Source: Bacteroidota bacterium (GTDB taxonomy: Bacteria; Bacteroidota; Bacteroidia; 2-12-FULL-35-15). Taken from it: DNA of 64,000 nt. Below are positions 1 through 64,000 of this stretch, piece by piece. Location: assembly GCA_029237775.1 (NCBI GenBank), contig JAQZBR010000002.1, positions 186,001 to 250,000 of the forward strand, given 5' to 3'. Below the pieces are notes generated by a model. It worked only from the letters and a program-made list of their open reading frames with translations, did no database searches and was not told where the DNA came from. The position numbers and the translations under genes are program-made. Position 1 is the stretch's first letter, and every line of letters starts with the position of its first letter.

Positions 1-1
1 G

Positions 2-505
2 CTTACACTTACAGGAAACTTAGGTGATGTAATGAAGGAATCTGCAGTTATCGCGCTGGAATATTTGAAATCACACAGCTCAATGCTCGGTTTAAAGCAG
101 GAGGTGTTTGACCAATGGAATGTACATATTCACGTTCCTGAAGGAGCAACTCCGAAGGACGGACCGAGTGCAGGAATCACAATGCTTACAGCCCTTGCTT
201 CGGCATTTACGCAACGTAAAGTGAAGACTCATCTGGCAATGACAGGAGAGATCACACTTCGCGGCAGAGTGTTACCTGTTGGAGGAATAAAGGAAAAGAT
301 CCTTGCAGCAAAACGTGCAGGCATAAAAGAGATCATATTAAGCGTTGATAACAAAAAAGATATTCTTGAGATCAAAGCGGATTATCTCAAAGGTTTGAAA
401 TTCACTTATGTGGAGAAAATGATCGATGTTGTGAAGCAGGCACTTCTAAAAGAAAAAGTGGAAAATCCTTTAGATCTGAGTGTAAGGGAAGAGAAGGGGA
501 AGTAA
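2..505 (+). CDS. lon: ATP-dependent Lon protease, C-terminal part (5' truncated by window edge)
   Basis: The last 167 codons of Lon, an ATP-dependent cytoplasmic serine protease that removes misfolded and regulatory proteins. The reading frame is open from base 2, before the first internal ATG at 32, so the gene begins outside the window. The proteolytic domain is complete at its end: the catalytic Ser sits in DGPSAG and the catalytic Lys in [14 protein letters not shown], the normal Ser-Lys dyad spacing. The acidic/lysine-rich tail ([11 protein letters not shown]) is typical of Bacteroidota Lon. porQ and cmk follow on the same strand, separated by a structured repeat. I am sure of the family. 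Confidence 0.97.
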
Positions 506-548
506 GTTCATCTGCTTCAATCAGATTTTTATATTTGGTTATATTCCT

Positions 549-661
549 ATTACGGAGACGCGGGTGGGCCTTCAAAGCATACGATGCCGCGTGGCACGTG
601 CGAGATATATTATGCTTTCTTGAATTTTTGTTTCTTTTGTTTCAAGACAAAAGAAAAGAAA
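549..661 (-). repeat. Structured intergenic element, copy A (short form)
   Basis: One of five copies of an element described under findings. Read on the minus strand it has an AT-rich 7-bp hairpin with a 6-base loop (arms 647-653 and 634-640, read here on the plus strand), a purine-rich linker, then a second pair of arms (TATGCTTT at 611-618 and AAAGCATA at 574-581) flanking a CGGCATCG-like motif, and it ends in GCGTCTCCG. It fills the gap between lon and porQ. A 63-codon open frame over it is only the repeat being read through. Confidence 0.75.
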
Positions 662-715
662 AGAAAATAAGTGTAATAATTCTTCCCTTTCCCCGTTATC
701 GCCCCGTATATTTTT

Positions 716-723
716 TAACTTTG
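716..723 (+). promoter_or_regulatory. Bacteroidota -7 box (TAACTTTG) of porQ
   Basis: Exact match to TAnnTTTG, the -7 element of the Bacteroidota primary sigma factor. Only five bases separate it from the porQ ATG at 729, so transcription would start at or very near the start codon. No clear -33 TTG is visible upstream. Confidence 0.55.
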
Positions 724-728
724 TAAGG

Positions 729-1805
729 ATGAATGTAAAAAAGTTACTTCTTCTTTTTCCTTCTTTATTTCTCGCTTATGCGGGCAACGCCCAGATGGGC
801 GGCAACAATACATACGAATTTCTGAATCTCCCAATATCCGCAAGGGTTAGCGCCCTCGGTGGAAATTTACTTACCGCGCGGGACGGTGACCTGAATGTTG
901 CGCTGGTGAATCCTTCATTGCTTACCGATTCAATGGATAATAATCTCGCCCTCAGCTACATCAACTATTTTTCTGATGTTAATTATGGTTATGTTGCTTA
1001 CGCGAAAAAATTTAAGAAGCTTGGAGTCTTCAGTGCTGGATTACAATACCTCGATTATGGAAAATTTATCCGTGCTGATGAGATCGGAATCCAGGATGGG
1101 ACTTTTTCAGCGAATGAAATGAGCTTCAATATCAGTTATGCTCATTCGATTCTGGATACCAACTTTACTGTAGGCGCAACTTTAAAAACTATTTATTCAC
1201 ATCTTGAATCATACACTTCTTACGGTTCAGCCCTTGACCTCGGTGCCACGTATATATATCCGAAGCGCGGATTAACAGCAGCAGTTGTGATCAAAAATGC
1301 CGGCAGGCAATGGAAAGCCTATGCTGATGTGAATGAGAAACTTCCGTTCGAAATTCAGGCGGGTGTTTCAATGAAGCCGAAGCACGTTCCTTTCAGATTA
1401 TCACTTGTATATGAAAATGTGGAGAAGTGGGATCTCACTTACATCGATCCGGCAAATCCGCCACTCACTGAAGATCCGCTGACCGGTGAACCCATCAAGC
1501 AGAAAAAATATAAGGTTCAGGGTGACAAGCTTATGAGGCATTTGGTGATCGGTGGGGAATTCATTATTACAAAGAACTTTTTCCTTCGGGCAGGTTATAA
1601 TTATCAGCATCGTAAAGAGTTAAAGGTTGATTATAAGCGTGGAATGACTGGCTTTTCATTTGGCTTCGGTTTCCGGGTCTATAAGTTCCATTTCAGCTAT
1701 GCGCGCGCATCTTACCATTTGGCAGGCGCATCAAATAATTTCTCGCTGAGCTTCGACCTTAACAGTTTCGCCAAGAAGAAATTTACCTCTCCCGCAAATC
1801 CGTAA
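729..1805 (+). CDS. porQ: Type IX secretion system protein PorQ
   Basis: A 358-residue outer-membrane barrel protein of the T9SS. In Porphyromonas PorQ belongs to the PorQ-PorU-PorV-PorZ attachment complex, which removes the C-terminal sorting signal of cargo and anchors it to the surface (family knowledge). A signal peptide (residues 1-21, ending AGNAQ) is followed at once by the family signature region YEFLNLPISARVSALGG. The rest alternates short aromatic strands as in a beta-barrel. It lies between lon and cmk; porQ next to cmk is a layout I recall from other Bacteroidota. The start is set by the signal peptide. T9SS cargo and a PorP/SprF protein are encoded nearby. Confidence 0.9.
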   Translation: MNVKKLLLLFPSLFLAYAGNAQMGGNNTYEFLNLPISARVSALGGNLLTARDGDLNVALVNPSLLTDSMDNNLALSYINYFSDVNYGYVAYAKKFKKLGVFSAGLQYLDYGKFIRADEIGIQDGTFSANEMSFNISYAHSILDTNFTVGATLKTIYSHLESYTSYGSALDLGATYIYPKRGLTAAVVIKNAGRQWKAYADVNEKLPFEIQAGVSMKPKHVPFRLSLVYENVEKWDLTYIDPANPPLTEDPLTGEPIKQKKYKVQGDKLMRHLVIGGEFIITKNFFLRAGYNYQHRKELKVDYKRGMTGFSFGFGFRVYKFHFSYARASYHLAGASNNFSLSFDLNSFAKKKFTSPANP

Positions 1806-1929
1806 TTCAGTTTTTTTACAAGAGAATTAATCTGTTGAATAATATCTGTTCAGGTTAATAAACCATTGCCTTTTCCTTCGGAATTCATAAAAATATTGTC
1901 TAATATTGTACATCACCTAAAGACTCATT

Positions 1930-2625
1930 ATGTCGAAGATCACCATTGCCATAGACGGATATTCATCGTGCGGAAAAAGCACGCTGGCTAAGTCTTTGGC
2001 GGCAAAGCTCGGCTATGCGTATGTGGATTCAGGTGCAATGTACAGAAGCGTTACCCTTCATGCTCTTCGCCAGGGGATCATCAAGGATCATGGTTTTATT
2101 GCAGAGCAGATCGTAAGGATCCTTCCTGAAATAAATCTCACTTTCAAATTTAATCCGGCTACAAGCTCTTCTGAAACTTTTTTAAACGGTGAGAATGTGG
2201 AGAAGGAGCTGAGGCACATGATCGTTTCTGAGAATGTAAGCAAGGTAAGCGCCATCCATGAGGTGCGTGTGAAGATGATCGCAATACAGCGTGAGCTTGG
2301 TAAAAACAAGGGAATTGTTATGGACGGAAGAGACATCGGGACGAATGTATTCCCGTATGCCGAATTAAAACTGTTCATGACAGCTGACCCGGATATTCGC
2401 ACGCAACGCAGATATGATGAAATGATCGCAAAAGGCCAGCACCCAACATTTCTTGATGTGAAAAAAAATCTCCTCGACAGGGATTACGAAGATACACACC
2501 GTAAAGAAAATCCATTGACTCAGGCAGAAGATGCCATTGTACTTGATAATTCCGACCTGAGCCGCGAACAGCAACTTGATTACGTGCTCAAACTTATCAC
2601 TGATCTGACACTCTCAGTTAATTAA
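1930..2625 (+). CDS. cmk: (d)CMP kinase
   Basis: Cytidylate kinase, 231 residues, phosphorylating CMP and dCMP with ATP in pyrimidine nucleotide metabolism. The P-loop is GYSSCGKST at residues 9-17, followed by the substrate-binding stretch YVDSGAMYRSVT. VMDGRDIGTNVFPYAELKLFMTA and a lid with RRYDEM and RDYEDTHRKENPL are standard family landmarks. Length is normal. A near-consensus promoter box (TAATATTG, one mismatch to TAnnTTTG) lies at 1901-1908, so it may be transcribed separately from porQ. Confidence 0.96.
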   Translation: MSKITIAIDGYSSCGKSTLAKSLAAKLGYAYVDSGAMYRSVTLHALRQGIIKDHGFIAEQIVRILPEINLTFKFNPATSSSETFLNGENVEKELRHMIVSENVSKVSAIHEVRVKMIAIQRELGKNKGIVMDGRDIGTNVFPYAELKLFMTADPDIRTQRRYDEMIAKGQHPTFLDVKKNLLDRDYEDTHRKENPLTQAEDAIVLDNSDLSREQQLDYVLKLITDLTLSVN

Positions 2626-2746
2626 CTTTCCTGCTTATTTTTGATAATTTACCGGTATTGATTAAAATGCCTTTAAAGTTTGATTGTTTGCAATCTAATT
2701 TTAAATTTGAATACTTTTAATTGAACATTCCACAATCCAATTTTTT

Positions 2747-5700
2747 ATGAGAAAAATAAATCAGAGTAAGCTGATGTTATTGAGCAGAGTTCTCTTTGCT
2801 TTTTGTTCAGCTTTATTCATCTCTTCTGATGCGATCGGACAAACATTCTATACAGAAACATTTGACGGAACTGTTTGCGCTGCATCCTCGAACTGCGACC
2901 CAAGCCTTGTTGGCTGGACAGTAACTTCAGTTGGCGCTGAGGGTGCTTCTGCAAATAAATGGTTTGTAAGCTGTCAGGAAAACGGGAATGCTGCCGGAGC
3001 CTGCGGAACAGGTTGCGGGAGTGACCAGTCGCTTCATCTCGGATCAATAACCGCGGCTTTTATTTGTCCTTCAGGAGATTGTGGAGCCTCATACAATGCT
3101 TCCGGGGCTGCCAATGTAACAGATAAACGCGCTGAGTCGCCTGTGATCAACTGTACTGGAAAGACAGGCATTACGCTGGCTTTTAATTACATCGGCAAAG
3201 GACAGAGCTGCACCACTGATTTTACTGATTTACAATACAGCAGTAATGGAGGAACAACATGGAATAACCTGCAAGCCTGTATGGTAAGTGCCACTTGTGG
3301 GGGCGGACAAGGATTGTGGACTGCATTTTCAATTGTTCTGCCTGCTGCGTGCGATAATAACCCAAATGTTAAATTAGGTTTTCGCTGGAAGAATAATGGT
3401 GATGGATCTGGCTCTGACCCGTCATTTGCTGTGGATGATATCACTTTGTCAGTAGTAACTGCCGTCAATACGATAACTACAGGGTTGATTACGGGGAGTC
3501 CATTCTGTGCCTGCAGTTCTGTTAGTATACCTTTTACAAGCACAGGAACATTCACTGCCGGTAATATTTATACAGCAGAATTATCAGATGCAAGCGGAAG
3601 TTTTACCGCCCCGGTTAGTATTGGAACACTTGCAAGCACTGCAAACTCGGGAACGATAACAGCAACGATACCATGCTCGGCTGTTACTGGAAGCAATTAT
3701 CGCATCAGAGTGATCAGTTCAGCTCCGGCAACTACAGGAACCGACAATGGGGTGAACATCACTATCAATGCGCCTGCTGTTGCAACATTCAGTTATACCG
3801 GAACACCATATTGTTCAAACGGTACAGACCCTTCACCAACTTTCAGTGGAGGAGGAGTAGCAGGAACTTTTTCTTCCACCACGGGTCTAGTGTTTGTCAG
3901 CGCATCTACCGGACAAGTTGATCTTTCAGCCAGTACGGCAGGAACGTATACAATTACTAACACAATTCCCGCATCAGGCGGTTGTGCTGCCGTTACAGCA
4001 ACTTCCTCCATAACGATCAATCCTGAGCAAAGCTCTGCTTTTAGCTATTCCGGAAGCACCTTTTGTCAAACTGGAACTGATCCAATGCCAACAATTACTG
4101 GTGTGTCCGGTGGTGCCTTTTCTGCAAGTCCGGGCGGCTTAGTATTTACCAGCACGACTACCGGTGAGATAGATCTTTCTGCAAGCGCATTGAATACGTA
4201 TACGATCACCTATACATCACCATCACCTTGCTCAAGCACATCTACAACAAGCGTTACAATAACTAACGCACCTGTTGCAACCTTCAGTTATACGGCATCT
4301 CCGTATTGTCAGAATGCAACAGACCCGTCCCCGGTTTTCAGCGGTGGAGGAGTGGCTGGTAGTTTTTCTTCCACAGCCGGGCTTGTATTTGTCAATGCTT
4401 CTACGGGAGAAGTTGATCTATCAGCCAGCACTGCGGGAACATACACCGTTACTAACACGATTCCCGCATCAGGCGGTTGTCCTGCAGTTACAGCAACTGC
4501 ATCCATAACTATCAATGCCGTGCAAAGCTCTGCTTTCAGTTATTCCGGAAGCACATTTTGCCAATCCGGAACCGATCCGATACCAACAATTACAGGAGTG
4601 TCCGGAGGTACTTTTTCTGCAAGTCCGGGCGGCTTAGTATTCACCAGCACAACTACAGGTGAGATCGATCTTTCTGCAAGTGCTTTGAATTCATACATTA
4701 TCACGTACACATCTCCCGCCCCATGCTCCTCGTCATCTATTGCAAATGTTACAATAACTAATGCACCTGTAGCCACATTTAGTTATCCCCCGGGACAATT
4801 CTGTGCGGAAGATCCGGATCCTTTCCCGACATACAGTGGTGGAGGAAGCGCGGGTACATTCAGCTCTTCAGCGGGCTTGGTTTTCATAAGCACATCTACG
4901 GGTCAAATAGATCTATCAGCCAGCACACCAGGAGCTTATACGGTAACGAACACAATACCGGCTTCAGGCAGTTGTCCCGCAGCTACTGCAACTTCGGGTA
5001 TTACAATTATTCCGAACGATGATCCTTCTTTTAGTTATTCAGGATTGACTTTTTGCCAGTCGGGAACTGTAACTCCGGTTATCAGTGGAACCCCGGGCGG
5101 AGCTTTTACTTCTACAGGACTTGTATTCATCAGCACAACTACAGGTGAAATTGATCTGGCATCCAGCGGTGTAGGAAGCTATTTTGTGACCTATTCAACG
5201 ACAGGGCTTTGTGCACGGGATTCAACAATTACCATTACGATTACTCCTACACCGGATGCAACATTTATGTATGCCGGTTCACCTTATTGTAAGAATGACC
5301 CTAACCCTTCACCGGTGTTTACTGGTACCGCAACAGCAGGTACATTTTCATCCACTGCCGGGCTTTCATTTGTCAGTACGTCAACAGGTGAGGTTAATCT
5401 TGCCGGAAGCACAGCCGGGACATATACAATAACCAACACTATCGCTGCTTCAGGGAACTGTCCGGCAGAGTCTGCAACATTTGATATCACAATCAACGAT
5501 GCTCCCACAACTGCGGTAACCTCAGCAACAATCTGCAACGGCCAATCAGCAACACTTAACGCTTCAGGTGCTAATTCATATTCATGGAATACGGGAGCAA
5601 CCTCAAGCAGCATTACTGTTTCTCCGACAACTTCAACCAGCTATACTGTAACCGGCTCTACCAACGGATGTACTGAAACTGCAGTCGCAAATGTGGTGGT

Positions 5701-6475
5701 AAACAATTGTAACGAGCCTGTAGCAGACTTTACAGGTGATCCGACAATCATGTGTGAAGCGGGATGTGTAAACTTTACTGACCTGAGCACGAATTCACCC
5801 ACAAGCTGGACCTGGTCATTCCCGGGTGCCAGCCCTGCAAGTTCAACAGCTCAGAACCCAACGGACATCTGCTATTCTGCGGATGGAAGTTATGATGTTA
5901 CTCTTATTGTCAGCAATGCAAGCGGTGCAGACACGCTTACAAAACCCGGATTCATTAATATCGGTTCACCTGTACAGGTTGAGATCACCGGCAATCTTTT
6001 GATCACTTCATGTGAATCCACGACCCTGACTGCAGTGCCATCGGATGGAACTTACGAGTGGGGCCCTTCAGGAACACTTTCTTCAAGCAGCGGTGCTAGT
6101 GTGACTGCAACGCCACCTGAAACTCAGGAATATTATGTGACCTACACGAGTCCGGATGGATGTACGGATTCTGACACAACCACCGTGGTTGTTGAAGATA
6201 TCAATACGTATTTCCTGCCTACCGGATTTACTCCAAACAATGACGGGATCAACGATGAGATCCACCTGCATGGAAGAGGTATTGATTATTTTACGCTGAG
6301 GATCTTCGACAGGATCGGAGAAAAAGTATTTCAAACCAGTGACCTTGAAAAAGGATGGAATGGAAAATATCTTGGCCTCCCAATGAATGACGGAGTTTTC
6401 GTGTATACACTTGATATCACTTTCTGTAACGGAGAAAAAGTGAAGCAGCACGGAGATATTACACTTGTTAAATAA
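2747..6475 (+). CDS. Large repeat-containing T9SS type B cargo (gliding motility-associated C-terminal domain)
   Basis: A 1242-residue secreted, adhesin-like protein. Signal peptide at about 1-32. Residues 33-240 form a jelly-roll/lectin-like domain with many cysteines (ETFDG start, FAVDDITLSV end). From about 342 to 920 there are seven Ig-like modules of about 80 residues alternating between two types, A-B-A-B-A-B-A. An Ig-like domain (920-990), a PKD domain (about 990-1080, WTWSFPGASP, GSYDVTLIVSN) and one more Ig-like domain follow. The end (1151-1242: PTGFTPNNDGINDEIHL, YFTLRIFDRIGEKVFQ, GVFVYTLD) is the CHU_C/type B sorting domain, which directs T9SS export. The PorP/SprF-like gene 24 bases downstream is the usual partner of type B cargo. 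The ligand is unknown. Confidence 0.9.
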   Translation: MRKINQSKLMLLSRVLFAFCSALFISSDAIGQTFYTETFDGTVCAASSNCDPSLVGWTVTSVGAEGASANKWFVSCQENGNAAGACGTGCGSDQSLHLGSITAAFICPSGDCGASYNASGAANVTDKRAESPVINCTGKTGITLAFNYIGKGQSCTTDFTDLQYSSNGGTTWNNLQACMVSATCGGGQGLWTAFSIVLPAACDNNPNVKLGFRWKNNGDGSGSDPSFAVDDITLSVVTAVNTITTGLITGSPFCACSSVSIPFTSTGTFTAGNIYTAELSDASGSFTAPVSIGTLASTANSGTITATIPCSAVTGSNYRIRVISSAPATTGTDNGVNITINAPAVATFSYTGTPYCSNGTDPSPTFSGGGVAGTFSSTTGLVFVSASTGQVDLSASTAGTYTITNTIPASGGCAAVTATSSITINPEQSSAFSYSGSTFCQTGTDPMPTITGVSGGAFSASPGGLVFTSTTTGEIDLSASALNTYTITYTSPSPCSSTSTTSVTITNAPVATFSYTASPYCQNATDPSPVFSGGGVAGSFSSTAGLVFVNASTGEVDLSASTAGTYTVTNTIPASGGCPAVTATASITINAVQSSAFSYSGSTFCQSGTDPIPTITGVSGGTFSASPGGLVFTSTTTGEIDLSASALNSYIITYTSPAPCSSSSIANVTITNAPVATFSYPPGQFCAEDPDPFPTYSGGGSAGTFSSSAGLVFISTSTGQIDLSASTPGAYTVTNTIPASGSCPAATATSGITIIPNDDPSFSYSGLTFCQSGTVTPVISGTPGGAFTSTGLVFISTTTGEIDLASSGVGSYFVTYSTTGLCARDSTITITITPTPDATFMYAGSPYCKNDPNPSPVFTGTATAGTFSSTAGLSFVSTSTGEVNLAGSTAGTYTITNTIAASGNCPAESATFDITINDAPTTAVTSATICNGQSATLNASGANSYSWNTGATSSSITVSPTTSTSYTVTGSTNGCTETAVANVVVNNCNEPVADFTGDPTIMCEAGCVNFTDLSTNSPTSWTWSFPGASPASSTAQNPTDICYSADGSYDVTLIVSNASGADTLTKPGFINIGSPVQVEITGNLLITSCESTTLTAVPSDGTYEWGPSGTLSSSSGASVTATPPETQEYYVTYTSPDGCTDSDTTTVVVEDINTYFLPTGFTPNNDGINDEIHLHGRGIDYFTLRIFDRIGEKVFQTSDLEKGWNGKYLGLPMNDGVFVYTLDITFCNGEKVKQHGDITLVK
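3772..5505 (+). repeat. Intragenic A/B module array in the 1242-residue cargo gene
   Basis: Seven copies of an about 240-base module. Type A starts near 3772, 4267, 4762 and 5254 (protein motif ATFSY...C...DPSP.FSGGG..G.FSS). Type B starts near 4024, 4516 and 5014 (SAFSYSGSTFCQ.GTDP). The A+B pair repeats every ~490 bases. Copies 1 and 2 of each type are very similar at DNA level, so recent duplication or gene conversion is likely; the later copies have diverged. Confidence 0.85.
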
Positions 6476-6499
6476 TCAGATCATAAAAGAAGATCGCTT

Positions 6500-7534
6500 A
6501 TGAAAAATATAAAATTAGTTGTCCTTTTACTTTTTGCAACAGCATTCAGTGCCAATGCTCAGGACCGGCATTATTCTCAATTTTACCTTGCACCTCTGAA
6601 TGCAAATCCCGGAAATGTAGGCGTGTTCAATGGAGACATTCGTGCTTATACTATGTACAGGATGCAATGGTTTACCGTTACTAACCCTTATAAAACATTT
6701 ACTATTGCGGTGGACGGTCCTATCTTTAAGAAGAGAATGCTCGGTGAAGATTATTTCGCGGCGGGACTGGAAATTACAACGGATAATGTCGGAAGCACAA
6801 ATTTCAAAACCAATACGTTCAATGGTTTGATCTCTTATACAAAATACATTGGCGGCAGACAGAAGCATGACATTACGTTAGGCTACGAGATCGGTTATGC
6901 GATCAAGAGTGTTGCCACTGGCGGACTCACATGGGACAGTCAATGGGACGGAACAAATTATAATCCGGGAGTTGGCGTTAATGAAGGTGGAGGAGGAGGA
7001 ACCGGTTATCTGGATATGTCCACAGGGATCGTCTGGAATTTTAAGACAACACATTTATTCAAAAGTGCCTTAGGATTTTCATTTCACCACTTCACCGCTC
7101 CTGCAAATTCAGTGTATGGCGGTCCCGAACGTCTGATTCCCAAGTTTGGTGTTCAATGGAACATGGCGTATAAGCTGAGCGAAACAAGCAATACAACTTT
7201 ATTGCCTAGCCTCATAGCTTATCAGCAAGGAACTTCGCTGCTTCTGAACGGAGGGTGCAATGTTAAATATGTATTGGAAGAACATTCACGCTATACGAAT
7301 AATCAGAATGATAAAGCATTTTATATTGGCGCATTCTATCGTTTCCGGGATGCAGCTTATGTCACTGTCCGTTATGATTATGACGGCTTTGTATTTTCCG
7401 GTGCGTACGATGTGAACATCTCCGGATTAACACCTGCAAGTAAGAGTATCGGTGGATTTGAATTTGCGATCCAATACAAGGCCTTCATCAATAAAAGCCT
7501 GAATGTGAAGAAATCGAGCGCGCGATTCCTGTAA
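6500..7534 (+). CDS. PorP/SprF family type IX secretion membrane protein
   Basis: A 344-residue outer-membrane barrel of the PorP/SprF family. Signal peptide 1-20 (ends FSANAQ), then the family start DRHYSQFYLAPLNANPGNVG, and an end of the form GGFEFAIQYKAF. In Flavobacterium johnsoniae SprF is needed for secretion of the adhesin SprB, and PorP/SprF-like proteins are usually paired with type B cargo (family knowledge). Here it starts 24 bases after the stop of the large type B cargo gene, so it is probably the dedicated partner or anchor of that protein. The Gly-rich loop (NEGGGGGTGYLD) near residue 160 is unusual. Confidence 0.88.
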   Translation: MKNIKLVVLLLFATAFSANAQDRHYSQFYLAPLNANPGNVGVFNGDIRAYTMYRMQWFTVTNPYKTFTIAVDGPIFKKRMLGEDYFAAGLEITTDNVGSTNFKTNTFNGLISYTKYIGGRQKHDITLGYEIGYAIKSVATGGLTWDSQWDGTNYNPGVGVNEGGGGGTGYLDMSTGIVWNFKTTHLFKSALGFSFHHFTAPANSVYGGPERLIPKFGVQWNMAYKLSETSNTTLLPSLIAYQQGTSLLLNGGCNVKYVLEEHSRYTNNQNDKAFYIGAFYRFRDAAYVTVRYDYDGFVFSGAYDVNISGLTPASKSIGGFEFAIQYKAFINKSLNVKKSSARFL

Positions 7535-7572
7535 GCTCATTTATGGCATAAACCTTTACCATTGTTCTGTAT

Positions 7573-8466
7573 ATGATCAGGTTCACCCGTATTACCGGTG
7601 CAATACTTTTGCTTTTTATTTTTGTCGCTGCCAGGAATGACAGTGACGAAAACACACGTCATTATAATTTGAATACTCCTTCATCCAGCACGGTGTTGCC
7701 CGACATATTGATGGAGGTTTCAGGACTGACTTATCTGGGCCCAAATACGATAGCATGTGTCCAGGATGAAAATGGTGTGATCTTTAATTACGATCTCCTG
7801 AAAAGTGAAATCAGCAAACAATACCGGTTTAATATTGACGGTGACTATGAAGGCATTACCAAAGTGGATAAAAATCTTTTTGTGCTCAGAAGTGATGGTG
7901 TATTATTTGAGATCTCTGATTACGATTCACCGAAAAGCCGGATGACCACATACACAACCGGTATCCCTGCGTTAAACAGTGAAGGGTTATGTTATGATAA
8001 AGATAATAACCGATTATTGATAGCGGTGAAAGGCAAGACCGCAAAAGGCCCTGAAAGTAAAGATAAGCGGGTGATCTATGGATTCGATCTTAAGACAAAA
8101 AAATTAAGTGCATCGCCCGTTTTTGATTTTGATGTACAGAAAATAAAGCAGTTTGCGATAGAGAACAAAATTAACCTTCCTATTAAGGTAAAAAAGCAGG
8201 GACAAATATCAGAACCGGTGTTACGTTTTGCAACTTCAGAGATCTGCATACATCCCATTTCAAAAAAACTGTATTTGCTTTCAGCAGCAGATCATCTTTT
8301 TATGATCTTCGATCTGAAAGGAAATCTGGAGCACATGGAGCCACTTGATCCGGTATTGTTCAACAAAGCAGAGGGACTTACTTTCGCGGAAAACGGTGAT
8401 ATGATGATCACGAACGAAGGGCAATATAAAAAGCCGACTTTATTGCTCTTTCGGTATACCAAATGA
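7573..8466 (+). CDS. SdiA-regulated domain protein (beta-propeller-like)
   Basis: A 297-residue protein resembling the SdiA-regulated family (PF06977). Typical parts are MEVSGLTYL near the start, DGDYEGITKVDKNLFVLRSDGVLFEI, and KAEGLTFAENGDMMITNEG near the end; these are repeated blades of a beta-propeller. An N-terminal hydrophobic segment (about 1-20) suggests export or membrane anchoring. The biochemical role of the family is not settled. It starts 38 bases after the PorP/SprF-like gene and may be cotranscribed. A hairpin follows the stop codon. Confidence 0.75.
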   Translation: MIRFTRITGAILLLFIFVAARNDSDENTRHYNLNTPSSSTVLPDILMEVSGLTYLGPNTIACVQDENGVIFNYDLLKSEISKQYRFNIDGDYEGITKVDKNLFVLRSDGVLFEISDYDSPKSRMTTYTTGIPALNSEGLCYDKDNNRLLIAVKGKTAKGPESKDKRVIYGFDLKTKKLSASPVFDFDVQKIKQFAIENKINLPIKVKKQGQISEPVLRFATSEICIHPISKKLYLLSAADHLFMIFDLKGNLEHMEPLDPVLFNKAEGLTFAENGDMMITNEGQYKKPTLLLFRYTK

Positions 8467-8482
8467 AAGGGGGGAGGACGTC

Positions 8483-8510
8483 ATCCCGTGCTACGACACG
8501 GGATCTTCTT
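8483..8510 (+). terminator. Terminator-like hairpin after the SdiA-regulated gene
   Basis: An 8-bp stem ATCCCGTG/CACGGGAT with a 6-base loop and a short T-rich tail (CTTCTTT). A nearly identical hairpin lies at 47039-47061, so this is also a dispersed palindrome and termination may be secondary. Confidence 0.5.
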
Positions 8511-8529
8511 TAGTGGTGGTATGTTATTT

Positions 8530-8553
8530 AAGTGCCCACGAGGAGACTCGAAT
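8530..8553 (-). other. tRNA 3'-end-like fragment (possible attachment-site remnant)
   Basis: On the minus strand this reads TTCGAGTC, then TCCTC, then GTGGGCAC: the T-loop, 3' T-stem and 3' acceptor strand of a tRNA, without the rest. It lies in a 330-base gap (8467-8796) that otherwise holds only the hairpin at 8483 and no ORF I can support. Such fragments are often left at the end of an integrated element. No integrase is nearby, so this is tentative. Confidence 0.3.
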
Positions 8554-8796
8554 TATCTAGTTGTTCGGCAGTAGAGTGTTTTGTTTTCGAAGCGTGTTTA
8601 GGCCGACCCTAAGATTTTTTCTTCCTTTGACCTATAAATGTTATACTTTAGCCGGAACCTTTCGTGAACTAATACTTAATAATTAATGCTTGATCAACAT
8701 TTAGTCGAAGGACTAAAAAACTGTAGTCCAGAAAACAGTATAATCACGGGGCGAAACAGAAAAGCCATATGAGTAGGAATAAATTACAAAAATAAA

Positions 8797-9177
8797 ATGG
8801 GATTATTTTCAGCAATTTTAGGTAACGCAGGTGCAGTTAGTCAAGAAGTACTTAACAAAGAATATGGACAGCTCTTATCAGAAGGGGAACAAATAGAATT
8901 AGGGTTCAAATTGATTCGTGATACATTCATCTTTACCACGAAACGTCTTATTCTAGTTGATAAACAAGGACTAACGGGCAGTAAAACTGAATACAAATCA
9001 ATTTCCTATAAAAGCATTTCGAGGTTTAGTGTTGAAACTGCGGGTACTTTTGACTTGGATGCAGAATTAAAAATCTGGGTGTCAAGTGAATTGCAACCCA
9101 GTATTAAAAAGCAATTCAACAAGTCTGTGAATGTTTATGATGTTCAGCGAGTATTAGCACATCATGTTTTAAAATAA
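8797..9177 (+). CDS. PH domain-containing protein
   Basis: A 126-residue cytoplasmic protein matching the bacterial pleckstrin-homology type (bPH_1, PF08000). Recognisable parts are LSEGEQIELGFKLIRDTFIFTTKRLILVDKQGLTG, YKSISYKSISRFSVE and the strand LKIWVSS, followed by a C-terminal helix ending LAHHVL. No signal peptide. Bacterial PH-domain proteins of this size are common but their role is mostly unknown. It lies downstream of the tRNA-like fragment and stops three bases before the end of the convergent gene at 9180-9752, with no room for a terminator. Confidence 0.8.
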   Translation: MGLFSAILGNAGAVSQEVLNKEYGQLLSEGEQIELGFKLIRDTFIFTTKRLILVDKQGLTGSKTEYKSISYKSISRFSVETAGTFDLDAELKIWVSSELQPSIKKQFNKSVNVYDVQRVLAHHVLK

Positions 9178-9179
9178 CA

Positions 9180-9752
9180 CTATATCAACTCCTCATCATC
9201 CATACTTCCAACCTGCTCCTTAACCTCCACGTAATGATTTAAAGTTACCAGGAATTGAGCGGTGGAGTCGAAGGTCGGTTCTTCGATCATCTTCGTTTCC
9301 TTGTTAACGTGGAATTCGATTGTCGCCAGCTGAAGGATACTGCCATTAGAGAATGTCAGGATCATTTCCATCGGCATATAATTCTTTTCTTCGTTCGGCT
9401 CATAATTCTCGTCCAGATCCTGGTAGAAGTTCCATTGAAATTTGGCATCCGTGATCTTTTGTCCGATCAGAGCTTTTATCCCTTCCACATTTTCAGCTTC
9501 GAGGTTCATCATTTTCAGGTCGCGGGTGACATCCTCAATTTTTCCGTAATGCACATCATAGAATTGTTTTTCCTTGTCCCAGCCGAATGTTACGATCTCT
9601 TCACCAAACGTAAGCTGAATTCCGAGGTCGAGCACCCAGATCTTCTCTTCATCAAACACCCAGAACTTTTCTGATGCATTGTAAAATTCGATGTGTGTGA
9701 GCTCTTTGTTAAGAAGGGTGTTTTTGAGTTTGGTTTCGGTTTCTGTCGACAT
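9180..9752 (-). CDS. Hypothetical cytoplasmic acidic protein
   Basis: I do not recognise this 190-residue protein. I chose the start at 9752 (MSTETETK) because the longer open frame to 10034 runs through a dispersed palindrome and has no protein-like character. It is acidic, lacks a signal peptide or membrane segment, and mixes beta strands and helices (FWVFDEEKIWVLDLGIQL, YMPMEMILTFSNGSILQLATIEF). It ends in MDDEELI. The pattern of 'IWVLDLGIQLTFG' and 'GSILQLATIEF' could be a two-repeat beta domain. Its end meets the PH-domain gene tail to tail. Confidence 0.6.
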   Translation of the reverse strand: MSTETETKLKNTLLNKELTHIEFYNASEKFWVFDEEKIWVLDLGIQLTFGEEIVTFGWDKEKQFYDVHYGKIEDVTRDLKMMNLEAENVEGIKALIGQKITDAKFQWNFYQDLDENYEPNEEKNYMPMEMILTFSNGSILQLATIEFHVNKETKMIEEPTFDSTAQFLVTLNHYVEVKEQVGSMDDEELI

Positions 9753-9828
9753 GATCTTTGTTTTAAGAAGAGTAAAGGTAAAAGAAAACAGCTTCAGGTG
9801 GTCCACAATAATACACACCCTAACCCCT

Positions 9829-9862
9829 CTCTCCGAAGGAGTCCTTTTGACGAGAGGGGGAA
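9829..9862 (+). repeat. Dispersed palindrome (CCCCTCT...AGAGGGG)
   Basis: CCCCTCT (9834-9840) pairs with AGAGGGG (9853-9859). Related CTCTCC/GGAGAG sequences occur at 23046-23070 (inside cinA), 26450-26478 and 56278-56305. The rest of the 315-base gap 9753-10067 holds no gene I can support and probably contains the promoters of both divergent genes; no exact TAnnTTTG is seen. Confidence 0.6.
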
Positions 9863-10067
9863 TGGATTTCGAATGAAAATTACAACTCATAGTTGAAATC
9901 TTCAGGTGACTCGTCTCCGAACTCCCAACTAATTGTAGAAAATACTTCACGTAAAAATACGTAAGCCTTGATGCAGTAAGGGGCCTCCGGCTGGCATTAT
10001 TTTTTTGCGTAATCATTACCTCAAAATCCATCAAAATTTTGAATTAGCTAACTAAAAAATCTATCCT

Positions 10068-11510
10068 ATGGAACACAAAAACGGTAAAGATCACGGCACT
10101 GCACAAAAACATTCATCTGAAAAAGACGAAAAAAGCAAATCTGCTAAATCGACATCAAGCGTTGATGTAAAAGGCAGCATAAAATCTAAGTCATCGGCAG
10201 AAGATGATAATTCTGAAAACGAAAAAGAGAACACCAAAGGCAAAAATGCTTCTGGAACATCCGCTCAGCAAAATAAACAAAACCAGGGATCTGAAAAGGA
10301 ACATAATTCTAATTCTGAATGGGATATCAACCAGAATAATGAAGGCGGACAAGGGTTTCATCACGATCACGGAAGACACAAAGGCGGAAACGGTCATAAT
10401 GGTGGTCCGGGTATGCAGCAGGAATTCGGTCAAAACTGGCAAGCGCGAAATGACGGAACTGATATGAGTCAGGGTAATCAGAATCAAGGCTACGGGCAAA
10501 ACTGGCAAGGCAATAATTCTGGGATGAATCAGGGTTACAGGAACCAGGGTTACGGACAAAGTCAAGGTAATTACAATCAGGGAGGTTATGGTTCAGGATC
10601 CGGACAAGGATATGGACAACAAAACTTCAATCAGGAATTTTATAATCAGGGTGGAAACGATTCAGGAATGAACCGCGGAAACTATAATAACCAAGGGGGA
10701 TACGGAAATCAAGGCTATGGCCAGGGACAGGATAATTACAACCAGGGTGGATATGGTTCAGGGATGAATCAGGGAAATTACGGCAGACAGAATTCCGGCT
10801 CAGGAATGAACTTCGGAGGTTATGGTGTTCAGGGAAGATATAGTGAAGGCGGATACGGAAATATCAGCTCGGGCTCAAGAATGAGTGAAGGCAATTATGG
10901 AAATCAGGGTAACTATGATCAGGGAAATACTCACCGCGGATCTTATGGATCGCAGGGCGGATACGACCAGAGCGGTTATCGTCAGCGGGAAGAAGAACAT
11001 TTTCATGGAAGCCGTGGGTACAGCCATCGCAACTCAGGTGGATATAATGGAGACGATTATAATTCAGGAATGAATCAGCGCGGTTATCGTAATGAAGGCG
11101 GGCGAGGATATTCAACCCGTGGAGGCAACGAAGGCCGTGGTTCTTACGGACATGAGTCCGGAATGAATCAGCCATCTTATAACAGCCGTGTGCAATCACG
11201 CGATGACGATAACTTCGGTTACAATGCTGAAGGACGCGGTGGACAGGGAGATGAGATCTACGGCCAGTACAGCGGCAGCACACATGGCAACCGTGGCGGA
11301 AGCAGAAATTTTGAGCGTAACAGAGACTTTGGCGGATCGCAGTTTGACTCCGATTATGATGATGATTACGGAAGATCAGAGTTCGACAACACCGGAGGAC
11401 GCGGAAACCGCAGTCAGTACAGCAGCAACAACGACCGTAATGACTACGGAAATAATTATGGTGGAAGCTCCCGTTCCGGAAGACAGAACAGAGGCTTCAA
11501 CAGATATTAA
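10068..11510 (+). CDS. FUS-like low-complexity protein (Gly/Asn/Gln/Tyr/Ser-rich with RGG motifs)
   Basis: A 480-residue, fully hydrophilic protein with no signal peptide, no membrane segment and no globular domain I recognise. Residues 1-80 are rich in Lys, Ser and Glu. From about 120 to 330 there are degenerate repeats around SGMNQG, NQGGYG, NQGYGQ and GNYGNQG. From about 330 to the end Arg appears in RGG/GGR contexts (GYSTRGGNEGRG, GNRGGSRNFERN, GGRGNRSQ, GRQNRGFNRY) with an Asp cluster (SDYDDDYG). Tyr-rich prion-like repeats followed by RGG boxes is the composition of FUS-type RNA-binding, condensate-forming proteins; the function here is inference. Its biased composition keeps other frames open, and those are shadows. 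A strong terminator follows. Confidence 0.7.
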   Translation: MEHKNGKDHGTAQKHSSEKDEKSKSAKSTSSVDVKGSIKSKSSAEDDNSENEKENTKGKNASGTSAQQNKQNQGSEKEHNSNSEWDINQNNEGGQGFHHDHGRHKGGNGHNGGPGMQQEFGQNWQARNDGTDMSQGNQNQGYGQNWQGNNSGMNQGYRNQGYGQSQGNYNQGGYGSGSGQGYGQQNFNQEFYNQGGNDSGMNRGNYNNQGGYGNQGYGQGQDNYNQGGYGSGMNQGNYGRQNSGSGMNFGGYGVQGRYSEGGYGNISSGSRMSEGNYGNQGNYDQGNTHRGSYGSQGGYDQSGYRQREEEHFHGSRGYSHRNSGGYNGDDYNSGMNQRGYRNEGGRGYSTRGGNEGRGSYGHESGMNQPSYNSRVQSRDDDNFGYNAEGRGGQGDEIYGQYSGSTHGNRGGSRNFERNRDFGGSQFDSDYDDDYGRSEFDNTGGRGNRSQYSSNNDRNDYGNNYGGSSRSGRQNRGFNRY

Positions 11511-11517
11511 AAAATAA

Positions 11518-11554
11518 AAAGCGCTATCGTAGTGATAGCGCTTTCTCTTGTTTT
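11518..11554 (+). terminator. Rho-independent terminator
   Basis: An 11-bp stem AAAGCGCTATC/GATAGCGCTTT (11518-11528, 11534-11544), 5-base loop, then CTCTTGTTTT. It lies between the two low-complexity genes, so the second is reached only by read-through or from its own promoter. Confidence 0.85.
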
Positions 11555-11572
11555 ACACTTAAAAATAAAAAT

Positions 11573-12493
11573 ATGATAGAGCAAAGAAACGATTATAACA
11601 GAAGAAGAAAGGATGCATCTTCTTCACATGGCCGAAGCAACCCGAACTGGGACCAGCAACAACGCTCAAACGAGGACTGGAGCCGTTCAAACCGAAACTC
11701 CAATTATTCTGATTATGATAATGATTATCGAAACAGAAGTAATGACTTCGACAATGACCATTATCGCACCTATGATAATCAGCGTGATCGCGGATATAAC
11801 AACTCCGGTTCAGGCTTGCAGGGATATCGTACGAATGGATTTAGCAGATCAGATAGTGATGATGATTACTATGGAGGAACAAGCAAAAGAAATTATTATG
11901 GCGACAGCGGCCGCAGATATTCAGGATTTTCCGACAACAGCATGTATGAAGATGAATACAATGGAGGAGGAAGCTCATCCTATAACAACAGTTCCTACAC
12001 ACCTTCAGACTGGAATGATGATGAAGACTATAAGGGAAGCAACAGAAATCAGTCTGGCTGGAACAGATCCTCTCAGCGTAACGGAAATGATTACCAAAGC
12101 AGAACTAATGACCGCTCATACAGCAGAAACTATAATGGCGAGCGAAACGATGATGACAGAAATATTTTCGAACGAGTGGGCGACAGGGTCAAAAGAGGCT
12201 TCAACAACATGCGTGAGCGAATGAGAGATCGGGATCATGACGAACGCGGCTACAGATCAATTAACTCATACAGGGAAAACGAAAGCAACTATGACAATGA
12301 CAATTATAACCGCAGAAGCAGCTACAGCGATAACGATAATTATACTTCACTTAATTATGGTTCACGCGAAAGGGATGGCAGATTTCCTGAAGACCGTTCA
12401 CAAAGAACAAGACGGAACTTTGCAGAGTATGACCTTGATCAGTATGAAAATAATAACAGAAGAAGATCGGAACAGGAAGAAGATGCCTGGTAA
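11573..12493 (+). CDS. Low-complexity polyampholyte protein (Asp/Asn/Arg/Ser/Tyr-rich)
   Basis: A 306-residue disordered protein dominated by Asp, Asn, Arg, Ser and Tyr with alternating charges (YDNDYRNRSNDFDND, SDSDDDYYGG). One short stretch, about residues 196-225 (NIFERVGDRVKRGFNNMRERMRDRD), has the hydrophobic spacing of an amphipathic helix and could be the only folded or binding part. No signal peptide. Together with the preceding gene it forms a pair of Tyr/Arg-rich disordered proteins, and I infer a shared role in stress, nucleic-acid binding or condensates. I do not recognise a family. An open 203-codon frame inside it (11613-12224) is a composition artefact. Confidence 0.68.
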   Translation: MIEQRNDYNRRRKDASSSHGRSNPNWDQQQRSNEDWSRSNRNSNYSDYDNDYRNRSNDFDNDHYRTYDNQRDRGYNNSGSGLQGYRTNGFSRSDSDDDYYGGTSKRNYYGDSGRRYSGFSDNSMYEDEYNGGGSSSYNNSSYTPSDWNDDEDYKGSNRNQSGWNRSSQRNGNDYQSRTNDRSYSRNYNGERNDDDRNIFERVGDRVKRGFNNMRERMRDRDHDERGYRSINSYRENESNYDNDNYNRRSSYSDNDNYTSLNYGSRERDGRFPEDRSQRTRRNFAEYDLDQYENNNRRRSEQEEDAW

Positions 12494-12510
12494 ATAAACT
12501 TCTTGAAAAT

Positions 12511-12541
12511 AAAAAGGATGAACATTCGTTCATCCTTTTTT
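12511..12541 (+). terminator. Rho-independent terminator
   Basis: Stem AAAAAGGATGAAC (12511-12523) with GTTCATCCTTTTT (12528-12540), a 4-base loop and T run, 18 bases after the stop of the polyampholyte gene. Confidence 0.88.
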
Positions 12542-12626
12542 GTTCGTTTCCAAAGATCACCCTTTTTACAATTATTGATTCGCTATTCGTAAAATTCGCT
12601 ATTCGTAATTATGAAAGTCTTCGGTC

Positions 12627-14453
12627 TTAGTTTAACTCTGGGAGAGTATATTTCCTCCCCTTATTCTGTTTCTTCAGATAATCCATCAAAGGAGCAAAAT
12701 AATCAAGCATTGCTTTTGCGCTAAGCTCGCTGCCTGTTTTTTCCTTTAATAATTTCCTCCAGTCTGCACTTGCGCCCGGTTTCATGATCTCTCCAATGAA
12801 TTTACCAACTTCTTTATTGCCATAGTAGTTCGTGTTGTGCGGGTCCTGGTGAAGGATGTTCTTTGATATGTAATCATGTACCTGGAACAACAATACATAT
12901 GACAACGCATAATCATAATACTGTGCAGCATCATTATTTATGTGAGTTTTTGTCGCAGCATCACAAAACTCTTCTCCGCGGTTTGTTGGCGGAGCAATTC
13001 CCTGGTATTTTGCAGCGAGGTCCCACCAGCGTTTGTTGAACTGATCAGCAGGTAAATTCTCAGCATACAGATCATGTTCGAACATGCTCATTGTTCCTGT
13101 GCTGAACGGAATGAACACTACGTAGTTCAATGCTTCTTTCAGAAGTGTTTGCATTTCATCTGACTTGGTGTTTTTCGGAATAAGGTTTAGATTTTCCATG
13201 AAAGGTTTCTGCATCGCTGCCATTCCCATCATGCTTCCCAACGCTTCGTGATAAGCGCGGTTAGCACCTTCGCGTAAAAGGATAGGAACCTCAGGATTGC
13301 TATAGGATAAGTAGTAATAGATATGCCCGAGCTCATGATGAGATGTTTCATACCATTCGCTGTTCGGCTCTACGCTCATTAAAGAACGCACGTCCTGATC
13401 GTAATTCATGTGCCATGCAGAAGCATGATTGTTTTTCTTGTATTTTGCATCCGTGGGAGCAGGGTAGAGATCTGATTTTTCCCAGAATGATTTCGGAAGT
13501 TCCGGAAAACCGATGCTTACATAAAAACGCTCACCCTGCTTCACGATCCATTCAGCATCTTTCGTTTTTAACGCACTGTCAAGATTAATTCCTTTTACAT
13601 CCACAAGGCTCGTCCAGTCCTGACCCCAACGGTTAGGCAACCATTGTGCGGGGATCAGATCAGGAACTTCTTTCACACCATAACGCTTCGCGAATTCGTA
13701 ACGCGCATAAGTATGTAACTCTCGGAACAATGGCGAAAGCTCCTTATTGAATTTTTCAAGCATTTCTTTCATTTCCTGAGTGGTCATGCCATAATCAGAA
13801 ACCTGGTATTCAAAATAATTCTTGTACCCAAGCGCCTGAACGGTTTTATTTCGCAGATCACGAAGATGTACAAGCCCTTCTTTTAAGCCTTTACCAACTT
13901 CCTTACTCGATTCCCATGCTTTCAAACGCTTGCTCATGTCCTTCTCATCTGCAAGGATCTCATCGATCTTATTAGTTGAAACGGATTTACCATCGATCTT
14001 GAAATCGAAGCCGAACATGTCTTCAGTCTGCTTTGTTTCCGATTTAATCCGCTCGCTAACTACATCCTGAATGGTCGAAGGATTGTCAGCAGCTTTATAT
14101 AAAATGCTTTTTAATTGTTTCACCTGGATAGCAGTCAGCTCATCTTTCTTTTCGAGAAATCGTTTTGCTGTTGCAATGTTTTCCGCGCTACCTGAAAATT
14201 TCGAGTACTCTTCTTTGGCTTTGTTCGCAGCCGTAGCGTTAACTGTATCACCTTCTACGATATGTGTGTTTGATTTCCAGTCAGCTTCGTTCGCGATGAT
14301 GCTCAACTCCTGATATTTTTTGTTATAGCCGTCAAGGTACGTCTGAACACTGTCCTGAAGCGCTTTGTTTCCATTTTCATCCGAGTGATTTTTATCACCA
14401 CCGCATGAAAACAACAATGCAGATGCTGTAATTAGAATAAGATGTTTTTTCAT
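12627..14453 (-). CDS. M2 family metallopeptidase lipoprotein (ACE-like peptidyl-dipeptidase)
   Basis: A 608-residue zinc peptidase of family M2, the angiotensin-converting-enzyme family, releasing C-terminal dipeptides. The zinc site is HELGH (His373, Glu374, His377) within SHHELGHIYYYL, and the third ligand is Glu403 in REGANRAYHEALG; both match ACE motifs. The start at 14453 gives a lipoprotein signal (MKKHLILITASALLFSC), so it is probably a periplasmic or outer-membrane lipoprotein. The longer frame to 14480 is unlikely because a promoter box on this strand lies at 14478-14485. With the S8 and S46 peptidases it fits a peptide-degrading lifestyle. Confidence 0.93.
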   Translation of the reverse strand: MKKHLILITASALLFSCGGDKNHSDENGNKALQDSVQTYLDGYNKKYQELSIIANEADWKSNTHIVEGDTVNATAANKAKEEYSKFSGSAENIATAKRFLEKKDELTAIQVKQLKSILYKAADNPSTIQDVVSERIKSETKQTEDMFGFDFKIDGKSVSTNKIDEILADEKDMSKRLKAWESSKEVGKGLKEGLVHLRDLRNKTVQALGYKNYFEYQVSDYGMTTQEMKEMLEKFNKELSPLFRELHTYARYEFAKRYGVKEVPDLIPAQWLPNRWGQDWTSLVDVKGINLDSALKTKDAEWIVKQGERFYVSIGFPELPKSFWEKSDLYPAPTDAKYKKNNHASAWHMNYDQDVRSLMSVEPNSEWYETSHHELGHIYYYLSYSNPEVPILLREGANRAYHEALGSMMGMAAMQKPFMENLNLIPKNTKSDEMQTLLKEALNYVVFIPFSTGTMSMFEHDLYAENLPADQFNKRWWDLAAKYQGIAPPTNRGEEFCDAATKTHINNDAAQYYDYALSYVLLFQVHDYISKNILHQDPHNTNYYGNKEVGKFIGEIMKPGASADWRKLLKEKTGSELSAKAMLDYFAPLMDYLKKQNKGRKYTLPELN

Positions 14454-14477
14454 TTTTCTGTTTTTTATAAGGGAGAC

Positions 14478-14485
14478 CAAATGTA
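14478..14485 (-). promoter_or_regulatory. -7 box (TACATTTG) of the M2 peptidase gene
   Basis: Exact TAnnTTTG on the minus strand, 24 bases before the ATG at 14453. It supports the shorter start. Confidence 0.55.
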
Positions 14486-14490
14486 ATAAA

Positions 14491-14600
14491 TTCTCTTTTT
14501 CTTTTCCCTTGATGGAAAAGAAACAAAAGATCTAGAATGAACGATCGCTCCACACAGGCAACACGGCATCGCGTTCATTCAATCCTTTCGCGCTCTTCCA
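14491..14600 (+). repeat. Structured intergenic element, copy B (short form)
   Basis: AT-rich stem CTTTTCC/GGAAAAG (14501-14507, 14514-14520) with loop CTTGAT, linker GAAACAAAAG, then arms GAATGAACG (14535-14543) and CGTTCATTC (14572-14580), a perfect 9-bp pair, around CACGGCATCG. Both stems differ from copies A, C and D yet remain paired. Confidence 0.72.
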
Positions 14601-14668
14601 AAATATATTTTTTGTTTTAATTTAAGCCTTAAGAGATATTAGTCAGCCTGTGGCTATCCATTTTCAAT

Positions 14669-14676
14669 TATATTTG
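14669..14676 (+). promoter_or_regulatory. -7 box (TATATTTG) of the glycosyltransferase gene
   Basis: Exact TAnnTTTG. Five bases separate it from the ATG at 14682, so the transcript would be leaderless or nearly so. Confidence 0.55.
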
Positions 14677-14681
14677 TGACC

Positions 14682-15827
14682 ATGCCTGGAAAAAAGCAAA
14701 AAGTGATAATCGTTGGACCGGCCTTTCCATTACGGGGCGGCATCGCCAATTTCAATGAAGCTTTATGCAGGGCATTAAATGCTGCAGGAAAAGACGCAAA
14801 GATCTTTTCATTTTCACTTCAGTATCCCGGTTTTTTGTTTCCGGGGAAAACTCAGTTTGAAACGGGGAAAGGGCCTGAAGACCTTGCGATTGAAACAACT
14901 ATCAATTCTGTCAATCCGCTTAGCTGGTATAAAACTGCGAGACTGATCAGAAAGGAAAATCCTGATTACGTGATCTTTCGCTACTGGTTACCTTTTATGG
15001 GGCCTTGTTTGGGAACCATTGCCAAGCTGATCAAAAAAGGGACTTCTATAAAGACCATCGCAATAACCGATAATGTAATTCCTCATGAAAAACGCTTTGG
15101 CGATAAAGGATTTACATCTTACTTCGTAAAGCAGATAGACGGCTTTATCGCCATGTCGCAATCGGTACTGAGCGATCTAAAGGAGTTTACAAATACTGAC
15201 AAGACTGCATTTTTACCTCACCCCATTTATGATATTTTTGGCGAAAAAGTCAATAAACCGGATGCTTTGAAGCACCTTGGTTTTCGTGAAGACGAAAAGC
15301 ACATTCTTTTTTTTGGTTTCATCCGAAAATACAAAGGCCTTGACCTGTTGCTGGAAGCGATGGCAGATCCAAGGGTAAAACAAATGGGAGTAAAGCTGAT
15401 TGTTGCGGGAGAATATTACGAAGATGATGCACCATATAATGAGATCATTCAACGAAACGGACTTCAGAAATCTGTTATTTTAAGAACAGAATACATACCT
15501 TCAGAAGAAGTGCGTTATTATTTTTGCGCTTCAGACATGGTTGCTCAGCCATATAAAACTGCCACGCAGAGCGGTGTTACCCAAATAGCGTATCATTTTG
15601 AAAAGCCAATGCTTGTTACAAATGTTGGAGGCCTTCCGGAAATCGTTCCGGATAAGAGAGTCGGATATGTAACCGCAGTTAATCCACTTGCTATCGCGGA
15701 CGCCATCGTTGATTTTTACAGCCTTCAGCGTGAAGACGAATTCACGAAAAATACCATTGAAGAGAAGAAGCGTTTTTTGTGGAGTAGTTTTGTGAATGGG
15801 GTAGAGGGTTTGGTGGGGAGGTTATAA
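14682..15827 (+). CDS. Glycosyltransferase family 4 protein
   Basis: A 381-residue cytoplasmic GT-B glycosyltransferase, probably acting on a cell-surface polysaccharide. It starts MPGKKQKVIIVGPAFPLRGGIANFNEAL, the donor-sugar fold with the Gly-rich loop PLRGGIANF. The C-terminal half has the GT4 pattern HILFFGFIRKYKGLDLLLEAM, CASDMVAQPYKTATQSGVTQIAYHF and PMLVTNVGGLPEIVPD. The acceptor cannot be told from sequence. ATG at 14682 is preferred over the GTG two codons upstream because the GTG overlaps the promoter box. It stands alone between two copies of the structured repeat. Confidence 0.88.
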   Translation: MPGKKQKVIIVGPAFPLRGGIANFNEALCRALNAAGKDAKIFSFSLQYPGFLFPGKTQFETGKGPEDLAIETTINSVNPLSWYKTARLIRKENPDYVIFRYWLPFMGPCLGTIAKLIKKGTSIKTIAITDNVIPHEKRFGDKGFTSYFVKQIDGFIAMSQSVLSDLKEFTNTDKTAFLPHPIYDIFGEKVNKPDALKHLGFREDEKHILFFGFIRKYKGLDLLLEAMADPRVKQMGVKLIVAGEYYEDDAPYNEIIQRNGLQKSVILRTEYIPSEEVRYYFCASDMVAQPYKTATQSGVTQIAYHFEKPMLVTNVGGLPEIVPDKRVGYVTAVNPLAIADAIVDFYSLQREDEFTKNTIEEKKRFLWSSFVNGVEGLVGRL

Positions 15828-15908
15828 AGCGCTCCAGAAAGCTTTCCGTAGAACTTTCATTAAAGCGTTCTATTACATATACTACCACTTTTCTTAGCTA
15901 CTATTTGA

Positions 15909-16090
15909 ATTTTCTTTTGTCTTGAAGCAAAAGAAACAAAAATTCAAGATCGGACGATTCCTGCGCTCCTCTCAGAATTTTCTCAGAATCTAATGCAGGA
16001 GAACTAAAGCTCCTGCTAAGATTCTTACGAAAATTCTGTTCACCGCAACACAGCATCGCGTCCGATCAAGCCCCGCCCGCGACTTCGTAT
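15909..16090 (+). repeat. Structured intergenic element, copy C (long form)
   Basis: AT-rich stem CTTTTGT/GCAAAAG (15914-15920, 15927-15933, one G-T pair), then arms GATCGGACG (15948-15956) and CGTCCGATC (16059-16067). Between the arms lies a nested hairpin: CAGAATTTTC, AGAATCT and GCAGGAG pair in order with CTCCTGC, AGATTCT and GAAAATTCTG (15973-16038). It occupies most of the 465-base gap between the glycosyltransferase and the MORN-repeat gene; the rest holds only a candidate promoter. Confidence 0.78.
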
Positions 16091-16200
16091 ATCGAGCATA
16101 GCAGATTCAAAACATATATCTCCCGATCTCCCAATTAACTAATGACCAATGCGATTACCAATTCTGGACCGATTTTTGAAAATACCTCCCCGATTTTTCG

Positions 16201-16208
16201 TATTTTTG
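16201..16208 (+). promoter_or_regulatory. -7 box (TATTTTTG) upstream of the MORN-repeat gene
   Basis: Exact TAnnTTTG, 84 bases before the ATG at 16293. It would give a leader of about 80 bases. In an AT-rich gap such a match can occur by chance. Confidence 0.35.
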
Positions 16209-16292
16209 TAAGCTTTTTACTCTTGAATCTGGCTTCCATACGCAGAATGTATCCTTTTTGATCAGCCGCGTTATAAATTTAAAATTGTGCTT

Positions 16293-17075
16293 ATGAACAA
16301 TATAAGATTATTGTTGTTTTTTCTTTGCTTACCTTTTTTAGGGCTTTCCCAGGAAGCTCTTAATAAAAAAGACGCAAACGGTAAGAAACAAGGACATTGG
16401 ATCAAGCTTGACATCAATAAGAAAAAGGTGTATGACGGAAATTTCGTGAATGATGTTCCTACCGGGCTTTTCACTTATTATTATCCGACAGGGGAGAAAA
16501 AAGCAGAAACTGTCTTTATGAAAAATGGAACCGTTGCTTATACAAAAATGTTTGCAATGGGAGGAAAGATCATGGGGGAAGGAAAATATATCAATGAAAA
16601 GCGTGACAGTCTCTGGAAGTTTTATGATGATGGCGGGGGTTTGATTTCAGAAGAAACATACCTGAATGGTTTAAAGGAAGGGAAAAGTAAAGTATATTAT
16701 ACAAATGGTCAGTTGGCTGAAGAGAGAATGTGGAAAGCTGGTGTACTCGATGGGCCGAGAACAAATTACTTTGAAGGCGGAACGCTAAAATATAAAGGGC
16801 AATACACCAAAGGAAAGGTTGCTGGCAAGGTAACTTTTTATTACCCTTCAGGGAAGCCAGAAGCAGAGGGTGTTTATGTGAACGACCTTAAAGACGGTCC
16901 ATGGAAATATTATAAGGAAGATGGCACTATAAAACGGACAGATATCTATTCTGATGGTGTTTTAACTAGTCCGGATCCGAATGTAATTCCGAAGGAAGAG
17001 GTTGAAAAAGAAAAGAAAAAATACCAGGATTTTGAAATGAAAAATCCATTTGATGTGGACTATAGTCCGAACTAA
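16293..17075 (+). CDS. Exported MORN-repeat protein (YwqK-type)
   Basis: A 260-residue protein with a signal peptide (MNNIRLLLFFLCLPFLGLSQ) and six or more MORN_2 repeats of about 22 residues, each of the type G.W..Y...G.......Y..G (for example GHWIKLDINKKKVYDGNF, GEGKYINEKRDSLWKFYDDGG, AEGVYVNDLKDGPWKYYKEDG). Databases often call these 'YwqK family antitoxin', but nothing here suggests a toxin-antitoxin pair; it is more likely a periplasmic or surface scaffold. ATG at 16293 is chosen over an in-frame GTG at 16287. mnmA starts 3 bases after its stop, so the two are probably cotranscribed. Confidence 0.82.
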   Translation: MNNIRLLLFFLCLPFLGLSQEALNKKDANGKKQGHWIKLDINKKKVYDGNFVNDVPTGLFTYYYPTGEKKAETVFMKNGTVAYTKMFAMGGKIMGEGKYINEKRDSLWKFYDDGGGLISEETYLNGLKEGKSKVYYTNGQLAEERMWKAGVLDGPRTNYFEGGTLKYKGQYTKGKVAGKVTFYYPSGKPEAEGVYVNDLKDGPWKYYKEDGTIKRTDIYSDGVLTSPDPNVIPKEEVEKEKKKYQDFEMKNPFDVDYSPN

Positions 17076-17078
17076 AAA

Positions 17079-18179
17079 ATGAGTAAAAAAGGAAAAGTAT
17101 TATTGGCAATGAGTGGCGGGATCGACAGTTCGATTGCCGCTTTATTGCTGCACGAGCAAGGATATGATGTGGTAGGGATCACCATGAAAACATGGGATTA
17201 CGCTTCTTCAGGTGGTTCGAGCAAAGAAACCGGATGCTGCAGTCTGGATAGTATCAACGATGCTCGTATGCTTGCTGTTAATCTTGGATTTCCTCATTAT
17301 ATTCTCGATATCAGGAATGAATTCGGGAACTATATCATCGATAATTTTGTTGATGAATATCTTGCAGGGCGCACCCCAAACCCTTGTGTACTTTGCAATA
17401 CACATATCAAATGGGAAGCTTTGCTGAAGCGTGCGGATATGCTGGATTGTGAATTCATCGCAACTGGACATTATGCACGTATCCGCGAAGAGAATAACCG
17501 TTACGTTGTTTCGAGAGGACTCGATACAAACAAAGATCAGTCGTACGTATTGTGGGGATTGACTCAGGAGAGTCTGAAAAGAACATTGTTCCCTTTGCAG
17601 AATTTCCGTAAAACCGAGATCAAGCAAATGGCAAAGGACAATGGTTATATTGATCTCGCTAATAAAAGTGAGAGCTATGAGATCTGCTTTGTGCCTGATA
17701 ATGATTATCGCGGTTTTCTGAAACGCAAGGTTGATGGACTTGAAGAGAAGGTAGACGGTGGTAACTTTATTGATCGCACAGGAAGAGTTTTAGGTAAACA
17801 TAAAGGTTATCCGTTTTATACGATCGGACAAAGAAAAGGACTGGAAATAGCTGTTGGTGAACCATTGCATGTACTTGAGATCTTACCTGAAACAAATACC
17901 GTTGTTCTTGGAAGTAAAGAAGAGCTTGAAGAGCAGCACATGGTTGTCGGAAAGTATAATTTGATCAAATATGCTTCAATCCCGGATAATTATGAATTGC
18001 TTACCAAGATCCGTTACAAAGACGCGGGAAGCCTTGCAAACGTTTCTCATAAAGGTGAAAAGCTGGACGTGCTTTTTCATAACCCTGTGTCGGCTGTTGC
18101 ACCCGGACAATCCGCTGTTTTTTATGAAGGCGATGATCTTGTCGGAGGCGGAATTATCGAACGTCAAAGAATTCTTTAA
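17079..18179 (+). CDS. mnmA: tRNA-specific 2-thiouridylase MnmA
   Basis: A 366-residue enzyme that thiolates U34 in the wobble position of tRNA-Lys, -Glu and -Gln. The PP-loop is MSGGIDSSIAALLL (Ile where Val is usual). The first catalytic Cys is in NPCVLCNTHIKW and the second in SYEICFVPDNDYRGF; ATGHYARI and NKDQSYVLWGL are tRNA and ATP contacts. The C-terminal beta-barrel is complete (PGQSAVFYEGDDLVGGGII). Normal length for the family. It follows the MORN-repeat gene with a 3-base gap. Confidence 0.97.
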   Translation: MSKKGKVLLAMSGGIDSSIAALLLHEQGYDVVGITMKTWDYASSGGSSKETGCCSLDSINDARMLAVNLGFPHYILDIRNEFGNYIIDNFVDEYLAGRTPNPCVLCNTHIKWEALLKRADMLDCEFIATGHYARIREENNRYVVSRGLDTNKDQSYVLWGLTQESLKRTLFPLQNFRKTEIKQMAKDNGYIDLANKSESYEICFVPDNDYRGFLKRKVDGLEEKVDGGNFIDRTGRVLGKHKGYPFYTIGQRKGLEIAVGEPLHVLEILPETNTVVLGSKEELEEQHMVVGKYNLIKYASIPDNYELLTKIRYKDAGSLANVSHKGEKLDVLFHNPVSAVAPGQSAVFYEGDDLVGGGIIERQRIL

Positions 18180-18246
18180 TATCAAGCCTTCTTCAGGTTT
18201 TAGAATCCTCCCCGGAATTTCTTATCTTTAACATTCAATTAATGTT

Positions 18247-19014
18247 TTGAATAAGGCTATAAACATATTCATAATAATGGTCTTTTTTGCCGGATTCGTT
18301 TCCTGCAAAAGAGATCCTTCCCCGGTACCCGACCTGGGATTTAATTATTTTCCTGACGCTGTCGGAACGTATGTGATCTACGATGTTGACTCCTCGTCAT
18401 ACGACAACTATCCTGTAATTAAAACAACTACCAAATATCAGCTGAAAGAAAAGATCGAATCGATTTTTACAGATAATGAAGGCCGGCCGACCATTCGCCT
18501 CGAGCGGTACATCAAAAAATACAATCCTCTGGTTGCATACAGCGCTATGAGCTGGCAGTTACGAAACGTCTGGACTGAAAATAAAACATTGAAGAATGTT
18601 GAGAAGGTAGAGGATAATGTTCGTTATATAAAGCTCATTTTCCCTGTCTCCACAGAAGAAAGCTGGAATGGAAATGCAAAAAACACCAGCCCGGAAGAGG
18701 AGTATAAATATGGGTTTCACGACCTCCCGGGTGAAATCGGTAATATTCAATTTGATTCGGTTTTGCAGGTAATGCAGTATGATGTAGCGAGCCTGGTGCA
18801 TAAAACCTACGCAGAAGAAAAATACGCACGTAATGCAGGCCTTGTCTATAAACGTTTTATTGATGTTGATTCACAGCCGCCTTCATACTGGTATAGTCCT
18901 CAGATCCCCTTTCTTGATGATTCGCTTACTGCATTTTATCGGAAAGACATTCTTGATCGCATTACATCGGGATATCAATATACAATGACCGTTAACTCCT
19001 ATGGAAAAGAATAA
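18247..19014 (+). CDS. Hypothetical lipoprotein
   Basis: A 255-residue lipoprotein I do not recognise. The start appears to be TTG at 18247, since only this gives a full signal (NKAINIFIIMVFFAGFVSC) with lipobox Cys19; the next ATG (18277) would leave the signal too short. A near-consensus promoter box (TATCTTTA, 18223-18230) precedes it. The rest is beta-rich and periplasmic in character (GTYVIYDVDSSSYD, IYDVDS..., SYWYSPQIPFLDDS). The stop lies inside the 5' region of the next gene, the S8 peptidase, so the two probably form an operon. Confidence 0.65.
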   Translation: MNKAINIFIIMVFFAGFVSCKRDPSPVPDLGFNYFPDAVGTYVIYDVDSSSYDNYPVIKTTTKYQLKEKIESIFTDNEGRPTIRLERYIKKYNPLVAYSAMSWQLRNVWTENKTLKNVEKVEDNVRYIKLIFPVSTEESWNGNAKNTSPEEEYKYGFHDLPGEIGNIQFDSVLQVMQYDVASLVHKTYAEEKYARNAGLVYKRFIDVDSQPPSYWYSPQIPFLDDSLTAFYRKDILDRITSGYQYTMTVNSYGKE

Positions 19015-19024
19015 TTTCAGAAAC

Positions 19025-20665
19025 ATGAAAAAAAATATACTTACCGCATTATTCCTTCTTTTTATTACGCTTGGTTTTGCACAGACCAAGACAACTTACT
19101 GGGTAGTTTTTAAGGATAAGAAAAACAGTCCGTATTCATTACAGGAGCCTAAAGCATATTTGTCTGAAAGGGCTATCGCGAGAAGAGAGCGTCAGCATAT
19201 TGAAATCAATTCAAGGGATCTTCCTGTAAATCCTGCCTACGTTAATGCAGTAAGCTCTTTAGGAGCTGTGGTGAAAAACCGTTCGAAATGGTTCAATGGA
19301 ATAACTGTTACATTAGCGAACCAGCAAAACCTGTCAGCGATTGAAGCATTACCATTTGTTAAAAGTGTTCAGAAGATCATTGCGATCCCTTCAGAGAGCG
19401 CTGACGATAAATTTGAGAATGAAATGGCGGAAGCTGAACAGAGCCAAAGAGGGTATGTTTATGGTCCTTCTTTCAGTCAGGCAAAAATGATTGGCGCAGA
19501 CTGCATGCATGAATGGGGTTACAAAGGTCAGGGGATGCAAATAGCAGTCTTAGATGCAGGGTTTTACTTTGTAAATGCACTTCCGGCCTTCGACAGTATC
19601 AGGATCAACAGACAAATACTCGGCTGCCGGGATATGGTAACCGGTGATACAATGGTTTATGAGGATTATTCTCATGGGATGAATGTACTATCCTGTATGG
19701 CCGGGAACATCCGTGGTCAAATCGTTGGAACGGCACCGCTTGCAAAATACTGGCTGATAAGAACGGAAGATGCCGGAAGTGAAAGTTTACAGGAAGAGAT
19801 CAACTGGCTTGTGGGAGCTGAGTTTGCTGACAGCGCAGGTGCAGATATAATCAATTCATCTCTCGGTTATAACAGGTTTGATGATGCATCAACAAATCAC
19901 ACTTATGCTGATATGGATGGAAATACCACTATTGTTACCAGAGCCGCGGACTGGGCTGCAGCTACCGGAATATTCGTAGTTTCAAGTGCTGGAAATTCCG
20001 GTGGTCCTACGTGGTATAAGATTACCGCTCCTGCTGATGCTGACAGTGTATTGACAGTGGGAGCAGTTGACTCGACAGGTGCTATAGCCGGGTTCAGCTC
20101 GCGCGGTCCAACATCTGACGGAAGGATCAAGCCGAATATTGTTGCCCAGGGAGTTCATGCTGCCGTTCAAAGTAATAACGGCACTTTGGCTTTTTATAAT
20201 GGAACTTCATTTTCAGGTCCTATTGCTGCAGGAGCTGTTGCTTGCTTATGGCAGGCAAATCCGGGCATGACGAACATGGAATTGTTAGGAGCGATCGAGC
20301 AGAGTGGAAGCCAGCGTATGTCACCGGACACGATCAAAGGATATGGAATTCCGAACTTTTGTTTTGCTAATACCATATTGGCAGGAATAGGAAAGTATGA
20401 AGCTCATGATGAATCTCTTAGTGTATATCCAAATCCATTCAGCAACACTTTTGAGATCAATTTTTATTCAACAGTAATACAATCGGTGAAGGTTGAGCTT
20501 TATGATATCTCAGGAAGGAAGATCAGCTCGATGCTTAAGACAATGGAGATGAACACAGGCAACAGATTTTCTATTTCAGAAGCTACCCATCTGAGTCCGG
20601 GTATGTATATATTACAGATACACACTAGTAAAGGAACTTACACTAAAAAGCTTGTTCGGGAATAA
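19025..20665 (+). CDS. Secreted S8 (subtilisin-like) serine peptidase with T9SS type A sorting domain
   Basis: A 546-residue exported protease. Signal peptide MKKNILTALFLLFITLGFAQ; this start at 19025 is preferred over 19001, which overlaps the previous gene and adds eight polar residues. A propeptide-like region covers about 20-150. The catalytic triad is Asp177 (AVLDAGF), His217 (YSHGMNVLSC) and Ser395 (NGTSFSGPIAAG), with the oxyanion Asn in SSAGNSGGP. The last ~80 residues (SVYPNPFSNTFEINF, LYDISGRKI, LSPGMYILQIHTSKGTYTKKLV) form the type A sorting domain recognised by the T9SS. Likely released or surface-bound for protein degradation. Confidence 0.94.
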   Translation: MKKNILTALFLLFITLGFAQTKTTYWVVFKDKKNSPYSLQEPKAYLSERAIARRERQHIEINSRDLPVNPAYVNAVSSLGAVVKNRSKWFNGITVTLANQQNLSAIEALPFVKSVQKIIAIPSESADDKFENEMAEAEQSQRGYVYGPSFSQAKMIGADCMHEWGYKGQGMQIAVLDAGFYFVNALPAFDSIRINRQILGCRDMVTGDTMVYEDYSHGMNVLSCMAGNIRGQIVGTAPLAKYWLIRTEDAGSESLQEEINWLVGAEFADSAGADIINSSLGYNRFDDASTNHTYADMDGNTTIVTRAADWAAATGIFVVSSAGNSGGPTWYKITAPADADSVLTVGAVDSTGAIAGFSSRGPTSDGRIKPNIVAQGVHAAVQSNNGTLAFYNGTSFSGPIAAGAVACLWQANPGMTNMELLGAIEQSGSQRMSPDTIKGYGIPNFCFANTILAGIGKYEAHDESLSVYPNPFSNTFEINFYSTVIQSVKVELYDISGRKISSMLKTMEMNTGNRFSISEATHLSPGMYILQIHTSKGTYTKKLVRE

Positions 20666-20685
20666 GAGGTATTCTCTTAACAATC

Positions 20686-20718
20686 AAGTCCGCTGATAAG
20701 TAACAGCGGACTTTTTTT
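20686..20718 (+). terminator. Rho-independent terminator
   Basis: Stem AAGTCCGCTG/CAGCGGACTT (20686-20695, 20704-20713), 8-base loop, followed by T7. It ends the lipoprotein-S8 peptidase unit. Confidence 0.92.
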
Positions 20719-20767
20719 ATTTTGTAAACCACATTTTTTTGCATCTTTACTTTATAAACAATTCCTT

Positions 20768-22927
20768 ATGAAAAAGACCATTTTATTCCTTTTAGCATTT
20801 AACTTTTTTACACTTAACATCCTTCGTGCAGATGAAGGCATGTGGCTGCCTATGCTGTTAAAATCACTTAACGAGTCTGATATGCAGAGCAAAGGTTTAA
20901 AGCTCAGTGCTGAAGACATTTACAGCATCAATAAATCGAGTTTAAAGGATGCAGTTGTACAATTTGGAGGTGGATGTACGGGCGAGATCATTTCGGATAA
21001 AGGTTTGCTTCTTACAAATCATCATTGCGGCTATGGTCAGATACAGGCACACAGTACGGTTGAAAACGATTTGCTGACAAACGGGTTCTGGGCAATGAAT
21101 CAGTCGCAGGAACTATCCAATCCCGGATTAACAGCGACATTCATCGTACGAATGGAAGATGTTACGGCAAAGGTGTTGAACGGAGTTACAGATAACATGA
21201 ATGATGCGGAACGTGACAAAAAGATCAACGAAGCGATAGGAGTACTTACAAAAGAGGTGACATCATCATCCAAGTTTGGAGCGTTTATTCGTCCGTTCTA
21301 TTATGGAAATGAATATTACATGTTTGTGACAGAAACATTCCGTGATGTGCGTTTAGTAGGAGCACCACCATCTTCAATTGGAAAATTCGGTGGAGACACA
21401 GACAACTGGATGTGGCCACGTCACACAGGTGACTTTTCAATATTCCGTATCTATGCGAATAAGAATAATGAGCCCGCTGATTATTCAGCCGACAATGTTC
21501 CTTACAAACCAAAACATGTTATTCCTGTTTCATTAAAAGGAGCCGAAGAGAATGATTTTACTATGGTTTACGGTTTTCCCGGCAGAACGACTGAATATCT
21601 GAGCTCTTACGCTGTGAACATGATCATGAATGAAAGTGATCCAGCGAAAGTGAAGATCCGTGAAACACGATTGAGAATACTTGATGAGGATATGAAAGGA
21701 AGTGATAAAGTTCGCATTCAGTATTCAGCGAAATACGCAGGCCTTGCAAACTATTGGAAAAAATGGGCAGGTGAAGTCAATGGATTAAAAAAGCTTGATG
21801 CTTTAAATAAAAAGAAGGCCTTTGAACAGGAATTTCAGCAAAAGGTAAATTCGGATAACGCTGCAAAAGAGAAATACAGTAACCTGTTCAGTGATTTCGA
21901 AAAGAACTATGCTCAATACAGTATTCTCAACAAACAACGTGATTATTATGTGGAGGGGATACTCGGTATTGAAGCTGTGAATTATGCTTTGACTTTTAAT
22001 GAAACCATAGATGCACTTGTCGCTGGAAAAACAACCACCGATCTTGCCAAAAATATTGAAAAGTTAAAAGCTGATCTTCCTGCATTCTTTAAGGATTACA
22101 ATGCCGCTACTGATGAAAAAATCTGTGCAGCCATGTTAAAAATGGTTTCTGAAAACCTTGATAAATCACAGCAGGCGGACGTGTTCGCTGAGATTGAAAA
22201 AAAACACAAGGGCGACTTCTCAAAATTTGCACGTGAAGTATATTCGAAAACTATATTTACCTCGGAAGTGAAAATGATCGCAGTGTTGAATGATCTCGGA
22301 AAGAGTTATAAAAAGCTTTTGAAAGATCCTGTTTATCTTTTGATGAAGAGCAGCTATAATAAATTCTATAAAGACGTGAGACCTGATTACAATGCATTGG
22401 ATGCCAAGATAGCGCTCCTTAACCGTACATATATGAAAGGGATGCGTGAGCTTATGACTAATAAAAAATATTATCCTGATGCAAATAGTACGTTACGTGT
22501 TGCCTATGGAAAAGTGAAAGGGTATAATCCCAAAGACGGAGTGTTCTATAATTATTACACTACCCTGAACGGCTTGATTGAAAAAGAAAATCCGCTGGTG
22601 GACGAGTTTATTGTTTCTCCTAAGCTGAAAGATCTTTATCTGAAAAAGGATTATGGTCAGTATGCCGATAAGAATGGAGAATTACGAGTTGCATTCTGCG
22701 CAAGCAATCACACAACCGGTGGAAACTCAGGAAGTCCTGTGTTTAATGGTGAAGGCCAGTTGATAGGTACAAACTTCGATCGTAACTGGGAGGGAACAAT
22801 GAGTGATATTATGTATAATCCTGATCAGGTAAGGAATATTGTACTTGATGTAAGATATACTTTGTTTGTGATTGATAAATATGCAGGAGCGGGATATTTG
22901 TTGAATGAAATGAAGATTGTTAAGTAG
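20768..22927 (+). CDS. S46 family dipeptidyl-peptidase, DPP11-like (Asp/Glu-specific)
   Basis: A 719-residue periplasmic dipeptidyl-peptidase of family S46. Signal peptide 1-21. Catalytic residues are visible: His85 (LLTNHHCGYGQ), Asp222 (PRHTGDFSIFRIY) and Ser654 (TTGGNSGSPVFN). In Porphyromonas gingivalis the residue 18 after the catalytic Ser is Arg in DPP11 (acidic S1 specificity) and Gly in DPP7 (family knowledge); here it is Arg672 (FDRNWEG), so release of X-Asp/X-Glu dipeptides is expected. GGDTDNWMWPRHTGDF is a family hallmark. It probably feeds on peptides made by the secreted S8 peptidase just upstream. Confidence 0.93.
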   Translation: MKKTILFLLAFNFFTLNILRADEGMWLPMLLKSLNESDMQSKGLKLSAEDIYSINKSSLKDAVVQFGGGCTGEIISDKGLLLTNHHCGYGQIQAHSTVENDLLTNGFWAMNQSQELSNPGLTATFIVRMEDVTAKVLNGVTDNMNDAERDKKINEAIGVLTKEVTSSSKFGAFIRPFYYGNEYYMFVTETFRDVRLVGAPPSSIGKFGGDTDNWMWPRHTGDFSIFRIYANKNNEPADYSADNVPYKPKHVIPVSLKGAEENDFTMVYGFPGRTTEYLSSYAVNMIMNESDPAKVKIRETRLRILDEDMKGSDKVRIQYSAKYAGLANYWKKWAGEVNGLKKLDALNKKKAFEQEFQQKVNSDNAAKEKYSNLFSDFEKNYAQYSILNKQRDYYVEGILGIEAVNYALTFNETIDALVAGKTTTDLAKNIEKLKADLPAFFKDYNAATDEKICAAMLKMVSENLDKSQQADVFAEIEKKHKGDFSKFAREVYSKTIFTSEVKMIAVLNDLGKSYKKLLKDPVYLLMKSSYNKFYKDVRPDYNALDAKIALLNRTYMKGMRELMTNKKYYPDANSTLRVAYGKVKGYNPKDGVFYNYYTTLNGLIEKENPLVDEFIVSPKLKDLYLKKDYGQYADKNGELRVAFCASNHTTGGNSGSPVFNGEGQLIGTNFDRNWEGTMSDIMYNPDQVRNIVLDVRYTLFVIDKYAGAGYLLNEMKIVK

Positions 22928-22960
22928 TCGGTAGTGAGGAGTTAGGAGTTCGTAGACGGG
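22925..22960 (+). repeat. Dispersed repeat (GAGTTCGTAGACGG type)
   Basis: The sequence around GGAGTTCGTAGACGG recurs at 56180-56220, and inverted, degenerate forms lie at 45672-45712 and 9913-9932. It sits in the gap between the S46 peptidase and cinA. Confidence 0.5.
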
Positions 22961-23024
22961 TCAAACTAATGATATATTTTTTAAGTAATGATTGTCGCGT
23001 TACGGGAAGCTTAGGAAGGAATTT

Positions 23025-24335
23025 ATGCAAAAAAAAAATGTTAATGACACGCTCTCCTTCGGAGAGGTCCGCGGTGAAGTAGAAATAATTACGATAGGAG
23101 ATGAAATACTGATCGGACAAATTGTAGACACAAACTCGGCTTTCATTGGTCAGCTCCTGAATATGAATGGCATGAGCGTAAAACAGATCAGTTCTGTCTC
23201 TGATGATCGCGGGCATATCCTGGCAGCTCTTGATGAAGCGAAAAAAAGAGCTGATATTATTCTGATCACCGGAGGATTAGGACCGACCAAAGACGATATC
23301 ACAAAAAAAACACTTTGTGAATATTTCAAAACGTCAACGCGTTTTGATGAAGAAGCTTACCAGGATGTTGTGAATATCTTCGCAACCTATGGTAAAGAAG
23401 TTACTCCGATTAATCGCTTGCAGGCAGAAGTTCCCGCTATTTGCGAAGTGATCAGAAATAAGAATGGGACGGCACCGGGAATGTGGTTCAACGTTGACGG
23501 AAAGATCTTCATCTCTATGCCTGGTGTTCCGTATGAAATGAAAGCTATGATGAAGGAACAGGTGATCCCTAAACTGAGGTCACAGTTTAAGTTTCCTGTC
23601 ATAGTTCATAAAACGGTTCTCACACAAGGTATTGGTGAATCAACGTTATCTGAAATGATCAGCGGTTGGGAAGATAGTCTGGGAGCGCATAATATCAAGC
23701 TTGCATATTTGCCCTCACCGGGAATGGTGCGTCTGCGCCTTAGTACTAAAGGAAGTAATGAGCACGAGCTTAATGCGATCACGGATAAAAAGATAGAAGA
23801 GTTAAAACATATTATTTCAGAATACATCTACGGCTATGAAGTTTACGGTGAAGAAAAAGAAACACTGGAAATGATGGTAGGACAGATGCTGTTGAAGAAT
23901 AAGAAAACCGTTTCTACCGCTGAAAGCTGCACAGGAGGATATATCTCGCATCTTATCACTAAAGTGGCAGGAAGCTCCGCTTATTACATTGGTTCTGTGA
24001 TCTCATACGCCTATGAAATAAAGGAAAGTGAACTTGGTGTTCCGCATGAAGTGATCATGAAGCATGGAGCTGTTAGTCAGCCTGTAGTTGAACAAATGGC
24101 AAAGGCTATCCGTGAGCGATACAAAACCGATTATTCGATCTCCGCTTCCGGAATTGCCGGTCCTGGGGGAGGCACCACCGATAAACCTGTCGGCACAGTC
24201 TGGATCGCAATTGCCACTCCCGAGAAAGTTATTTCCGAAAAATTTCTTTTTGGTAATAACCGCGAACGCAACATTCAAAAAACGGCTAACGCTGCTTTAA
24301 ATATGTTAAGAAAAGAGCTTGAGCATTTAGCGTAG
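23025..24335 (+). CDS. cinA: CinA-like protein (competence/damage-inducible; NMN deamidase type)
   Basis: A 436-residue two-domain CinA. The N-terminal MoaB/MogA-like domain starts EIITIGDEILIGQIVDTNSAFI and has TGGLGPTKDDITK, and the C-terminal nicotinamide-nucleotide amidase domain has TAESCTGGYISHLITKVAGSSAYYIGSVISYA and SGIAGPGGGTTDKPVGTVWIA. The usual protein starts two or three residues before EIITIGDE; here ATG 23025 adds about 20 residues (LSFGEVRGEV) encoded by a CTCTCC/GGAGAG palindrome of a dispersed repeat. The sequence AAGGA shortly before this ATG may help its translation. Confidence 0.92.
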   Translation: MQKKNVNDTLSFGEVRGEVEIITIGDEILIGQIVDTNSAFIGQLLNMNGMSVKQISSVSDDRGHILAALDEAKKRADIILITGGLGPTKDDITKKTLCEYFKTSTRFDEEAYQDVVNIFATYGKEVTPINRLQAEVPAICEVIRNKNGTAPGMWFNVDGKIFISMPGVPYEMKAMMKEQVIPKLRSQFKFPVIVHKTVLTQGIGESTLSEMISGWEDSLGAHNIKLAYLPSPGMVRLRLSTKGSNEHELNAITDKKIEELKHIISEYIYGYEVYGEEKETLEMMVGQMLLKNKKTVSTAESCTGGYISHLITKVAGSSAYYIGSVISYAYEIKESELGVPHEVIMKHGAVSQPVVEQMAKAIRERYKTDYSISASGIAGPGGGTTDKPVGTVWIAIATPEKVISEKFLFGNNRERNIQKTANAALNMLRKELEHLA

Positions 24336-24374
24336 TCTTTATTTTTCAAACCTTTCTTTATATTCAAAATGGTT

Positions 24375-24382
24375 TATATTTG
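24375..24382 (+). promoter_or_regulatory. -7 box (TATATTTG) of the V4R hybrid kinase gene
   Basis: Exact TAnnTTTG, ending 10 bases before the ATG at 24393. Confidence 0.5.
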
Positions 24383-24392
24383 ATTAGCAATT

Positions 24393-26363
24393 ATGGAGGA
24401 AGGCAAGAAAATAAAATTATTAGAAGAGCGGATTGCTGAACTTGAGAGAGAAAATAATCTTTTAAAAAGAAATTTTTCATCACTTGAGAATGGGAGCACG
24501 GTTAGTGTTCCAAAAGACATTCAGCCTCTTTTTGATAATGCACAAAAGATCGTTGGCGAATATTTCCGGGACCTTAAAATGGATCCAAGTCATGGAACCA
24601 TTGAAATAAACGATGAGCGCTATGTCCTTGTCAGGGCATCAGCACTATCCTACGATTTTCTCACAACAATTAAAGAGCTTTATTCCGACCGTGGAGAAAA
24701 AGAGGCGATGTCTATCGGCAAGAATTTCCTTTTCGATGTTTCGCATGTGATCGGGATCAATGATGCGAAGAATTTTCATTCGAAAATGAACCTGAAAGAG
24801 CCTATTGAAAAACTTTCGGCCGGACCGGTTCACTTCGCATATTCCGGTTGGGCCTATGTGGATATTCTTCCTGAAAGCAATCCCAGTCCTGATGAAAATT
24901 ATTACATGGTCTACCGGCACCCGTTTTCTTTTGAAGCTGATTCATGGATCCGGTCGGGTAAACGTTCCGATACAGCAGTATGTATTATGAACGCGGGATA
25001 TTCATCAGGGTGGTGCGAGGAGAGTTTTGGGTTTGCACTTACATCAGTTGAAGTTACATGCAAAGCCAAAGGAGACGAGCATTGTACTTTTATTATGTCG
25101 CCTCCGCATAAGATCCAGCAACATATTAGCAAATACACAGCAAGCCCTCGCAGTCCAATAAGCGAGAAGAGCCACTATGATATTCCTACATTTTTTGAAA
25201 GAAAAAAAGTGGAGGAGGAAATGCAAACTGCAAAGGCAAAAGCTGAAGAGTCAGATAAGGCGAAGTCATTGTTTCTTGCGAATATGAGTCATGAGATCCG
25301 CACTCCGATGAATGCAATTATCGGTTATGTTGAACTTATCCTTAATGACAGATTAAGCGCAGAACATAGAGATTACCTGGAAAACGTTAAAGAAAGCGGT
25401 AAGTTGCTGCTTCATCTTATTAATGACATTCTTGATATTTCAAAAATAGAGGCGGGTCAGTTGGTTGTTGAAAGCGAGCCTGTTTCTATTAAAACTTTGT
25501 TTGACGGAAAGGAAAGTGTTTTCAAGCATATCATTGAAAAGAATGATATGAATGTAAAGTTCATCAGAACCCTTCCGGAGAATATTGCGAGAGAGATCTA
25601 TTCCGATCGCACAAGATTGCAACAGATCATTTATAATCTTCTTAGCAACGCTGTTAAATTCACTTCCGAAGGAACTATTGAATTAGGGGTGAGTCTTAAA
25701 GATCCGACAACACTTGAATTTTACGTTAAGGATTCTGGAATCGGGCTTGAAAAGAAAGATCATGGACGGGTCTTTGAGATGTTTGGTCAGGCCGATGCAT
25801 CAATTACAAGGACACATGGAGGAAGCGGACTCGGACTAACGATCGCGAAAAAGCTAGTCCAGCTGCTCGGAGGTACTATTCGCGTTGAATCTGCCAAGGG
25901 TAAGGGCGCTGCGTTTTATTTCACTGTCCCGTACAAGCCGGTGCCGATTGCTGAAAGTATCTCGGTCGATGCGAACTCCTCTATCGAAACTAAAGATGTA
26001 TTACTGCTTGTTGAAGACAATCTTGTGAACCAGCGTTTGACAAAACTGATCCTTGAAAAAGCAGGTTACAATGTGATCACTGCAAATAATGGTGAAATAG
26101 CAGTCGAAAAATATAAGTCACATCGCGACATCAAACTTATTTTAATGGATGTTCAAATGCCCGTGCTAGATGGCCTGTTAGCGACAGAGGCGATACGGGA
26201 ACATGAGTCTGCAGCGGGGCTATCGCGGACGCCTGTTATTGCCTTGACCGCACATGCGATGAAAGGTGACAAAGAAAGGTGTCTTGAGGCAGGTTGTGAT
26301 AACTATTTGTCAAAGCCGATCATGATGGAGGTTTTGATCGGTACGATCAGGAAGTATATTTGA
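24393..26363 (+). CDS. Hybrid sensor histidine kinase with V4R input domain
   Basis: A 656-residue soluble hybrid kinase. Residues 1-30 are a coiled coil. About 60-245 form a V4R (4-vinyl-reductase) domain as in XylR/DmpR-type sensors, with the Cys/His-rich end GWCEESFGFALTSVEVTCKAKGDEHCTFIMSPP. A linker helix leads to HisKA with phospho-acceptor His300 (NMSHEIRTPMNAIIGY). The ATPase has LSNAVKFTSEG, DSGIGLEKKD and GGSGLGLTIAKKL. The receiver (about 530-656) carries Asp586 (LILMDVQMP) and Lys in YLSKP. There is no membrane segment, so the ligand is cytoplasmic; V4R domains bind small hydrophobic or aromatic molecules. No output regulator is adjacent. Confidence 0.93.
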   Translation: MEEGKKIKLLEERIAELERENNLLKRNFSSLENGSTVSVPKDIQPLFDNAQKIVGEYFRDLKMDPSHGTIEINDERYVLVRASALSYDFLTTIKELYSDRGEKEAMSIGKNFLFDVSHVIGINDAKNFHSKMNLKEPIEKLSAGPVHFAYSGWAYVDILPESNPSPDENYYMVYRHPFSFEADSWIRSGKRSDTAVCIMNAGYSSGWCEESFGFALTSVEVTCKAKGDEHCTFIMSPPHKIQQHISKYTASPRSPISEKSHYDIPTFFERKKVEEEMQTAKAKAEESDKAKSLFLANMSHEIRTPMNAIIGYVELILNDRLSAEHRDYLENVKESGKLLLHLINDILDISKIEAGQLVVESEPVSIKTLFDGKESVFKHIIEKNDMNVKFIRTLPENIAREIYSDRTRLQQIIYNLLSNAVKFTSEGTIELGVSLKDPTTLEFYVKDSGIGLEKKDHGRVFEMFGQADASITRTHGGSGLGLTIAKKLVQLLGGTIRVESAKGKGAAFYFTVPYKPVPIAESISVDANSSIETKDVLLLVEDNLVNQRLTKLILEKAGYNVITANNGEIAVEKYKSHRDIKLILMDVQMPVLDGLLATEAIREHESAAGLSRTPVIALTAHAMKGDKERCLEAGCDNYLSKPIMMEVLIGTIRKYI

Positions 26364-26449
26364 TTTTTATTGACCACAGATTCATAGATTTCTACAGATT
26401 AAATCGCTTTGCGATGGGATTGTTATTTAGCTAGAAGCATTTCCACTCC

Positions 26450-26478
26450 CTTGAGGAGGGGGCAGGGGTGGTGAAAAA
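26450..26478 (+). repeat. Dispersed repeat (GAGGGGGCAGGGGTGG type)
   Basis: Part of the CTCTCC/GGAGAG palindrome family (compare 9829 and 56278). The surrounding 192-base gap shows no gene. Confidence 0.4.
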
Positions 26479-26555
26479 ATGATCAACCGCAAATTAAAAG
26501 ATCAAATCGTAAGAAGGCTTTACAGATTATCGCTTCATTAGATTCCCTCAAAATT

Positions 26556-27857
26556 CTATTTCTTCAGCTTTAAAAAATCATCCCAATATCTTTCCTGCGT
26601 CATATCCTCCCAATGGATCAAATAATAACGGTATTGATAAGTCTGGAATTGACAAAGTCCAATCAGAAGAACAATCAAGGGAATCAAAACAAGCCTTCTT
26701 ATAGCTCTGGAAGACTTCTGTAAAAGGATGCTCAGTATCAATGCAAACAAAGTAAGATAATCAACGAATACCCTTCCAGAAAAACTTCCTCCATACCACC
26801 AGTTCCACCACGAAGAGAGAACATATGTAATTGTGCAAAAGAAGAAGATGAAAGAATAGAATTCAAATTTCTTTTTCTTGTACAAGAACCAGAGTCCGCC
26901 CAAAGCAATTAAATACAGTGGAGTATAAAGGAACAAGCCTTTTTTGTAACTGAAGAGGATGCTGAAAAAATGAGGATTCCCGCAATCAAAATATTCTCCG
27001 GGATAAGAATCCACCCAGAAAGAGCCGGTTGAGATCTTATAGATCAAAGGCTGAATGAACATGATAAGCAACATGGAAATAATACCAACGATGAAAGCAG
27101 GCAAGTTTTTCTTGACGGTATTCAGACTGGTGAAGAAGGGATAATAATCTCCGGCAAGAAATGGAACAGCAACCAGGATCAACAGATTTGCGGGCCTGAT
27201 CAGGAAAATTATCCCGAGCAAAAGCATTGATATAATAATCGAACGGATCTCCGGTTTTATAAATTGTTTTTTCAGGAAATAGCAGAACATCGAAATAAAA
27301 GCGAAAGAATAAATATGCGACATCCCCATCTCACAAACAGAGTAGAAGAAGAGATTCGTTCCAAAAAGTATCGCTATGATCGTTATGCCCCTGATCTGAT
27401 CCTTCGTATTATACAGTTTCAAAAGCTTATTCATAAACCACAAACCGATGAACAGATAGCAGAGTCCTGCCAACGTTATTGCGAGCATATAGACGCGGGA
27501 GTATCCATCAGCTTCTTGCCCTGAAATGATGCTGATCAAATGTGCTGAGAGAAAAAATGGTAATTGTGCGACCGCTGTGCCGCAAAAATATTTATTGACT
27601 GCCTTCCCATTCTGAAGGACGGTCCGGTATTCGTAATTGAAGGGTGTATTGTATTTCTTTTTTTCTATTGTATCATAGAAAGTAAAATTAAGATCCTGGT
27701 AAATGAATGTAGCCGGAAGATAAGCGTAATACCCCCGCGCATCAGCTTCAATAATATTCTGCCATTTATCTTTACCCCAGTGAATGTTTGTGGTGACGAA
27801 CAAACAAAGGATAATTGAAAGAAGGATAACGATTTTTGGGCCCAGGAGCTTTTGCAT
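26556..27857 (-). CDS. Multi-spanning membrane protein, GT-C glycosyltransferase-like
   Basis: A 433-residue integral membrane protein with about ten or more hydrophobic segments. After the first membrane helix comes a loop with acidic residues (EADARGYYAYLPATFIY), the place where GT-C glycosyltransferases keep their catalytic Asp/Glu. Further signs are alternating long helices and basic loops such as FLIRPANLLILVAVPFL. A lipid-linked sugar transferase is the best guess, but I see no family-specific motif beyond that and it could be another polytopic protein. It follows the MmcQ/YjbR gene by 4 bases, probably in one transcript. Confidence 0.6.
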   Translation of the reverse strand: MQKLLGPKIVILLSIILCLFVTTNIHWGKDKWQNIIEADARGYYAYLPATFIYQDLNFTFYDTIEKKKYNTPFNYEYRTVLQNGKAVNKYFCGTAVAQLPFFLSAHLISIISGQEADGYSRVYMLAITLAGLCYLFIGLWFMNKLLKLYNTKDQIRGITIIAILFGTNLFFYSVCEMGMSHIYSFAFISMFCYFLKKQFIKPEIRSIIISMLLLGIIFLIRPANLLILVAVPFLAGDYYPFFTSLNTVKKNLPAFIVGIISMLLIMFIQPLIYKISTGSFWVDSYPGEYFDCGNPHFFSILFSYKKGLFLYTPLYLIALGGLWFLYKKKKFEFYSFIFFFCTITYVLSSWWNWWYGGSFSGRVFVDYLTLFALILSILLQKSSRAIRRLVLIPLIVLLIGLCQFQTYQYRYYLIHWEDMTQERYWDDFLKLKK

Positions 27858-27861
27858 GGTT

Positions 27862-28206
27862 TTATAATCCTAACTCTTTCAAAACTTTTTTAGGTAATTG
27901 GGCTTTGATCAGTTCATAGGATTGCCTGATATAATGTTCCCACTCTTTTTTAGTGAATCGGCCCGGTTTCTCAATCAGGATCCATTTGTATCTGCCGACA
28001 TACGGAGCAGAAATAATATTCTCTGAATTGATAAGCTCCTCAAATTCTTCGTCTTTTACTTTTAGAGAAACAGTCATCGGAGGTTGTAAGCCTGTCACAC
28101 AAAACATTTTTTTTCCAATATTAAAGCAAAGATCGTTTCCCCATTTTATATCTTCTGTAATTCCGGGAAGGCTTTTGCAAAAAGTTTGTAGCTGTTCGAT
28201 GTTCAT
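27862..28206 (-). CDS. MmcQ/YjbR family protein
   Basis: A 114-residue protein of the MmcQ/YjbR family, whose fold resembles the CyaY/double-wing DNA-binding type. Landmarks are CKSLPGITEDIKWGNDLCFNIGKKMFCV near the start, SLKVKDEEFEELI in the middle and YKWILIEKPGRFTKKEWEHYIRQSYELI at the end. Members are often called DNA-binding but a cellular role has not been established. It lies between the mgtC-like and GT-C-like genes on the same strand with short gaps. Confidence 0.88.
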   Translation of the reverse strand: MNIEQLQTFCKSLPGITEDIKWGNDLCFNIGKKMFCVTGLQPPMTVSLKVKDEEFEELINSENIISAPYVGRYKWILIEKPGRFTKKEWEHYIRQSYELIKAQLPKKVLKELGL

Positions 28207-28232
28207 TTGTTCTTGTTATTTAGAGATGAGCT

Positions 28233-28721
28233 TCAATCCTTTTTTTCCGGTGGGTTATGTTTATCAACTAGTTTTTGCTTCCATCTTAAATACCATTTAA
28301 ATCTGTAAAGCGATAGTAAAAAATAAAGGATGACTGTACCTGCTGATGCAATAAAATACATATCGAGACCAACTGCCACACCAAGTGCGGCTGTACACCA
28401 TGCGGTGGCTGCGGTTGTGAGTCCTTGAGAGGAGCCGGCTTCGTCATTACGGTAAATGATCCCTGCACCCAAAAAGCCTACACCGGTAATGATATTAGCA
28501 ATGATCCGTGATTCTGCAGTTCCGTCACCCGACATGTGTGCGCCTATGCAGGTAAAAATTGCTGAGCCAATGCAGACTGCAGCATAAGTTCTGATACCCG
28601 CATCTTTACCGTGCCTTTCACGGTCAAGGCCGATAACCGCGCCAAGGAGCAAGGCAAATAAAATTTTAAAAACTATTATTAATTCAAAAGAGAATTCTTT
28701 ATAGATCGCGTTTGTGTCCAT
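28233..28721 (-). CDS. MgtC/SapB family membrane protein
   Basis: A 162-residue inner-membrane protein with about five hydrophobic segments. The family signature is present: FALLLGAVIGLDRERHGKDAGIRTYAAVCIGSA, then ANIITGVGFLGAGIIYRNDE and GLTTAATAWCTAALGVAVGL. MgtC proteins affect Mg2+ homeostasis or F-type ATPase activity in other bacteria. ATG at 28721 is preferred over GTG at 28730. The C-terminal cytoplasmic ACT-like domain of long MgtC forms is absent, as in SapB-type members. It is first in a run of three minus-strand genes. Confidence 0.92.
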   Translation of the reverse strand: MDTNAIYKEFSFELIIVFKILFALLLGAVIGLDRERHGKDAGIRTYAAVCIGSAIFTCIGAHMSGDGTAESRIIANIITGVGFLGAGIIYRNDEAGSSQGLTTAATAWCTAALGVAVGLDMYFIASAGTVILYFLLSLYRFKWYLRWKQKLVDKHNPPEKKD

Positions 28722-28858
28722 TTCTACCACTTTAAATTTAATTTTCTGTATTCCTTTTATCGGGTTAAGATTACTTCTTCAAAATGCTCATCCGTCTCGA
28801 AAGCTATCGTGAAACCCTCCGTATACCCTTTAACGAACTTTTAACCTTTAACCTTTTC

Positions 28859-31800
28859 TTAATGATCAACTCCGCAACCATCCATATAACTATTCGTTTC
28901 CTCATGCCATGGGAAATTGTTATTTGATTTAGCATTTTCCCAATAGAACTTACCATGCTTCACATCATAGTTTCCGATCTCATTCATGGTTTCAGCATCG
29001 TACAATCTACCATTCACCATCACGTATTTTATACTTTCTGAATTACGGATATCTTCAAGCGGATTCTTATCCATTACAATTAAATCAGCCAGTTTTCCTT
29101 TTTCTAAGGAACCTATCTGATCATCCATCCCGATATAATGTGCCCCGTTCGTTGTAGCACAACGAATTGCTTCAAGTGGAGTCATTCCGCCCATCTGAAG
29201 CATCCATAATTCCCAGTGAGCGCCAATGCCCTGAATCTGTCCATGAGACCCAAGATTTACTTTTACACCTGCATCAGTCAGTTTTTTGCATGATCTTGAA
29301 ACGGCCATAAACCCATTTTCAAATTCTTCGTCCGGACTCATCTTCCGGTGACGTGATCGTGAATCAATGATCACGCGCGGAAAGAAATTTAAAAGTCGTT
29401 TGTTTTCCCAAACGTTGGTTTTCTGATACCAGTAATTTTCTCCCATCATAGCGCCATAACAAACGATCAGGGTAGGAGTGTAGCCGGTTTTGCTTGCCGA
29501 CCATAATTTGATAACATCATTGCTTAATTCAGGGATGGGAATATTGTGTTCGATGCCTGTGTGTCCGTCAATGATCTCACTCATGTTATGATAAAAAGTT
29601 GATCCTCCTTCAGGAACGACCATCACCTGTAAATCACGTGCAGCCTGAATTACTTGCTGACGCTGCTCTCTCCGCGGCTGGTTGTAGCTTTTTACAGAGA
29701 ACGCTCCGAATGCTTTTGTTCTTGCAATGTGTGAGCGTGCATCATCAGGGCTATTGATCACGGCTTTGAAGTCTCCTTCAGCTCCGTACAGAATAGTTCC
29801 CGTTGAAAAGATTCGTGGCCCAACCATATAACCGGCCTTTACCATTTCTGATTGTGAGAATACCATCTCAGAATTGGAAGAAGGATCGTGTGTTGTAGTA
29901 ACTCCGTAAGCCAGATTAGAATAGTAGCTCCATTGCTTTTGAGGGCTCGGACCCAAACGCCATGTGCTTAAGTGTGAGTGCACATCAACCATTCCGGGCA
30001 TTATTGTTTTTCCTTTGCAGTCGATGGTTTTAACATCAGCCGGGACCTTTACTTCGTCAGCTTTCCCGATCGATTCTATTTTATTTTCATTGATAATGAT
30101 CGTTCCGTTCTCGATCACTTCATCAGCTTTCATCGTAATGATTCTCGCATTTGTAAAAGCAATTCGACCTTTTGGCTTATCGGAAGCTAACTGAAGATTC
30201 ACCTTCACACCTACAGAATCCATCGGTGCCGACTTTTCAGGCGAGCCTTCCAGAAAAGTGAAATGATCTTTCATCACTGTTGTGAAATATTCATCACTGT
30301 AAGTCCAGTGAATTTTTTTGCTGTCGGAGCTCCACTCAAGATTCAATCCTGCATCCTTCGCGATCTGCGTTACAGGGACACTTCCCATTTGTGCGCTCAG
30401 ATCAAGCGGCTTTCCGGAATGAGGATAGGCAGCAACATACACTTTGAATAATTCAATAAAGGCGATCCATTTTCCATCGGGACTAGGCACAACAGAGGTT
30501 GCATGCTTGGAAGTGAAATCGGTGCGGAGCTCTTTTCCTTCAACCGAGATGCTCTTATATGTTTTGTCTTCACCCTCGAAGCTTTGAAAGAACACACGAT
30601 CATTTCCGATGAACCGGGGATCCGCACCATCTTTCGATAAAAGCTTAGGCTGAGCACCTGCTTTATTTTCGATCAGATAGATTCCGGGTTTAACACTGTT
30701 TGTAAAACCAAGATGATCATTCCCTTCTTCCTTCTGATAAACGATCCATTTTCCATCTGCGGATAAGCGTGGAGTGCGATAGATGCCTTTTTCAAATGTG
30801 ATCTTTACAGCTTTTTTTGTTTTCACATTCATCGTGTAAACAGCGCCCATTTCTTCATCATTCCAGGTGGTGTAAACTATTTCATCCCCCTTCGAAGCGA
30901 AAGATGGCTCAAACTCAAATGCCTTGTTAGTACTTGTTAATCTAACCGGGTCACCAGCAGGAAGATCTTTTTTCCATAAGTATCCCACAGAATTGAACAC
31001 GAGTGTTTTTTCATCTGCGGAAGCAGTTGCGTTGCGGATCACCTTTACGTTGAATTTATCCGGAGCTACCTCCTGTCTGAAATGCAATGCCTCAACGATA
31101 TTATGTTTTGAATGAACTGTAAAAGGAATTTCTGCAGCCGTATTTTTAGTGATATCAACATTTAAAATTTTGCCGTGAGCCCAGATGATAATATGCGATG
31201 CATCGAGCCAGTTGTAATTGCTGTAAACACCGAAGATCGCCCAAGCCTCCTGCTGATCTTTACTAAGCTTGTCATATACCGGCCATTCTTCACCTGTTTC
31301 AAGATTGCGGAGATATAACACAGTTAATGTTCTCACGCGTTTTACGAAAGCCAGTGTTTTACCATCCTTCGAGATCTGCGGCCTGAAAGCTCCGCCCGGA
31401 CCACCGGTAACTACCTCTGTTTCTCCTGTGGTTCTGTCGAAACGTTTGATCACATAGATCTGGCTATTCGGATCCTTATCATACTGAAAGAATCCTCCCG
31501 GATACATGTCCTCACTGTAATAGATGTAACGTCCGTCAGGAGAGATACAAGGTTCACCTGCGTCCTGCTGCGCATTCTTTTTAATGGTAAGCTGAATTCC
31601 TTCGCCACCGGAAATATGATACATCCACATTTCGCCTGCACCCAATGAGCGGGTAGAGGAGAAGTGCTTTTTTGCTATGATGTATTGTCCGTCCGGAGCC
31701 CATACTGCGTTATTCACCAATCTGAAATTTTCTTTTGTGATTTGTTTCGCATCTGAGCCATCGGTATTCATCATCCAGATATTATCACCGCCACCTGCAT

Positions 31801-32113
31801 CGCTGGTGAAGGAGATCTTTTTGCCGTCAGCACTGAACCTCGGCTGCACTTCATAAGGGAAGCCGCTTCGCAGTGTTTTAGCTTCACCTCCTGAAAGGGG
31901 CATGGAGTATATGTCGCCAAGCAGGTCGAACACAATGGTTTTACCGTCAGGACTCACATCCAGACCCATCCATGTTCCCTCGTTGGTTGTTATTTCGACT
32001 TCGGAAATGTTTCCTTTCGGAGCGGAGACATCCCATTTCTTTTCTTCTTTTTCCTGTGCAATCAGGGTGATGCTGCAAAATGAAGCAGCGAGCAGTAATT
32101 GATAAGATTTCAT
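28859..32113 (-). CDS. Exported beta-propeller/amidohydrolase fusion protein
   Basis: A 1084-residue protein with signal peptide MKSYQLLLAASFCSITLIAQ. The N-terminal two thirds hold WD40/TolB-like propeller blades (VSPDGKTIVFDLLGDIYSMPLSGGEAK, FSADGKKISFTSDAGG, ISPDGRYIYYSED, LSADGKWIVYQKEEG). From about 680 an amidohydrolase domain follows: RIITMKADEVIENGTIIINENKIESIG, the metal site GMVDVHSHLS (His-X-His), HTGIEHNIP, NLGSHGQ and GSLEKGKLADLIVMDKNPLEDI. The family acts on imidazolonepropionate-, dipeptide- or ring-amide-type bonds; the substrate here is unknown. The propeller may feed peptides to the hydrolase as in tricorn-like proteins, which is inference. Likely periplasmic. Confidence 0.92.
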   Translation of the reverse strand: MKSYQLLLAASFCSITLIAQEKEEKKWDVSAPKGNISEVEITTNEGTWMGLDVSPDGKTIVFDLLGDIYSMPLSGGEAKTLRSGFPYEVQPRFSADGKKISFTSDAGGGDNIWMMNTDGSDAKQITKENFRLVNNAVWAPDGQYIIAKKHFSSTRSLGAGEMWMYHISGGEGIQLTIKKNAQQDAGEPCISPDGRYIYYSEDMYPGGFFQYDKDPNSQIYVIKRFDRTTGETEVVTGGPGGAFRPQISKDGKTLAFVKRVRTLTVLYLRNLETGEEWPVYDKLSKDQQEAWAIFGVYSNYNWLDASHIIIWAHGKILNVDITKNTAAEIPFTVHSKHNIVEALHFRQEVAPDKFNVKVIRNATASADEKTLVFNSVGYLWKKDLPAGDPVRLTSTNKAFEFEPSFASKGDEIVYTTWNDEEMGAVYTMNVKTKKAVKITFEKGIYRTPRLSADGKWIVYQKEEGNDHLGFTNSVKPGIYLIENKAGAQPKLLSKDGADPRFIGNDRVFFQSFEGEDKTYKSISVEGKELRTDFTSKHATSVVPSPDGKWIAFIELFKVYVAAYPHSGKPLDLSAQMGSVPVTQIAKDAGLNLEWSSDSKKIHWTYSDEYFTTVMKDHFTFLEGSPEKSAPMDSVGVKVNLQLASDKPKGRIAFTNARIITMKADEVIENGTIIINENKIESIGKADEVKVPADVKTIDCKGKTIMPGMVDVHSHLSTWRLGPSPQKQWSYYSNLAYGVTTTHDPSSNSEMVFSQSEMVKAGYMVGPRIFSTGTILYGAEGDFKAVINSPDDARSHIARTKAFGAFSVKSYNQPRREQRQQVIQAARDLQVMVVPEGGSTFYHNMSEIIDGHTGIEHNIPIPELSNDVIKLWSASKTGYTPTLIVCYGAMMGENYWYQKTNVWENKRLLNFFPRVIIDSRSRHRKMSPDEEFENGFMAVSRSCKKLTDAGVKVNLGSHGQIQGIGAHWELWMLQMGGMTPLEAIRCATTNGAHYIGMDDQIGSLEKGKLADLIVMDKNPLEDIRNSESIKYVMVNGRLYDAETMNEIGNYDVKHGKFYWENAKSNNNFPWHEETNSYMDGCGVDH

Positions 32114-32190
32114 TGTGTAAATGTTGGAAGCTCTAAATAAGGAATAATTATTCAGATTTTAGAGAAAATGTGATGATTGGTACACATACC

Positions 32191-32298
32191 TTCTTTTCTC
32201 TTAAAAGAAAAGAAGCAAAAGTTCAAGAAAGCATAATCGCAGCCCGCAAGCTACACGGCATCGTATGCTTTCAAGGCTTTCGCGCGTCTTCGTAGTTG
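32191..32298 (+). repeat. Structured intergenic element, copy D1 (short form)
   Basis: AT-rich stem CTTTTCT/AGAAAAG (32193-32199, 32206-32212) with loop CTTAAA; arms GAAAGCATA (32227-32235) and TATGCTTTC (32264-32272), a perfect 9-bp pair around CACGGCATCG; it ends in CGCGCGTCTTCG. D1 and D2 fill the 463-base gap between the amidohydrolase and the small ORF at 32577. Confidence 0.75.
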
Positions 32299-32363
32299 TA
32301 ATAAATATTCCTGAGGCTTAGGTGACACAGAGTTCGGATTTCTAAACGTATTTGTATTTCTAT

Positions 32364-32543
32364 TCGAAGTAGCGGGTGGGATTGATCGGACGCGATGCCG
32401 AGGAGCGGTGAACAGCAATTTTCGTAAAAATCTTAGCAGGAGCTTTAGTTCTCCTGCTTTAGATTTTAAGAAAATTCGGAGAGGAGCGGAGGAATCGTCC
32501 GATCTTGAATTTTTGTTTCTTTTGTTTCAAGACAAAAGAAAGT
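32364..32543 (-). repeat. Structured intergenic element, copy D2 (long form, opposite orientation to D1)
   Basis: On the minus strand it is a near copy of element C: AT-rich stem at 32519-32525/32532-32538, arms GATCGGACG (32384-32392) and CGTCCGATC (32496-32504), and the same nested hairpin with an AGCAGGAG/CTCCTGCT core. D1 and D2 meet with their GTCTTCG-type ends facing each other. Confidence 0.78.
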
Positions 32544-32576
32544 TTAAAATAGTTAGGAAAGCCCTATCTTCGCTCC

Positions 32577-32723
32577 ATGAAAAAGTCAATTTTTAAGCTT
32601 TTAGCCAAAATAAACAAGGCTATTTTGCCGAAATACTACAAAAAAGACCTGAAAAACCTTAAAAAGTGGGAGCAGGCCATCATTGGCTATAAGTATTGGG
32701 TAACAATCAATGCGCTCGATTAA
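32577..32723 (+). CDS. Conserved small basic protein (48 aa; the kind often auto-named 'SsrA-binding protein')
   Basis: A 48-residue ORF, MKKSIFKLLAKINKAILPKY to WVTINALD, very basic in its first two thirds. As I recall, Bacteroidota genomes carry a short conserved protein of this form (MKK.LFKLLAKINK..LP, then a K-rich stretch, then AIIG...YVT..ALD), often misnamed 'SsrA-binding protein'; I could not check this. It is not the real SmpB, which is about 150 residues. A TATCTTCG box (one mismatch to TAnnTTTG) at 32565-32572 lies only 4 bases before the ATG. rpmE follows 162 bases downstream. The function is unknown. Confidence 0.72.
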   Translation: MKKSIFKLLAKINKAILPKYYKKDLKNLKKWEQAIIGYKYWVTINALD

Positions 32724-32744
32724 TTGGATAATTTGTGCGGAAGG

Positions 32745-32770
32745 TCATCCTGAACTTGTTTCAGGATCTG
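32745..32770 (+). repeat. Dispersed 26-base hairpin repeat (CCTGAACTTGTTTCAGG core)
   Basis: The core CCTGAAC.TTGTTTCAGG folds into a short hairpin. Identical copies lie at 50091-50116 and, inverted, at 56348-56373. Confidence 0.85.
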
Positions 32771-32828
32771 CCGGTTGTAGCATATAGATCAACATTCCGC
32801 CACCCGAACAAAAAAATGTCAAAAAATA

Positions 32829-32858
32829 TTGCAGATTTAATACAATTATGTATCTTTG
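32829..32858 (+). promoter_or_regulatory. Promoter of rpmE
   Basis: TTG (32829-32831), a 19-base spacer, then TATCTTTG (32851-32858): both Bacteroidota -33 and -7 elements with normal spacing. The ATG follows 27 bases later. Confidence 0.75.
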
Positions 32859-32885
32859 CAATCCGAAATTAAAAATAGAATTAAG

Positions 32886-33134
32886 ATGAAACCAGGAATT
32901 CACCCAGAAAATTACCGTTTAGTGGTATTTAAAGATATGAGTAATGATTACTCTTTCATAACTAAATCATGTGTTGATACAAAAGAGACTATCAAATGGG
33001 AAGATGGTAATGAGTATCCAGTTGTAAAGTTGGAGATCTCTCATATGAGCCATCCTTTTTACACAGGTAAAGTTAAATTGGTGGATACAGCAGGACGTGT
33101 GGATAAATTCCGTAACCGTTATACTAAGAAATAA
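32886..33134 (+). CDS. rpmE2: 50S ribosomal protein L31 type B
   Basis: An 82-residue L31 of the large ribosomal subunit. It starts [20 protein letters not shown] and contains [25 protein letters not shown] and [14 protein letters not shown]. The CXXC zinc-binding pair of type A L31 is missing (a single Cys, in KSCVDTKE), so this is the zinc-independent form normal in Bacteroidota. A longer reading frame begins upstream at 32856 but overlaps the promoter box, so the ATG at 32886 is the start. Confidence 0.97.
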
Positions 33135-33157
33135 TCTTATAAAGTGTATTGTACAAG

Positions 33158-33188
33158 ATCCCTTTCCGGAAACGGAAGGGGATTTTTG
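33158..33188 (+). terminator. Rho-independent terminator of rpmE
   Basis: Stem ATCCCTTTCCG/CGGAAGGGGAT with GAAA-type loop and T5 (33158-33187). It ends 14 bases before the stop of the convergent gene. Confidence 0.88.
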
Positions 33189-33201
33189 TTTTTATTAACT
33201 T

Positions 33202-33993
33202 TTACTTCTTTGTCTTAGTGCTTTTTGTATTGATAAAACTGTAGCCAACTGAAATTCCAAGATCTTTTACTTTCAATTCATCGCTTTCCTGTCCGAATAG
33301 CTGATGGCCTGTTAGCCGTAAGTCAACATAAAGAATTTTTTTGTTTTTCAGGTAAAAGTTATATCCGATTCCGGTCAGAAGCCCATTCTGGCCTTTGTTG
33401 TTAAGCTGATGTTTGTTGTATTCTGTAGTACCTTGACCATCACTTTGTCCGCCCCATGAAGCGGTCATAGTGGAGTGCCATTTATACGAGACTGTCCCAG
33501 TCATAAATTTTGCACTTTCATAGGCGGTATAGGCTCCGAAATCGATAAAAAGAGCATGTTTTTTACCAATATAAAATCTGTTTATGAAAGAAAAATCGAA
33601 CTTTTGAATATTCAATGTGTAATTATAATTAGTACTGCCATAAAACGCTTGGCCATTAGAAAGAGTTGAATAAGCTAATTCCTGTGAGGAGATCGCAAAT
33701 CCAGGTTCTATAACAAATGCATAAACATTGTTTTTACCTACAATGGCTAATTGCAAAGCAACTGATTCAAAGATTCCTCTTTTTGAATCATTAGTATACT
33801 GGTATTTGGGTTTTTGATGGTTGAATTTATTCTGCATGTTCTCAAAAACAGTTCGAAAAGGTTTGGAGGTTATACCTCCACCTATCTTTCCTGATAGTTC
33901 CAAATGCATTCGATTAACTCTGTTGCAATCCGCCTCCTGAGCTCCTAAAAGATATGATATTGTTAACAAGTAAATCATTGATATAATTCTCAT
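33202..33993 (-). CDS. Outer-membrane barrel-like protein, tandem paralogue 3
   Basis: A 263-residue exported protein of a family I do not recognise. Signal peptide 1-18 (ends YLLGAQ). Shared landmarks with the two upstream genes are MHLELSGKIGGGITS near the N-terminus, ESVALQLAIVGKNNVYAFVIEPGFAISSQ, the strand pair KFDFSFINRFYIGKKHALFIDFGAYTAYES, and a C-terminal block NKGQNGLLTGIGYNFYLKNKKILYVDLRLTGHQLFGQ followed by KDLGISVGYSF. Alternating polar/aromatic strands and an aromatic strand end suggest a small outer-membrane barrel. It ends with a Lys/Thr tail (NTKSTKTKK) absent from paralogue 2. It is last of three genes 14 bases apart. Confidence 0.72.
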   Translation of the reverse strand: MRIISMIYLLTISYLLGAQEADCNRVNRMHLELSGKIGGGITSKPFRTVFENMQNKFNHQKPKYQYTNDSKRGIFESVALQLAIVGKNNVYAFVIEPGFAISSQELAYSTLSNGQAFYGSTNYNYTLNIQKFDFSFINRFYIGKKHALFIDFGAYTAYESAKFMTGTVSYKWHSTMTASWGGQSDGQGTTEYNKHQLNNKGQNGLLTGIGYNFYLKNKKILYVDLRLTGHQLFGQESDELKVKDLGISVGYSFINTKSTKTKK

Positions 33994-34007
33994 GGGTAGA
34001 ATATCGT

Positions 34008-34811
34008 TTAGTTGCCAATGAAAGTGTAAACTAACGATAATCCCAGTTCGCGAACTCTAAGTGGATCTGCGTTCTGTCCGAATAACTGGTGTACAGTAAC
34101 CCGAAGATCAATAAAAAGCACCTTGTTGTTTTTCAGAAAAAAGTTGCACCCCAATCCTGTCAAAGCCCCATTTTGACCTTTATTAAGTAAAGTGTGACGG
34201 TCATATTCAACCATAGCTGTAAAACTCTGATTTGAGGGATGTGATTGTGATACGTTAGATACGTAGTCGTGTTCAACGGTTCCTGATATGAATTTCGAGG
34301 TTTCATATGCTGTGTAAAAACCAAAATTCAAGTAGAAGGAATGCTTCCTGTCAATAAACAATTTAGGTATGATTGCCAATTCTAATTTTTGAACGTGCAA
34401 TGAGTAATCACAGCGATCAGCATAAGACGCTGCTTGGCTACCCGTGCCTAACGAGTATTTCAAATGCTGAGAAGACATTGTAAAACCCGGCTCTAGAACC
34501 AGTGCTATATTACTTTTTCCAGTAAGGGCTGCCTGAAACCCCAATGTTTCAAAAAAACCGTAATCGGAACCGTCATAAAAATGGATTCTGTTTCGATCAT
34601 TTTGTTCGTCTTCTAAAATCCCCCCAAGTCGTAAAAATGGACCGGATGTTATACCACCCCCAACTTTAACTGAAAGTTCAATATGCATGTGCCTGTAACT
34701 ACCGCTATCCGAAATTTGTGCATACGAAACAACGGAAATAAATAATAATAGAGATGTAAATCGTTTCTTTATCTGATATTTAAAAACTGCATTTTCTATT
34801 CTAATAATCAT
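34008..34811 (-). CDS. Outer-membrane barrel-like protein, tandem paralogue 2
   Basis: A 267-residue paralogue of its two neighbours, with MHIELSVKVGGGITSGPFLRL, FFETLGFQAALTGKSNIALVLEPGFTMSSQ, KLELAIIPKLFIDRKHSFYLNFGFYTAYETS and NKGQNGALTGLGCNFFLKNNKVLFIDLRVTVHQLFGQ. The signal sequence (KKRFTSLLLFISVVSYAQ) starts about 15 residues into the frame, so the true start may lie after ATG 34811 at a non-ATG codon. From 34811 it overlaps the end of paralogue 1 by 11 bases, consistent with translational coupling. Function unknown. Confidence 0.7.
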   Translation of the reverse strand: MIIRIENAVFKYQIKKRFTSLLLFISVVSYAQISDSGSYRHMHIELSVKVGGGITSGPFLRLGGILEDEQNDRNRIHFYDGSDYGFFETLGFQAALTGKSNIALVLEPGFTMSSQHLKYSLGTGSQAASYADRCDYSLHVQKLELAIIPKLFIDRKHSFYLNFGFYTAYETSKFISGTVEHDYVSNVSQSHPSNQSFTAMVEYDRHTLLNKGQNGALTGLGCNFFLKNNKVLFIDLRVTVHQLFGQNADPLRVRELGLSLVYTFIGN

Positions 34812-35610
34812 TTGCTGGGATTTGATCAACTTTAATACTTTTACTTTTATAGAATGTATATCCTATTGAAACTCCCAGATCCATCATTCTGACTACTGTA
34901 GGGTCGAATCCGGATTTTAAGCTGTGAATGTTCATACGTAGATCAATAAAAATTGCCGTTTTGTTTTTCAAAGGAAGATTTAAACCTATTCCTCCGATTA
35001 GGCCCAATTGGTCCTTTACCAATGCATGTTTTTTGTTGAACATCTCTTCCTTGCTTTCCGAAGACTGGTATGGCAAATAGGAAGTGAATTCTCGCGTCCA
35101 TTTTCCTGTGATTATTCTGGAGTCCTCCCTAGCCCCGTAACCACCACAAAGTAAATACAGCCTCCACTTTTTAACTATCATTATTCGCGCTAACAAGGCA
35201 GCTTCAGTTTTTTTTATATCAACATTGAATGAACCGCATGAACTACTGCTGGCTGGCTTTCCGTGTGAGCTATAACAATAAGAAATTGATTGGCTAGTTA
35301 GAGCGTAACCCGGTTCAAGGATAAGAGAAAATCTTTTAGCGCCTGCGACAGTAATCTGGCAAGCTAAATCGCAGAATGTTCCCGTTTTGCCCCCGCGAAA
35401 AGCCACGCTTTTATTTTCGGAATCACCGTCCGCTGTAGCCCATTGCGGTGAGGTAATTCCTCCGCCAATCCTTCCGGACAGTTCTAAATGTATTGTAATA
35501 GAAGAGCCTCTTACGGCTGTCGAATCTGATTTTCCGCCTTTTTGATGAATATCCCCATTACCGAAGCAGTATGTAGAAAAAAACAAGGAGGTAAAGAAAA
35601 GTACCCGCAT
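34801..35610 (-). CDS. Outer-membrane barrel-like protein, tandem paralogue 1
   Basis: A 269-residue exported protein, first gene of the paralogous trio. Signal peptide 1-18 (FFTSLFFSTYCFG). Family landmarks are IHLELSGRIGGGITSPQWA, FCDLACQITVAGAKRFSLILEPGYALTSQSISYC, KTEAALLARIMIVKKWRLYLLCGGYGARED, KDQLGLIGGIGLNLPLKNKTAIFIDLRMNIHSL and MDLGVSIGYTFYKSKS. It is richer in Cys than its paralogues and has diverged most in the loops. The 108 bases to divergent sucC hold the sucC promoter but no exact TAnnTTTG on this strand. Confidence 0.72.
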   Translation of the reverse strand: MRVLFFTSLFFSTYCFGNGDIHQKGGKSDSTAVRGSSITIHLELSGRIGGGITSPQWATADGDSENKSVAFRGGKTGTFCDLACQITVAGAKRFSLILEPGYALTSQSISYCYSSHGKPASSSSCGSFNVDIKKTEAALLARIMIVKKWRLYLLCGGYGAREDSRIITGKWTREFTSYLPYQSSESKEEMFNKKHALVKDQLGLIGGIGLNLPLKNKTAIFIDLRMNIHSLKSGFDPTVVRMMDLGVSIGYTFYKSKSIKVDQIPANDY

Positions 35611-35658
35611 AAGTGAGAATTTAAAGCCAAATTAAACAAATCTCACTATAAAACTAAT

Positions 35659-35689
35659 TTGATAATATTCAATAAAAAACATACTTTTG
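35659..35689 (+). promoter_or_regulatory. Promoter of sucC
   Basis: TTG (35659-35661), a 20-base spacer and TACTTTTG (35682-35689), matching Bacteroidota -33/-7 elements; the ATG follows 29 bases later. Confidence 0.7.
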
Positions 35690-35718
35690 GGACTCTTAAT
35701 TAAAACTAACCAAGTATT

Positions 35719-36930
35719 ATGAATATACACGAGTATCAGGGTAAAGCCATCTTAAAAAGTTTTGGTGTTGCCATCCAGGAAGGTATTGTTGCAGATACAC
35801 CGGAACAAGCCGTTGACGCTGCCAAAGAATTGCAAAAAACTACAGGCACCGGATGGTGGGTTGTGAAGTCGCAGATCCATGCAGGTGGACGCGGTAAAGG
35901 TAAGATCGAAGGAACTGAACAGCGTGGTGTTGCTTTGGCAAAATCTCTAGATGATGTTAAAACGATCTCTAAAAATATCCTTGGAAACCAGTTGATCACT
36001 TTACAGACAGGCGAAAAAGGTAAAAAAGTAAATAAGGTTCTTATAGCGCAGGATGTTTATTATCCGGGAGAAACTCCTACAAAAGAGTTTTACGTTTCTG
36101 TTCTTCTTGACCGTGCTAAAGGCCGCAATACGATCATGTATTCAACAGAAGGCGGAATGGACATCGAAACTGTTGCACACGATACTCCTCATTTGATCTT
36201 TAAAGAAGAGATCGATCCTAAAGTTGGTTTGCGTGATTTCCAGTGCCGCAAGATCGCTTTCAACCTTGGTTTATCAGGTGAAGCATTAAAGCAAATGACA
36301 AAATTTATTGCTTCTCTTTACAAAGCATACGATAATATCGATGCATCAATGTTCGAGATCAATCCTGTTCTTAAAACATCTGACAATAAGATCATCGCTG
36401 TAGATTCTAAAGTTACTTTCGATGGTAACGGTTTATTCCGTCACCCTGATTTTGCCGCGTTACGCGATACTTCAGAAGAAGATCCTACAGAGGTTGAAGC
36501 AGGTTCATTCGGGTTGAATTACGTGAAGCTTGACGGTAACGTTGGCTGTATGGTGAATGGTGCCGGATTAGCAATGGCAACAATGGATATCATCAAGTTA
36601 TCAGGCGGAGACCCTGCTAATTTCCTTGATGTTGGAGGTACTGCAAATGCTGCACGCGTTGAACAGGCATTCCGCATCATCTTAAAAGATCCTAAAGTAA
36701 AAGCGATCCTTGTGAATATTTTCGGTGGTATTGTTCGTTGTGACCGTGTTGCTCAGGGTATTGTTGACGCTTATAAGAACATGGGTAATATCAATGTTCC
36801 TATCATCATCCGCTTACAGGGAACTAACGCTGTTGAAGCGAAAAAGATCATCGATGAGTCCGGATTAAAAGTTTATTCTGCAATTGCATTGCAGGAAGCA
36901 GCTGACCTTGTGAAAAAAGTGTTAAGCTAA
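35719..36930 (+). CDS. sucC: ADP-forming succinyl-CoA ligase, beta subunit
   Basis: A 403-residue ATP-grasp subunit of succinyl-CoA synthetase (TCA cycle; substrate-level phosphorylation). It starts [22 protein letters not shown], has [16 protein letters not shown] in the ATP-grasp domain, [33 protein letters not shown] for metal binding, and the CoA-ligase part [32 protein letters not shown] and [16 protein letters not shown]. sucD is not adjacent, which is common in Bacteroidota. A strong terminator follows. Confidence 0.97.
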
Positions 36931-36947
36931 TTAATATATTACTATTG

Positions 36948-36978
36948 AAAGGGAGCGTTCTCGCTCCCTTTTTTTTTA
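36948..36978 (+). terminator. Rho-independent terminator of sucC
   Basis: Stem AAAGGGAGCG/CGCTCCCTTT (36948-36957, 36962-36971), 4-base loop, long T run. Confidence 0.93.
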
Positions 36979-36990
36979 CTCTAAATTATA

Positions 36991-37848
36991 ATGTTTACAA
37001 AACAAATGACAAACAAATTCTTATCACTTATTCTGCTTACAGGTGTATCAACTTTTTCATTCGCGCAGGAAACCACGTCCCTTACCAAAAACAAAGAAAT
37101 CTCTGTTGTTGCGGGTATGCAAGCTACAAAGATCAATAATTCAAGCCTCAAGCAGGATGAGAACGTAACGATCGATAATGGAAATGGTTATAACTTCAGC
37201 TTTGAATTCAGTAAATACATTAAGAACCGCATTGGCTTTGGTTTCGGAGTAGGATTATCTTCTTACAATCAAAAATATTATGAAAAAGGATTGCTGCAGC
37301 TGGTGAATCAGACAGATAAGGACGGGATGGCTTATGATAAATGGATCAGCTCAGATCTTGAACACACTAATAAACTTATGTATGCGAACATACCTATCAA
37401 CATACATTTGCTGCTCGGCAATTCATCTCGTTTTTATGGTTTCATAGACGCAGGGATCGTTAACCAGTTCCTTGTTCAGGGTACTTATTCAAAAGAAGGC
37501 AGCGTGGAAACAATGGCGAGATACTCAACCGACAATCCATACTTTTTTATTCTCACACAGAACAATTCCTATTATGATATGAAGTTTACAGCGGTTTCTA
37601 AAAAAGACACTGAAAGATATAAATTCTACAATATGTCATTCCACCTTTCAGCAGGAATAGCTGCAGCAATGACTGATAAGCTCTTCCTAAAGGTTCAGCC
37701 ATTTTTGAATTTCGGCAATTCCGATATTTCAGGAGCTAATCTAAAAGGGAAAGAATATGAGAATGCATTCGGTGAAAAATCAGAATACAAGCCGACCAAG
37801 TTATTTGCAGCAGGAATCAATGTAGGCTTTGCTTTTAATCTCGATTAA
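36991..37848 (+). CDS. Outer-membrane beta-barrel protein
   Basis: A 285-residue exported protein with signal peptide (TNKFLSLILLTGVSTFSFAQ) and a barrel pattern of paired strands: NGYNFSFEFSKYIKNRIGFGFGVGLSSYNQKYYE, LMYANIPINIHLLLGNSSRFYGFIDAGIVNQF, MSFHLSAGIAAAMTDKLFLKVQPFLNFG and a last strand FAAGINVGFAFNLD. This is the OmpA/PorT-type small barrel common in Bacteroidota, with no specific function assigned. The start may be ATG 36991 or 37006. It lies between two terminators and so is monocistronic. Confidence 0.75.
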   Translation: MFTKQMTNKFLSLILLTGVSTFSFAQETTSLTKNKEISVVAGMQATKINNSSLKQDENVTIDNGNGYNFSFEFSKYIKNRIGFGFGVGLSSYNQKYYEKGLLQLVNQTDKDGMAYDKWISSDLEHTNKLMYANIPINIHLLLGNSSRFYGFIDAGIVNQFLVQGTYSKEGSVETMARYSTDNPYFFILTQNNSYYDMKFTAVSKKDTERYKFYNMSFHLSAGIAAAMTDKLFLKVQPFLNFGNSDISGANLKGKEYENAFGEKSEYKPTKLFAAGINVGFAFNLD

Positions 37849-37868
37849 ATAAGAAGATGTAATAATTG

Positions 37869-37893
37869 AAAGAGAGGTTTTCCTCTCTTTTTT
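37869..37893 (+). terminator. Rho-independent terminator
   Basis: Stem AAAGAGAGG/CCTCTCTTT with TTTT loop and T-rich tail, 20 bases after the barrel gene stop. Confidence 0.85.
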
Positions 37894-37933
37894 ATTTTTA
37901 TAACTGATATATATTTCTTTCAATTTTTTTGTC

Positions 37934-39178
37934 TTGACGAATCCTGAAACATATAATATTCTTATCATAGGCTCTGTGTGGCCGGAGCCTGGCTCTTCGG
38001 CTGCCGGCAGTCGTATGCTCCAGCTGATAAATATTTTTCAGGAACAGGGCTGGCAGGTCACCTTTGCGTCTGCAGCTGCTGACAGTGAATTCGCTGTTGA
38101 CCTTTCTTTAATTGATGTAGCTAAGGAAACTGTTCAACTTAATAACTCCTCTTTCGATTCATTCGTAAAAGGCCTCGCCCCGAAAATTGTGATGTTCGAC
38201 CGCTTTATGACGGAAGAGCAATTCGGATGGAGAGTTGCCGAAAATTGTCCTGACGCCTTACGGATCTTAGATACAGAAGACCTGCATTGCTTAAGAAGCG
38301 CAAGGCAGACAGCATGGAAAGAAAAACGAGCCTTCAATGAAAATGACCTTCTTAATGATATTGCAAAAAGGGAGATCGCAAGTATTTACAGATGTGATCT
38401 GTCGCTCATCATTTCACAATATGAAATGAAATTACTGAAAGATTTTTTTAAGGTTAATGATGCTTTGTTAATGTATTTGCCTTTTCTTTTAGATGAAGTT
38501 AAAGACGATTTTATTCCTTTTGAAGAGCGGAAGAATTTCATTTCAATCGGAAATTTCCTTCACGAGCCAAATTGGAACACTGTGCTGTATTTAAAGGAAG
38601 AGATCTGGCCATTGATCAGAAAGGCATTGCCCGAAGCAGAAATAAATATCTATGGTGCTTATCCATCTCCAAAGGTACAGCAATTGAATAACCCTAAAGA
38701 AGGATTCAATATCAAAGGGAGGGCTGACTCCGCAAAGGAGGTTATTGAACGATCAAGGGTTTTGTTGGCGCCATTACGGTTCGGAGCCGGATTAAAAGGC
38801 AAGCTGATTGACGCGATGCTCCACGGAACTCCGAATGTAACAACCGATATTGGTGCTGAAGCGATGCATGAAGGTATGGAATGGCCGGGAATAGTAACGA
38901 ATGACAAAAATGACTTTGCAGATGCAGCTGTTAAATTATATCAGGACAATAAGCTTTGGCAGCGATCCCAGAACAACGGGATCAAGATCATCAATGAATT
39001 ATTTCAGAAAAAAGATTTTGATAAGAATTTTGTTAGAACAATTTTGGAAATCTCTGAAAATCTGGTGAATCATAGAAGAAATAATTTTACCGGTCAAATG
39101 CTTATGCATCACACGATATCCGCAAGCAAGTATATGAGTAAATGGATCGAGGAGAAGAATAAAATACAAAAGCCCTGA
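37934..39178 (+). CDS. Glycosyltransferase (GT-B fold, group 1-like)
   Basis: A 414-residue protein with the GT-B layout. The N-terminal half starts NILIIGSVWPEPGSSAAGSRMLQLINIFQEQGW, the C-terminal donor domain has FISIGNFLHEPNWNTVLYLKEEIWPLIRKALPEAEINIYGAYPS and SRVLLAPLRFGAGLKGKLIDAMLHGTPNVTTDIGAEAM, where Glu and the Gly-rich loop contact the nucleotide sugar. The start appears to be TTG at 37934; no in-frame ATG precedes the first conserved strand. It probably adds a sugar to a surface glycan or protein. It stands alone, ended by a hairpin shared with the convergent gene. Confidence 0.78.
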   Translation: MTNPETYNILIIGSVWPEPGSSAAGSRMLQLINIFQEQGWQVTFASAAADSEFAVDLSLIDVAKETVQLNNSSFDSFVKGLAPKIVMFDRFMTEEQFGWRVAENCPDALRILDTEDLHCLRSARQTAWKEKRAFNENDLLNDIAKREIASIYRCDLSLIISQYEMKLLKDFFKVNDALLMYLPFLLDEVKDDFIPFEERKNFISIGNFLHEPNWNTVLYLKEEIWPLIRKALPEAEINIYGAYPSPKVQQLNNPKEGFNIKGRADSAKEVIERSRVLLAPLRFGAGLKGKLIDAMLHGTPNVTTDIGAEAMHEGMEWPGIVTNDKNDFADAAVKLYQDNKLWQRSQNNGIKIINELFQKKDFDKNFVRTILEISENLVNHRRNNFTGQMLMHHTISASKYMSKWIEEKNKIQKP

Positions 39179-39195
39179 TTTTTCAGGGCTTTTGT
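39166..39195. terminator. Bidirectional terminator
   Basis: Stem ACAAAAGCCCTGA/TCAGGGCTTTTGT (39166-39178, 39183-39195), with T-rich ends on both strands. It overlaps the stop codon of the glycosyltransferase and ends 6 bases before the stop of the convergent T9SS cargo. Confidence 0.9.
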
Positions 39196-39200
39196 ATTTA

Positions 39201-41345
39201 TTAATTTTTTATCAGCTTGTAATGGATAACCGATCTGTCTGTTGTTATCTGCAAGAGATAAACACCGTTTGAATGGTTGTTGAGGTCTAAGGACTTGTTA
39301 TACCTGCCATTAAAGTTGCCGATCTGTTCGTTGTAAATTACCTTTCCTGCTATATTCATAATCTCAATATGAATACTTTTGCTACTGAGGTCTTCAAACA
39401 TTACATTGATCTTATTCTGTGCAGGATTCGGAAATACAGCCAGCTCGTAATTGTGTTCATCCTTCATTCCAAGAGGGAATTCGATCGTATTTAAGGCAGT
39501 ATTTGTTACTATGGGTGAATTAAAATCAAAATAGATAAATGCAGTATTTCTTATTTCATCTCCCGGCTGCAACCCTGCGTCCGGGGAGATCGAATACTTC
39601 ACAAAGCCATGGCTTCCCGCTTCATTACTTGAACTGTCGGCAAGCATGATATTACTGAAATTGAACTTCAGCACATTGCCGGGAAGCAGAGATGTTGTTT
39701 GGGGATGGCTGCTCGAAATAACTTCTAATGAAGAAACATCAACATCAGCATCCAGGGTGTCAAGGATATATATATTAAAAGCCGGAGCTGTTCCGGTGTT
39801 CTGGAAATTGATAATGTATTCTAACTTAGCCGTAGAAGCCGGAATGAAACCCTGTTGCCCCACGCCACTTGGTTCAACAAGCTTGTTGTTCGGATCATAT
39901 GAATTGCCGACTATGAACGATCTCGTAAAAATATTATTCGCGGGATCTGCATCTCCTATGACTGGTGAGATCATCAGTGTAAAGTGAACTGTATCACTAC
40001 CTGTAGCTGTAACTGCAGTTGTATATTGAAAAGCGTACATATTACCATACAAATTTATTGAGTTGATGTCGGCCACATTCCATTTCAATGTATCACCGTT
40101 GATAATATCCGGTGGCGTGAACGAAGGAGCAGGGCCGGCATAACTTACCAACGGATCCATAACAAGTGTTACCTGACCCGGACTCGGAGTATTGTTGCAT
40201 TCAGGACTTGAATTGGCAACATTTAAGAACATTGTGTTAGTCTGACCCGGAAAGAAGGCAATGCCTGAAACTAAAATAGAACTGGCGATTAAATTATTTG
40301 CGTTGCAGCTTACTGCGAAGTTCTCGGTGTTAATTGCTGTTCCCGTCACGGTGGTTAAATGAGCGAGACTGGCAGGGCAAGTAACTGAATAGGAAGCGGA
40401 GGGTATAACTTCAATAGTATAGCTGCCTGCAGGCACATCAAAGAAATAATATCCGTATGGGTCTGTCCAGGTCATCGCTACGAACATACCTGCCTGAGAC
40501 AGCTTGATTTGGGCATTAGGGAGATAGTTTTCAGACGAATCCTGAGCGCAGCTTGAATTAAGGTCTGCATAAACCCTGCCTGTAAGGGTCCCACATGTGT
40601 CAATAGTTACCAGTACACTGTCGCTGTAATTACAGGCAGGTGTTGTGCTTGTATAAGTGACGCGATAATACCCTGATGCGTTGACAGTTGCCGGAGTAAT
40701 GACAGGATTTTTCAAAGCGGAACTGAACCCATTCGGGCCGGTCCAATTATAATTACCTGCCCCTAAATGATTGGTTGCTACCAACTGCAATGTTCCATCA
40801 ACACAAACAGGAGAATTGTAAAAAGCGTTTGTTACACATGCATCGTCCGCGGATAAGCTTGCGGTGCCACCTGTCTGGGTAAAATTAACCGAACCCGGAA
40901 CATTGGAATAATTGGTGATCATGATAATGTAATACATCCCTGCGATAGCATTGTTTATATCCAGCTGTTCAGTTACGGCTGTGGAATAGCTGCAGTCTAT
41001 AGAATTAGGTCCGGTCAGCATACCGGTGCAAGGGGCTGTTGGTGAGGCAAATGGCCCCCAGCAAATAAAATCAACGTCCAGCCCATTAGCAAAGTTATCA
41101 TATTGACTTATGGTCATGATCAGATTTCCCGGGTTCTCAATTTTCAGATAGAACCAGGCCGGATTTGGTTGTGTTGACAGGCATGCGTAATTCGGGCCAG
41201 TTTCAGCGGTGATATTGGTGGGAGAAGCGAATGTTGTAGAGTTTGACCAAATTGGGATAGCAGTTATACAGGTTGGCGAAATCTGAGCAAGACTAAATGA
41301 GAGGTTTATAATCAAAAACAAAAAAAGGGGAATAGTTCTTTTCAT
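39201..41345 (-). CDS. T9SS type A cargo with SdrD B-like and DUF11/DUF7619-like repeats
   Basis: A 714-residue secreted protein. Signal peptide 1-20. Order: an N-terminal beta domain with Cys pairs (WFYLKIENPGNLIMTISQYD), an Ig-like domain (NYNWTGPNGFSSALKNPVIT), an SdrD B/Cna-B-like domain (GRVYADLNSSCAQDSSENYLPNAQIKL...YFFDVPAGSYTIEV), a conserved-repeat domain (DPNNKLVEPSGVGQQGFI, TAKLEYIINFQNTGTAPAFNIYILDTLDADVD, IRNTAFIYFDFNSPIVTNT), and a type A sorting domain (LAVFPNPAQNKINVMFEDL, SNGVYLLQITTDRSVIHYKLIK). It is probably displayed on the surface. Monocistronic. Confidence 0.9.
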   Translation of the reverse strand: MKRTIPLFLFLIINLSFSLAQISPTCITAIPIWSNSTTFASPTNITAETGPNYACLSTQPNPAWFYLKIENPGNLIMTISQYDNFANGLDVDFICWGPFASPTAPCTGMLTGPNSIDCSYSTAVTEQLDINNAIAGMYYIIMITNYSNVPGSVNFTQTGGTASLSADDACVTNAFYNSPVCVDGTLQLVATNHLGAGNYNWTGPNGFSSALKNPVITPATVNASGYYRVTYTSTTPACNYSDSVLVTIDTCGTLTGRVYADLNSSCAQDSSENYLPNAQIKLSQAGMFVAMTWTDPYGYYFFDVPAGSYTIEVIPSASYSVTCPASLAHLTTVTGTAINTENFAVSCNANNLIASSILVSGIAFFPGQTNTMFLNVANSSPECNNTPSPGQVTLVMDPLVSYAGPAPSFTPPDIINGDTLKWNVADINSINLYGNMYAFQYTTAVTATGSDTVHFTLMISPVIGDADPANNIFTRSFIVGNSYDPNNKLVEPSGVGQQGFIPASTAKLEYIINFQNTGTAPAFNIYILDTLDADVDVSSLEVISSSHPQTTSLLPGNVLKFNFSNIMLADSSSNEAGSHGFVKYSISPDAGLQPGDEIRNTAFIYFDFNSPIVTNTALNTIEFPLGMKDEHNYELAVFPNPAQNKINVMFEDLSSKSIHIEIMNIAGKVIYNEQIGNFNGRYNKSLDLNNHSNGVYLLQITTDRSVIHYKLIKN

Positions 41346-41364
41346 AAGAGTTAGTTTATATAAT

Positions 41365-41372
41365 CAAATTTA
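41365..41372 (-). promoter_or_regulatory. -7 box (TAAATTTG) of the 714-residue cargo gene
   Basis: Exact TAnnTTTG on the minus strand, 19 bases before the ATG at 41345. A TTG (plus-strand CAA at 41393-41395) lies 20 bases further upstream, the usual -33 spacing. Confidence 0.6.
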
Positions 41373-41458
41373 AATTATATAAATAAACAAGTCAATTAAA
41401 ATAATTATATGATAAAATATAGAAAACCAGTCAGCGGTAATTAGACTCAGGTTGGATT

Positions 41459-42235
41459 TCAAATGATTTTCTCGATAAGCAGGTTGACTACTTCTACTAA
41501 GATCAGAACAATTACCACAACCTCCAGGAAGGCGCTCTTTCGTTGATGCATCAGATCGATAAGGAGACTCATATTCTCCTTGATAATAGCCAGCTCTTCC
41601 TGAATATTTCTGTAACGGGCCTGCAAGTCAAATGTTTTTTTCAGCTCAATGTCGATCTTGTAAAGCTCTTCATCTTCCCATGTTTCGGGAACCGAATCAA
41701 AAATGTAAAGTGTGTCATTGATGCTGTTTCTGAAATTGATGATCTTCCCAATGAATTGATTAAGCTTTTTGCCCGAGAAATCCAGCTTGCCTTTTTGTTC
41801 CAGAAATAACGTGTGCTGATTGGTTGCCTGTAAAAGCAACTCAGTTTGATTCGAATAGTAATCCAGCGCAACCGATTGCGACACATTCAGCATTATTATC
41901 CTTAATCCCTCCACGCTTGGCTTAACTAGTTCAATTTTAGTGTGTCCGAATTTGTTTTCAGCGGCATTTGTTTCTACCCACAATTCATCTGTCAGCTGAC
42001 TCTCAAAATGATTTTTACAGTAGGGTTTTGCGAACTGAATAAAATCATTCACCTCTTTTTCGTTTGGGTTACTAAAGGCAACAACTCCGTAACGAAAAAC
42101 ATAGATAAACTGATAAGGGCCTGTTTCATAGAAAAGCTCATCCGAATCGGAATGGATCAGCGCTTTGTCATAAGAGGCTTTAAAAGCTTTTATGTCAATA
42201 CTGTCGGCTATCTGAGAGGATAATATTTTGAACAT
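41459..42235 (-). CDS. RMD1/DUF155 family protein
   Basis: A 258-residue protein of the RMD1/YagE (DUF155) family, known from yeast Rmd1/Sif2 and bacteria; the molecular role is unclear. Landmarks are FKASYDKALIHSDSDELFYETGPYQFIYVFRYGVVAFSNPNEKEV near the N-terminus, WEDEELYKIDIELKKTFDLQARYRNIQEELAIIKEN, a coiled coil, and one C-terminal membrane helix (FLEVVVIVLILVEVVNLLI) preceded by HQRKSA, typical for the family. It is likely an inner-membrane-anchored cytoplasmic protein. Confidence 0.88.
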   Translation of the reverse strand: MFKILSSQIADSIDIKAFKASYDKALIHSDSDELFYETGPYQFIYVFRYGVVAFSNPNEKEVNDFIQFAKPYCKNHFESQLTDELWVETNAAENKFGHTKIELVKPSVEGLRIIMLNVSQSVALDYYSNQTELLLQATNQHTLFLEQKGKLDFSGKKLNQFIGKIINFRNSINDTLYIFDSVPETWEDEELYKIDIELKKTFDLQARYRNIQEELAIIKENMSLLIDLMHQRKSAFLEVVVIVLILVEVVNLLIEKII

Positions 42236-42321
42236 GGCGTGTCTTCTGATAAGTTCTGTGGAAAAAAATATGCCAGCATTCGGATGAATAAAATAAAAAA
42301 TGTATTTGCTGAATTATTTTA

Positions 42322-42329
42322 TACATTTG
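42322..42329 (+). promoter_or_regulatory. -7 box (TACATTTG) upstream of the small leader-like ORF
   Basis: Exact TAnnTTTG, ending 16 bases before the ATG at 42346. A clear -33 element at normal spacing is not seen. Confidence 0.5.
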
Positions 42330-42345
42330 CACCGATCAATTAAAA

Positions 42346-42459
42346 ATGACAATAGCCACAAATATCATTTCCACGATTATTAATTCCGTGATCTCCATCA
42401 CCGGAATGTGCTATTGTACCTGGCATATGCGATTTAATTGCATGCATATCTGCAGATAA
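42346..42459 (+). CDS. Leader-like small ORF, Ile/Thr/Ser-rich then Cys/Met-rich (37 aa)
   Basis: A 37-codon ORF between a -7 box and a terminator-like hairpin, upstream of the PAS-PP2C phosphatase. The first half (TIATNIISTIINSVISITG) is rich in Ile, Thr and Ser; the second (MCYCTWHMRFNCMHICR) has four Cys and three Met in 17 residues. The arrangement promoter, small ORF, hairpin, T run, gene is that of an attenuation leader. Cys/Met or Thr/Ile codons would be the sensed signal. The downstream gene is not an amino-acid biosynthesis gene, which is odd. It could also be a small regulatory or metal-binding peptide. Confidence 0.5.
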   Translation: MTIATNIISTIINSVISITGMCYCTWHMRFNCMHICR

Positions 42460-42503
42460 TTCCAGCTGAAAAGCAAACAATCATTTTTATTTTCCTGAAT
42501 TCA

Positions 42504-42528
42504 AAGGCACCGCCTTCTAATCTTTTTT
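42504..42528 (+). terminator. Attenuator-like hairpin ahead of the PAS-PP2C gene
   Basis: Stem AAGGC/GCCTT with a 3-base loop, then CTAATCTTTTTT, ending 4 bases before the ATG at 42533. The stem is short, so it is only a candidate. Confidence 0.4.
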
Positions 42529-42532
42529 GATC

Positions 42533-43693
42533 ATGTCATTAGTAACAGATAGTATACTTGAAAAGCTCAACAGTTTAATAGTTGTCGTTAACAGCAAAGG
42601 CGAAGTCGAATATGTGAGCCCTTCGGCAAAACGAATCCTCGGTTTTGAACCAGATGCTTTAATGGGTCAAGGATGGTGGGACTTAACCCGCGATAACGAT
42701 GCGGAAAGGAATGATATCCGAAGCTTAGCACTTAACCAGCTTAAGCAGGATTCACTGCTGGCCACTTTACCTTATGAACGTCTTCTGAAAACAGCTAACG
42801 GTGGGGAGAGATGGATCCTATGGAATACTTCCAAAGGCCCGATGAATACTTTGGTTGGTATCGGGCATGACATTACCGACAGAAAAAAAGCGGAGCAACA
42901 GTTGCTTAAAAAAAACAAAGAGCTTGAGCAGCACAACAAAGATATGGTTGACAGCATTACATATGCAAGCCGTATCCAGGAAGCCATTCTGCCTGATGTT
43001 CAACAGATCAGGAATGCATTCAAAGATGCTTTTGTCCTGTATCAACCAAAGGATGTTGTGAGCGGAGATTACTATTTTTTTCACAGAAAGAAAGATAAAG
43101 TGTTTGTAGCTGCGGTGGATTGTACAGGACACGGTGTACCCGGAGCACTCATGAGCTTCATTGCTAACAGTATTTTAAAGGAAGTCATCATCAAAAAAGG
43201 TTTGGAAGAGCCTTCTGAGATATTGTATGCCCTGGATGAAGAGCTATTTCTTTCGCTGAATAAGCAAAATAGTGATGGCGTGACAAACGATGGAATGGAT
43301 GTGGCTCTGGGAGTGTTCGATCTTTCCAAGAACACTCTGACTTATTCAGGCGCTTTCAGGCCAATGATCATGATCAGGGAAAATGAGATCATTGAATTTG
43401 ATCCAAATCGTTACCCGATCGGGTTTTACGGTGATGTAAAAAAGGAGTTTGTGTCGCGCACAATTGAATTACAAGAAAACGACACTTTCTATTTCTTTAC
43501 TGATGGCTATTGTGATCAGTTTGGAGGAGAGCTAAAAAAGAAGTTTAACAGAAGGCGTTTCAAAGAGCTTTTGCTTTCTGCGCAATCTATGGAAATGGAA
43601 GAGCAGGAGTCTTTTCTTCAATATGCATTATTGAATTGGAGACAGGAAGAGGAGCAGATGGATGATATATTGGTAATGGGTGTGAAGATATGA
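42533..43693 (+). CDS. PAS domain-containing PP2C/SpoIIE-type phosphatase
   Basis: A 386-residue cytoplasmic protein. A PAS domain at about 8-115 (LIVVVNSKGEVEYVSPSAKRILGFEPDALMGQGWWDL, WILWNTSKGPM) is followed by a coiled linker (HNKDMVDSITYASRIQEAILPD) and a SpoIIE/PP2C domain with metal Asp residues in DVVSGDYYFF, AVDCTGHGVPGALMSFI, GMDVALGVFD and FTDGYCDQFGG. It probably dephosphorylates a STAS-type anti-sigma antagonist in response to the PAS ligand. ATG 42533 is preferred over TTG 42527, which is inside the T run of the hairpin. No cognate anti-sigma gene is adjacent. Confidence 0.92.
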   Translation: MSLVTDSILEKLNSLIVVVNSKGEVEYVSPSAKRILGFEPDALMGQGWWDLTRDNDAERNDIRSLALNQLKQDSLLATLPYERLLKTANGGERWILWNTSKGPMNTLVGIGHDITDRKKAEQQLLKKNKELEQHNKDMVDSITYASRIQEAILPDVQQIRNAFKDAFVLYQPKDVVSGDYYFFHRKKDKVFVAAVDCTGHGVPGALMSFIANSILKEVIIKKGLEEPSEILYALDEELFLSLNKQNSDGVTNDGMDVALGVFDLSKNTLTYSGAFRPMIMIRENEIIEFDPNRYPIGFYGDVKKEFVSRTIELQENDTFYFFTDGYCDQFGGELKKKFNRRRFKELLLSAQSMEMEEQESFLQYALLNWRQEEEQMDDILVMGVKI

Positions 43694-43702
43694 TACTTTT
43701 GG

Positions 43703-43792
43703 AGCGTCATTGCGAGCAAAGCGAAGCAATCTCACTCAGGGTTAACTTGTGTGAGATTGCTTCTTCGCGAAGCGCTCATCGCAATGATGTTC
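43703..43792. repeat. Long dispersed palindrome (CATTGCGA...TCGCAATG)
   Basis: Outer arms CATTGCGA (43708-43715) and TCGCAATG (43779-43786), inner 13-bp arms GAAGCAATCTCAC (43723-43735) and GTGAGATTGCTTC (43751-43763). It lies between convergent genes and can act as a terminator for both. The type is widespread in bacterial genomes. Confidence 0.8.
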
Positions 43793-43813
43793 TAAAAAAA
43801 TTGTGGTAAATGT

Positions 43814-44500
43814 TCAGAATACAATCAGCTCTTCATAAAGTTCCTTAATAGGCAATCCCATTACATTGAAGTAAGGACCATCTATACGATCGACAGCGAA
43901 GTAACCGCTTCCGGCTTTCATTTCAGCACGGCTGGATTCTATAAGATCAAGCTTATTCATTTCTTTGAGGAATTTCACCTCCTCTTCCGAACAGGGATTC
44001 ATGCCCGCAGGCAGACATTCCTGTGCGCCATAAGCACCTGCTTTGTCGTAAGGTTTGTAATTATGAATATAGTATTCAATATCACTTTGTGAAAGCGGTT
44101 TGAAATAAACCTTAGTCCTAGCGAAGAACGTTTTTGTCTTTTCTTTTGACTTCAGGCAAACCCCTGTAAAAACTTCATGCATATTTCCCGACAGCATTCG
44201 CAGCATTCTCACTGCATCATCAAAATCTTCCGGCTTATTAAGCACTTGTCCATTGATCCAAACGATCGTATCCGCGGTGATAACTACAGTATTGTCATTT
44301 AATTCTTCATCGAATGCCTCTGCTTTTTTCTTGCTTAAATAAAGTGGAATTTCTTCTGCTTTAAGCGTTTCAGGAAAGCTTTCATCAACATCCTTGGTAT
44401 GAGTTTCAAAGTTCAGTCCAAGTGATTTTAAAAGAAACTGTCTGCGTGGCGACTTCGATGCAAGAATGAAATCGTATTTTTTTAGTTCGGATATACTCAT
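43814..44500 (-). CDS. maf: Maf family nucleoside triphosphate pyrophosphatase
   Basis: A 228-residue house-cleaning enzyme that hydrolyses modified or non-canonical nucleoside triphosphates. Landmarks are FILASKSPRRQFLLKSLGL at the start, ITADTIVWINGQVLNKPEDFDDAVRMLRMLSG and the end YFNVMGLPIKELYEEL. YHIHNYKPYDKAGAYGAQ-like residues (here YYIHNYKPYDKAGAYGAQE) form the base-binding part. ATG 44500 is chosen because the protein then starts directly before the conserved strand and its ATGA overlaps the stop of the upstream ubiA-type gene, a mark of coupling. An extra acidic/Cys-containing insert (LPAGMNPCSEEEVKFL) is present. Confidence 0.93.
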   Translation of the reverse strand: MSISELKKYDFILASKSPRRQFLLKSLGLNFETHTKDVDESFPETLKAEEIPLYLSKKKAEAFDEELNDNTVVITADTIVWINGQVLNKPEDFDDAVRMLRMLSGNMHEVFTGVCLKSKEKTKTFFARTKVYFKPLSQSDIEYYIHNYKPYDKAGAYGAQECLPAGMNPCSEEEVKFLKEMNKLDLIESSRAEMKAGSGYFAVDRIDGPYFNVMGLPIKELYEELIVF

Positions 44501-45465
44501 ACGCTTGTCAGAATTACTTGTGAGTGAATGAATAAATAACAAATTCCCAAAAGCATTATAAATTTAGCAGTATTTCCCGCGATATAATATTCTTTTTTTG
44601 TCCTTGCGGTATAAATCCTCCAGATCAGGAATAGGAGCGGAATCTGTAATGCAGCAAGAATGTATATGATAGGTACTTTTTGAACTTTCATTAACATCAG
44701 AAACTGAATGTATAAAAGGCAAATGATAGTTCCGGAGCACAGGGCAATGATGAACCATTTTGTGGAATTGACCCCAATAACGATCGGCATGGTTTTGCAA
44801 CCATATTCTTTATCACCCTCCATATCCTCAATGTCTTTAATGATCTCTCTGAGCAATGTGGTGATGAACGCGAAAAATGAAATTGCGAATACAGGTGTCC
44901 AGATAGATTGAACAGTTGTCTGATATTCACTGAAGTTTGAAGTATGATACGGAACGAGTTCATAAATGCCAACGATCAATGGAACAAATGCGGTGAATAC
45001 GGCTATGACCAGATTGCCAATAAAAAATTTACGCTTGAATGTAGTGGAGTAGAACCATAAACCAAGGGCACAGAAAATATGAAGGAAAACAAGCTTCCAA
45101 TTGCCTGCAATGTGAGAGATCCAAAAACCGATAAGTATCGCAAGAACGCTTATCACGGTGTGAGCGCCAATAGCTACTCGTCTTTTTATGCCTTTGTCGA
45201 TCACCATCCGCTCAGGTTTATTCACTTTATCAATACGGACATCAAAATAATCGTTGATGATATAACCGGCAGCAGCGATCATTACAGTAGAAAGAGAAAG
45301 GAAAAAGAACTGTAATTCAGTAAGGTGAAAGTTCAAACCTGCCTTCGTGAAACTCGGATGCACAATGAACCACCTCACCATGTACTGCGTAAAAGCAATG
45401 ATGAGAAGATTCTTAAGACGGATTAATTTTATGAAAGCAATCAATGCTGTTAGTTTTAAGAACAA
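44497..45465 (-). CDS. UbiA family prenyltransferase (geranylgeranylglycerol-phosphate type)
   Basis: A 322-residue membrane enzyme with eight to nine hydrophobic helices. Both Asp-rich, Mg/prenyl-diphosphate-binding motifs are present: NDYFDVRIDKVNKP near 70 and KDIEDMEGDKEYG near 200. Bacteroidota members of this subgroup are usually annotated as geranylgeranylglycerol-phosphate geranylgeranyltransferase, but another aromatic or lipid acceptor is possible. It overlaps maf by 4 bases, and the two probably form an operon. Confidence 0.9.
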   Translation of the reverse strand: MFLKLTALIAFIKLIRLKNLLIIAFTQYMVRWFIVHPSFTKAGLNFHLTELQFFFLSLSTVMIAAAGYIINDYFDVRIDKVNKPERMVIDKGIKRRVAIGAHTVISVLAILIGFWISHIAGNWKLVFLHIFCALGLWFYSTTFKRKFFIGNLVIAVFTAFVPLIVGIYELVPYHTSNFSEYQTTVQSIWTPVFAISFFAFITTLLREIIKDIEDMEGDKEYGCKTMPIVIGVNSTKWFIIALCSGTIICLLYIQFLMLMKVQKVPIIYILAALQIPLLFLIWRIYTARTKKEYYIAGNTAKFIMLLGICYLFIHSQVILTSV

Positions 45466-45473
45466 ATAATTTT

Positions 45474-45560
45474 GTACGGATCACGAATAAAAAACGAATT
45501 TACGAATCTGTGTTTTAAGTAGAGATAACGAATAAAAAACACGAATTTACGAATCTGTGG
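45474..45560. repeat. Dispersed repeat CGAATTTACGAATCTG, two tandem copies
   Basis: Two units of 'ACGAATAAAAAAC.CGAATTTACGAATCTGTG'. Further copies lie at 50030-50066, 51790-51812, 54571-54612 and, inverted, at 54750-54790 and 56381-56412; a degraded copy is at 49553-49582. The 242-base gap 45466-45707 shows no gene. Confidence 0.75.
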
Positions 45561-45707
45561 GTGTTAAAACCTATGTTGAATGTTTAAGAGGCTTGTGTAC
45601 TGCCCGCGATCAATAGATTCGAAGCGTTTCGGTTAATTCGTTTTTCAATCTGATTTTAATCATCAGGTTATCCGTCTATGAACTCCGAACTCCCGACTCC
45701 CAACTAT

Positions 45708-46229
45708 CTACCAGACAAACCCGTCATGATCCTTCCATAATCCCTGCACTTTCATTACCTGTTCAATTACATCGCGGACAGCGCCTTTACCACCTTTTTG
45801 GTGTGAAACATAGATGCTGATGTCTTTAATTTCCTGTGCGGAATCGTTTGGACAAGTTGGAATCCCAACTCTTTTCATCACTTCATAATCAGGAATGTCA
45901 TCGCCCATGTAAAGAACTTCTTCAGGATCCAATTCATGGATCTCGAGTAACTCCTTGTATTTATCGATCTTATTTTCAATTGCGAGATAAACATCAGAGA
46001 TCCCTAAACCATTCAGTCGCTTACGAACCATTTCTGATCTTCCACCGGAAATTATTGCAACCACAAAACCTTTTTTAACGGCCAGCTGTAATGCATAACC
46101 ATCTTTGATGTTCATCACACGTACTTGTTCCCCATCCGGCATTAAGGTTACCGAGCCATCTGTAAGAACGCCATCCACATCAAAAATAAATGCTTTAACG
46201 CGTTTGAGTTTGGATTTAAAGTTTTCCAT
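45708..46229 (-). CDS. HAD-family KdsC-type phosphatase
   Basis: A 173-residue C0-type HAD phosphatase, likely 3-deoxy-D-manno-octulosonate-8-phosphate phosphatase of Kdo/LPS synthesis. HAD motif I is FIFDVDGVLTDG (nucleophile Asp and general acid Asp), motif II is VAIISGGRS, the Lys is near VYLAIENKIDKYKEL, and motif IV is YMGDDIPDYEVM. No cap domain, as expected for tetrameric KdsC. Some Bacteroidota members act on other sugar acids. It starts 2 bases after the DUF2520 gene stop. Confidence 0.9.
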   Translation of the reverse strand: MENFKSKLKRVKAFIFDVDGVLTDGSVTLMPDGEQVRVMNIKDGYALQLAVKKGFVVAIISGGRSEMVRKRLNGLGISDVYLAIENKIDKYKELLEIHELDPEEVLYMGDDIPDYEVMKRVGIPTCPNDSAQEIKDISIYVSHQKGGKGAVRDVIEQVMKVQGLWKDHDGFVW

Positions 46230-46231
46230 TG

Positions 46232-47005
46232 TTAAGGTTTTATATGCTCACTTATAATTTTATAAATCTTTTTTTCTTCACCCTTCAGCATCTTCAAATG
46301 CCCCTCCATCACTTTCTTATCGCCACGTATAGCGGGACCTGTCTGCACTTTAGCCGGTGAATGATCTTTGATCTTCAATGCTGTTTCTTCGATCAATGGT
46401 TTCAAAAGATCAAGCGAAAGTTTATTTTCTTTCAGAAGATCTTCTGCAATTGCATACATGTGATTACTGAAATTGCAAGCGAATACTGCTGCCAGGTGAA
46501 TTACCTTCCTTTGTTCTGAGTTTATCACCTTCACATTTGAGCTGATGCTTTTTGCGAAATACTGAAGTGTAGTGGAAGTGGACTTATTGTTTCCTTCAAT
46601 GCAGAGCGGAACGGCCTTAAAATTCACCTTTTTATCTTTTGTGAAGGTTTGCAACGGATAAAAGACTCCGTAATTTTCAGAGATCCTCTTCAATACATCA
46701 ACCGAAACACTTCCCGATGTATGAACAACTATCTGGTCCTTCAGCTTTAGCTGTTTTGCAATTTCAGCTATAGCATCATCTTTAATTGCGATAATATAAA
46801 TCGAAGCATCATCATTCAGTTTCTTCAAATCTGTAATTGATTCTGCCTTCAGCTTTTTTGCAAGCGCAGAAGAGGAGCTTTTGGTTTTGCTGTAAACCTG
46901 TGAGATCTTATAACCGGCATTATATAACGCTAAGCCGAGCTGCGTAGCAACGTTACCTGCTCCTATAAGGATGATGCGTGTATCTGTTTTTATTTTAGCT
47001 GACAT
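46232..47005 (-). CDS. DUF2520/Rossmann-fold oxidoreductase-like protein
   Basis: A 257-residue protein with an N-terminal NAD(P)-binding Rossmann domain (IILIGAGNVATQLGLALYNAGYKISQVYSKT) and a helical C-terminal domain typical of DUF2520 (SSNVKVINSEQRKVIHLAAVFACNFSNHMYAIAEDLL, GPAIRGDKKVMEGHLKML). It resembles F420-dependent NADP oxidoreductase and ketopantoate-reductase-like folds, but the substrate is unknown. It is followed 2 bases later by the kdsC-type gene; this pair, often with maf and ubiA nearby, is a layout I recall from Bacteroidota. Confidence 0.88.
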   Translation of the reverse strand: MSAKIKTDTRIILIGAGNVATQLGLALYNAGYKISQVYSKTKSSSSALAKKLKAESITDLKKLNDDASIYIIAIKDDAIAEIAKQLKLKDQIVVHTSGSVSVDVLKRISENYGVFYPLQTFTKDKKVNFKAVPLCIEGNNKSTSTTLQYFAKSISSNVKVINSEQRKVIHLAAVFACNFSNHMYAIAEDLLKENKLSLDLLKPLIEETALKIKDHSPAKVQTGPAIRGDKKVMEGHLKMLKGEEKKIYKIISEHIKP

Positions 47006-47034
47006 TCAAAAAATATGAATAACCGGAACACTTT

Positions 47035-47063
47035 CAGAGATCCCGTGTCGTGGCACGGGATGA
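47035..47063. repeat. Dispersed palindrome (ATCCCGTG...CACGGGAT)
   Basis: An 8-bp stem, same type as at 8483-8504. It is followed (47084-47125) by a CTTCGCGTCTTCGTGGT repeat related to 53428-53456, all in the gap after ccmF. Confidence 0.7.
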
Positions 47064-47125
47064 CCGAACATTATTTTAACCTTAGGGAACCCAAAACTTC
47101 ACGCCTTCGCGTCTTCGTGGTAAAA

Positions 47126-49546
47126 TTAGTTTTTTGTTTTTCTTATTCTTTCAAGAATCGCCATGAATGTGCCCAGGGCCATAATGATGCATCCCATCCA
47201 CAGAATATTGATGTAAGGAAAGATCATAGCCTGCATCACAATAAAATCTTTGATATTCGATTTTTTCTCCTGCACCGAGATCTCAATTTTACCATCTTCC
47301 GGATTGATCTTCCAGAACATAAATTGCAATCCAAGCTCATCAACTTTCGAAGCAATCGGCTGGATGGAATTTTCATGGATCACAAAGATCGGGTTCGCCT
47401 GGTACTTTTTAATTATATCAAGAACCCTGAAATGAGCCATAACAGCAATGTCCTCATTACCGATATTGTATTTTGTTTTATCAAAGTTTGTTGACAATGA
47501 ATCGAGAATAATGATCGCGTTGGAAGAGAAAACCGTGTCACCCGTTTTCATAGTGACGTTTTTCGCAGCTGTATATTCATCGTTTGATTTTTCCATGCTC
47601 GCTTTCGGGCTTTCAATTAGCGCGTAGGTAACATGTGTGTAAATATCGAAGGTCATGAAATGTCTTGTATCCGGTTCAGGCACATTCCCCATTCTCGGGT
47701 TGATCTGAAAAAGCGGGGATAAGGTAAATTCCTTCGTGTAGGTGTTGTTTGTTTTTGTAAAATAATCAACATCAAAATGAACATTTATTCCTTCCTGGCG
47801 TCTTCCTTTAAAGGTCACAAAATAATTTCCCATCGGTAACGTGTCTCCTTCAGTAAGAAGAATGTTATCTCTGTTTGAGATCTTTTCACCGAGATTAGCA
47901 AGGTCTTTACCCGAAGTGTTTTGTGAGATCACATCCTTCTTTGAAGTGGAGATAAGTGCCCCTAATAAGATCAATGCAAAACCGATGTGAGCAACCGATG
48001 CTCCCGCTTTCCTGATCTTGCCTCCAAGTGCATGTGTGATGTAATTGAAATTTGCAACTGCCGCAAAGATGGCAGAAAACATAAGCAGGATGTAAAGGAA
48101 ATTTTTATAATTTAGGATGTATGCGAACAAGCCTGTTAATACCACCGCAACAATAAACGAAAAAGTGATCTTCTTTATAAATTCTTTTGGATCGGTATTT
48201 TTGAATTTGAAGTATTGTCCGATCGCGACAAGCATCGTTACCAGGAATGCAAAAGGAAGCTGCCATGAATTATAGAAATTAATAATGTCCTTCGATGGAG
48301 CCATCTTCAGTCCAAACAGCTTATTCCAAACCGGAATAGAAGTGTAGAACATGATCTGGAAGGAAGAAACCAACAGTATGATCGCTCCAACGAACATCCA
48401 GAATTCACGAGAGTAAATGCTTTCCTCTTCACTTGAAGAAGGCATTTTCTTGTAATTAACAATCAGTAAGATGATCCCAAGCACTAAAAAGAAAAGCAGA
48501 TAGATCAGCAATTGTCCTGACATTCCAAGGTCGGTGAACGCGTGAACGGATGTTTCACCGAGGATCCCGCTTCGTGTCAGGAAAGTTGAATAAAGAATAA
48601 GTACGAAGGTGAGGATCGATAATGCAAAAGCAGTAAATAGTGATTGCCCTTTATTCTTATTGATCAGCATTAAATGCGCAGCACCAACTAATGTTAACCA
48701 TGGCACCAGAGAAGCGTTCTCTACAGGATCCCATGCCCAGAAACCTCCGAAGCTAAGAGCCTCGTACGCCCAGGCACCACCCATAAGAATTCCGATTCCG
48801 AGGATCGCAACTCCGACAAATGTCCATGGTAAAGCCGGCTTCAGCCATTCAGTGTATTTTCTTTTCCATAATCCTGCGATCGCGTATGCAAATGGAACAA
48901 CTGTTAAAGCAAAACCAAGAAAAAGAGTAGGAGGGTGGATCGTCATCCAGTAATTCTGCAATAACGGGTTCAAGCCGTTCCCATCTATCTTCGAAACATA
49001 ATCAGGATTCTGAAACAAAGGAATATTTGCCCAGTCGGGATGCTCACGGAGCAATACTGTAAATGGGTTACTTCCGATCCGATGATTCCCGAAAATAAAG
49101 ATCCCAAGCAGCATGGATGCTAAAAATGCCTGAACAAGGGAGATCACCGACATTACAGGCGCTTCCCATTCTTTTGCTTTCACTTGCAAAATAAAACCAA
49201 GCACAACATGCCAGAAGGTCCATAATAAAAAGCTTCCTTCCTGTCCTTCCCAGAAGCAGGAAAGGATATAGCGCATAGGCATAGCCTTATTACTGTGATG
49301 CCACACATATTCATACTCGAAGTAATGGTTGAAGAGCATGATAAATAAGGTGGTAACAATTCCGAATACGGAAAGTCCGTGAAGGCGGAATGACCATCGT
49401 CCAATATTTTTCCATGAAAGAGAATCCTGATTGTCGCGTGCTGCGAAGAAATAACTGATGCTGGCCAGCAGAGCAAAAACAAAAGAAAGAATTACAAATA
49501 AATTTCCAATCTGCCCGATTACTAAATGCTCACCAACGTATTCCAT
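47126..49546 (-). CDS. ccmF: Cytochrome c haem lyase subunit CcmF-like
   Basis: An 806-residue inner-membrane protein with about 14 helices of the CcmF/CcsA haem-handling superfamily, which attaches haem to apocytochrome c in the periplasm. The WWD-type haem-binding motif is in GGFWAWDPVENASLVPWLTL; other landmarks are GQEGSFLLWTFWHVVLGF, YWMTIHPPTLFLGFALTVVPFAYA and FLTRSGILGETSVHAFTD. The long periplasmic domain towards the C-terminus (about 590-770) is larger than in proteobacterial CcmF. It is last gene of the ccmB-C-D-E-F run. No ccmH or ccmG is seen here. Confidence 0.93.
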   Translation of the reverse strand: MEYVGEHLVIGQIGNLFVILSFVFALLASISYFFAARDNQDSLSWKNIGRWSFRLHGLSVFGIVTTLFIMLFNHYFEYEYVWHHSNKAMPMRYILSCFWEGQEGSFLLWTFWHVVLGFILQVKAKEWEAPVMSVISLVQAFLASMLLGIFIFGNHRIGSNPFTVLLREHPDWANIPLFQNPDYVSKIDGNGLNPLLQNYWMTIHPPTLFLGFALTVVPFAYAIAGLWKRKYTEWLKPALPWTFVGVAILGIGILMGGAWAYEALSFGGFWAWDPVENASLVPWLTLVGAAHLMLINKNKGQSLFTAFALSILTFVLILYSTFLTRSGILGETSVHAFTDLGMSGQLLIYLLFFLVLGIILLIVNYKKMPSSSEEESIYSREFWMFVGAIILLVSSFQIMFYTSIPVWNKLFGLKMAPSKDIINFYNSWQLPFAFLVTMLVAIGQYFKFKNTDPKEFIKKITFSFIVAVVLTGLFAYILNYKNFLYILLMFSAIFAAVANFNYITHALGGKIRKAGASVAHIGFALILLGALISTSKKDVISQNTSGKDLANLGEKISNRDNILLTEGDTLPMGNYFVTFKGRRQEGINVHFDVDYFTKTNNTYTKEFTLSPLFQINPRMGNVPEPDTRHFMTFDIYTHVTYALIESPKASMEKSNDEYTAAKNVTMKTGDTVFSSNAIIILDSLSTNFDKTKYNIGNEDIAVMAHFRVLDIIKKYQANPIFVIHENSIQPIASKVDELGLQFMFWKINPEDGKIEISVQEKKSNIKDFIVMQAMIFPYINILWMGCIIMALGTFMAILERIRKTKN

Positions 49547-49626
49547 ATACTAATTACGAATCAATACTAATTTACAAATCTGAACCTTTGGTAATTCGCC
49601 ATCTCTCTATTTCAACAACCCTTCAA

Positions 49627-50016
49627 TTATTTGGCTGCCTGCGGTTTCCCGTCATTATACTTTGACGGACACTTCATTAAAATATCAGATGCTTCGAATA
49701 CCTCTCCATTCACTTTTCCAATCAGCACGATCTGTTCAGAACGCTCAAAATCCTGCGGCTTGTTTTTGTGAAGGATCACTTTCTTTTCCATCCCTGCATT
49801 ATCCTTCATGTAAAATGTGAAAATGTTTGCGTCCAGCTTAGGATCGTAAACCATTTCTTTATCTCTGTTTAGTTTTCCTACAACATGAAATTCATTGTCC
49901 GGAGATTGCTCCGCCTCAGAAAAGCTTGCGTATGTGCTTGTGCTGTTAAGTGTCGTTAAAATGGCTCCTATCGCAACTGCGATGATGATGATGCCTAAAA
50001 TATGTATCTTCTTCAT
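49627..50016 (-). CDS. ccmE: Haem chaperone CcmE, cysteine (CXXXY) variant
   Basis: A 129-residue membrane-anchored haem chaperone. N-terminal membrane helix (ILGIIIIAVAIGAILTTL), then the OB-fold: FHVVGKLNRDKEMVYDPK, FTFYMKDNAGMEKKVILHKNKPQDFERSEQIVLIGKVNGEVFEASDILMKCPSKYND. In E. coli the haem is bound through His in HDENY; here the position reads CPSKY, that is CXXXY, the variant described for archaea and some sulfate reducers, in which Cys binds haem. It sits in the normal place between ccmD and ccmF. Confidence 0.93.
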   Translation of the reverse strand: MKKIHILGIIIIAVAIGAILTTLNSTSTYASFSEAEQSPDNEFHVVGKLNRDKEMVYDPKLDANIFTFYMKDNAGMEKKVILHKNKPQDFERSEQIVLIGKVNGEVFEASDILMKCPSKYNDGKPQAAK

Positions 50017-50090
50017 TTACTATTATTTTGTACGGATACGAATCATTCCGAATTTACGAATCTGCGTTTGCTTATCGTGCTGAGTGCGCG

Positions 50091-50116
50091 TCATCCTGAA
50101 CTTGTTTCAGGATCTG
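50091..50116 (+). repeat. Dispersed 26-base hairpin repeat
   Basis: Identical to the copy at 32745-32770. With a CGAATTTACGAATCTG repeat at 50030-50066 it fills the 136-base gap between ccmD and ccmE, so two repeat families interrupt the operon. Confidence 0.85.
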
Positions 50117-50152
50117 CGCGAAAGCATTTGAACCTTGTGTCCGTGCTCCAGA

Positions 50153-50377
50153 CTACTTCTCAATTTCCCTCTCCAAGTTACTCACTTTTCTATCCAGCAT
50201 TACCAAATACCCTAATATTCCCGCCATGATAACGGCAAGTACAATTACAACCACGTATATCTTCCCCGACTGATAAAGTCCGGTTGCCATTTCCACCGGG
50301 GGAAGTGAAGCATCTTGTGCGAAAGCGCCTGCTGAAAAAACCGTCATCAGCAGAAATAATATTATCTTTTTATTCAT
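50153..50377 (-). CDS. ccmD: CcmD-like small membrane protein
   Basis: A 74-residue protein with two hydrophobic stretches: a cleavable-looking signal (1-20, ending GAFAQ) and one membrane helix (IYVVVIVLAVIMAGILGYLVML), then a short charged helix (DRKVSNLEREIEK). This is the make-up of CcmD, which holds the CcmC-CcmE haem complex and the CcmAB transporter together. Its start overlaps the end of ccmC by 8 bases. A signal peptide on CcmD is seen in Bacteroidota but not in E. coli. Confidence 0.85.
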   Translation of the reverse strand: MNKKIILFLLMTVFSAGAFAQDASLPPVEMATGLYQSGKIYVVVIVLAVIMAGILGYLVMLDRKVSNLEREIEK

Positions 50378-51035
50378 TCATCAATATTTTTCGTTTTAAC
50401 TTTTCAATTCTAACCTTAATGGTCATCATCCAAACACCAAGTAATATCCAGCCGGCAACTGCGGGATAGAATACCATCCGCATGGTTGAATCCAGATCAT
50501 ACTTATTGAATCCTGGATTTCCACCGTTACCTGGATGAAGTGAATCATTTAATCGCGGCAGGATCATGAGGAAAACAATGAGCATGACATAAGCAAAAAT
50601 GTTATAAACAGCAGAGATCCTCGCGCGTTTTTGTTCTTCGTCAAGAGAACCTCGCAAAATAAAATAAGCGAGATAAATTAGTAATGTAATTGCCGCACCA
50701 TTCAGCTTCGTATCGCTCACCCACCACGCGCCCCAGGTATATTTGGCCCATACCGAGCCGGTTACAATGCCTAAGAATCCAAGCAGCATACCGGTATGTG
50801 CAGCCTGTGAGGCTACGATATCACTTTGAATGTCGGATTTGCTAAGGTATTTGATGCTATGCCAAAGAGAAATAAAAAGGATCGTCATCATTCCAAACCA
50901 CATTGGAACATGGAAATAAAGATTACGAATTGTTTCGTGTAAAATTGGCTGAGCAGGAACGCTTAACAGAAAACCGGCAACAATAGTATAGAGCACAAGT
51001 GCAGCTGCGAGAATTTTCCACCAATAATTTTTCAT
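50370..51035 (-). CDS. ccmC: Haem exporter/haem-handling protein CcmC
   Basis: A 221-residue inner-membrane protein with six helices. It has the WWD haem-binding region (YTWGAWWVSDTKLNGAAI; Asp-Thr-Lys where E. coli has WGTYWVWDARL) and the conserved NLYFHVPMWFGMM with one of the two haem-axial His residues. CcmC loads haem onto CcmE. It overlaps ccmD by 8 bases and follows ccmB with an 83-base gap. Confidence 0.93.
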   Translation of the reverse strand: MKNYWWKILAAALVLYTIVAGFLLSVPAQPILHETIRNLYFHVPMWFGMMTILFISLWHSIKYLSKSDIQSDIVASQAAHTGMLLGFLGIVTGSVWAKYTWGAWWVSDTKLNGAAITLLIYLAYFILRGSLDEEQKRARISAVYNIFAYVMLIVFLMILPRLNDSLHPGNGGNPGFNKYDLDSTMRMVFYPAVAGWILLGVWMMTIKVRIEKLKRKILMNE

Positions 51036-51118
51036 TTCTTTCTGTTCATTCGGGCCGGACTTTTCTGTGTTGTTTTATTAAAAAAAACACTAAGAAATAC
51101 AGAGTCCCTCCCTGCGGG

Positions 51119-51775
51119 TTAATCGCGCCAAAGGTAGCGAAATAAGAGATACGATAATGCGATGATGATCACATTTATAAACATCAGAACGAGCAAATAG
51201 TTCAGATCCCAGTTCTCTAATCCGTCAATCGCATTTTTCGATAATTTCAGCAAAACCATCAGCAAAGGCATCATGATCGGAAAGCTCAGAATTGCCATCA
51301 ACGTAAAATTGTTGCTTGTTTTAGAAGCTATGGCAGAAACCATTGTAAGTAAAGAGGAAAATCCAAAGCTACCAAGCAGCAGGGTAAGCAGGAAAAGGGG
51401 CATGTCCTGAACGAGATTTCCAATAAAAAGGCTATAAACAAAAAGGCATAATCCGGAGATCAAAAGAAGCAGGAGGGAATTGTAAATGATCTTCGACATG
51501 ATCACGGCCTGCGGACTGACAAGGGTGTACAAGTAAAGAAGCCTTCCACGGTTTTCACCGATAAAGCTTTTCGCTACTCCGTTGATAGATGCAAACAGAA
51601 GAATGATCCAGAATAAAGCATTCCAGGTTGGCACATTGATAATCTGTCTGAAAGAAAGATAACTCACGAAAACAGTTGAGACCACATATAACATGATACC
51701 GCCCAAAGCGTATTTATTACGCATCTCGAGCCGGATCTCTTTTATTACGAGGTGTTTTATCTGTGAGCCTAACAT
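51119..51775 (-). CDS. ccmB: Haem exporter protein CcmB
   Basis: A 218-residue ABC-transporter permease subunit with six membrane helices. It starts IKHLVIKEIRLEMRNKYALGGIMLYVVSTVFV, has NALFWIILLFASINGVAKSFIGENRGRLLYLYTLVSPQAVIMSKI, and a conserved end with FPIMMPLLMVLLK. It works with the ATPase CcmA to drive haem transfer from CcmE. ccmA is not in this window, so it must be encoded elsewhere. First gene of the ccmB-C-D-E-F run. Confidence 0.92.
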   Translation of the reverse strand: MLGSQIKHLVIKEIRLEMRNKYALGGIMLYVVSTVFVSYLSFRQIINVPTWNALFWIILLFASINGVAKSFIGENRGRLLYLYTLVSPQAVIMSKIIYNSLLLLLISGLCLFVYSLFIGNLVQDMPLFLLTLLLGSFGFSSLLTMVSAIASKTSNNFTLMAILSFPIMMPLLMVLLKLSKNAIDGLENWDLNYLLVLMFINVIIIALSYLLFRYLWRD

Positions 51776-51834
51776 CGTGGAAAACTAATGTGTGCGAATT
51801 TACGAATCTATCTCAGAAACATTCATTTTTTTTA

Positions 51835-51925
51835 ACACGGAGATCACGGAGTAAGCGGAGACTTCACGGAGAAGGTTTTAACCCGGAGTCATAAGAGATT
51901 AGCAGAGTTCCACAGAGAAATTTAT
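51835..51925. repeat. Degenerate CACGGAG-rich dispersed repeat
   Basis: Repeated CACGGAG/AGCGGAG words in a non-coding gap of 229 bases between divergent ccmB and gpx. A CGAATTTACGAATCTG copy lies at 51790-51812. No gene is seen. Confidence 0.45.
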
Positions 51926-52004
51926 TATAAATGTATCGTGGACATACTTTAATTTGTTTTAAAACCAACGACTTATATTTTTATCTTTAACCAAAATAAA
52001 AATT

Positions 52005-52544
52005 ATGAAAAAGATCATCTCAATACTATCATTGCTTACTCTTACTGTACTTTCAGTTAACGCTCAAAGCTTTTATGACCTTAAATCGAAAACCATAGAC
52101 GGAAAAGATTTTAATTTCTCGGAGCTGAAAGGTAAAAGGGTGATGATCGTCAATACAGCGTCTAAATGCGGCTTCACACCTCAGTACGAGGATCTTGAAA
52201 AGCTGTACAAGACTTATAAGGATCAGAATTTCGTCATCATTGGTTTTCCTGCAAATAATTTCGGTCACCAGGAACCGGGCACCAACAGTGAGATCAAGGA
52301 GTTTTGTATGAAAAACTATGGTGTTTCATTTCAGATGATGGAAAAGATCTCCGTAAAGGGTGATGACATTGATCCTGTCTATAAATGGCTTACAGAGAAG
52401 TCCTTGAACGGAAAAATGGATTCATCTGTGAAATGGAATTTTCAAAAATATCTTGTTGATGAAAAAGGCAATTTGGTTGATGTAGCCTATTCAACCGAAA
52501 AACCTGATAATGATAAGATTGTTAACTGGATCAAGAAAAAATGA
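52005..52544 (+). CDS. Glutathione/thiol peroxidase family protein
   Basis: A 179-residue exported or periplasmic peroxidase of the GPx family. Signal peptide 1-20 (ends LSVNAQ). The peroxidatic Cys replaces selenocysteine in NTASKCGFTPQYEDLEKLY; the partners Gln and Trp are in FPANNFGHQEPGT and KWNFQKYLVD. In an organism that makes bacillithiol the reductant is probably thioredoxin or bacilliredoxin rather than glutathione. A near-consensus promoter box (TATCTTTA, 51982-51989) precedes it. bshB1 follows downstream. Confidence 0.94.
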   Translation: MKKIISILSLLTLTVLSVNAQSFYDLKSKTIDGKDFNFSELKGKRVMIVNTASKCGFTPQYEDLEKLYKTYKDQNFVIIGFPANNFGHQEPGTNSEIKEFCMKNYGVSFQMMEKISVKGDDIDPVYKWLTEKSLNGKMDSSVKWNFQKYLVDEKGNLVDVAYSTEKPDNDKIVNWIKKK

Positions 52545-52625
52545 AATGGTGATTTGTAGAATTAGAGAATAGGAGAAGGTTTATAATTCTCCATTTCTCC
52601 ATTTCACCCCTTCGTAATTTTAATT

Positions 52626-53342
52626 ATGAAACTAGATATACTTGCCTTTGGTGTTCACCCTGATGATGTTGAACTTTCCTGTTCGGGCACCTTACTGAAA
52701 CACATCGCGGCCGGTAAGACCTGCGGAATAATTGACCTTACTTCAGGTGAACTGGGAACACGGGGAAGCGGCCCTCTCCGATTAAAGGAAGCTGCCGATG
52801 CCGCGAAAATTCTCGGAATTGAAACAAGGGATAATCTCGGGATGGCCGATGGTTTCTTTAAAAATGATAAGGAACATCAATTACAGATCATTAAAAAATT
52901 ACGTCAGTACCAGCCGGAAATAGTTTTATGCAATGCTGTCTCAGACAGGCATCCGGATCATGGGCGTTCGGCCCAGTTGGTTTCTGAAGCCTGCTTTTAC
53001 AGTGGCCTGAGGCGTATCGAGACTGAAATGGAAGGCAAGGCACAATCCGCCTGGAGGCCCAAAGCGGTTTATCATTACATTCAGGACAGGCATATGAAAC
53101 CCGATTTTATTGTTGATGTAACCCCTTTTGTTGAAAAGAAAATGGAGGCCATCAAAGCATTTTCCTCACAATTCTATAACCCGGATTCAAATGAACCGGA
53201 TTCTCCGATCTCTGTTAAAAACTTTTTTGATGTAGTGCGGGGAAAAATGGGCGTATTCGGCCGTGACGCTGGTTATGACTACGCAGAAGGATTCATCGCA
53301 GAACGCACCATTGGTGTTGTAAATCTTTTTGATATAAAGTGA
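52626..53342 (+). CDS. bshB1: Bacillithiol biosynthesis deacetylase BshB1
   Basis: A 238-residue zinc deacetylase of the LmbE/PIG-L family that removes acetyl from GlcNAc-malate in bacillithiol synthesis. Metal and catalytic residues are in FGVHPDDVELSCSGTL (His-Pro-Asp-Asp) and DRHPDHGRSAQLVSEACFYSGL (His). The TSGELGTRGSGPLRLKEAADAAKILG and MADGFF stretches are typical for the BshB1 subgroup. It lies downstream of a thiol peroxidase. No other bsh gene is in the window. Confidence 0.94.
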   Translation: MKLDILAFGVHPDDVELSCSGTLLKHIAAGKTCGIIDLTSGELGTRGSGPLRLKEAADAAKILGIETRDNLGMADGFFKNDKEHQLQIIKKLRQYQPEIVLCNAVSDRHPDHGRSAQLVSEACFYSGLRRIETEMEGKAQSAWRPKAVYHYIQDRHMKPDFIVDVTPFVEKKMEAIKAFSSQFYNPDSNEPDSPISVKNFFDVVRGKMGVFGRDAGYDYAEGFIAERTIGVVNLFDIK

Positions 53343-53468
53343 TTTTCAGGCTTCGTTGCTCTGATATTGAATCAGTTTTTCGTTTCCCAAATTCCAAAAA
53401 TTCAAATAATCTCCACTTCTGCAATCGTAAACTCTTAGCGTCTTTACGCCTTAGTGGTGAAAAAAATC

Positions 53469-53476
53469 TATCTTTG
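53469..53476 (+). promoter_or_regulatory. -7 box (TATCTTTG) of the methyltransferase gene
   Basis: Exact TAnnTTTG, ending 22 bases before ATG 53499. It supports this start over the longer open frame from 53454, which would begin before the box. A dispersed repeat (TTAGCGTCTTTACGCCTTAG, 53435-53454) lies just upstream. Confidence 0.6.
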
Positions 53477-53498
53477 GGAAAATTACAATCAGATTTTT

Positions 53499-54569
53499 AT
53501 GGAGTTTTTTAATAAGGAAACACGAACAGCCTTACAGGCAATCGAGTATGCGCAATGGATCGCACATGCGCCAATGGTTTTTCAGGCTTCACGTATTCTA
53601 AGGGATTCGGGGATTTTACAGGCAGTTTGCGATAGTAAAAAGAAGGGATTGACGCTGGAAGAGATCACTGAAAAAGTAAAGCTTCCGCATTATGGCGTTC
53701 GCGTGCTTCTTGAATCAGGACTGGGAATTGGTCTTGTAATAGTGAATGACGACAGGTACACAGTTACAAAAACAGGGCATTTTATTCTGAATGATGCGAT
53801 GACCCGTGCCAACATGGATTTTTCACATGATGTGTGCTATAATGGAATGTTTTTTCTTGAAGATTCCATCAAAAATGAAAAGCCGGAAGGACTGAAAGTT
53901 TTTGGTGACAAGTGGAAAACGGTTTACGAAGCACTTTCACAACTGCCCCCTAAAGTTCAGAAGAGCTGGTTCGGATTTGATCATTTTTATTCTGACGATG
54001 CATTTCCTTTGGTGCTTCCATTGGTGTTTAAGAATAAGCCGCGTAAACTCCTTGATATAGGCGGTAACACAGGAAAATGGTCCATCGCTTGTGCGAATTA
54101 TAATAAGGATGTTAAAATTACAATTGTTGATCTTCCGGGTCAGGTAAATATGGCTAAGGCAAATATTGCATCTCACGGACTGTCCGACCGTATCGACTTT
54201 CACGGAACAAATATCCTTGATGAATCGCAAAAGCTTCCTGCAGGTTATGACGCTATCTGGATGAGCCAGTTCCTTGATTGTTTCTCAGAAAAGGAAATAA
54301 TATCGATTCTGAACCGCTGCCACGATGCAATAGCAGAGGATGGATTCGTTTATATCCTTGAACCGTTCTGGGATCGTCAGCGATTTGAAGCTGCAGCATT
54401 CTCTTTACAGCAGACATCATTGTATTTTACGACAATAGCAAATGGTAACAGCCAGATGTACGATTCCCGGGTATTTGTAAAATGCATAGAGGCCGCAAAT
54501 TTTGATGTGGTTGAACAGATCGATCAGATCGGGGTGAGCCAGAGTTTATTGAAGCTAAAGAAGAAATAA
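53499..54569 (+). CDS. SAM-dependent O-methyltransferase-like protein (Methyltransf_2 type)
   Basis: A 356-residue class I methyltransferase. The N-terminal part (about 1-100) is a winged-helix dimerisation domain as in plant-type O-methyltransferases (ILRDSGILQAVCDSKKKGLTLEEITEKVKLPHYGVRVLLESGL). The SAM-binding motif I is LLDIGGNTGKWSIA, followed by ITIVDLPGQVNMAKANIASHGLSDRIDFHGTNI and AIWMSQFLDCFSEKEIISIL. The substrate is unknown; in Bacteroidota this group is often near polyketide or aryl-polyene genes, but none are here. It is ended by a strong terminator. Confidence 0.85.
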   Translation: MEFFNKETRTALQAIEYAQWIAHAPMVFQASRILRDSGILQAVCDSKKKGLTLEEITEKVKLPHYGVRVLLESGLGIGLVIVNDDRYTVTKTGHFILNDAMTRANMDFSHDVCYNGMFFLEDSIKNEKPEGLKVFGDKWKTVYEALSQLPPKVQKSWFGFDHFYSDDAFPLVLPLVFKNKPRKLLDIGGNTGKWSIACANYNKDVKITIVDLPGQVNMAKANIASHGLSDRIDFHGTNILDESQKLPAGYDAIWMSQFLDCFSEKEIISILNRCHDAIAEDGFVYILEPFWDRQRFEAAAFSLQQTSLYFTTIANGNSQMYDSRVFVKCIEAANFDVVEQIDQIGVSQSLLKLKKK

Positions 54570-54605
54570 GGTACGGATAACGAATAAAAACAACACGAAT
54601 TTACG

Positions 54606-54639
54606 AATCTGCGGGAAGCTAAACCCGCAGATTTTTTTT
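54606..54639 (+). terminator. Rho-independent terminator, built on a dispersed repeat
   Basis: Stem AATCTGCGGG/CCCGCAGATT (54606-54615, 54624-54633) with T8. The left arm begins inside the end of a CGAATTTACGAATCTG repeat (54571-54612), so the repeat contributes the stem. Confidence 0.9.
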
Positions 54640-54746
54640 GTTAAAAAGCAGTGGTTTTGTTTGAGCGCTTCGAAAATATTTAATCGGCCGCTGAATGAAG
54701 GTTCATTTATTTTTGATTATTTGGAAATGAAAAGCCTTACCAGATT

Positions 54747-54790
54747 AATAATACACAGATTCGTAAATTCGTACAGATTCGTTATCTGTC
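54747..54790 (-). repeat. Dispersed repeat CGAATTTACGAATCTG, inverted copy
   Basis: It reads CAGATTCGTAAATTCG on the plus strand, directly upstream of ffh. The gap 54640-54834 otherwise shows nothing. Confidence 0.7.
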
Positions 54791-54834
54791 CCCCAAAAAA
54801 TGAGTAAATTCGCGTACCAAAAAAATAAAATAAC

Positions 54835-56181
54835 ATGTTTGATAATTTAAGCGAAAAGCTGGAGAGAGCCTTTAAAAATCTTAAAGGACAAGGAAAGATC
54901 ACCGAGATCAATGTTTCGGAAACGGTTAAGGAGATCCGCAAGGCATTACTTGATGCCGATGTTAACTATAAAGTAGCTAAGCAGTTTACCGATAATGTAA
55001 AGGAAAAAGCGCTTGGACAAAATGTTTTAACATCCATTTCTCCAGGGCAGTTAATGGTCAAGATCACACAGGAAGAGCTTACTAACCTGATGGGTGGCAA
55101 CACGTCAGAGATCAAGCTTGGAGGAAATCCAACCGTTATATTGATGAGTGGTTTACAAGGTTCCGGTAAAACGACCTTTTCCGGAAAGCTTGCTAATTAC
55201 ATGAAAACAAAAAAAGGCAAGAAGCCTTTGCTTGTTGCCTGTGATATTTATCGTCCAGCCGCTATTGACCAATTACACGTTTTGGGACAACAGATCGGTG
55301 TGGATGTATTCTCAGACAGGGAAAATAAAGACGCTGTTTCCATTGCTAAAAAAGGTATTGCTCAGGCGAAAGCGAATGGCAATTCAGTTGTGATCATAGA
55401 TACTGCCGGTCGTCTTGCAATTGACGAGCAGATGATGAATGAGATAGCTGCCGTAAAAGCTGCCATCGAGCCGGATGAGATATTATTTGTGGTGGATGCA
55501 ATGACCGGTCAGGATGCGGTCAATACTGCAAAAGCTTTCAACGAGAAGCTTAATTTTGATGGTGTTGTATTAACGAAGCTGGATGGTGATACTCGCGGTG
55601 GTGCGGCATTATCGATCAAATCGATCGTTGATAAGCCGATCAAATTTGTTGGTACAGGTGAGAAAATGGATGCGATCGATGTGTTCCATCCAAACCGTAT
55701 GGCCGACCGTATCCTTGGAATGGGAGATGTGGTAACGCTTGTAGAGCGTGCGCAGGAACAATATGATGCTGAAGAAGCAAAGAAGCTACAAAAGAAGATC
55801 GCGAAGAACCAATTCAGCTTTAACGATTTCTTATCTCAGTTACAGCAGATCAAAAAGATGGGTAACATCAAAGATCTTGTCGGAATGATACCGGGAGTTG
55901 GAAAAGCTTTGAAAGGTGTTGATATTGATGAGAACGCTTTTAAGAGCATCGAAGCAATTATCAGCTCAATGACTCCGGCAGAAAGAGAAAATCCTGAATT
56001 GCTGAATGGCAAACGCAGAGACCGAATAGCAAAAGGAAGCGGAACTAATATTCAGGAAGTGAACAGGCTGATCAAACAGTTTGATGATACACGCAAAATG
56101 ATGAAGATGATGGGTGATAAGAAGCAGATGATGAAGATGATGAGCCAAATGAAGAATATGCCTGGAATGGGTAAGTTGTAG
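54835..56181 (+). CDS. ffh: Signal recognition particle protein Ffh
   Basis: A 448-residue SRP54 homologue that binds signal sequences and SRP RNA and guides membrane proteins to FtsY. The N domain (1-90) starts MFDNLSEKLERAFKNLKGQGKI. The G domain has the P-loop GLQGSGKTTFSGKLA, DTAGRLAID and TKLDGDTRGGAALS. The M domain has many Met and ends MMKMMGDKKQMMKMMSQMKNMPGMGKL. RRDRIAKGSGT-type sequence (KRRDRIAKGSGTNIQEV) is the RNA-binding part. Full length. Confidence 0.98.
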   Translation: MFDNLSEKLERAFKNLKGQGKITEINVSETVKEIRKALLDADVNYKVAKQFTDNVKEKALGQNVLTSISPGQLMVKITQEELTNLMGGNTSEIKLGGNPTVILMSGLQGSGKTTFSGKLANYMKTKKGKKPLLVACDIYRPAAIDQLHVLGQQIGVDVFSDRENKDAVSIAKKGIAQAKANGNSVVIIDTAGRLAIDEQMMNEIAAVKAAIEPDEILFVVDAMTGQDAVNTAKAFNEKLNFDGVVLTKLDGDTRGGAALSIKSIVDKPIKFVGTGEKMDAIDVFHPNRMADRILGMGDVVTLVERAQEQYDAEEAKKLQKKIAKNQFSFNDFLSQLQQIKKMGNIKDLVGMIPGVGKALKGVDIDENAFKSIEAIISSMTPAERENPELLNGKRRDRIAKGSGTNIQEVNRLIKQFDDTRKMMKMMGDKKQMMKMMSQMKNMPGMGKL

Positions 56182-56412
56182 GTAGTTGGGAGAGCGGAGT
56201 GAGGAGTTCGTAGACGGTTGAAAGAAAATGTGTGCTCCCTTTTGATCTATAATTTTTGATTTATTGATTGCTAAATTCCCCTCTCGAGAGGAGTTAGGGG
56301 TGTGTTTTTAGATAGTTTTTGGGAAGAACTCGCTGAATGCTTTCGCACAGATCCTGAAACAAGTTCAGGATGATCTAACACACACAGATTCGTAAATTCG
56401 TATTAATTCGAT
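56180..56412. repeat. Cluster of four dispersed repeats between ffh and folD
   Basis: In order: GGAGTTCGTAGACGG type (56180-56220), CCCCTCTCGAGAGG palindrome type (56278-56305), the CCTGAAC hairpin repeat inverted (56348-56373), and CAGATTCGTAAATTCG (56381-56405). The 241-base gap is almost wholly repeats, with no gene. Confidence 0.75.
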
Positions 56413-56422
56413 ATCGGTACCA

Positions 56423-57304
56423 ATGACAATTATAGATGGAAAGAAAATTTCCGAAGACATCCAGAACGAGATAGCTATTGAAGTTGAAACCATTGCGGAG
56501 CAGGGAGGAAAGATTCCGCATCTTGCAGCTATATTGGTTGGTACTGATGGGGCGAGTGAGACTTATGTCGGATCGAAAGTAAAGACCTGTGAGAAAGTTG
56601 GGTTTCGCTCTACATTGGTTAGGCTGCCGGATAATACCAGCGAGCAGGAATTACTGGCCGAGATAGCAAAGCTTAATAACAACGATGATGTTGATGGATA
56701 TATCATTCAGCTACCATTACCCAAGCATATCAACGAACACAGGATCTTAGAAGCCGTTGATCCGAAAAAAGACGTTGATGGATTCCATCCTCAGAATGTT
56801 GGAAGGATGGCACTGAATCTCCCAACTTATCTCCCGGCTACTCCATACGGAATCATGCAGCTCCTCGAGCGATATAATATTGAAACTTCAGGTAAACACT
56901 GTGTGGTGATCGGCAGAAGTAACATCGTAGGATCACCAATGAGCATTTTGATGGCGAGAAATTCTGATCAGGGAAATTGTACAGTGACGCTAACTCACAG
57001 CAGGACGAAAAATTTAAAGGAGTACACACTCAAGGCTGATATCGTTATCGTTGCTTTGGGCAAACCTGAATTCTTAACAGCGGATATGGTGAAGGATGGA
57101 GTAGTGGTGATCGATGTCGGAATTACACGTATGCCTTCGGACAAAACAAAAAGCGGCTTCAAATTATTCGGTGATGTAAAATATGATGAAGTCGCTGCGA
57201 AAGCTTCATATATTACTCCTGTACCGGGAGGTGTTGGCCCTATGACGATCGCTTCTTTGCTTATGAATACTCTAAAAGCAAGTAAGAAAGAGATATATTC
57301 TTAA
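56423..57304 (+). CDS. folD: Bifunctional methylenetetrahydrofolate dehydrogenase/cyclohydrolase FolD
   Basis: A 293-residue enzyme of one-carbon metabolism interconverting methylene-, methenyl- and formyl-tetrahydrofolate. The catalytic Lys is in [24 protein letters not shown] and the signature [16 protein letters not shown] are present; the NADP-binding part is [17 protein letters not shown]; the end has [20 protein letters not shown]. Full length. It ends one base before the stop of the convergent TPR gene, with only a weak hairpin between. Confidence 0.97.
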
Positions 57305-58774
57305 TCAATTTTGATTCTGCTTTAATCTCTGAAGATTTTTATCGATGTATATTTCTGTCGGCAGTAGTGAGCGTTGGATCCTTTCTGCATAATGTATACT
57401 GTCCAGGATCTCCTTTTGCTTTTCCTCGATAAGCTCTTTTTGTTTTTCGACCTTTTCTTTTTGTAAAGCAATTACTGCATTCGCTTTTTGTTTTTGCCGG
57501 TAGCTTCTGAAAATAAATAATGAAAGGATCAGCATCAGACCAAAACCAATTATAAAATAATTCCGCTGCGTGGCCTGCTTGTCTGCAATAGCAGTCTGTT
57601 TCAGGATCTCTGCATCTTTACGTAACAGCTCCTTATCTTTTTTTTCCGTTTCATATTTAGTTTGCATTTCATGGATCTGCTTCATGCTCGTTTCATTGAA
57701 GATGCTGTCTTTGTATTTCATAAACTCGGTGAGATGATGGAAGGCGGAACTGTAATCTCCTTTTTTACTGTAGGTATGCGCGAGCATTTCATGCGAATAC
57801 TTTATATATTCAAGTCCTTTTGTTTCTATCGCCATTTCAAGGCTTTTCTTTTCCCACTCAATTGCTTTGTCATAATCTTTTTTGTCGGCATAAATACTTC
57901 CGATATTATTATAGCAATAGATCAATCCATTCACATTATTGATCTTTTTGTAAAGCTCAAGTGATAGTTTAAAGTATTCTAGAGCTCCGTCAATATTCTT
58001 TTCATCATATGCTGTAATTGCCATCCAGGTGTAAAGGTTCGATAAACCGTTATCATACTGAAGTTCTTCATAGATGATCTTCGCCTTCTGATAATACTCT
58101 TTTGCTGTTTCATGCTCCTTGATCGTATTGTAAATGATGCCGACAGCAGTAAGAGCGTTGGCTATATCAACCGGCTGCCTCACCTTTTCATAAAGCTCCA
58201 GGGATTTCTTATAAGCTGCCATGGCTTTTTCGTTCTGAAGCAGGCCCTGATAAAGCTGCCCCAGTGAATAGTTGATCGCGGCCATTCCATCTATCGATTC
58301 AATTGACTCGAACATTTTCAAGGACTTCTGAAAATAACTCATCGCTGTACTATATTCGCCCTTATCTGAATACGCGTCTCCAATAAGCTTCAGCATATCA
58401 GCCGCTTGCGATTTGTCGGTTTTAATAAAGATCTCGTAAGCTTTGTTATAAAAGTAAATTCCGCTGTCGAGCTCGGAAATATCTTCCGCCAGGTAACCGA
58501 GAAACTTGTAGCTATATCCTTTCCCCGGCTCGTAACCGATGCTGTCGGCCAGCTTTAAAGCCTCAAGCAGATAATGTCTGGAAAGTTTTTGATCAGAAAA
58601 CTCGAGTGATTTACCAAGGGCGTTAAGGGTTTTAACGCGAACAGAATCAGGTCTGGTTGTTTTAAGATATGCTGTTAATGAATCGGCAGGGTTGACCTTT
58701 GCGTAAGTGCTGAGTGTAGTTAGGAGGCATAATGCAAAGACAATTTGTCTGAAAAATAAATATATTTTTTGCAT
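57305..58774 (-). CDS. TPR signalling protein lacking a phosphatase domain
   Basis: A 489-residue protein: signal peptide 1-25, seven to eight tetratricopeptide repeats (about 50-370), a coiled coil, one membrane helix (YFIIGFGLMLILSLFIFRSY, about 405-425) and a second coiled coil. It then ends in ILDSIHYAERIQRSLLPTEIYIDKNLQRLK, the linker that in related proteins leads into a SpoIIE/PP2C domain (compare DSINYAKRIQTAILPSID in the neighbour). The catalytic domain is absent, not frameshifted: a clean stop follows. It may compete with or dimerise with its neighbour. It lies 11 bases after the neighbour's stop. Confidence 0.88.
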   Translation of the reverse strand: MQKIYLFFRQIVFALCLLTTLSTYAKVNPADSLTAYLKTTRPDSVRVKTLNALGKSLEFSDQKLSRHYLLEALKLADSIGYEPGKGYSYKFLGYLAEDISELDSGIYFYNKAYEIFIKTDKSQAADMLKLIGDAYSDKGEYSTAMSYFQKSLKMFESIESIDGMAAINYSLGQLYQGLLQNEKAMAAYKKSLELYEKVRQPVDIANALTAVGIIYNTIKEHETAKEYYQKAKIIYEELQYDNGLSNLYTWMAITAYDEKNIDGALEYFKLSLELYKKINNVNGLIYCYNNIGSIYADKKDYDKAIEWEKKSLEMAIETKGLEYIKYSHEMLAHTYSKKGDYSSAFHHLTEFMKYKDSIFNETSMKQIHEMQTKYETEKKDKELLRKDAEILKQTAIADKQATQRNYFIIGFGLMLILSLFIFRSYRQKQKANAVIALQKEKVEKQKELIEEKQKEILDSIHYAERIQRSLLPTEIYIDKNLQRLKQNQN

Positions 58775-58785
58775 ATAGATTTATT

Positions 58786-60819
58786 TTATAATCTGATTCC
58801 CACCACAAGTATATCATCTACCTGACTACGATCCTTTTTCCATTCCATGAAGCTTTGCCGTACCAATGTTTTCTGCTCGTTCATATTCTTGTTCTGGATT
58901 TTTAGCAGCAGGTTTTTCATGTTTTTGGTCATGTACTTTTTCCCTTTTTCGCCTCCGAACTGATCGGCATATCCGTCAGTTGAAAGGTAAATAGAATCAC
59001 CTTCACTAAAGGGAATAACATGATTTGTGAAAGTTCGTTCTTCTGCTGAAGCGGAGCCACCAATGGAATGTTTGTCCGCTTTATATTCTGTCACTTCCTG
59101 TACACTAGGTTTGATCAGCCAAAGCGGCCTTAGAGCCCCTGCATATTCAACGATGTTGCTGTTTTTATGAATGGAGATCAGCGCGATATCCATTCCATCT
59201 TTGGTCTCACCGGCACCTATATCCTGTTTCAATGCATTTTTAACTCCTTCATGAAGCCTGGTCAGAATTTGGCCCGGTTCAAGAAATCCTTTTTCAATAA
59301 TGATCTGCGTAAGCATATCGTTACCAATCATGCTCATGAATGCTCCGGGAACTCCATGTCCGGTACAGTCAGCAACAGCAAAAATGAGACGATTTTCTTT
59401 TTCAGTGAACCAGTAAAAATCACCGCTGACAATATCCTTCGGCTGATAAAAAACAAACGACTGCGGCAGATGAAGCTGAATACTATCTATAGAAGGGAGG
59501 ATTGCCGTCTGGATCCTCTTCGCATAATTGATGCTGTCGGTAATGTCTTTATTCTTTTCTTCTACGATCGCTTTTTGCTCTGCAATAATGGTGTTCGCCT
59601 TTTTCTTCTCTGTATATCCTTTGAAAATAAACAATGCCAGAGCGATCATCAGAATAAAACCGATGATGAAATAATTTCTTTGCATTCGTTGCTGCTTAAG
59701 CTCTTCGGCATTTATTGCGTCTTTTTTTTCCTGTTCAGCTTTGGCGATAGCTTGTTTTTTCTCAAAGTCGAAGTTCATTTCCGATCGAACAATGTCCTTC
59801 GTGTTTTCTACGTTGAATAAACTGTCCCTTGCTGTTATGAATGCTTTGTAATGTTCAAACGCTTTTGCGGGATTTCCTGATTCAGCGTAAATATCACTCA
59901 GGTTTTTTTCTGTTTCCAGAATTTCTTCCAGCACACCGATTTCCCTGGAGATCAGAATTGCTTTTTCACAATATTCGATCGCTTTCGCATAATTCTTCTG
60001 CAGCAGATACACTTTTCCAATGTTATTCAGCAATTTGGCATCATCCGACTTATTATTAACCTCACGATTAACCTCCAATGCTTTAAACTGATATTCGAGT
60101 GTTTTCTCATACTCTTCATTTTGTGCATACACCCCGCTTATATTCAACAACGCGCTGACAATTCCTCTTTTATCATTCGCAGCTTCTTTAAGTTTGAGGG
60201 ATTTTGAATAATATTCCAGGGCTTTATCGATCTTATTCATATCACTGTAAACAAGCCCGATATTATTCAATGAAAATGAAATTGCTTGTTTGTCTCCAAT
60301 TGCTTCCTGGATCTTTAGAGCATCATTATAATATTTCAGGGCTTTTTCAAAATCGCGCTGTTCATAATAGATAATACCGATATTATTTAAAGCGGTTGCA
60401 ATACCGTCTTTGTTTTCTATCGATTCGTTTAATTTTAAGCATTCAAAGAAAAATCTTAATGCTTCCGGATACTTACCTTGAAAGTCGTTGGCAACCCCGA
60501 TATTACCGAGTGCAGATGAATACAGATTTATGAGCTTTGTTTTTTGATCAGCAGGTGCTGTGGGAAGTAATCGTTCACATATTACTCGGGCTTCGTTAGC
60601 GTAGATGATCGCTTTGTCAAACTCACTCTGATGCCATAATTTATCGGATAAAGCGTTCAGAACCCTGACTTTAGAAGTATCGGACAGGGTGTATTCTGTT
60701 TTAGGAGGATATTTTTCCAACAATTTATACAGGGAATCAACTTTGTTCGAGGGCTGGGAGAACAAAGTCAGGCTGAAGCAGAAACAAATAAAGGAAATGA
60801 ATAGGTTCTTGTGTGTCAT
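58786..60819 (-). CDS. TPR-coupled transmembrane PP2C/SpoIIE-type phosphatase
   Basis: A 677-residue protein: signal peptide (MTHKNLFISFICFCFSLTLFSQ), seven to eight TPRs in the periplasm (about 35-330; repeats such as ALNNIGIIYYEQRDFEKALKYYNDALKIQEAIG), a coiled coil, a membrane helix (YFIIGFILMIALALFIFKGY) and a cytoplasmic SpoIIE/PP2C phosphatase (about 430-677) with DIVSGDFYWF, VADCTGHGVPGAFMSMIGNDML, KDGMDIALISI and STDGYADQFGG. It would sense a periplasmic partner and dephosphorylate a cytoplasmic STAS protein. ATG 60819 is preferred over 60837 because the signal peptide then fits. Confidence 0.92.
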   Translation of the reverse strand: MTHKNLFISFICFCFSLTLFSQPSNKVDSLYKLLEKYPPKTEYTLSDTSKVRVLNALSDKLWHQSEFDKAIIYANEARVICERLLPTAPADQKTKLINLYSSALGNIGVANDFQGKYPEALRFFFECLKLNESIENKDGIATALNNIGIIYYEQRDFEKALKYYNDALKIQEAIGDKQAISFSLNNIGLVYSDMNKIDKALEYYSKSLKLKEAANDKRGIVSALLNISGVYAQNEEYEKTLEYQFKALEVNREVNNKSDDAKLLNNIGKVYLLQKNYAKAIEYCEKAILISREIGVLEEILETEKNLSDIYAESGNPAKAFEHYKAFITARDSLFNVENTKDIVRSEMNFDFEKKQAIAKAEQEKKDAINAEELKQQRMQRNYFIIGFILMIALALFIFKGYTEKKKANTIIAEQKAIVEEKNKDITDSINYAKRIQTAILPSIDSIQLHLPQSFVFYQPKDIVSGDFYWFTEKENRLIFAVADCTGHGVPGAFMSMIGNDMLTQIIIEKGFLEPGQILTRLHEGVKNALKQDIGAGETKDGMDIALISIHKNSNIVEYAGALRPLWLIKPSVQEVTEYKADKHSIGGSASAEERTFTNHVIPFSEGDSIYLSTDGYADQFGGEKGKKYMTKNMKNLLLKIQNKNMNEQKTLVRQSFMEWKKDRSQVDDILVVGIRL

Positions 60820-60855
60820 AAAGAAAATCGAACACAAGTTCGTATTTAGTTTGAA

Positions 60856-60894
60856 TAAAAAAAATAACAGCCCTAAGAATTTCTCAGGGCTGTT
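60856..60894 (-). terminator. Rho-independent terminator of the SET gene
   Basis: Minus-strand stem AACAGCCCT/AGGGCTGTT (60894-60886, 60874-60866) followed by a T run (60864-60856). It isolates the SET gene from the downstream phosphatase gene. Confidence 0.82.
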
Positions 60895-60915
60895 AAAATT
60901 TGGATAAGGGAATGA

Positions 60916-61389
60916 TTATTTTTTTGTCACTTTTTTAGCTTTTTTCACCTTTTTGGCTTTTTTCGCTGCTTTCCGTTCTTCATCAAGTTTGATGTTATAG
61001 CGGATATCCTTCCAGTATTCGGCTCCGTAGCTTACGAAAAGCTCTTCTCCGGCTTTAATGTTTCTTTCCGCTTTGATCCAGCCTCTTTGCTTCCAGATCT
61101 CATAGCAGCAATTGTTCTTCACACCGGGGATTCTTACGATTCCGCGCGCGTCATTTGCAAATCGCGCTAATGCATCAGGTGTATAATAAGCATCGATGCA
61201 TTTCTTTTTGCTGACATAGAAAGCATAGCCATAAATATCATTTTCTGCACGTTCGTCAAGTTCCTTTTCGGTAATGATCTCACCAAGATATTCAAGGACG
61301 CGAGCACCTTTTTTTATGTCAACTTTAGTGAATAAACCTTTGCCGGCACCGGGAAGGGTAGACTTCTTTACAAAAACATTTTCGTACAT
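60916..61389 (-). CDS. SET domain protein with lysine-rich tail
   Basis: A 157-residue SET-domain protein, a predicted lysine methyltransferase. The fold is complete: GAGKGLFTKVDIKKGARVLEYLGEIITEKELDERAEN, YAFYVSKKKCIDAY, ARFANDARG (the motif usually RFINHS/NCxPN) and GEELFVSYGAEYW with the catalytic Tyr. The tail (about 140-157) is Lys/Ala-rich (RKAAKKAKKVKKAKK), like a histone H1 tail. The family is horizontally spread in bacteria; some members methylate ribosomal or nucleoid proteins. Monocistronic, with its own promoter. Confidence 0.88.
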   Translation of the reverse strand: MYENVFVKKSTLPGAGKGLFTKVDIKKGARVLEYLGEIITEKELDERAENDIYGYAFYVSKKKCIDAYYTPDALARFANDARGIVRIPGVKNNCCYEIWKQRGWIKAERNIKAGEELFVSYGAEYWKDIRYNIKLDEERKAAKKAKKVKKAKKVTKK

Positions 61390-61407
61390 ATAATTGCTTT
61401 AGGGGCG

Positions 61408-61415
61408 CAAATTTA
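61408..61415 (-). promoter_or_regulatory. -7 box (TAAATTTG) of the SET gene
   Basis: Exact TAnnTTTG on the minus strand, 18 bases before the ATG at 61389. No clear -33. Confidence 0.5.
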
Positions 61416-61532
61416 ATAAAAGCAACGAGAGATGATGGCAGTTATGAGGATTTAATTAAGAATAGTTCTGCTCGTACACCTATGAAACTATTTGAAATAA
61501 AATGTCATCTCTTTTTTTTACTGTAAATTGTT

Positions 61533-61540
61533 TAAGTTTG
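61533..61540 (+). promoter_or_regulatory. -7 box (TAAGTTTG) of the STAS-like gene
   Basis: Exact TAnnTTTG, 24 bases before the ATG at 61565. Confidence 0.55.
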
Positions 61541-61564
61541 TAAACCCACATTAATATACTGCAG

Positions 61565-61963
61565 ATGCATACTGGCCAAACATCTTTCAAAACATCCAGC
61601 ACCCAGATCTTCCTTGATGAAGAAGGAATATTATGGATAAGGCCGGATGATGATGTTGAGATAGATGAACGGGAAGTAGAATCCTGTTTCGAGATTTATA
61701 GAACTTTGGGTGTGGGAGCGAATGCAAAAGTTTTACAGATCGTTGATGCTCCGCAATCTTTACACATGACAAAAGAGGCTCGTGATTATGCAGCAAAATA
61801 TGGAAACGATTATTTTCTAGCCTCAGCCTTGATTACAAATAATCTTTCCGTAAGGATCATAGGAAACTTTTTCGCGTTATTTTACTCCGGGCGCAAGGTG
61901 CCATTCAGGTTGTTTGGCGATGTAGAATCAGCAAAAAAATGGTTGGAACAGTACAGGGATTAG
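61565..61963 (+). CDS. STAS/DUF7793-like small cytoplasmic protein
   Basis: A 132-residue cytoplasmic protein with a predicted STAS/SpoIIAA-like alpha-beta pattern: a strand pair (TQIFLDEEGILWIRPDDDVEI), helix, strand (AKVLQIVDA), helix (MTKEARDYAAKYG), strands (FLASALITNNLSVRIIGNFF) and a final helix with WLEQYRD. The LFGDVESAKKWL ending is common in DUF7793-type proteins, as I recall. I do not see a classic phosphorylatable Ser motif. A partner of the SpoIIE phosphatases is possible but unproven. Monocistronic. Confidence 0.6.
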   Translation: MHTGQTSFKTSSTQIFLDEEGILWIRPDDDVEIDEREVESCFEIYRTLGVGANAKVLQIVDAPQSLHMTKEARDYAAKYGNDYFLASALITNNLSVRIIGNFFALFYSGRKVPFRLFGDVESAKKWLEQYRD

Positions 61964-62111
61964 TCGGATCGGTTATATAACTCGAAATTACAATAAACTC
62001 AATTTCAGTTAGATACATTGTTTATGTAAATAATATAATTTCTTTGCCCGGTGGTTTTGCCTGTTCGATAAAAAAAAGACAATATTCTATTTCAGCTATT
62101 CCAAAATTTCT

Positions 62112-62119
62112 TATCTTTG
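62112..62119 (+). promoter_or_regulatory. -7 box (TATCTTTG) of rpsA
   Basis: Exact TAnnTTTG, 113 bases before the preferred ATG at 62233, giving a long leader with a GC hairpin (CCCCGG...CCGG near 62206-62224) just before the start. Confidence 0.55.
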
Positions 62120-62232
62120 TGTCCCTTTTAAAAGAAGGATAATCAAAATTCAGTACTAACCCCTTCAATTTCATTGATAATCAATGAATTGGATACAAAA
62201 AAATGCCCCGGGACAATTACCCCGGAAATTTA

Positions 62233-63937
62233 ATGGCAGAAACAGTAACAGCTCCTGTAGAGCTAGAAGCATTTGACTGGAACGCAGTCGGAAAAAAAGG
62301 TGAAGGTTATTCACAGGAAGAGCGCGAAAAGCTGGACTCTATCTATGAAAAAACTTTAAAATCAGTAGCAGCGAATGAAATTATTGACGGAACTGTTGTA
62401 GCAAAAAACAACAAAGAAGTTGTAGTTAACATTGGTTACAAATCAGACGGAGTTGTTCAGTTAACTGAATTCCGTTACAATCCGGACCTTAAGGTTGGGG
62501 ATACAGTTGAAGTGTATGTAGAAAGTCAGGAAGATAAAAGCGGTCAGCTGATCCTTTCTCATAAAACTGCACGTGCAATGAAATCATGGGAGCGTGTTAA
62601 CCAGGCTCTTGAAAATGACGAAATAATTAAAGGATATGTTAAATGCCGTACAAAAGGTGGTCTTATCGCTGATGTATTTGGTATTGAAGCATTCTTACCG
62701 GGATCTCAGATCGATGTTAAACCGATCCGTGATTACGATATCTATGTAGGTAAAACTATGGAGTTCAAAGTTGTTAAGATCAACAATGAATTCAAAAATG
62801 TTGTTGTTTCTCACAAAGCTCTTATTGAAGCTGAGCTTGAACAACAGAAAAAAGAGATCATCTCTAAACTTGAAAAAGGTCAGGTTCTTGAAGGAACTGT
62901 TAAATCAGAAGATCAACGTTGTTATCCTTGATTTCGATAACGAGAAAAAACGTATCGCTCTTGGCTTGAAGCAGCTTTCTGCACACCCTTGGGATGCATT
63001 GAAATCTGACTTAGCTGTTGGAGATAAAGTAAAAGGTAAAGTTGTAGTTATCGCTGATTACGGTGCTTTCGTTGAGATCGCTCCGGGTGTTGAAGGTTTG
63101 ATCCACGTTTCAGAAATGAGCTGGAGCCAGCACTTACGCACTGCTCACGATTTCTTAAAAGTGGGTGATGAAGTAGAAGCTGTTGTATTGACATTAGACC
63201 GCGAAGAGCGTAAAATGTCTTTAGGTATCAAACAATTAATGCCGGATCCTTGGAATGGTGTTATTGAGAAATATGCTAAAGGTACACGCCACACTGCAAC
63301 TGTACGTAACTTCACTAACTTCGGTATCTTCGTAGAACTTGAAGAAGGTGTTGACGGATTGATTCACATCTCTGACCTTTCCTGGTCTAAGAAGATCAAG
63401 CATCCATCAGAATTCACTAAAATTGGTGATAAGATCGATGTAGTTGTTCTTGAGATAGATGGTGAAAACCGCAGATTGAGCTTAGGTCACAAGCAATTGG
63501 AAGAAAATCCATGGGATGTATTTGAAACAGTGTTCACACTTGATTCAATTCACCAGGGAACCATCATCAACATTATGGACAAAGGTGCTATCATCTCTAT
63601 GCCATACGGTGTTGAAGCTTTTGCTCCTACACGTCACTTGTTAAAACCTGATGGTACTTCCGCGAAAATGGAAGAAGTGTTAGACTTCAAAGTGATCGAG
63701 TTCAATAAAGAAAACAAAAAGATCATTGTTTCTCACAGCAAGATCAACGAAGAAGTAACTGCAAATGAAAGAGCAGCTGTTTCTGACGCGAAAAAAGCTG
63801 ATAGAGAAGAAACAGAGAAAGCTGTTAAGAAAATGAAGAGCAGCGTTGAGAAATCAACTTTAGGTGACCTTGATGTACTTTCAAATCTGAAAGCAGATAT
63901 GGAAGAGACAGAAAAAAAATCTAAAAAATCTGAATAA
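62233..63937 (+). pseudogene. rpsA: 30S ribosomal protein S1, disrupted by an internal deletion and frameshift
   Basis: S1 binds mRNA at the 30S subunit. The first 224 codons from 62233 are intact (S1 motifs 1-2; GTVVAKNNKEVVVNIGYKSDGVV, GYVKCRTKGGLIADVFGIEAFLPGSQID), and in frame 1 reading stops at 62931. The normal sequence resumes in another frame from about 62903 (QKINVVILDFDNEKKRIALGLKQL) and continues to the stop at 63937. Compared with the family, the stretch between EGTVK and DQKINVV (about 37 residues, most of S1 motif 3) is missing: a deletion of about 110 bases. S1 is normally essential, so an assembly or sequencing error is as likely as a true mutation. Confidence 0.85.
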
Positions 63938-63940
63938 TAC

Positions 63941-63965
63941 TTTTCCTTCGCAAGAAGGAAAATTC
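63941..63965 (+). terminator. Terminator-like hairpin after rpsA
   Basis: Stem TTTTCCTTC/GAAGGAAAA (63941-63949, 63954-63962) with GCAA tetraloop. The T run is poor. Confidence 0.6.
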
Positions 63966-64000
63966 TAAAGCCACGCCATGGTTTTTAGGAAGAGAGCCCC

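Follow-up and report, generated by a model that had tools for sequence, protein, structure and literature searches.

The window analysed here is a 64,000-nucleotide stretch of a Bacteroidota bacterium, and within it lie two adjacent genes, A and B, that encode long disordered proteins. Both reading frames are real, with the coordinates and lengths given in the initial annotation, and each gene has an intrinsic terminator of its own, as had been claimed. The genes and the features around them are as follows.

9180-10034, minus strand: flanking gene left of A, called from a TTG start; homology to the relative G009 starts at residue 114
9717-12626, no strand: segment missing in G009, whose syntenic site has 282 bp (L030:9018-9299) separating the same pair of flanks
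10068-11510, plus strand: gene A, a 480-aa disordered Tyr/Gly/Asn/Gln repeat protein
10068-10139, plus strand: conserved head of A (residues 1-24), MEHKNGKDHGTAQKHSSEKDEKSK aligned with MENKNSKDSTATAQKNSTEKAEE in G009; N-terminal comparison z = 3.4
10488-10967, plus strand: repeat core of A (residues 141-300), with NQGGYG, SGMN and GYG repeats
11518-11544, plus strand: intrinsic terminator 3' of A, between A and B
11573-12493, plus strand: gene B, a 306-aa Tyr/Arg/Asp/Asn disordered polyampholyte
12164-12235, plus strand: amphipathic helix of B (residues 198-221, within NIFERVGDRVKRGFNNMRERMRDR), an AlphaFold helix with block pLDDT 55-70
12511-12540, plus strand: intrinsic terminator 3' of B
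12627-14480, minus strand: M2 peptidase gene, the right flank

The suggestion that the two genes sit in an accessory patch was borne out by comparison with G009, which most flank identities place closest to the window genome, because 2.9 kb carrying A and B in the window is replaced by 282 bp there while the flanking genes are syntenic. The true start of the left flanking gene is probably the ATG at MSTETETK, the called TTG being too early. No A- or B-like protein was found near any of the further M2 loci that were read from relatives, and there is no tRNA in the window, so a tRNA-associated insertion is not supported. Two small repeats were also seen at this locus. Upstream of A, at 9820-9860, lies an inverted-repeat element (CCCCTCTC...GAGAGGGG) with a diverged second copy elsewhere in the window genome (C5:237013); it may be a small dispersed repeat and mark the insertion. 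Two copies of an exact 15-nt direct repeat, ATTCGCTATTCGTAA, 16 nt apart, lie immediately 3' of B at 12578-12608, on the border of the inserted DNA.

The product of gene A (GRAVY -1.85, Gly 22.1 %) is divided into a Lys/Ser/Glu head without Tyr, a Gly/Asn/Gln/Tyr core and an Arg-containing tail, in that order, with Tyr concentrated mid-chain and Arg in the tail. AlphaFold returned a mean pLDDT of 35.6 and no confident structure. Residues 141-300 are made up of G 31 %, N 17 %, Q 14 % and Y 12 %, and the head and Tyr-Gly-Gln-Asn repeats described initially are plainly present, the repeats occurring far above composition-preserving shuffles: NQG was observed 11 times (1.5 in shuffles), SGMN 6 times (0.04) and NQGGYG 3 times (0.0), and [GSNQ]Y[GSNQ] was found 24 times against 12.3 in shuffles. 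The codons that encode these peptide repeats vary and TRF detected no tandem DNA repeat, so it is at the protein level that the repeat pattern is kept. At 34 Q/N per 80 residues, A ranks at the top of 1,013 ORFs of the window genome; its G009 homologue has 35, and both proteins come out as having a prion-like Tyr/Gln-rich low-complexity domain by the criterion used for FET proteins.

Gene B was described as encoding a Tyr/Arg/Asp polyampholyte with one amphipathic helix, and composition, AlphaFold and hydrophobic moment all agree with this. Its product (GRAVY -2.24, Gly 7.5 %) contains R 15.7 %, D 13.4 % and Y 9.8 %, and its Q/N count of 21 is below the prion-like Q/N level. The AlphaFold model has a mean pLDDT of 38.6 and is disordered apart from the helix at residues 198-221 and a second, weaker helix at the C-terminus. 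The hydrophobic moment of the main helix is 0.58 compared to a shuffle mean of 0.26, and its hydrophobic positions are mostly retained in the homologue from relative G042 (region z = 10.8).

A and B are missed by standard homology searches because low-complexity corrections erase them. Whole-protein searches with A and B in 40 relatives gave no match, which for A was a false negative since the G009 homologue was missed, as it also was when the N-terminus of A was used as a protein query. That homologue (418 aa, L102:8970-10226) was found through the repeat-codon pattern, and its alignment with A gave z = 7.2 against locally shuffled sequence. A full-length homologue of B (321 aa, L048:8891-9856, contig JAJTCJ010000015.1) was found in G042 with the B helix alone as the query (E 2.9e-6), and its alignment with B likewise gave z = 7.2 against locally shuffled sequence. 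A profile of B run against 84,980 species genomes returned one confirmed match, the same G042 contig, and the B helix, searched against the whole class, yielded chance matches only, besides itself. Neither gene had a match in tblastn searches of plasmids or in viral contigs, and the latter gives no indication of a phage link. No Pfam, NCBIfam or PHROGs model matches A or B, a PDB sequence search with A found nothing and Pfam-type searches found no BON domain in either protein. A lead to SWFGD/BON-type stress proteins gave a single chance-level match in a helix search of plasmids and no relevant paper in the literature. The possibility that A and B are paralogues was rejected, as the two compare at z = 0.9 and the value for A against the G042 homologue of B (z = 3.7) is unconvincing.

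Hydrophilicity was compared across about 1,700 ORFs from 2 Mb of the window genome (about half of it), scanned as 1.27 Mb and then a further 0.78 Mb. No other ORF of this whole set is as hydrophilic as A and B, which have the lowest two GRAVY values among the 1,026 ORFs of the 1.27 Mb. The operational hydrophilin criteria are Gly >6 % and GRAVY <-1 (PMC4190154), and just 5 of these 1,026 ORFs pass them, A and B included; the other three encode a lysine-rich 91-aa protein, a secreted-looking Gln/Asn-rich protein adjoining a DUF892 gene and a CsbD protein. Just one more hydrophilin-like ORF, a weaker one, came from the remaining 0.78 Mb. Both homologues pass as well (G009 homologue of A, Gly 25.1 % and GRAVY -1.90; G042 homologue of B, Gly 16.2 % and GRAVY -2.08). 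However, the Hopp-Woods means of A (0.37) and B (0.75) do not reach the original cut-off of mean hydrophilicity >1, so the two proteins are labelled hydrophilin-type here and not members of the class. It should be noted that the accepted hydrophilins in the same study span -0.3 to 1 in mean hydrophilicity (PMC4190154).

Among the 36 genomes of the genus, the window genome included, A-type repeat clusters occur only in the window genome and G009, and B only in the window genome and G042. The pair, whose co-occurrence in other genomes had been named initially as a check, is therefore found together in only one of the 36, while G009 has just A and G042 just B. This bears on the proposal that A and B form an RNA condensate like those of FUS and EWS, in which A would be a sticker-and-spacer scaffold whose Arg/Gly tail binds RNA, with B as a client or tuner. 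The composition of A does resemble FUS, EWS and TAF15, with a Q/N- and Tyr-rich low-complexity stretch in the middle and Arg toward the C-terminus, and this part of the claimed likeness holds. There is also a precedent among Bacteroidota, as the disordered region of Rho in Bacteroides thetaiotaomicron condenses in starvation (PMC10284900), but there the disordered region is part of a conserved enzyme while A and B are wholly disordered and have no catalytic domain. A is, however, a bacterial, Asn-rich protein whose link to RNA is putative, and a Pfam search relaxed to E 10 matched neither protein, so that both lack an RRM and a RanBP2-type zinc finger. The C-terminus that had been called RGG-type is not borne out either, since A has 3 RGG compared to a shuffle mean of 1.55 and a shuffle maximum of 6, which is at chance level, and the G009 homologue has none. 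Since the pair is not conserved, RGG motifs are not enriched and an RNA-binding domain is lacking, the two-protein system as proposed is not supported, and a FUS-like condensate is considered an unlikely explanation of the two genes.

The context of the homologues points in a different direction. In G009, the homologue of A adjoins, in divergent orientation, the receiver gene of a signalling cassette. After the receiver come the genes for a CheB-CheR-PAS fusion, a PAS histidine kinase and a LuxR-type regulator, which complete the cassette, and then one for a protein of about 285 aa without a known family. In G042, the homologue of B lies directly upstream of these five genes, and DUF4142, CinA-C and DUF892 genes are also among its neighbours. 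The window genome has the cassette at C5:341-348 kb, on a different contig from A and B, surrounded by DUF892, DUF4142, CinA and cyanophycin-type genes and with no A- or B-like low-complexity gene beside it. DUF892 (YciF), DUF4142 and CinA are within 8 kb of the cassette in both the window genome and G042, and neither DUF892 nor DUF4142 was seen within the 20 kb read in G009. The cassette kinase is present in 3 of the 36 genus genomes (61-65 % identity), and these are exactly the three that have A, B or both. The probability of this by chance is 1.4e-4 if the genomes are independent, though the three may be close kin, which would weaken the co-occurrence. As for the idea of a two-protein stress system, the stress context stands, since homologues of A and B are each found beside the same cassette and DUF892 and DUF4142 are near it in two of the three genomes, but a conserved pairing does not.

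These data give real support from context to a stress reading of A and B. The explanation that we favor, at little better than an even chance, is that A and B are disordered hydrophilin-type stress proteins that serve as an accessory output of the stress-signalling cassette and possibly form gels. We infer that under osmotic, drying or stationary-phase stress both proteins would be expressed in quantity and would protect the cell by acting physically. A would form a water-holding Tyr/Gly/Asn/Gln mesh, which may set into a reversible gel or condensate, while B would be a charged spacer whose single amphipathic helix could dock on membranes or a partner. Hydrophilin-type proteins are a known kind and it is the link to the cassette that is new. 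One observation against this explanation is that in the window genome the pair sits away from the cassette. A bolder form of it holds that the CheB-CheR/histidine-kinase cassette has dedicated, interchangeable and fully disordered outputs, one of them prion-like, that form protective and reversible gels or condensates in the cytoplasm, making them the bacterial equivalent of the condensate and anhydrobiosis proteins of eukaryotes; this is regarded as doubtful. Through repeat pattern and context, two unannotated disordered families are tied to a defined signalling cassette, so that the role of bulk disordered proteins in bacterial stress survival becomes testable with two small genes, and if A does gel or condense it would offer a compact bacterial model for prion-like protein behaviour.

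Known stress proteins offer partial parallels to A and B. YciG is a hydrophilin of the sigma-S regulon (PMC5437024) encoded in the yciGFE operon (PMC6064147), and together with YciF it is a functional precedent for a stress role. The sigma-S regulon serves general stress responses in enterobacteria. YciG is also Gly-rich and very hydrophilic, and yciF shares its operon much as DUF892 lies near the cassette here. However, A and B have no similarity to the KGG-type family (no Pfam match), are far longer and rich in Tyr, Asn and Arg, and are linked to the CheB-CheR/kinase cassette and not to sigma-S. With the hydrophilin and LEA proteins they share disorder and the combination of high Gly and low GRAVY, and B further resembles yeast Hsp12 in its amphipathic helix (PMC6054528), though Hsp12 is small, has four helical regions and shows no sequence homology to A or B. 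By this analogy, the conserved helix of B suggests contact with a membrane or a partner.

A further possibility is that A and B are not bulk protectants but belong to the working of the CheB-CheR/kinase cassette itself, as its flexible scaffolds or its outputs, such as a substrate for methylation or docking. The adjoining of the homologues to the cassette in two genomes and the way in which the presence of A or B tracks the cassette kinase agree with this as well. On the other hand, the two genes are distant from the cassette in the window genome, and A- and B-type proteins interchange beside it without clear homology to each other. A bulk physical role such as hydration, crowding or gel formation fits this interchange better than specific docking, and a scaffold of the cassette is judged quite unlikely. 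It could also be argued that A and B are fast-evolving orphan genes of little or no function that are carried by recombination, given their very patchy distribution (three of the 36 genomes) and the one confirmed match to the B profile. This is very unlikely, as the open frames are long, the repeats are kept despite varied codons, the protein ends and the helix are conserved in the homologues, the terminators are good and the linkage to one cassette recurs. Secreted adhesive or matrix proteins commonly have Gly/Tyr/Asn-rich repeats, which together with a PorP/SprF gene nearby in the window counts for a role of this kind, but both proteins start with charged polar residues and not with anything like a signal peptide, no type IX sorting domain was found in either, and such a role is judged extremely unlikely.

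A short sequence element upstream of A also counts for the favored explanation of A and B as stress proteins. It has the pattern [CT][TA]GGCA[TC]-N1-3-T6 and was spotted by eye from some of its target genes. Sites of the element in the window are as follows.

9990-10006, plus strand: element GCTGGCATTATTTTTTT upstream of A, 78 bp before the gene; common to DUF892 and DUF4142 genes
42277, minus strand: element 42 bp before a DUF155 (RMND1/Sif2) gene (41459-42235, minus strand)

The element is found 46-49 bp before DUF892 and DUF4142 in the window genome and G042 alike, and a looser form precedes a receiver gene in G042. It has 11 matches in the 1.27 Mb of the window genome, and 6 of them precede a called gene start by 30-100 bp; for other orderings of GGCAT, such matches average 0.15 and never exceed 2. 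A seventh target, DUF892, was not counted since its ORF was called from an upstream start; the other targets include, besides the DUF155 gene, a glycine-zipper/OmpA lipoprotein, a fatty-acid hydroxylase and a short-chain dehydrogenase. The held-out 0.78 Mb contained one match and no gene target, and the element is absent before the A homologue of G009 and the B homologue of G042. Because it was found by eye from some of its targets and the held-out sequence gave none, the element is only suggestive as a link between A and the stress genes. A canonical sigma-54 site was considered and rejected on inspection, as the -12 element either lacks its GC dinucleotide or has it in the wrong place.

Two observations were made on the contig of the window genome that carries the cassette. 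A gene divergent from DUF892 (C5:334323-334850, L177) encodes a secreted-looking Gln/Asn/Gly-rich low-complexity protein that has a signal-like segment and, in the called frame, about 175 aa; it is a further candidate disordered stress protein. Between DUF892 and the cassette (L109:682-5280) lie genes for a peptidase S51 (cyanophycinase-like), a cyanophycin synthetase-like protein and an isoaspartyl-peptidase-like protein, which suggests that metabolism of a nitrogen-storage polymer is encoded close to the stress genes.
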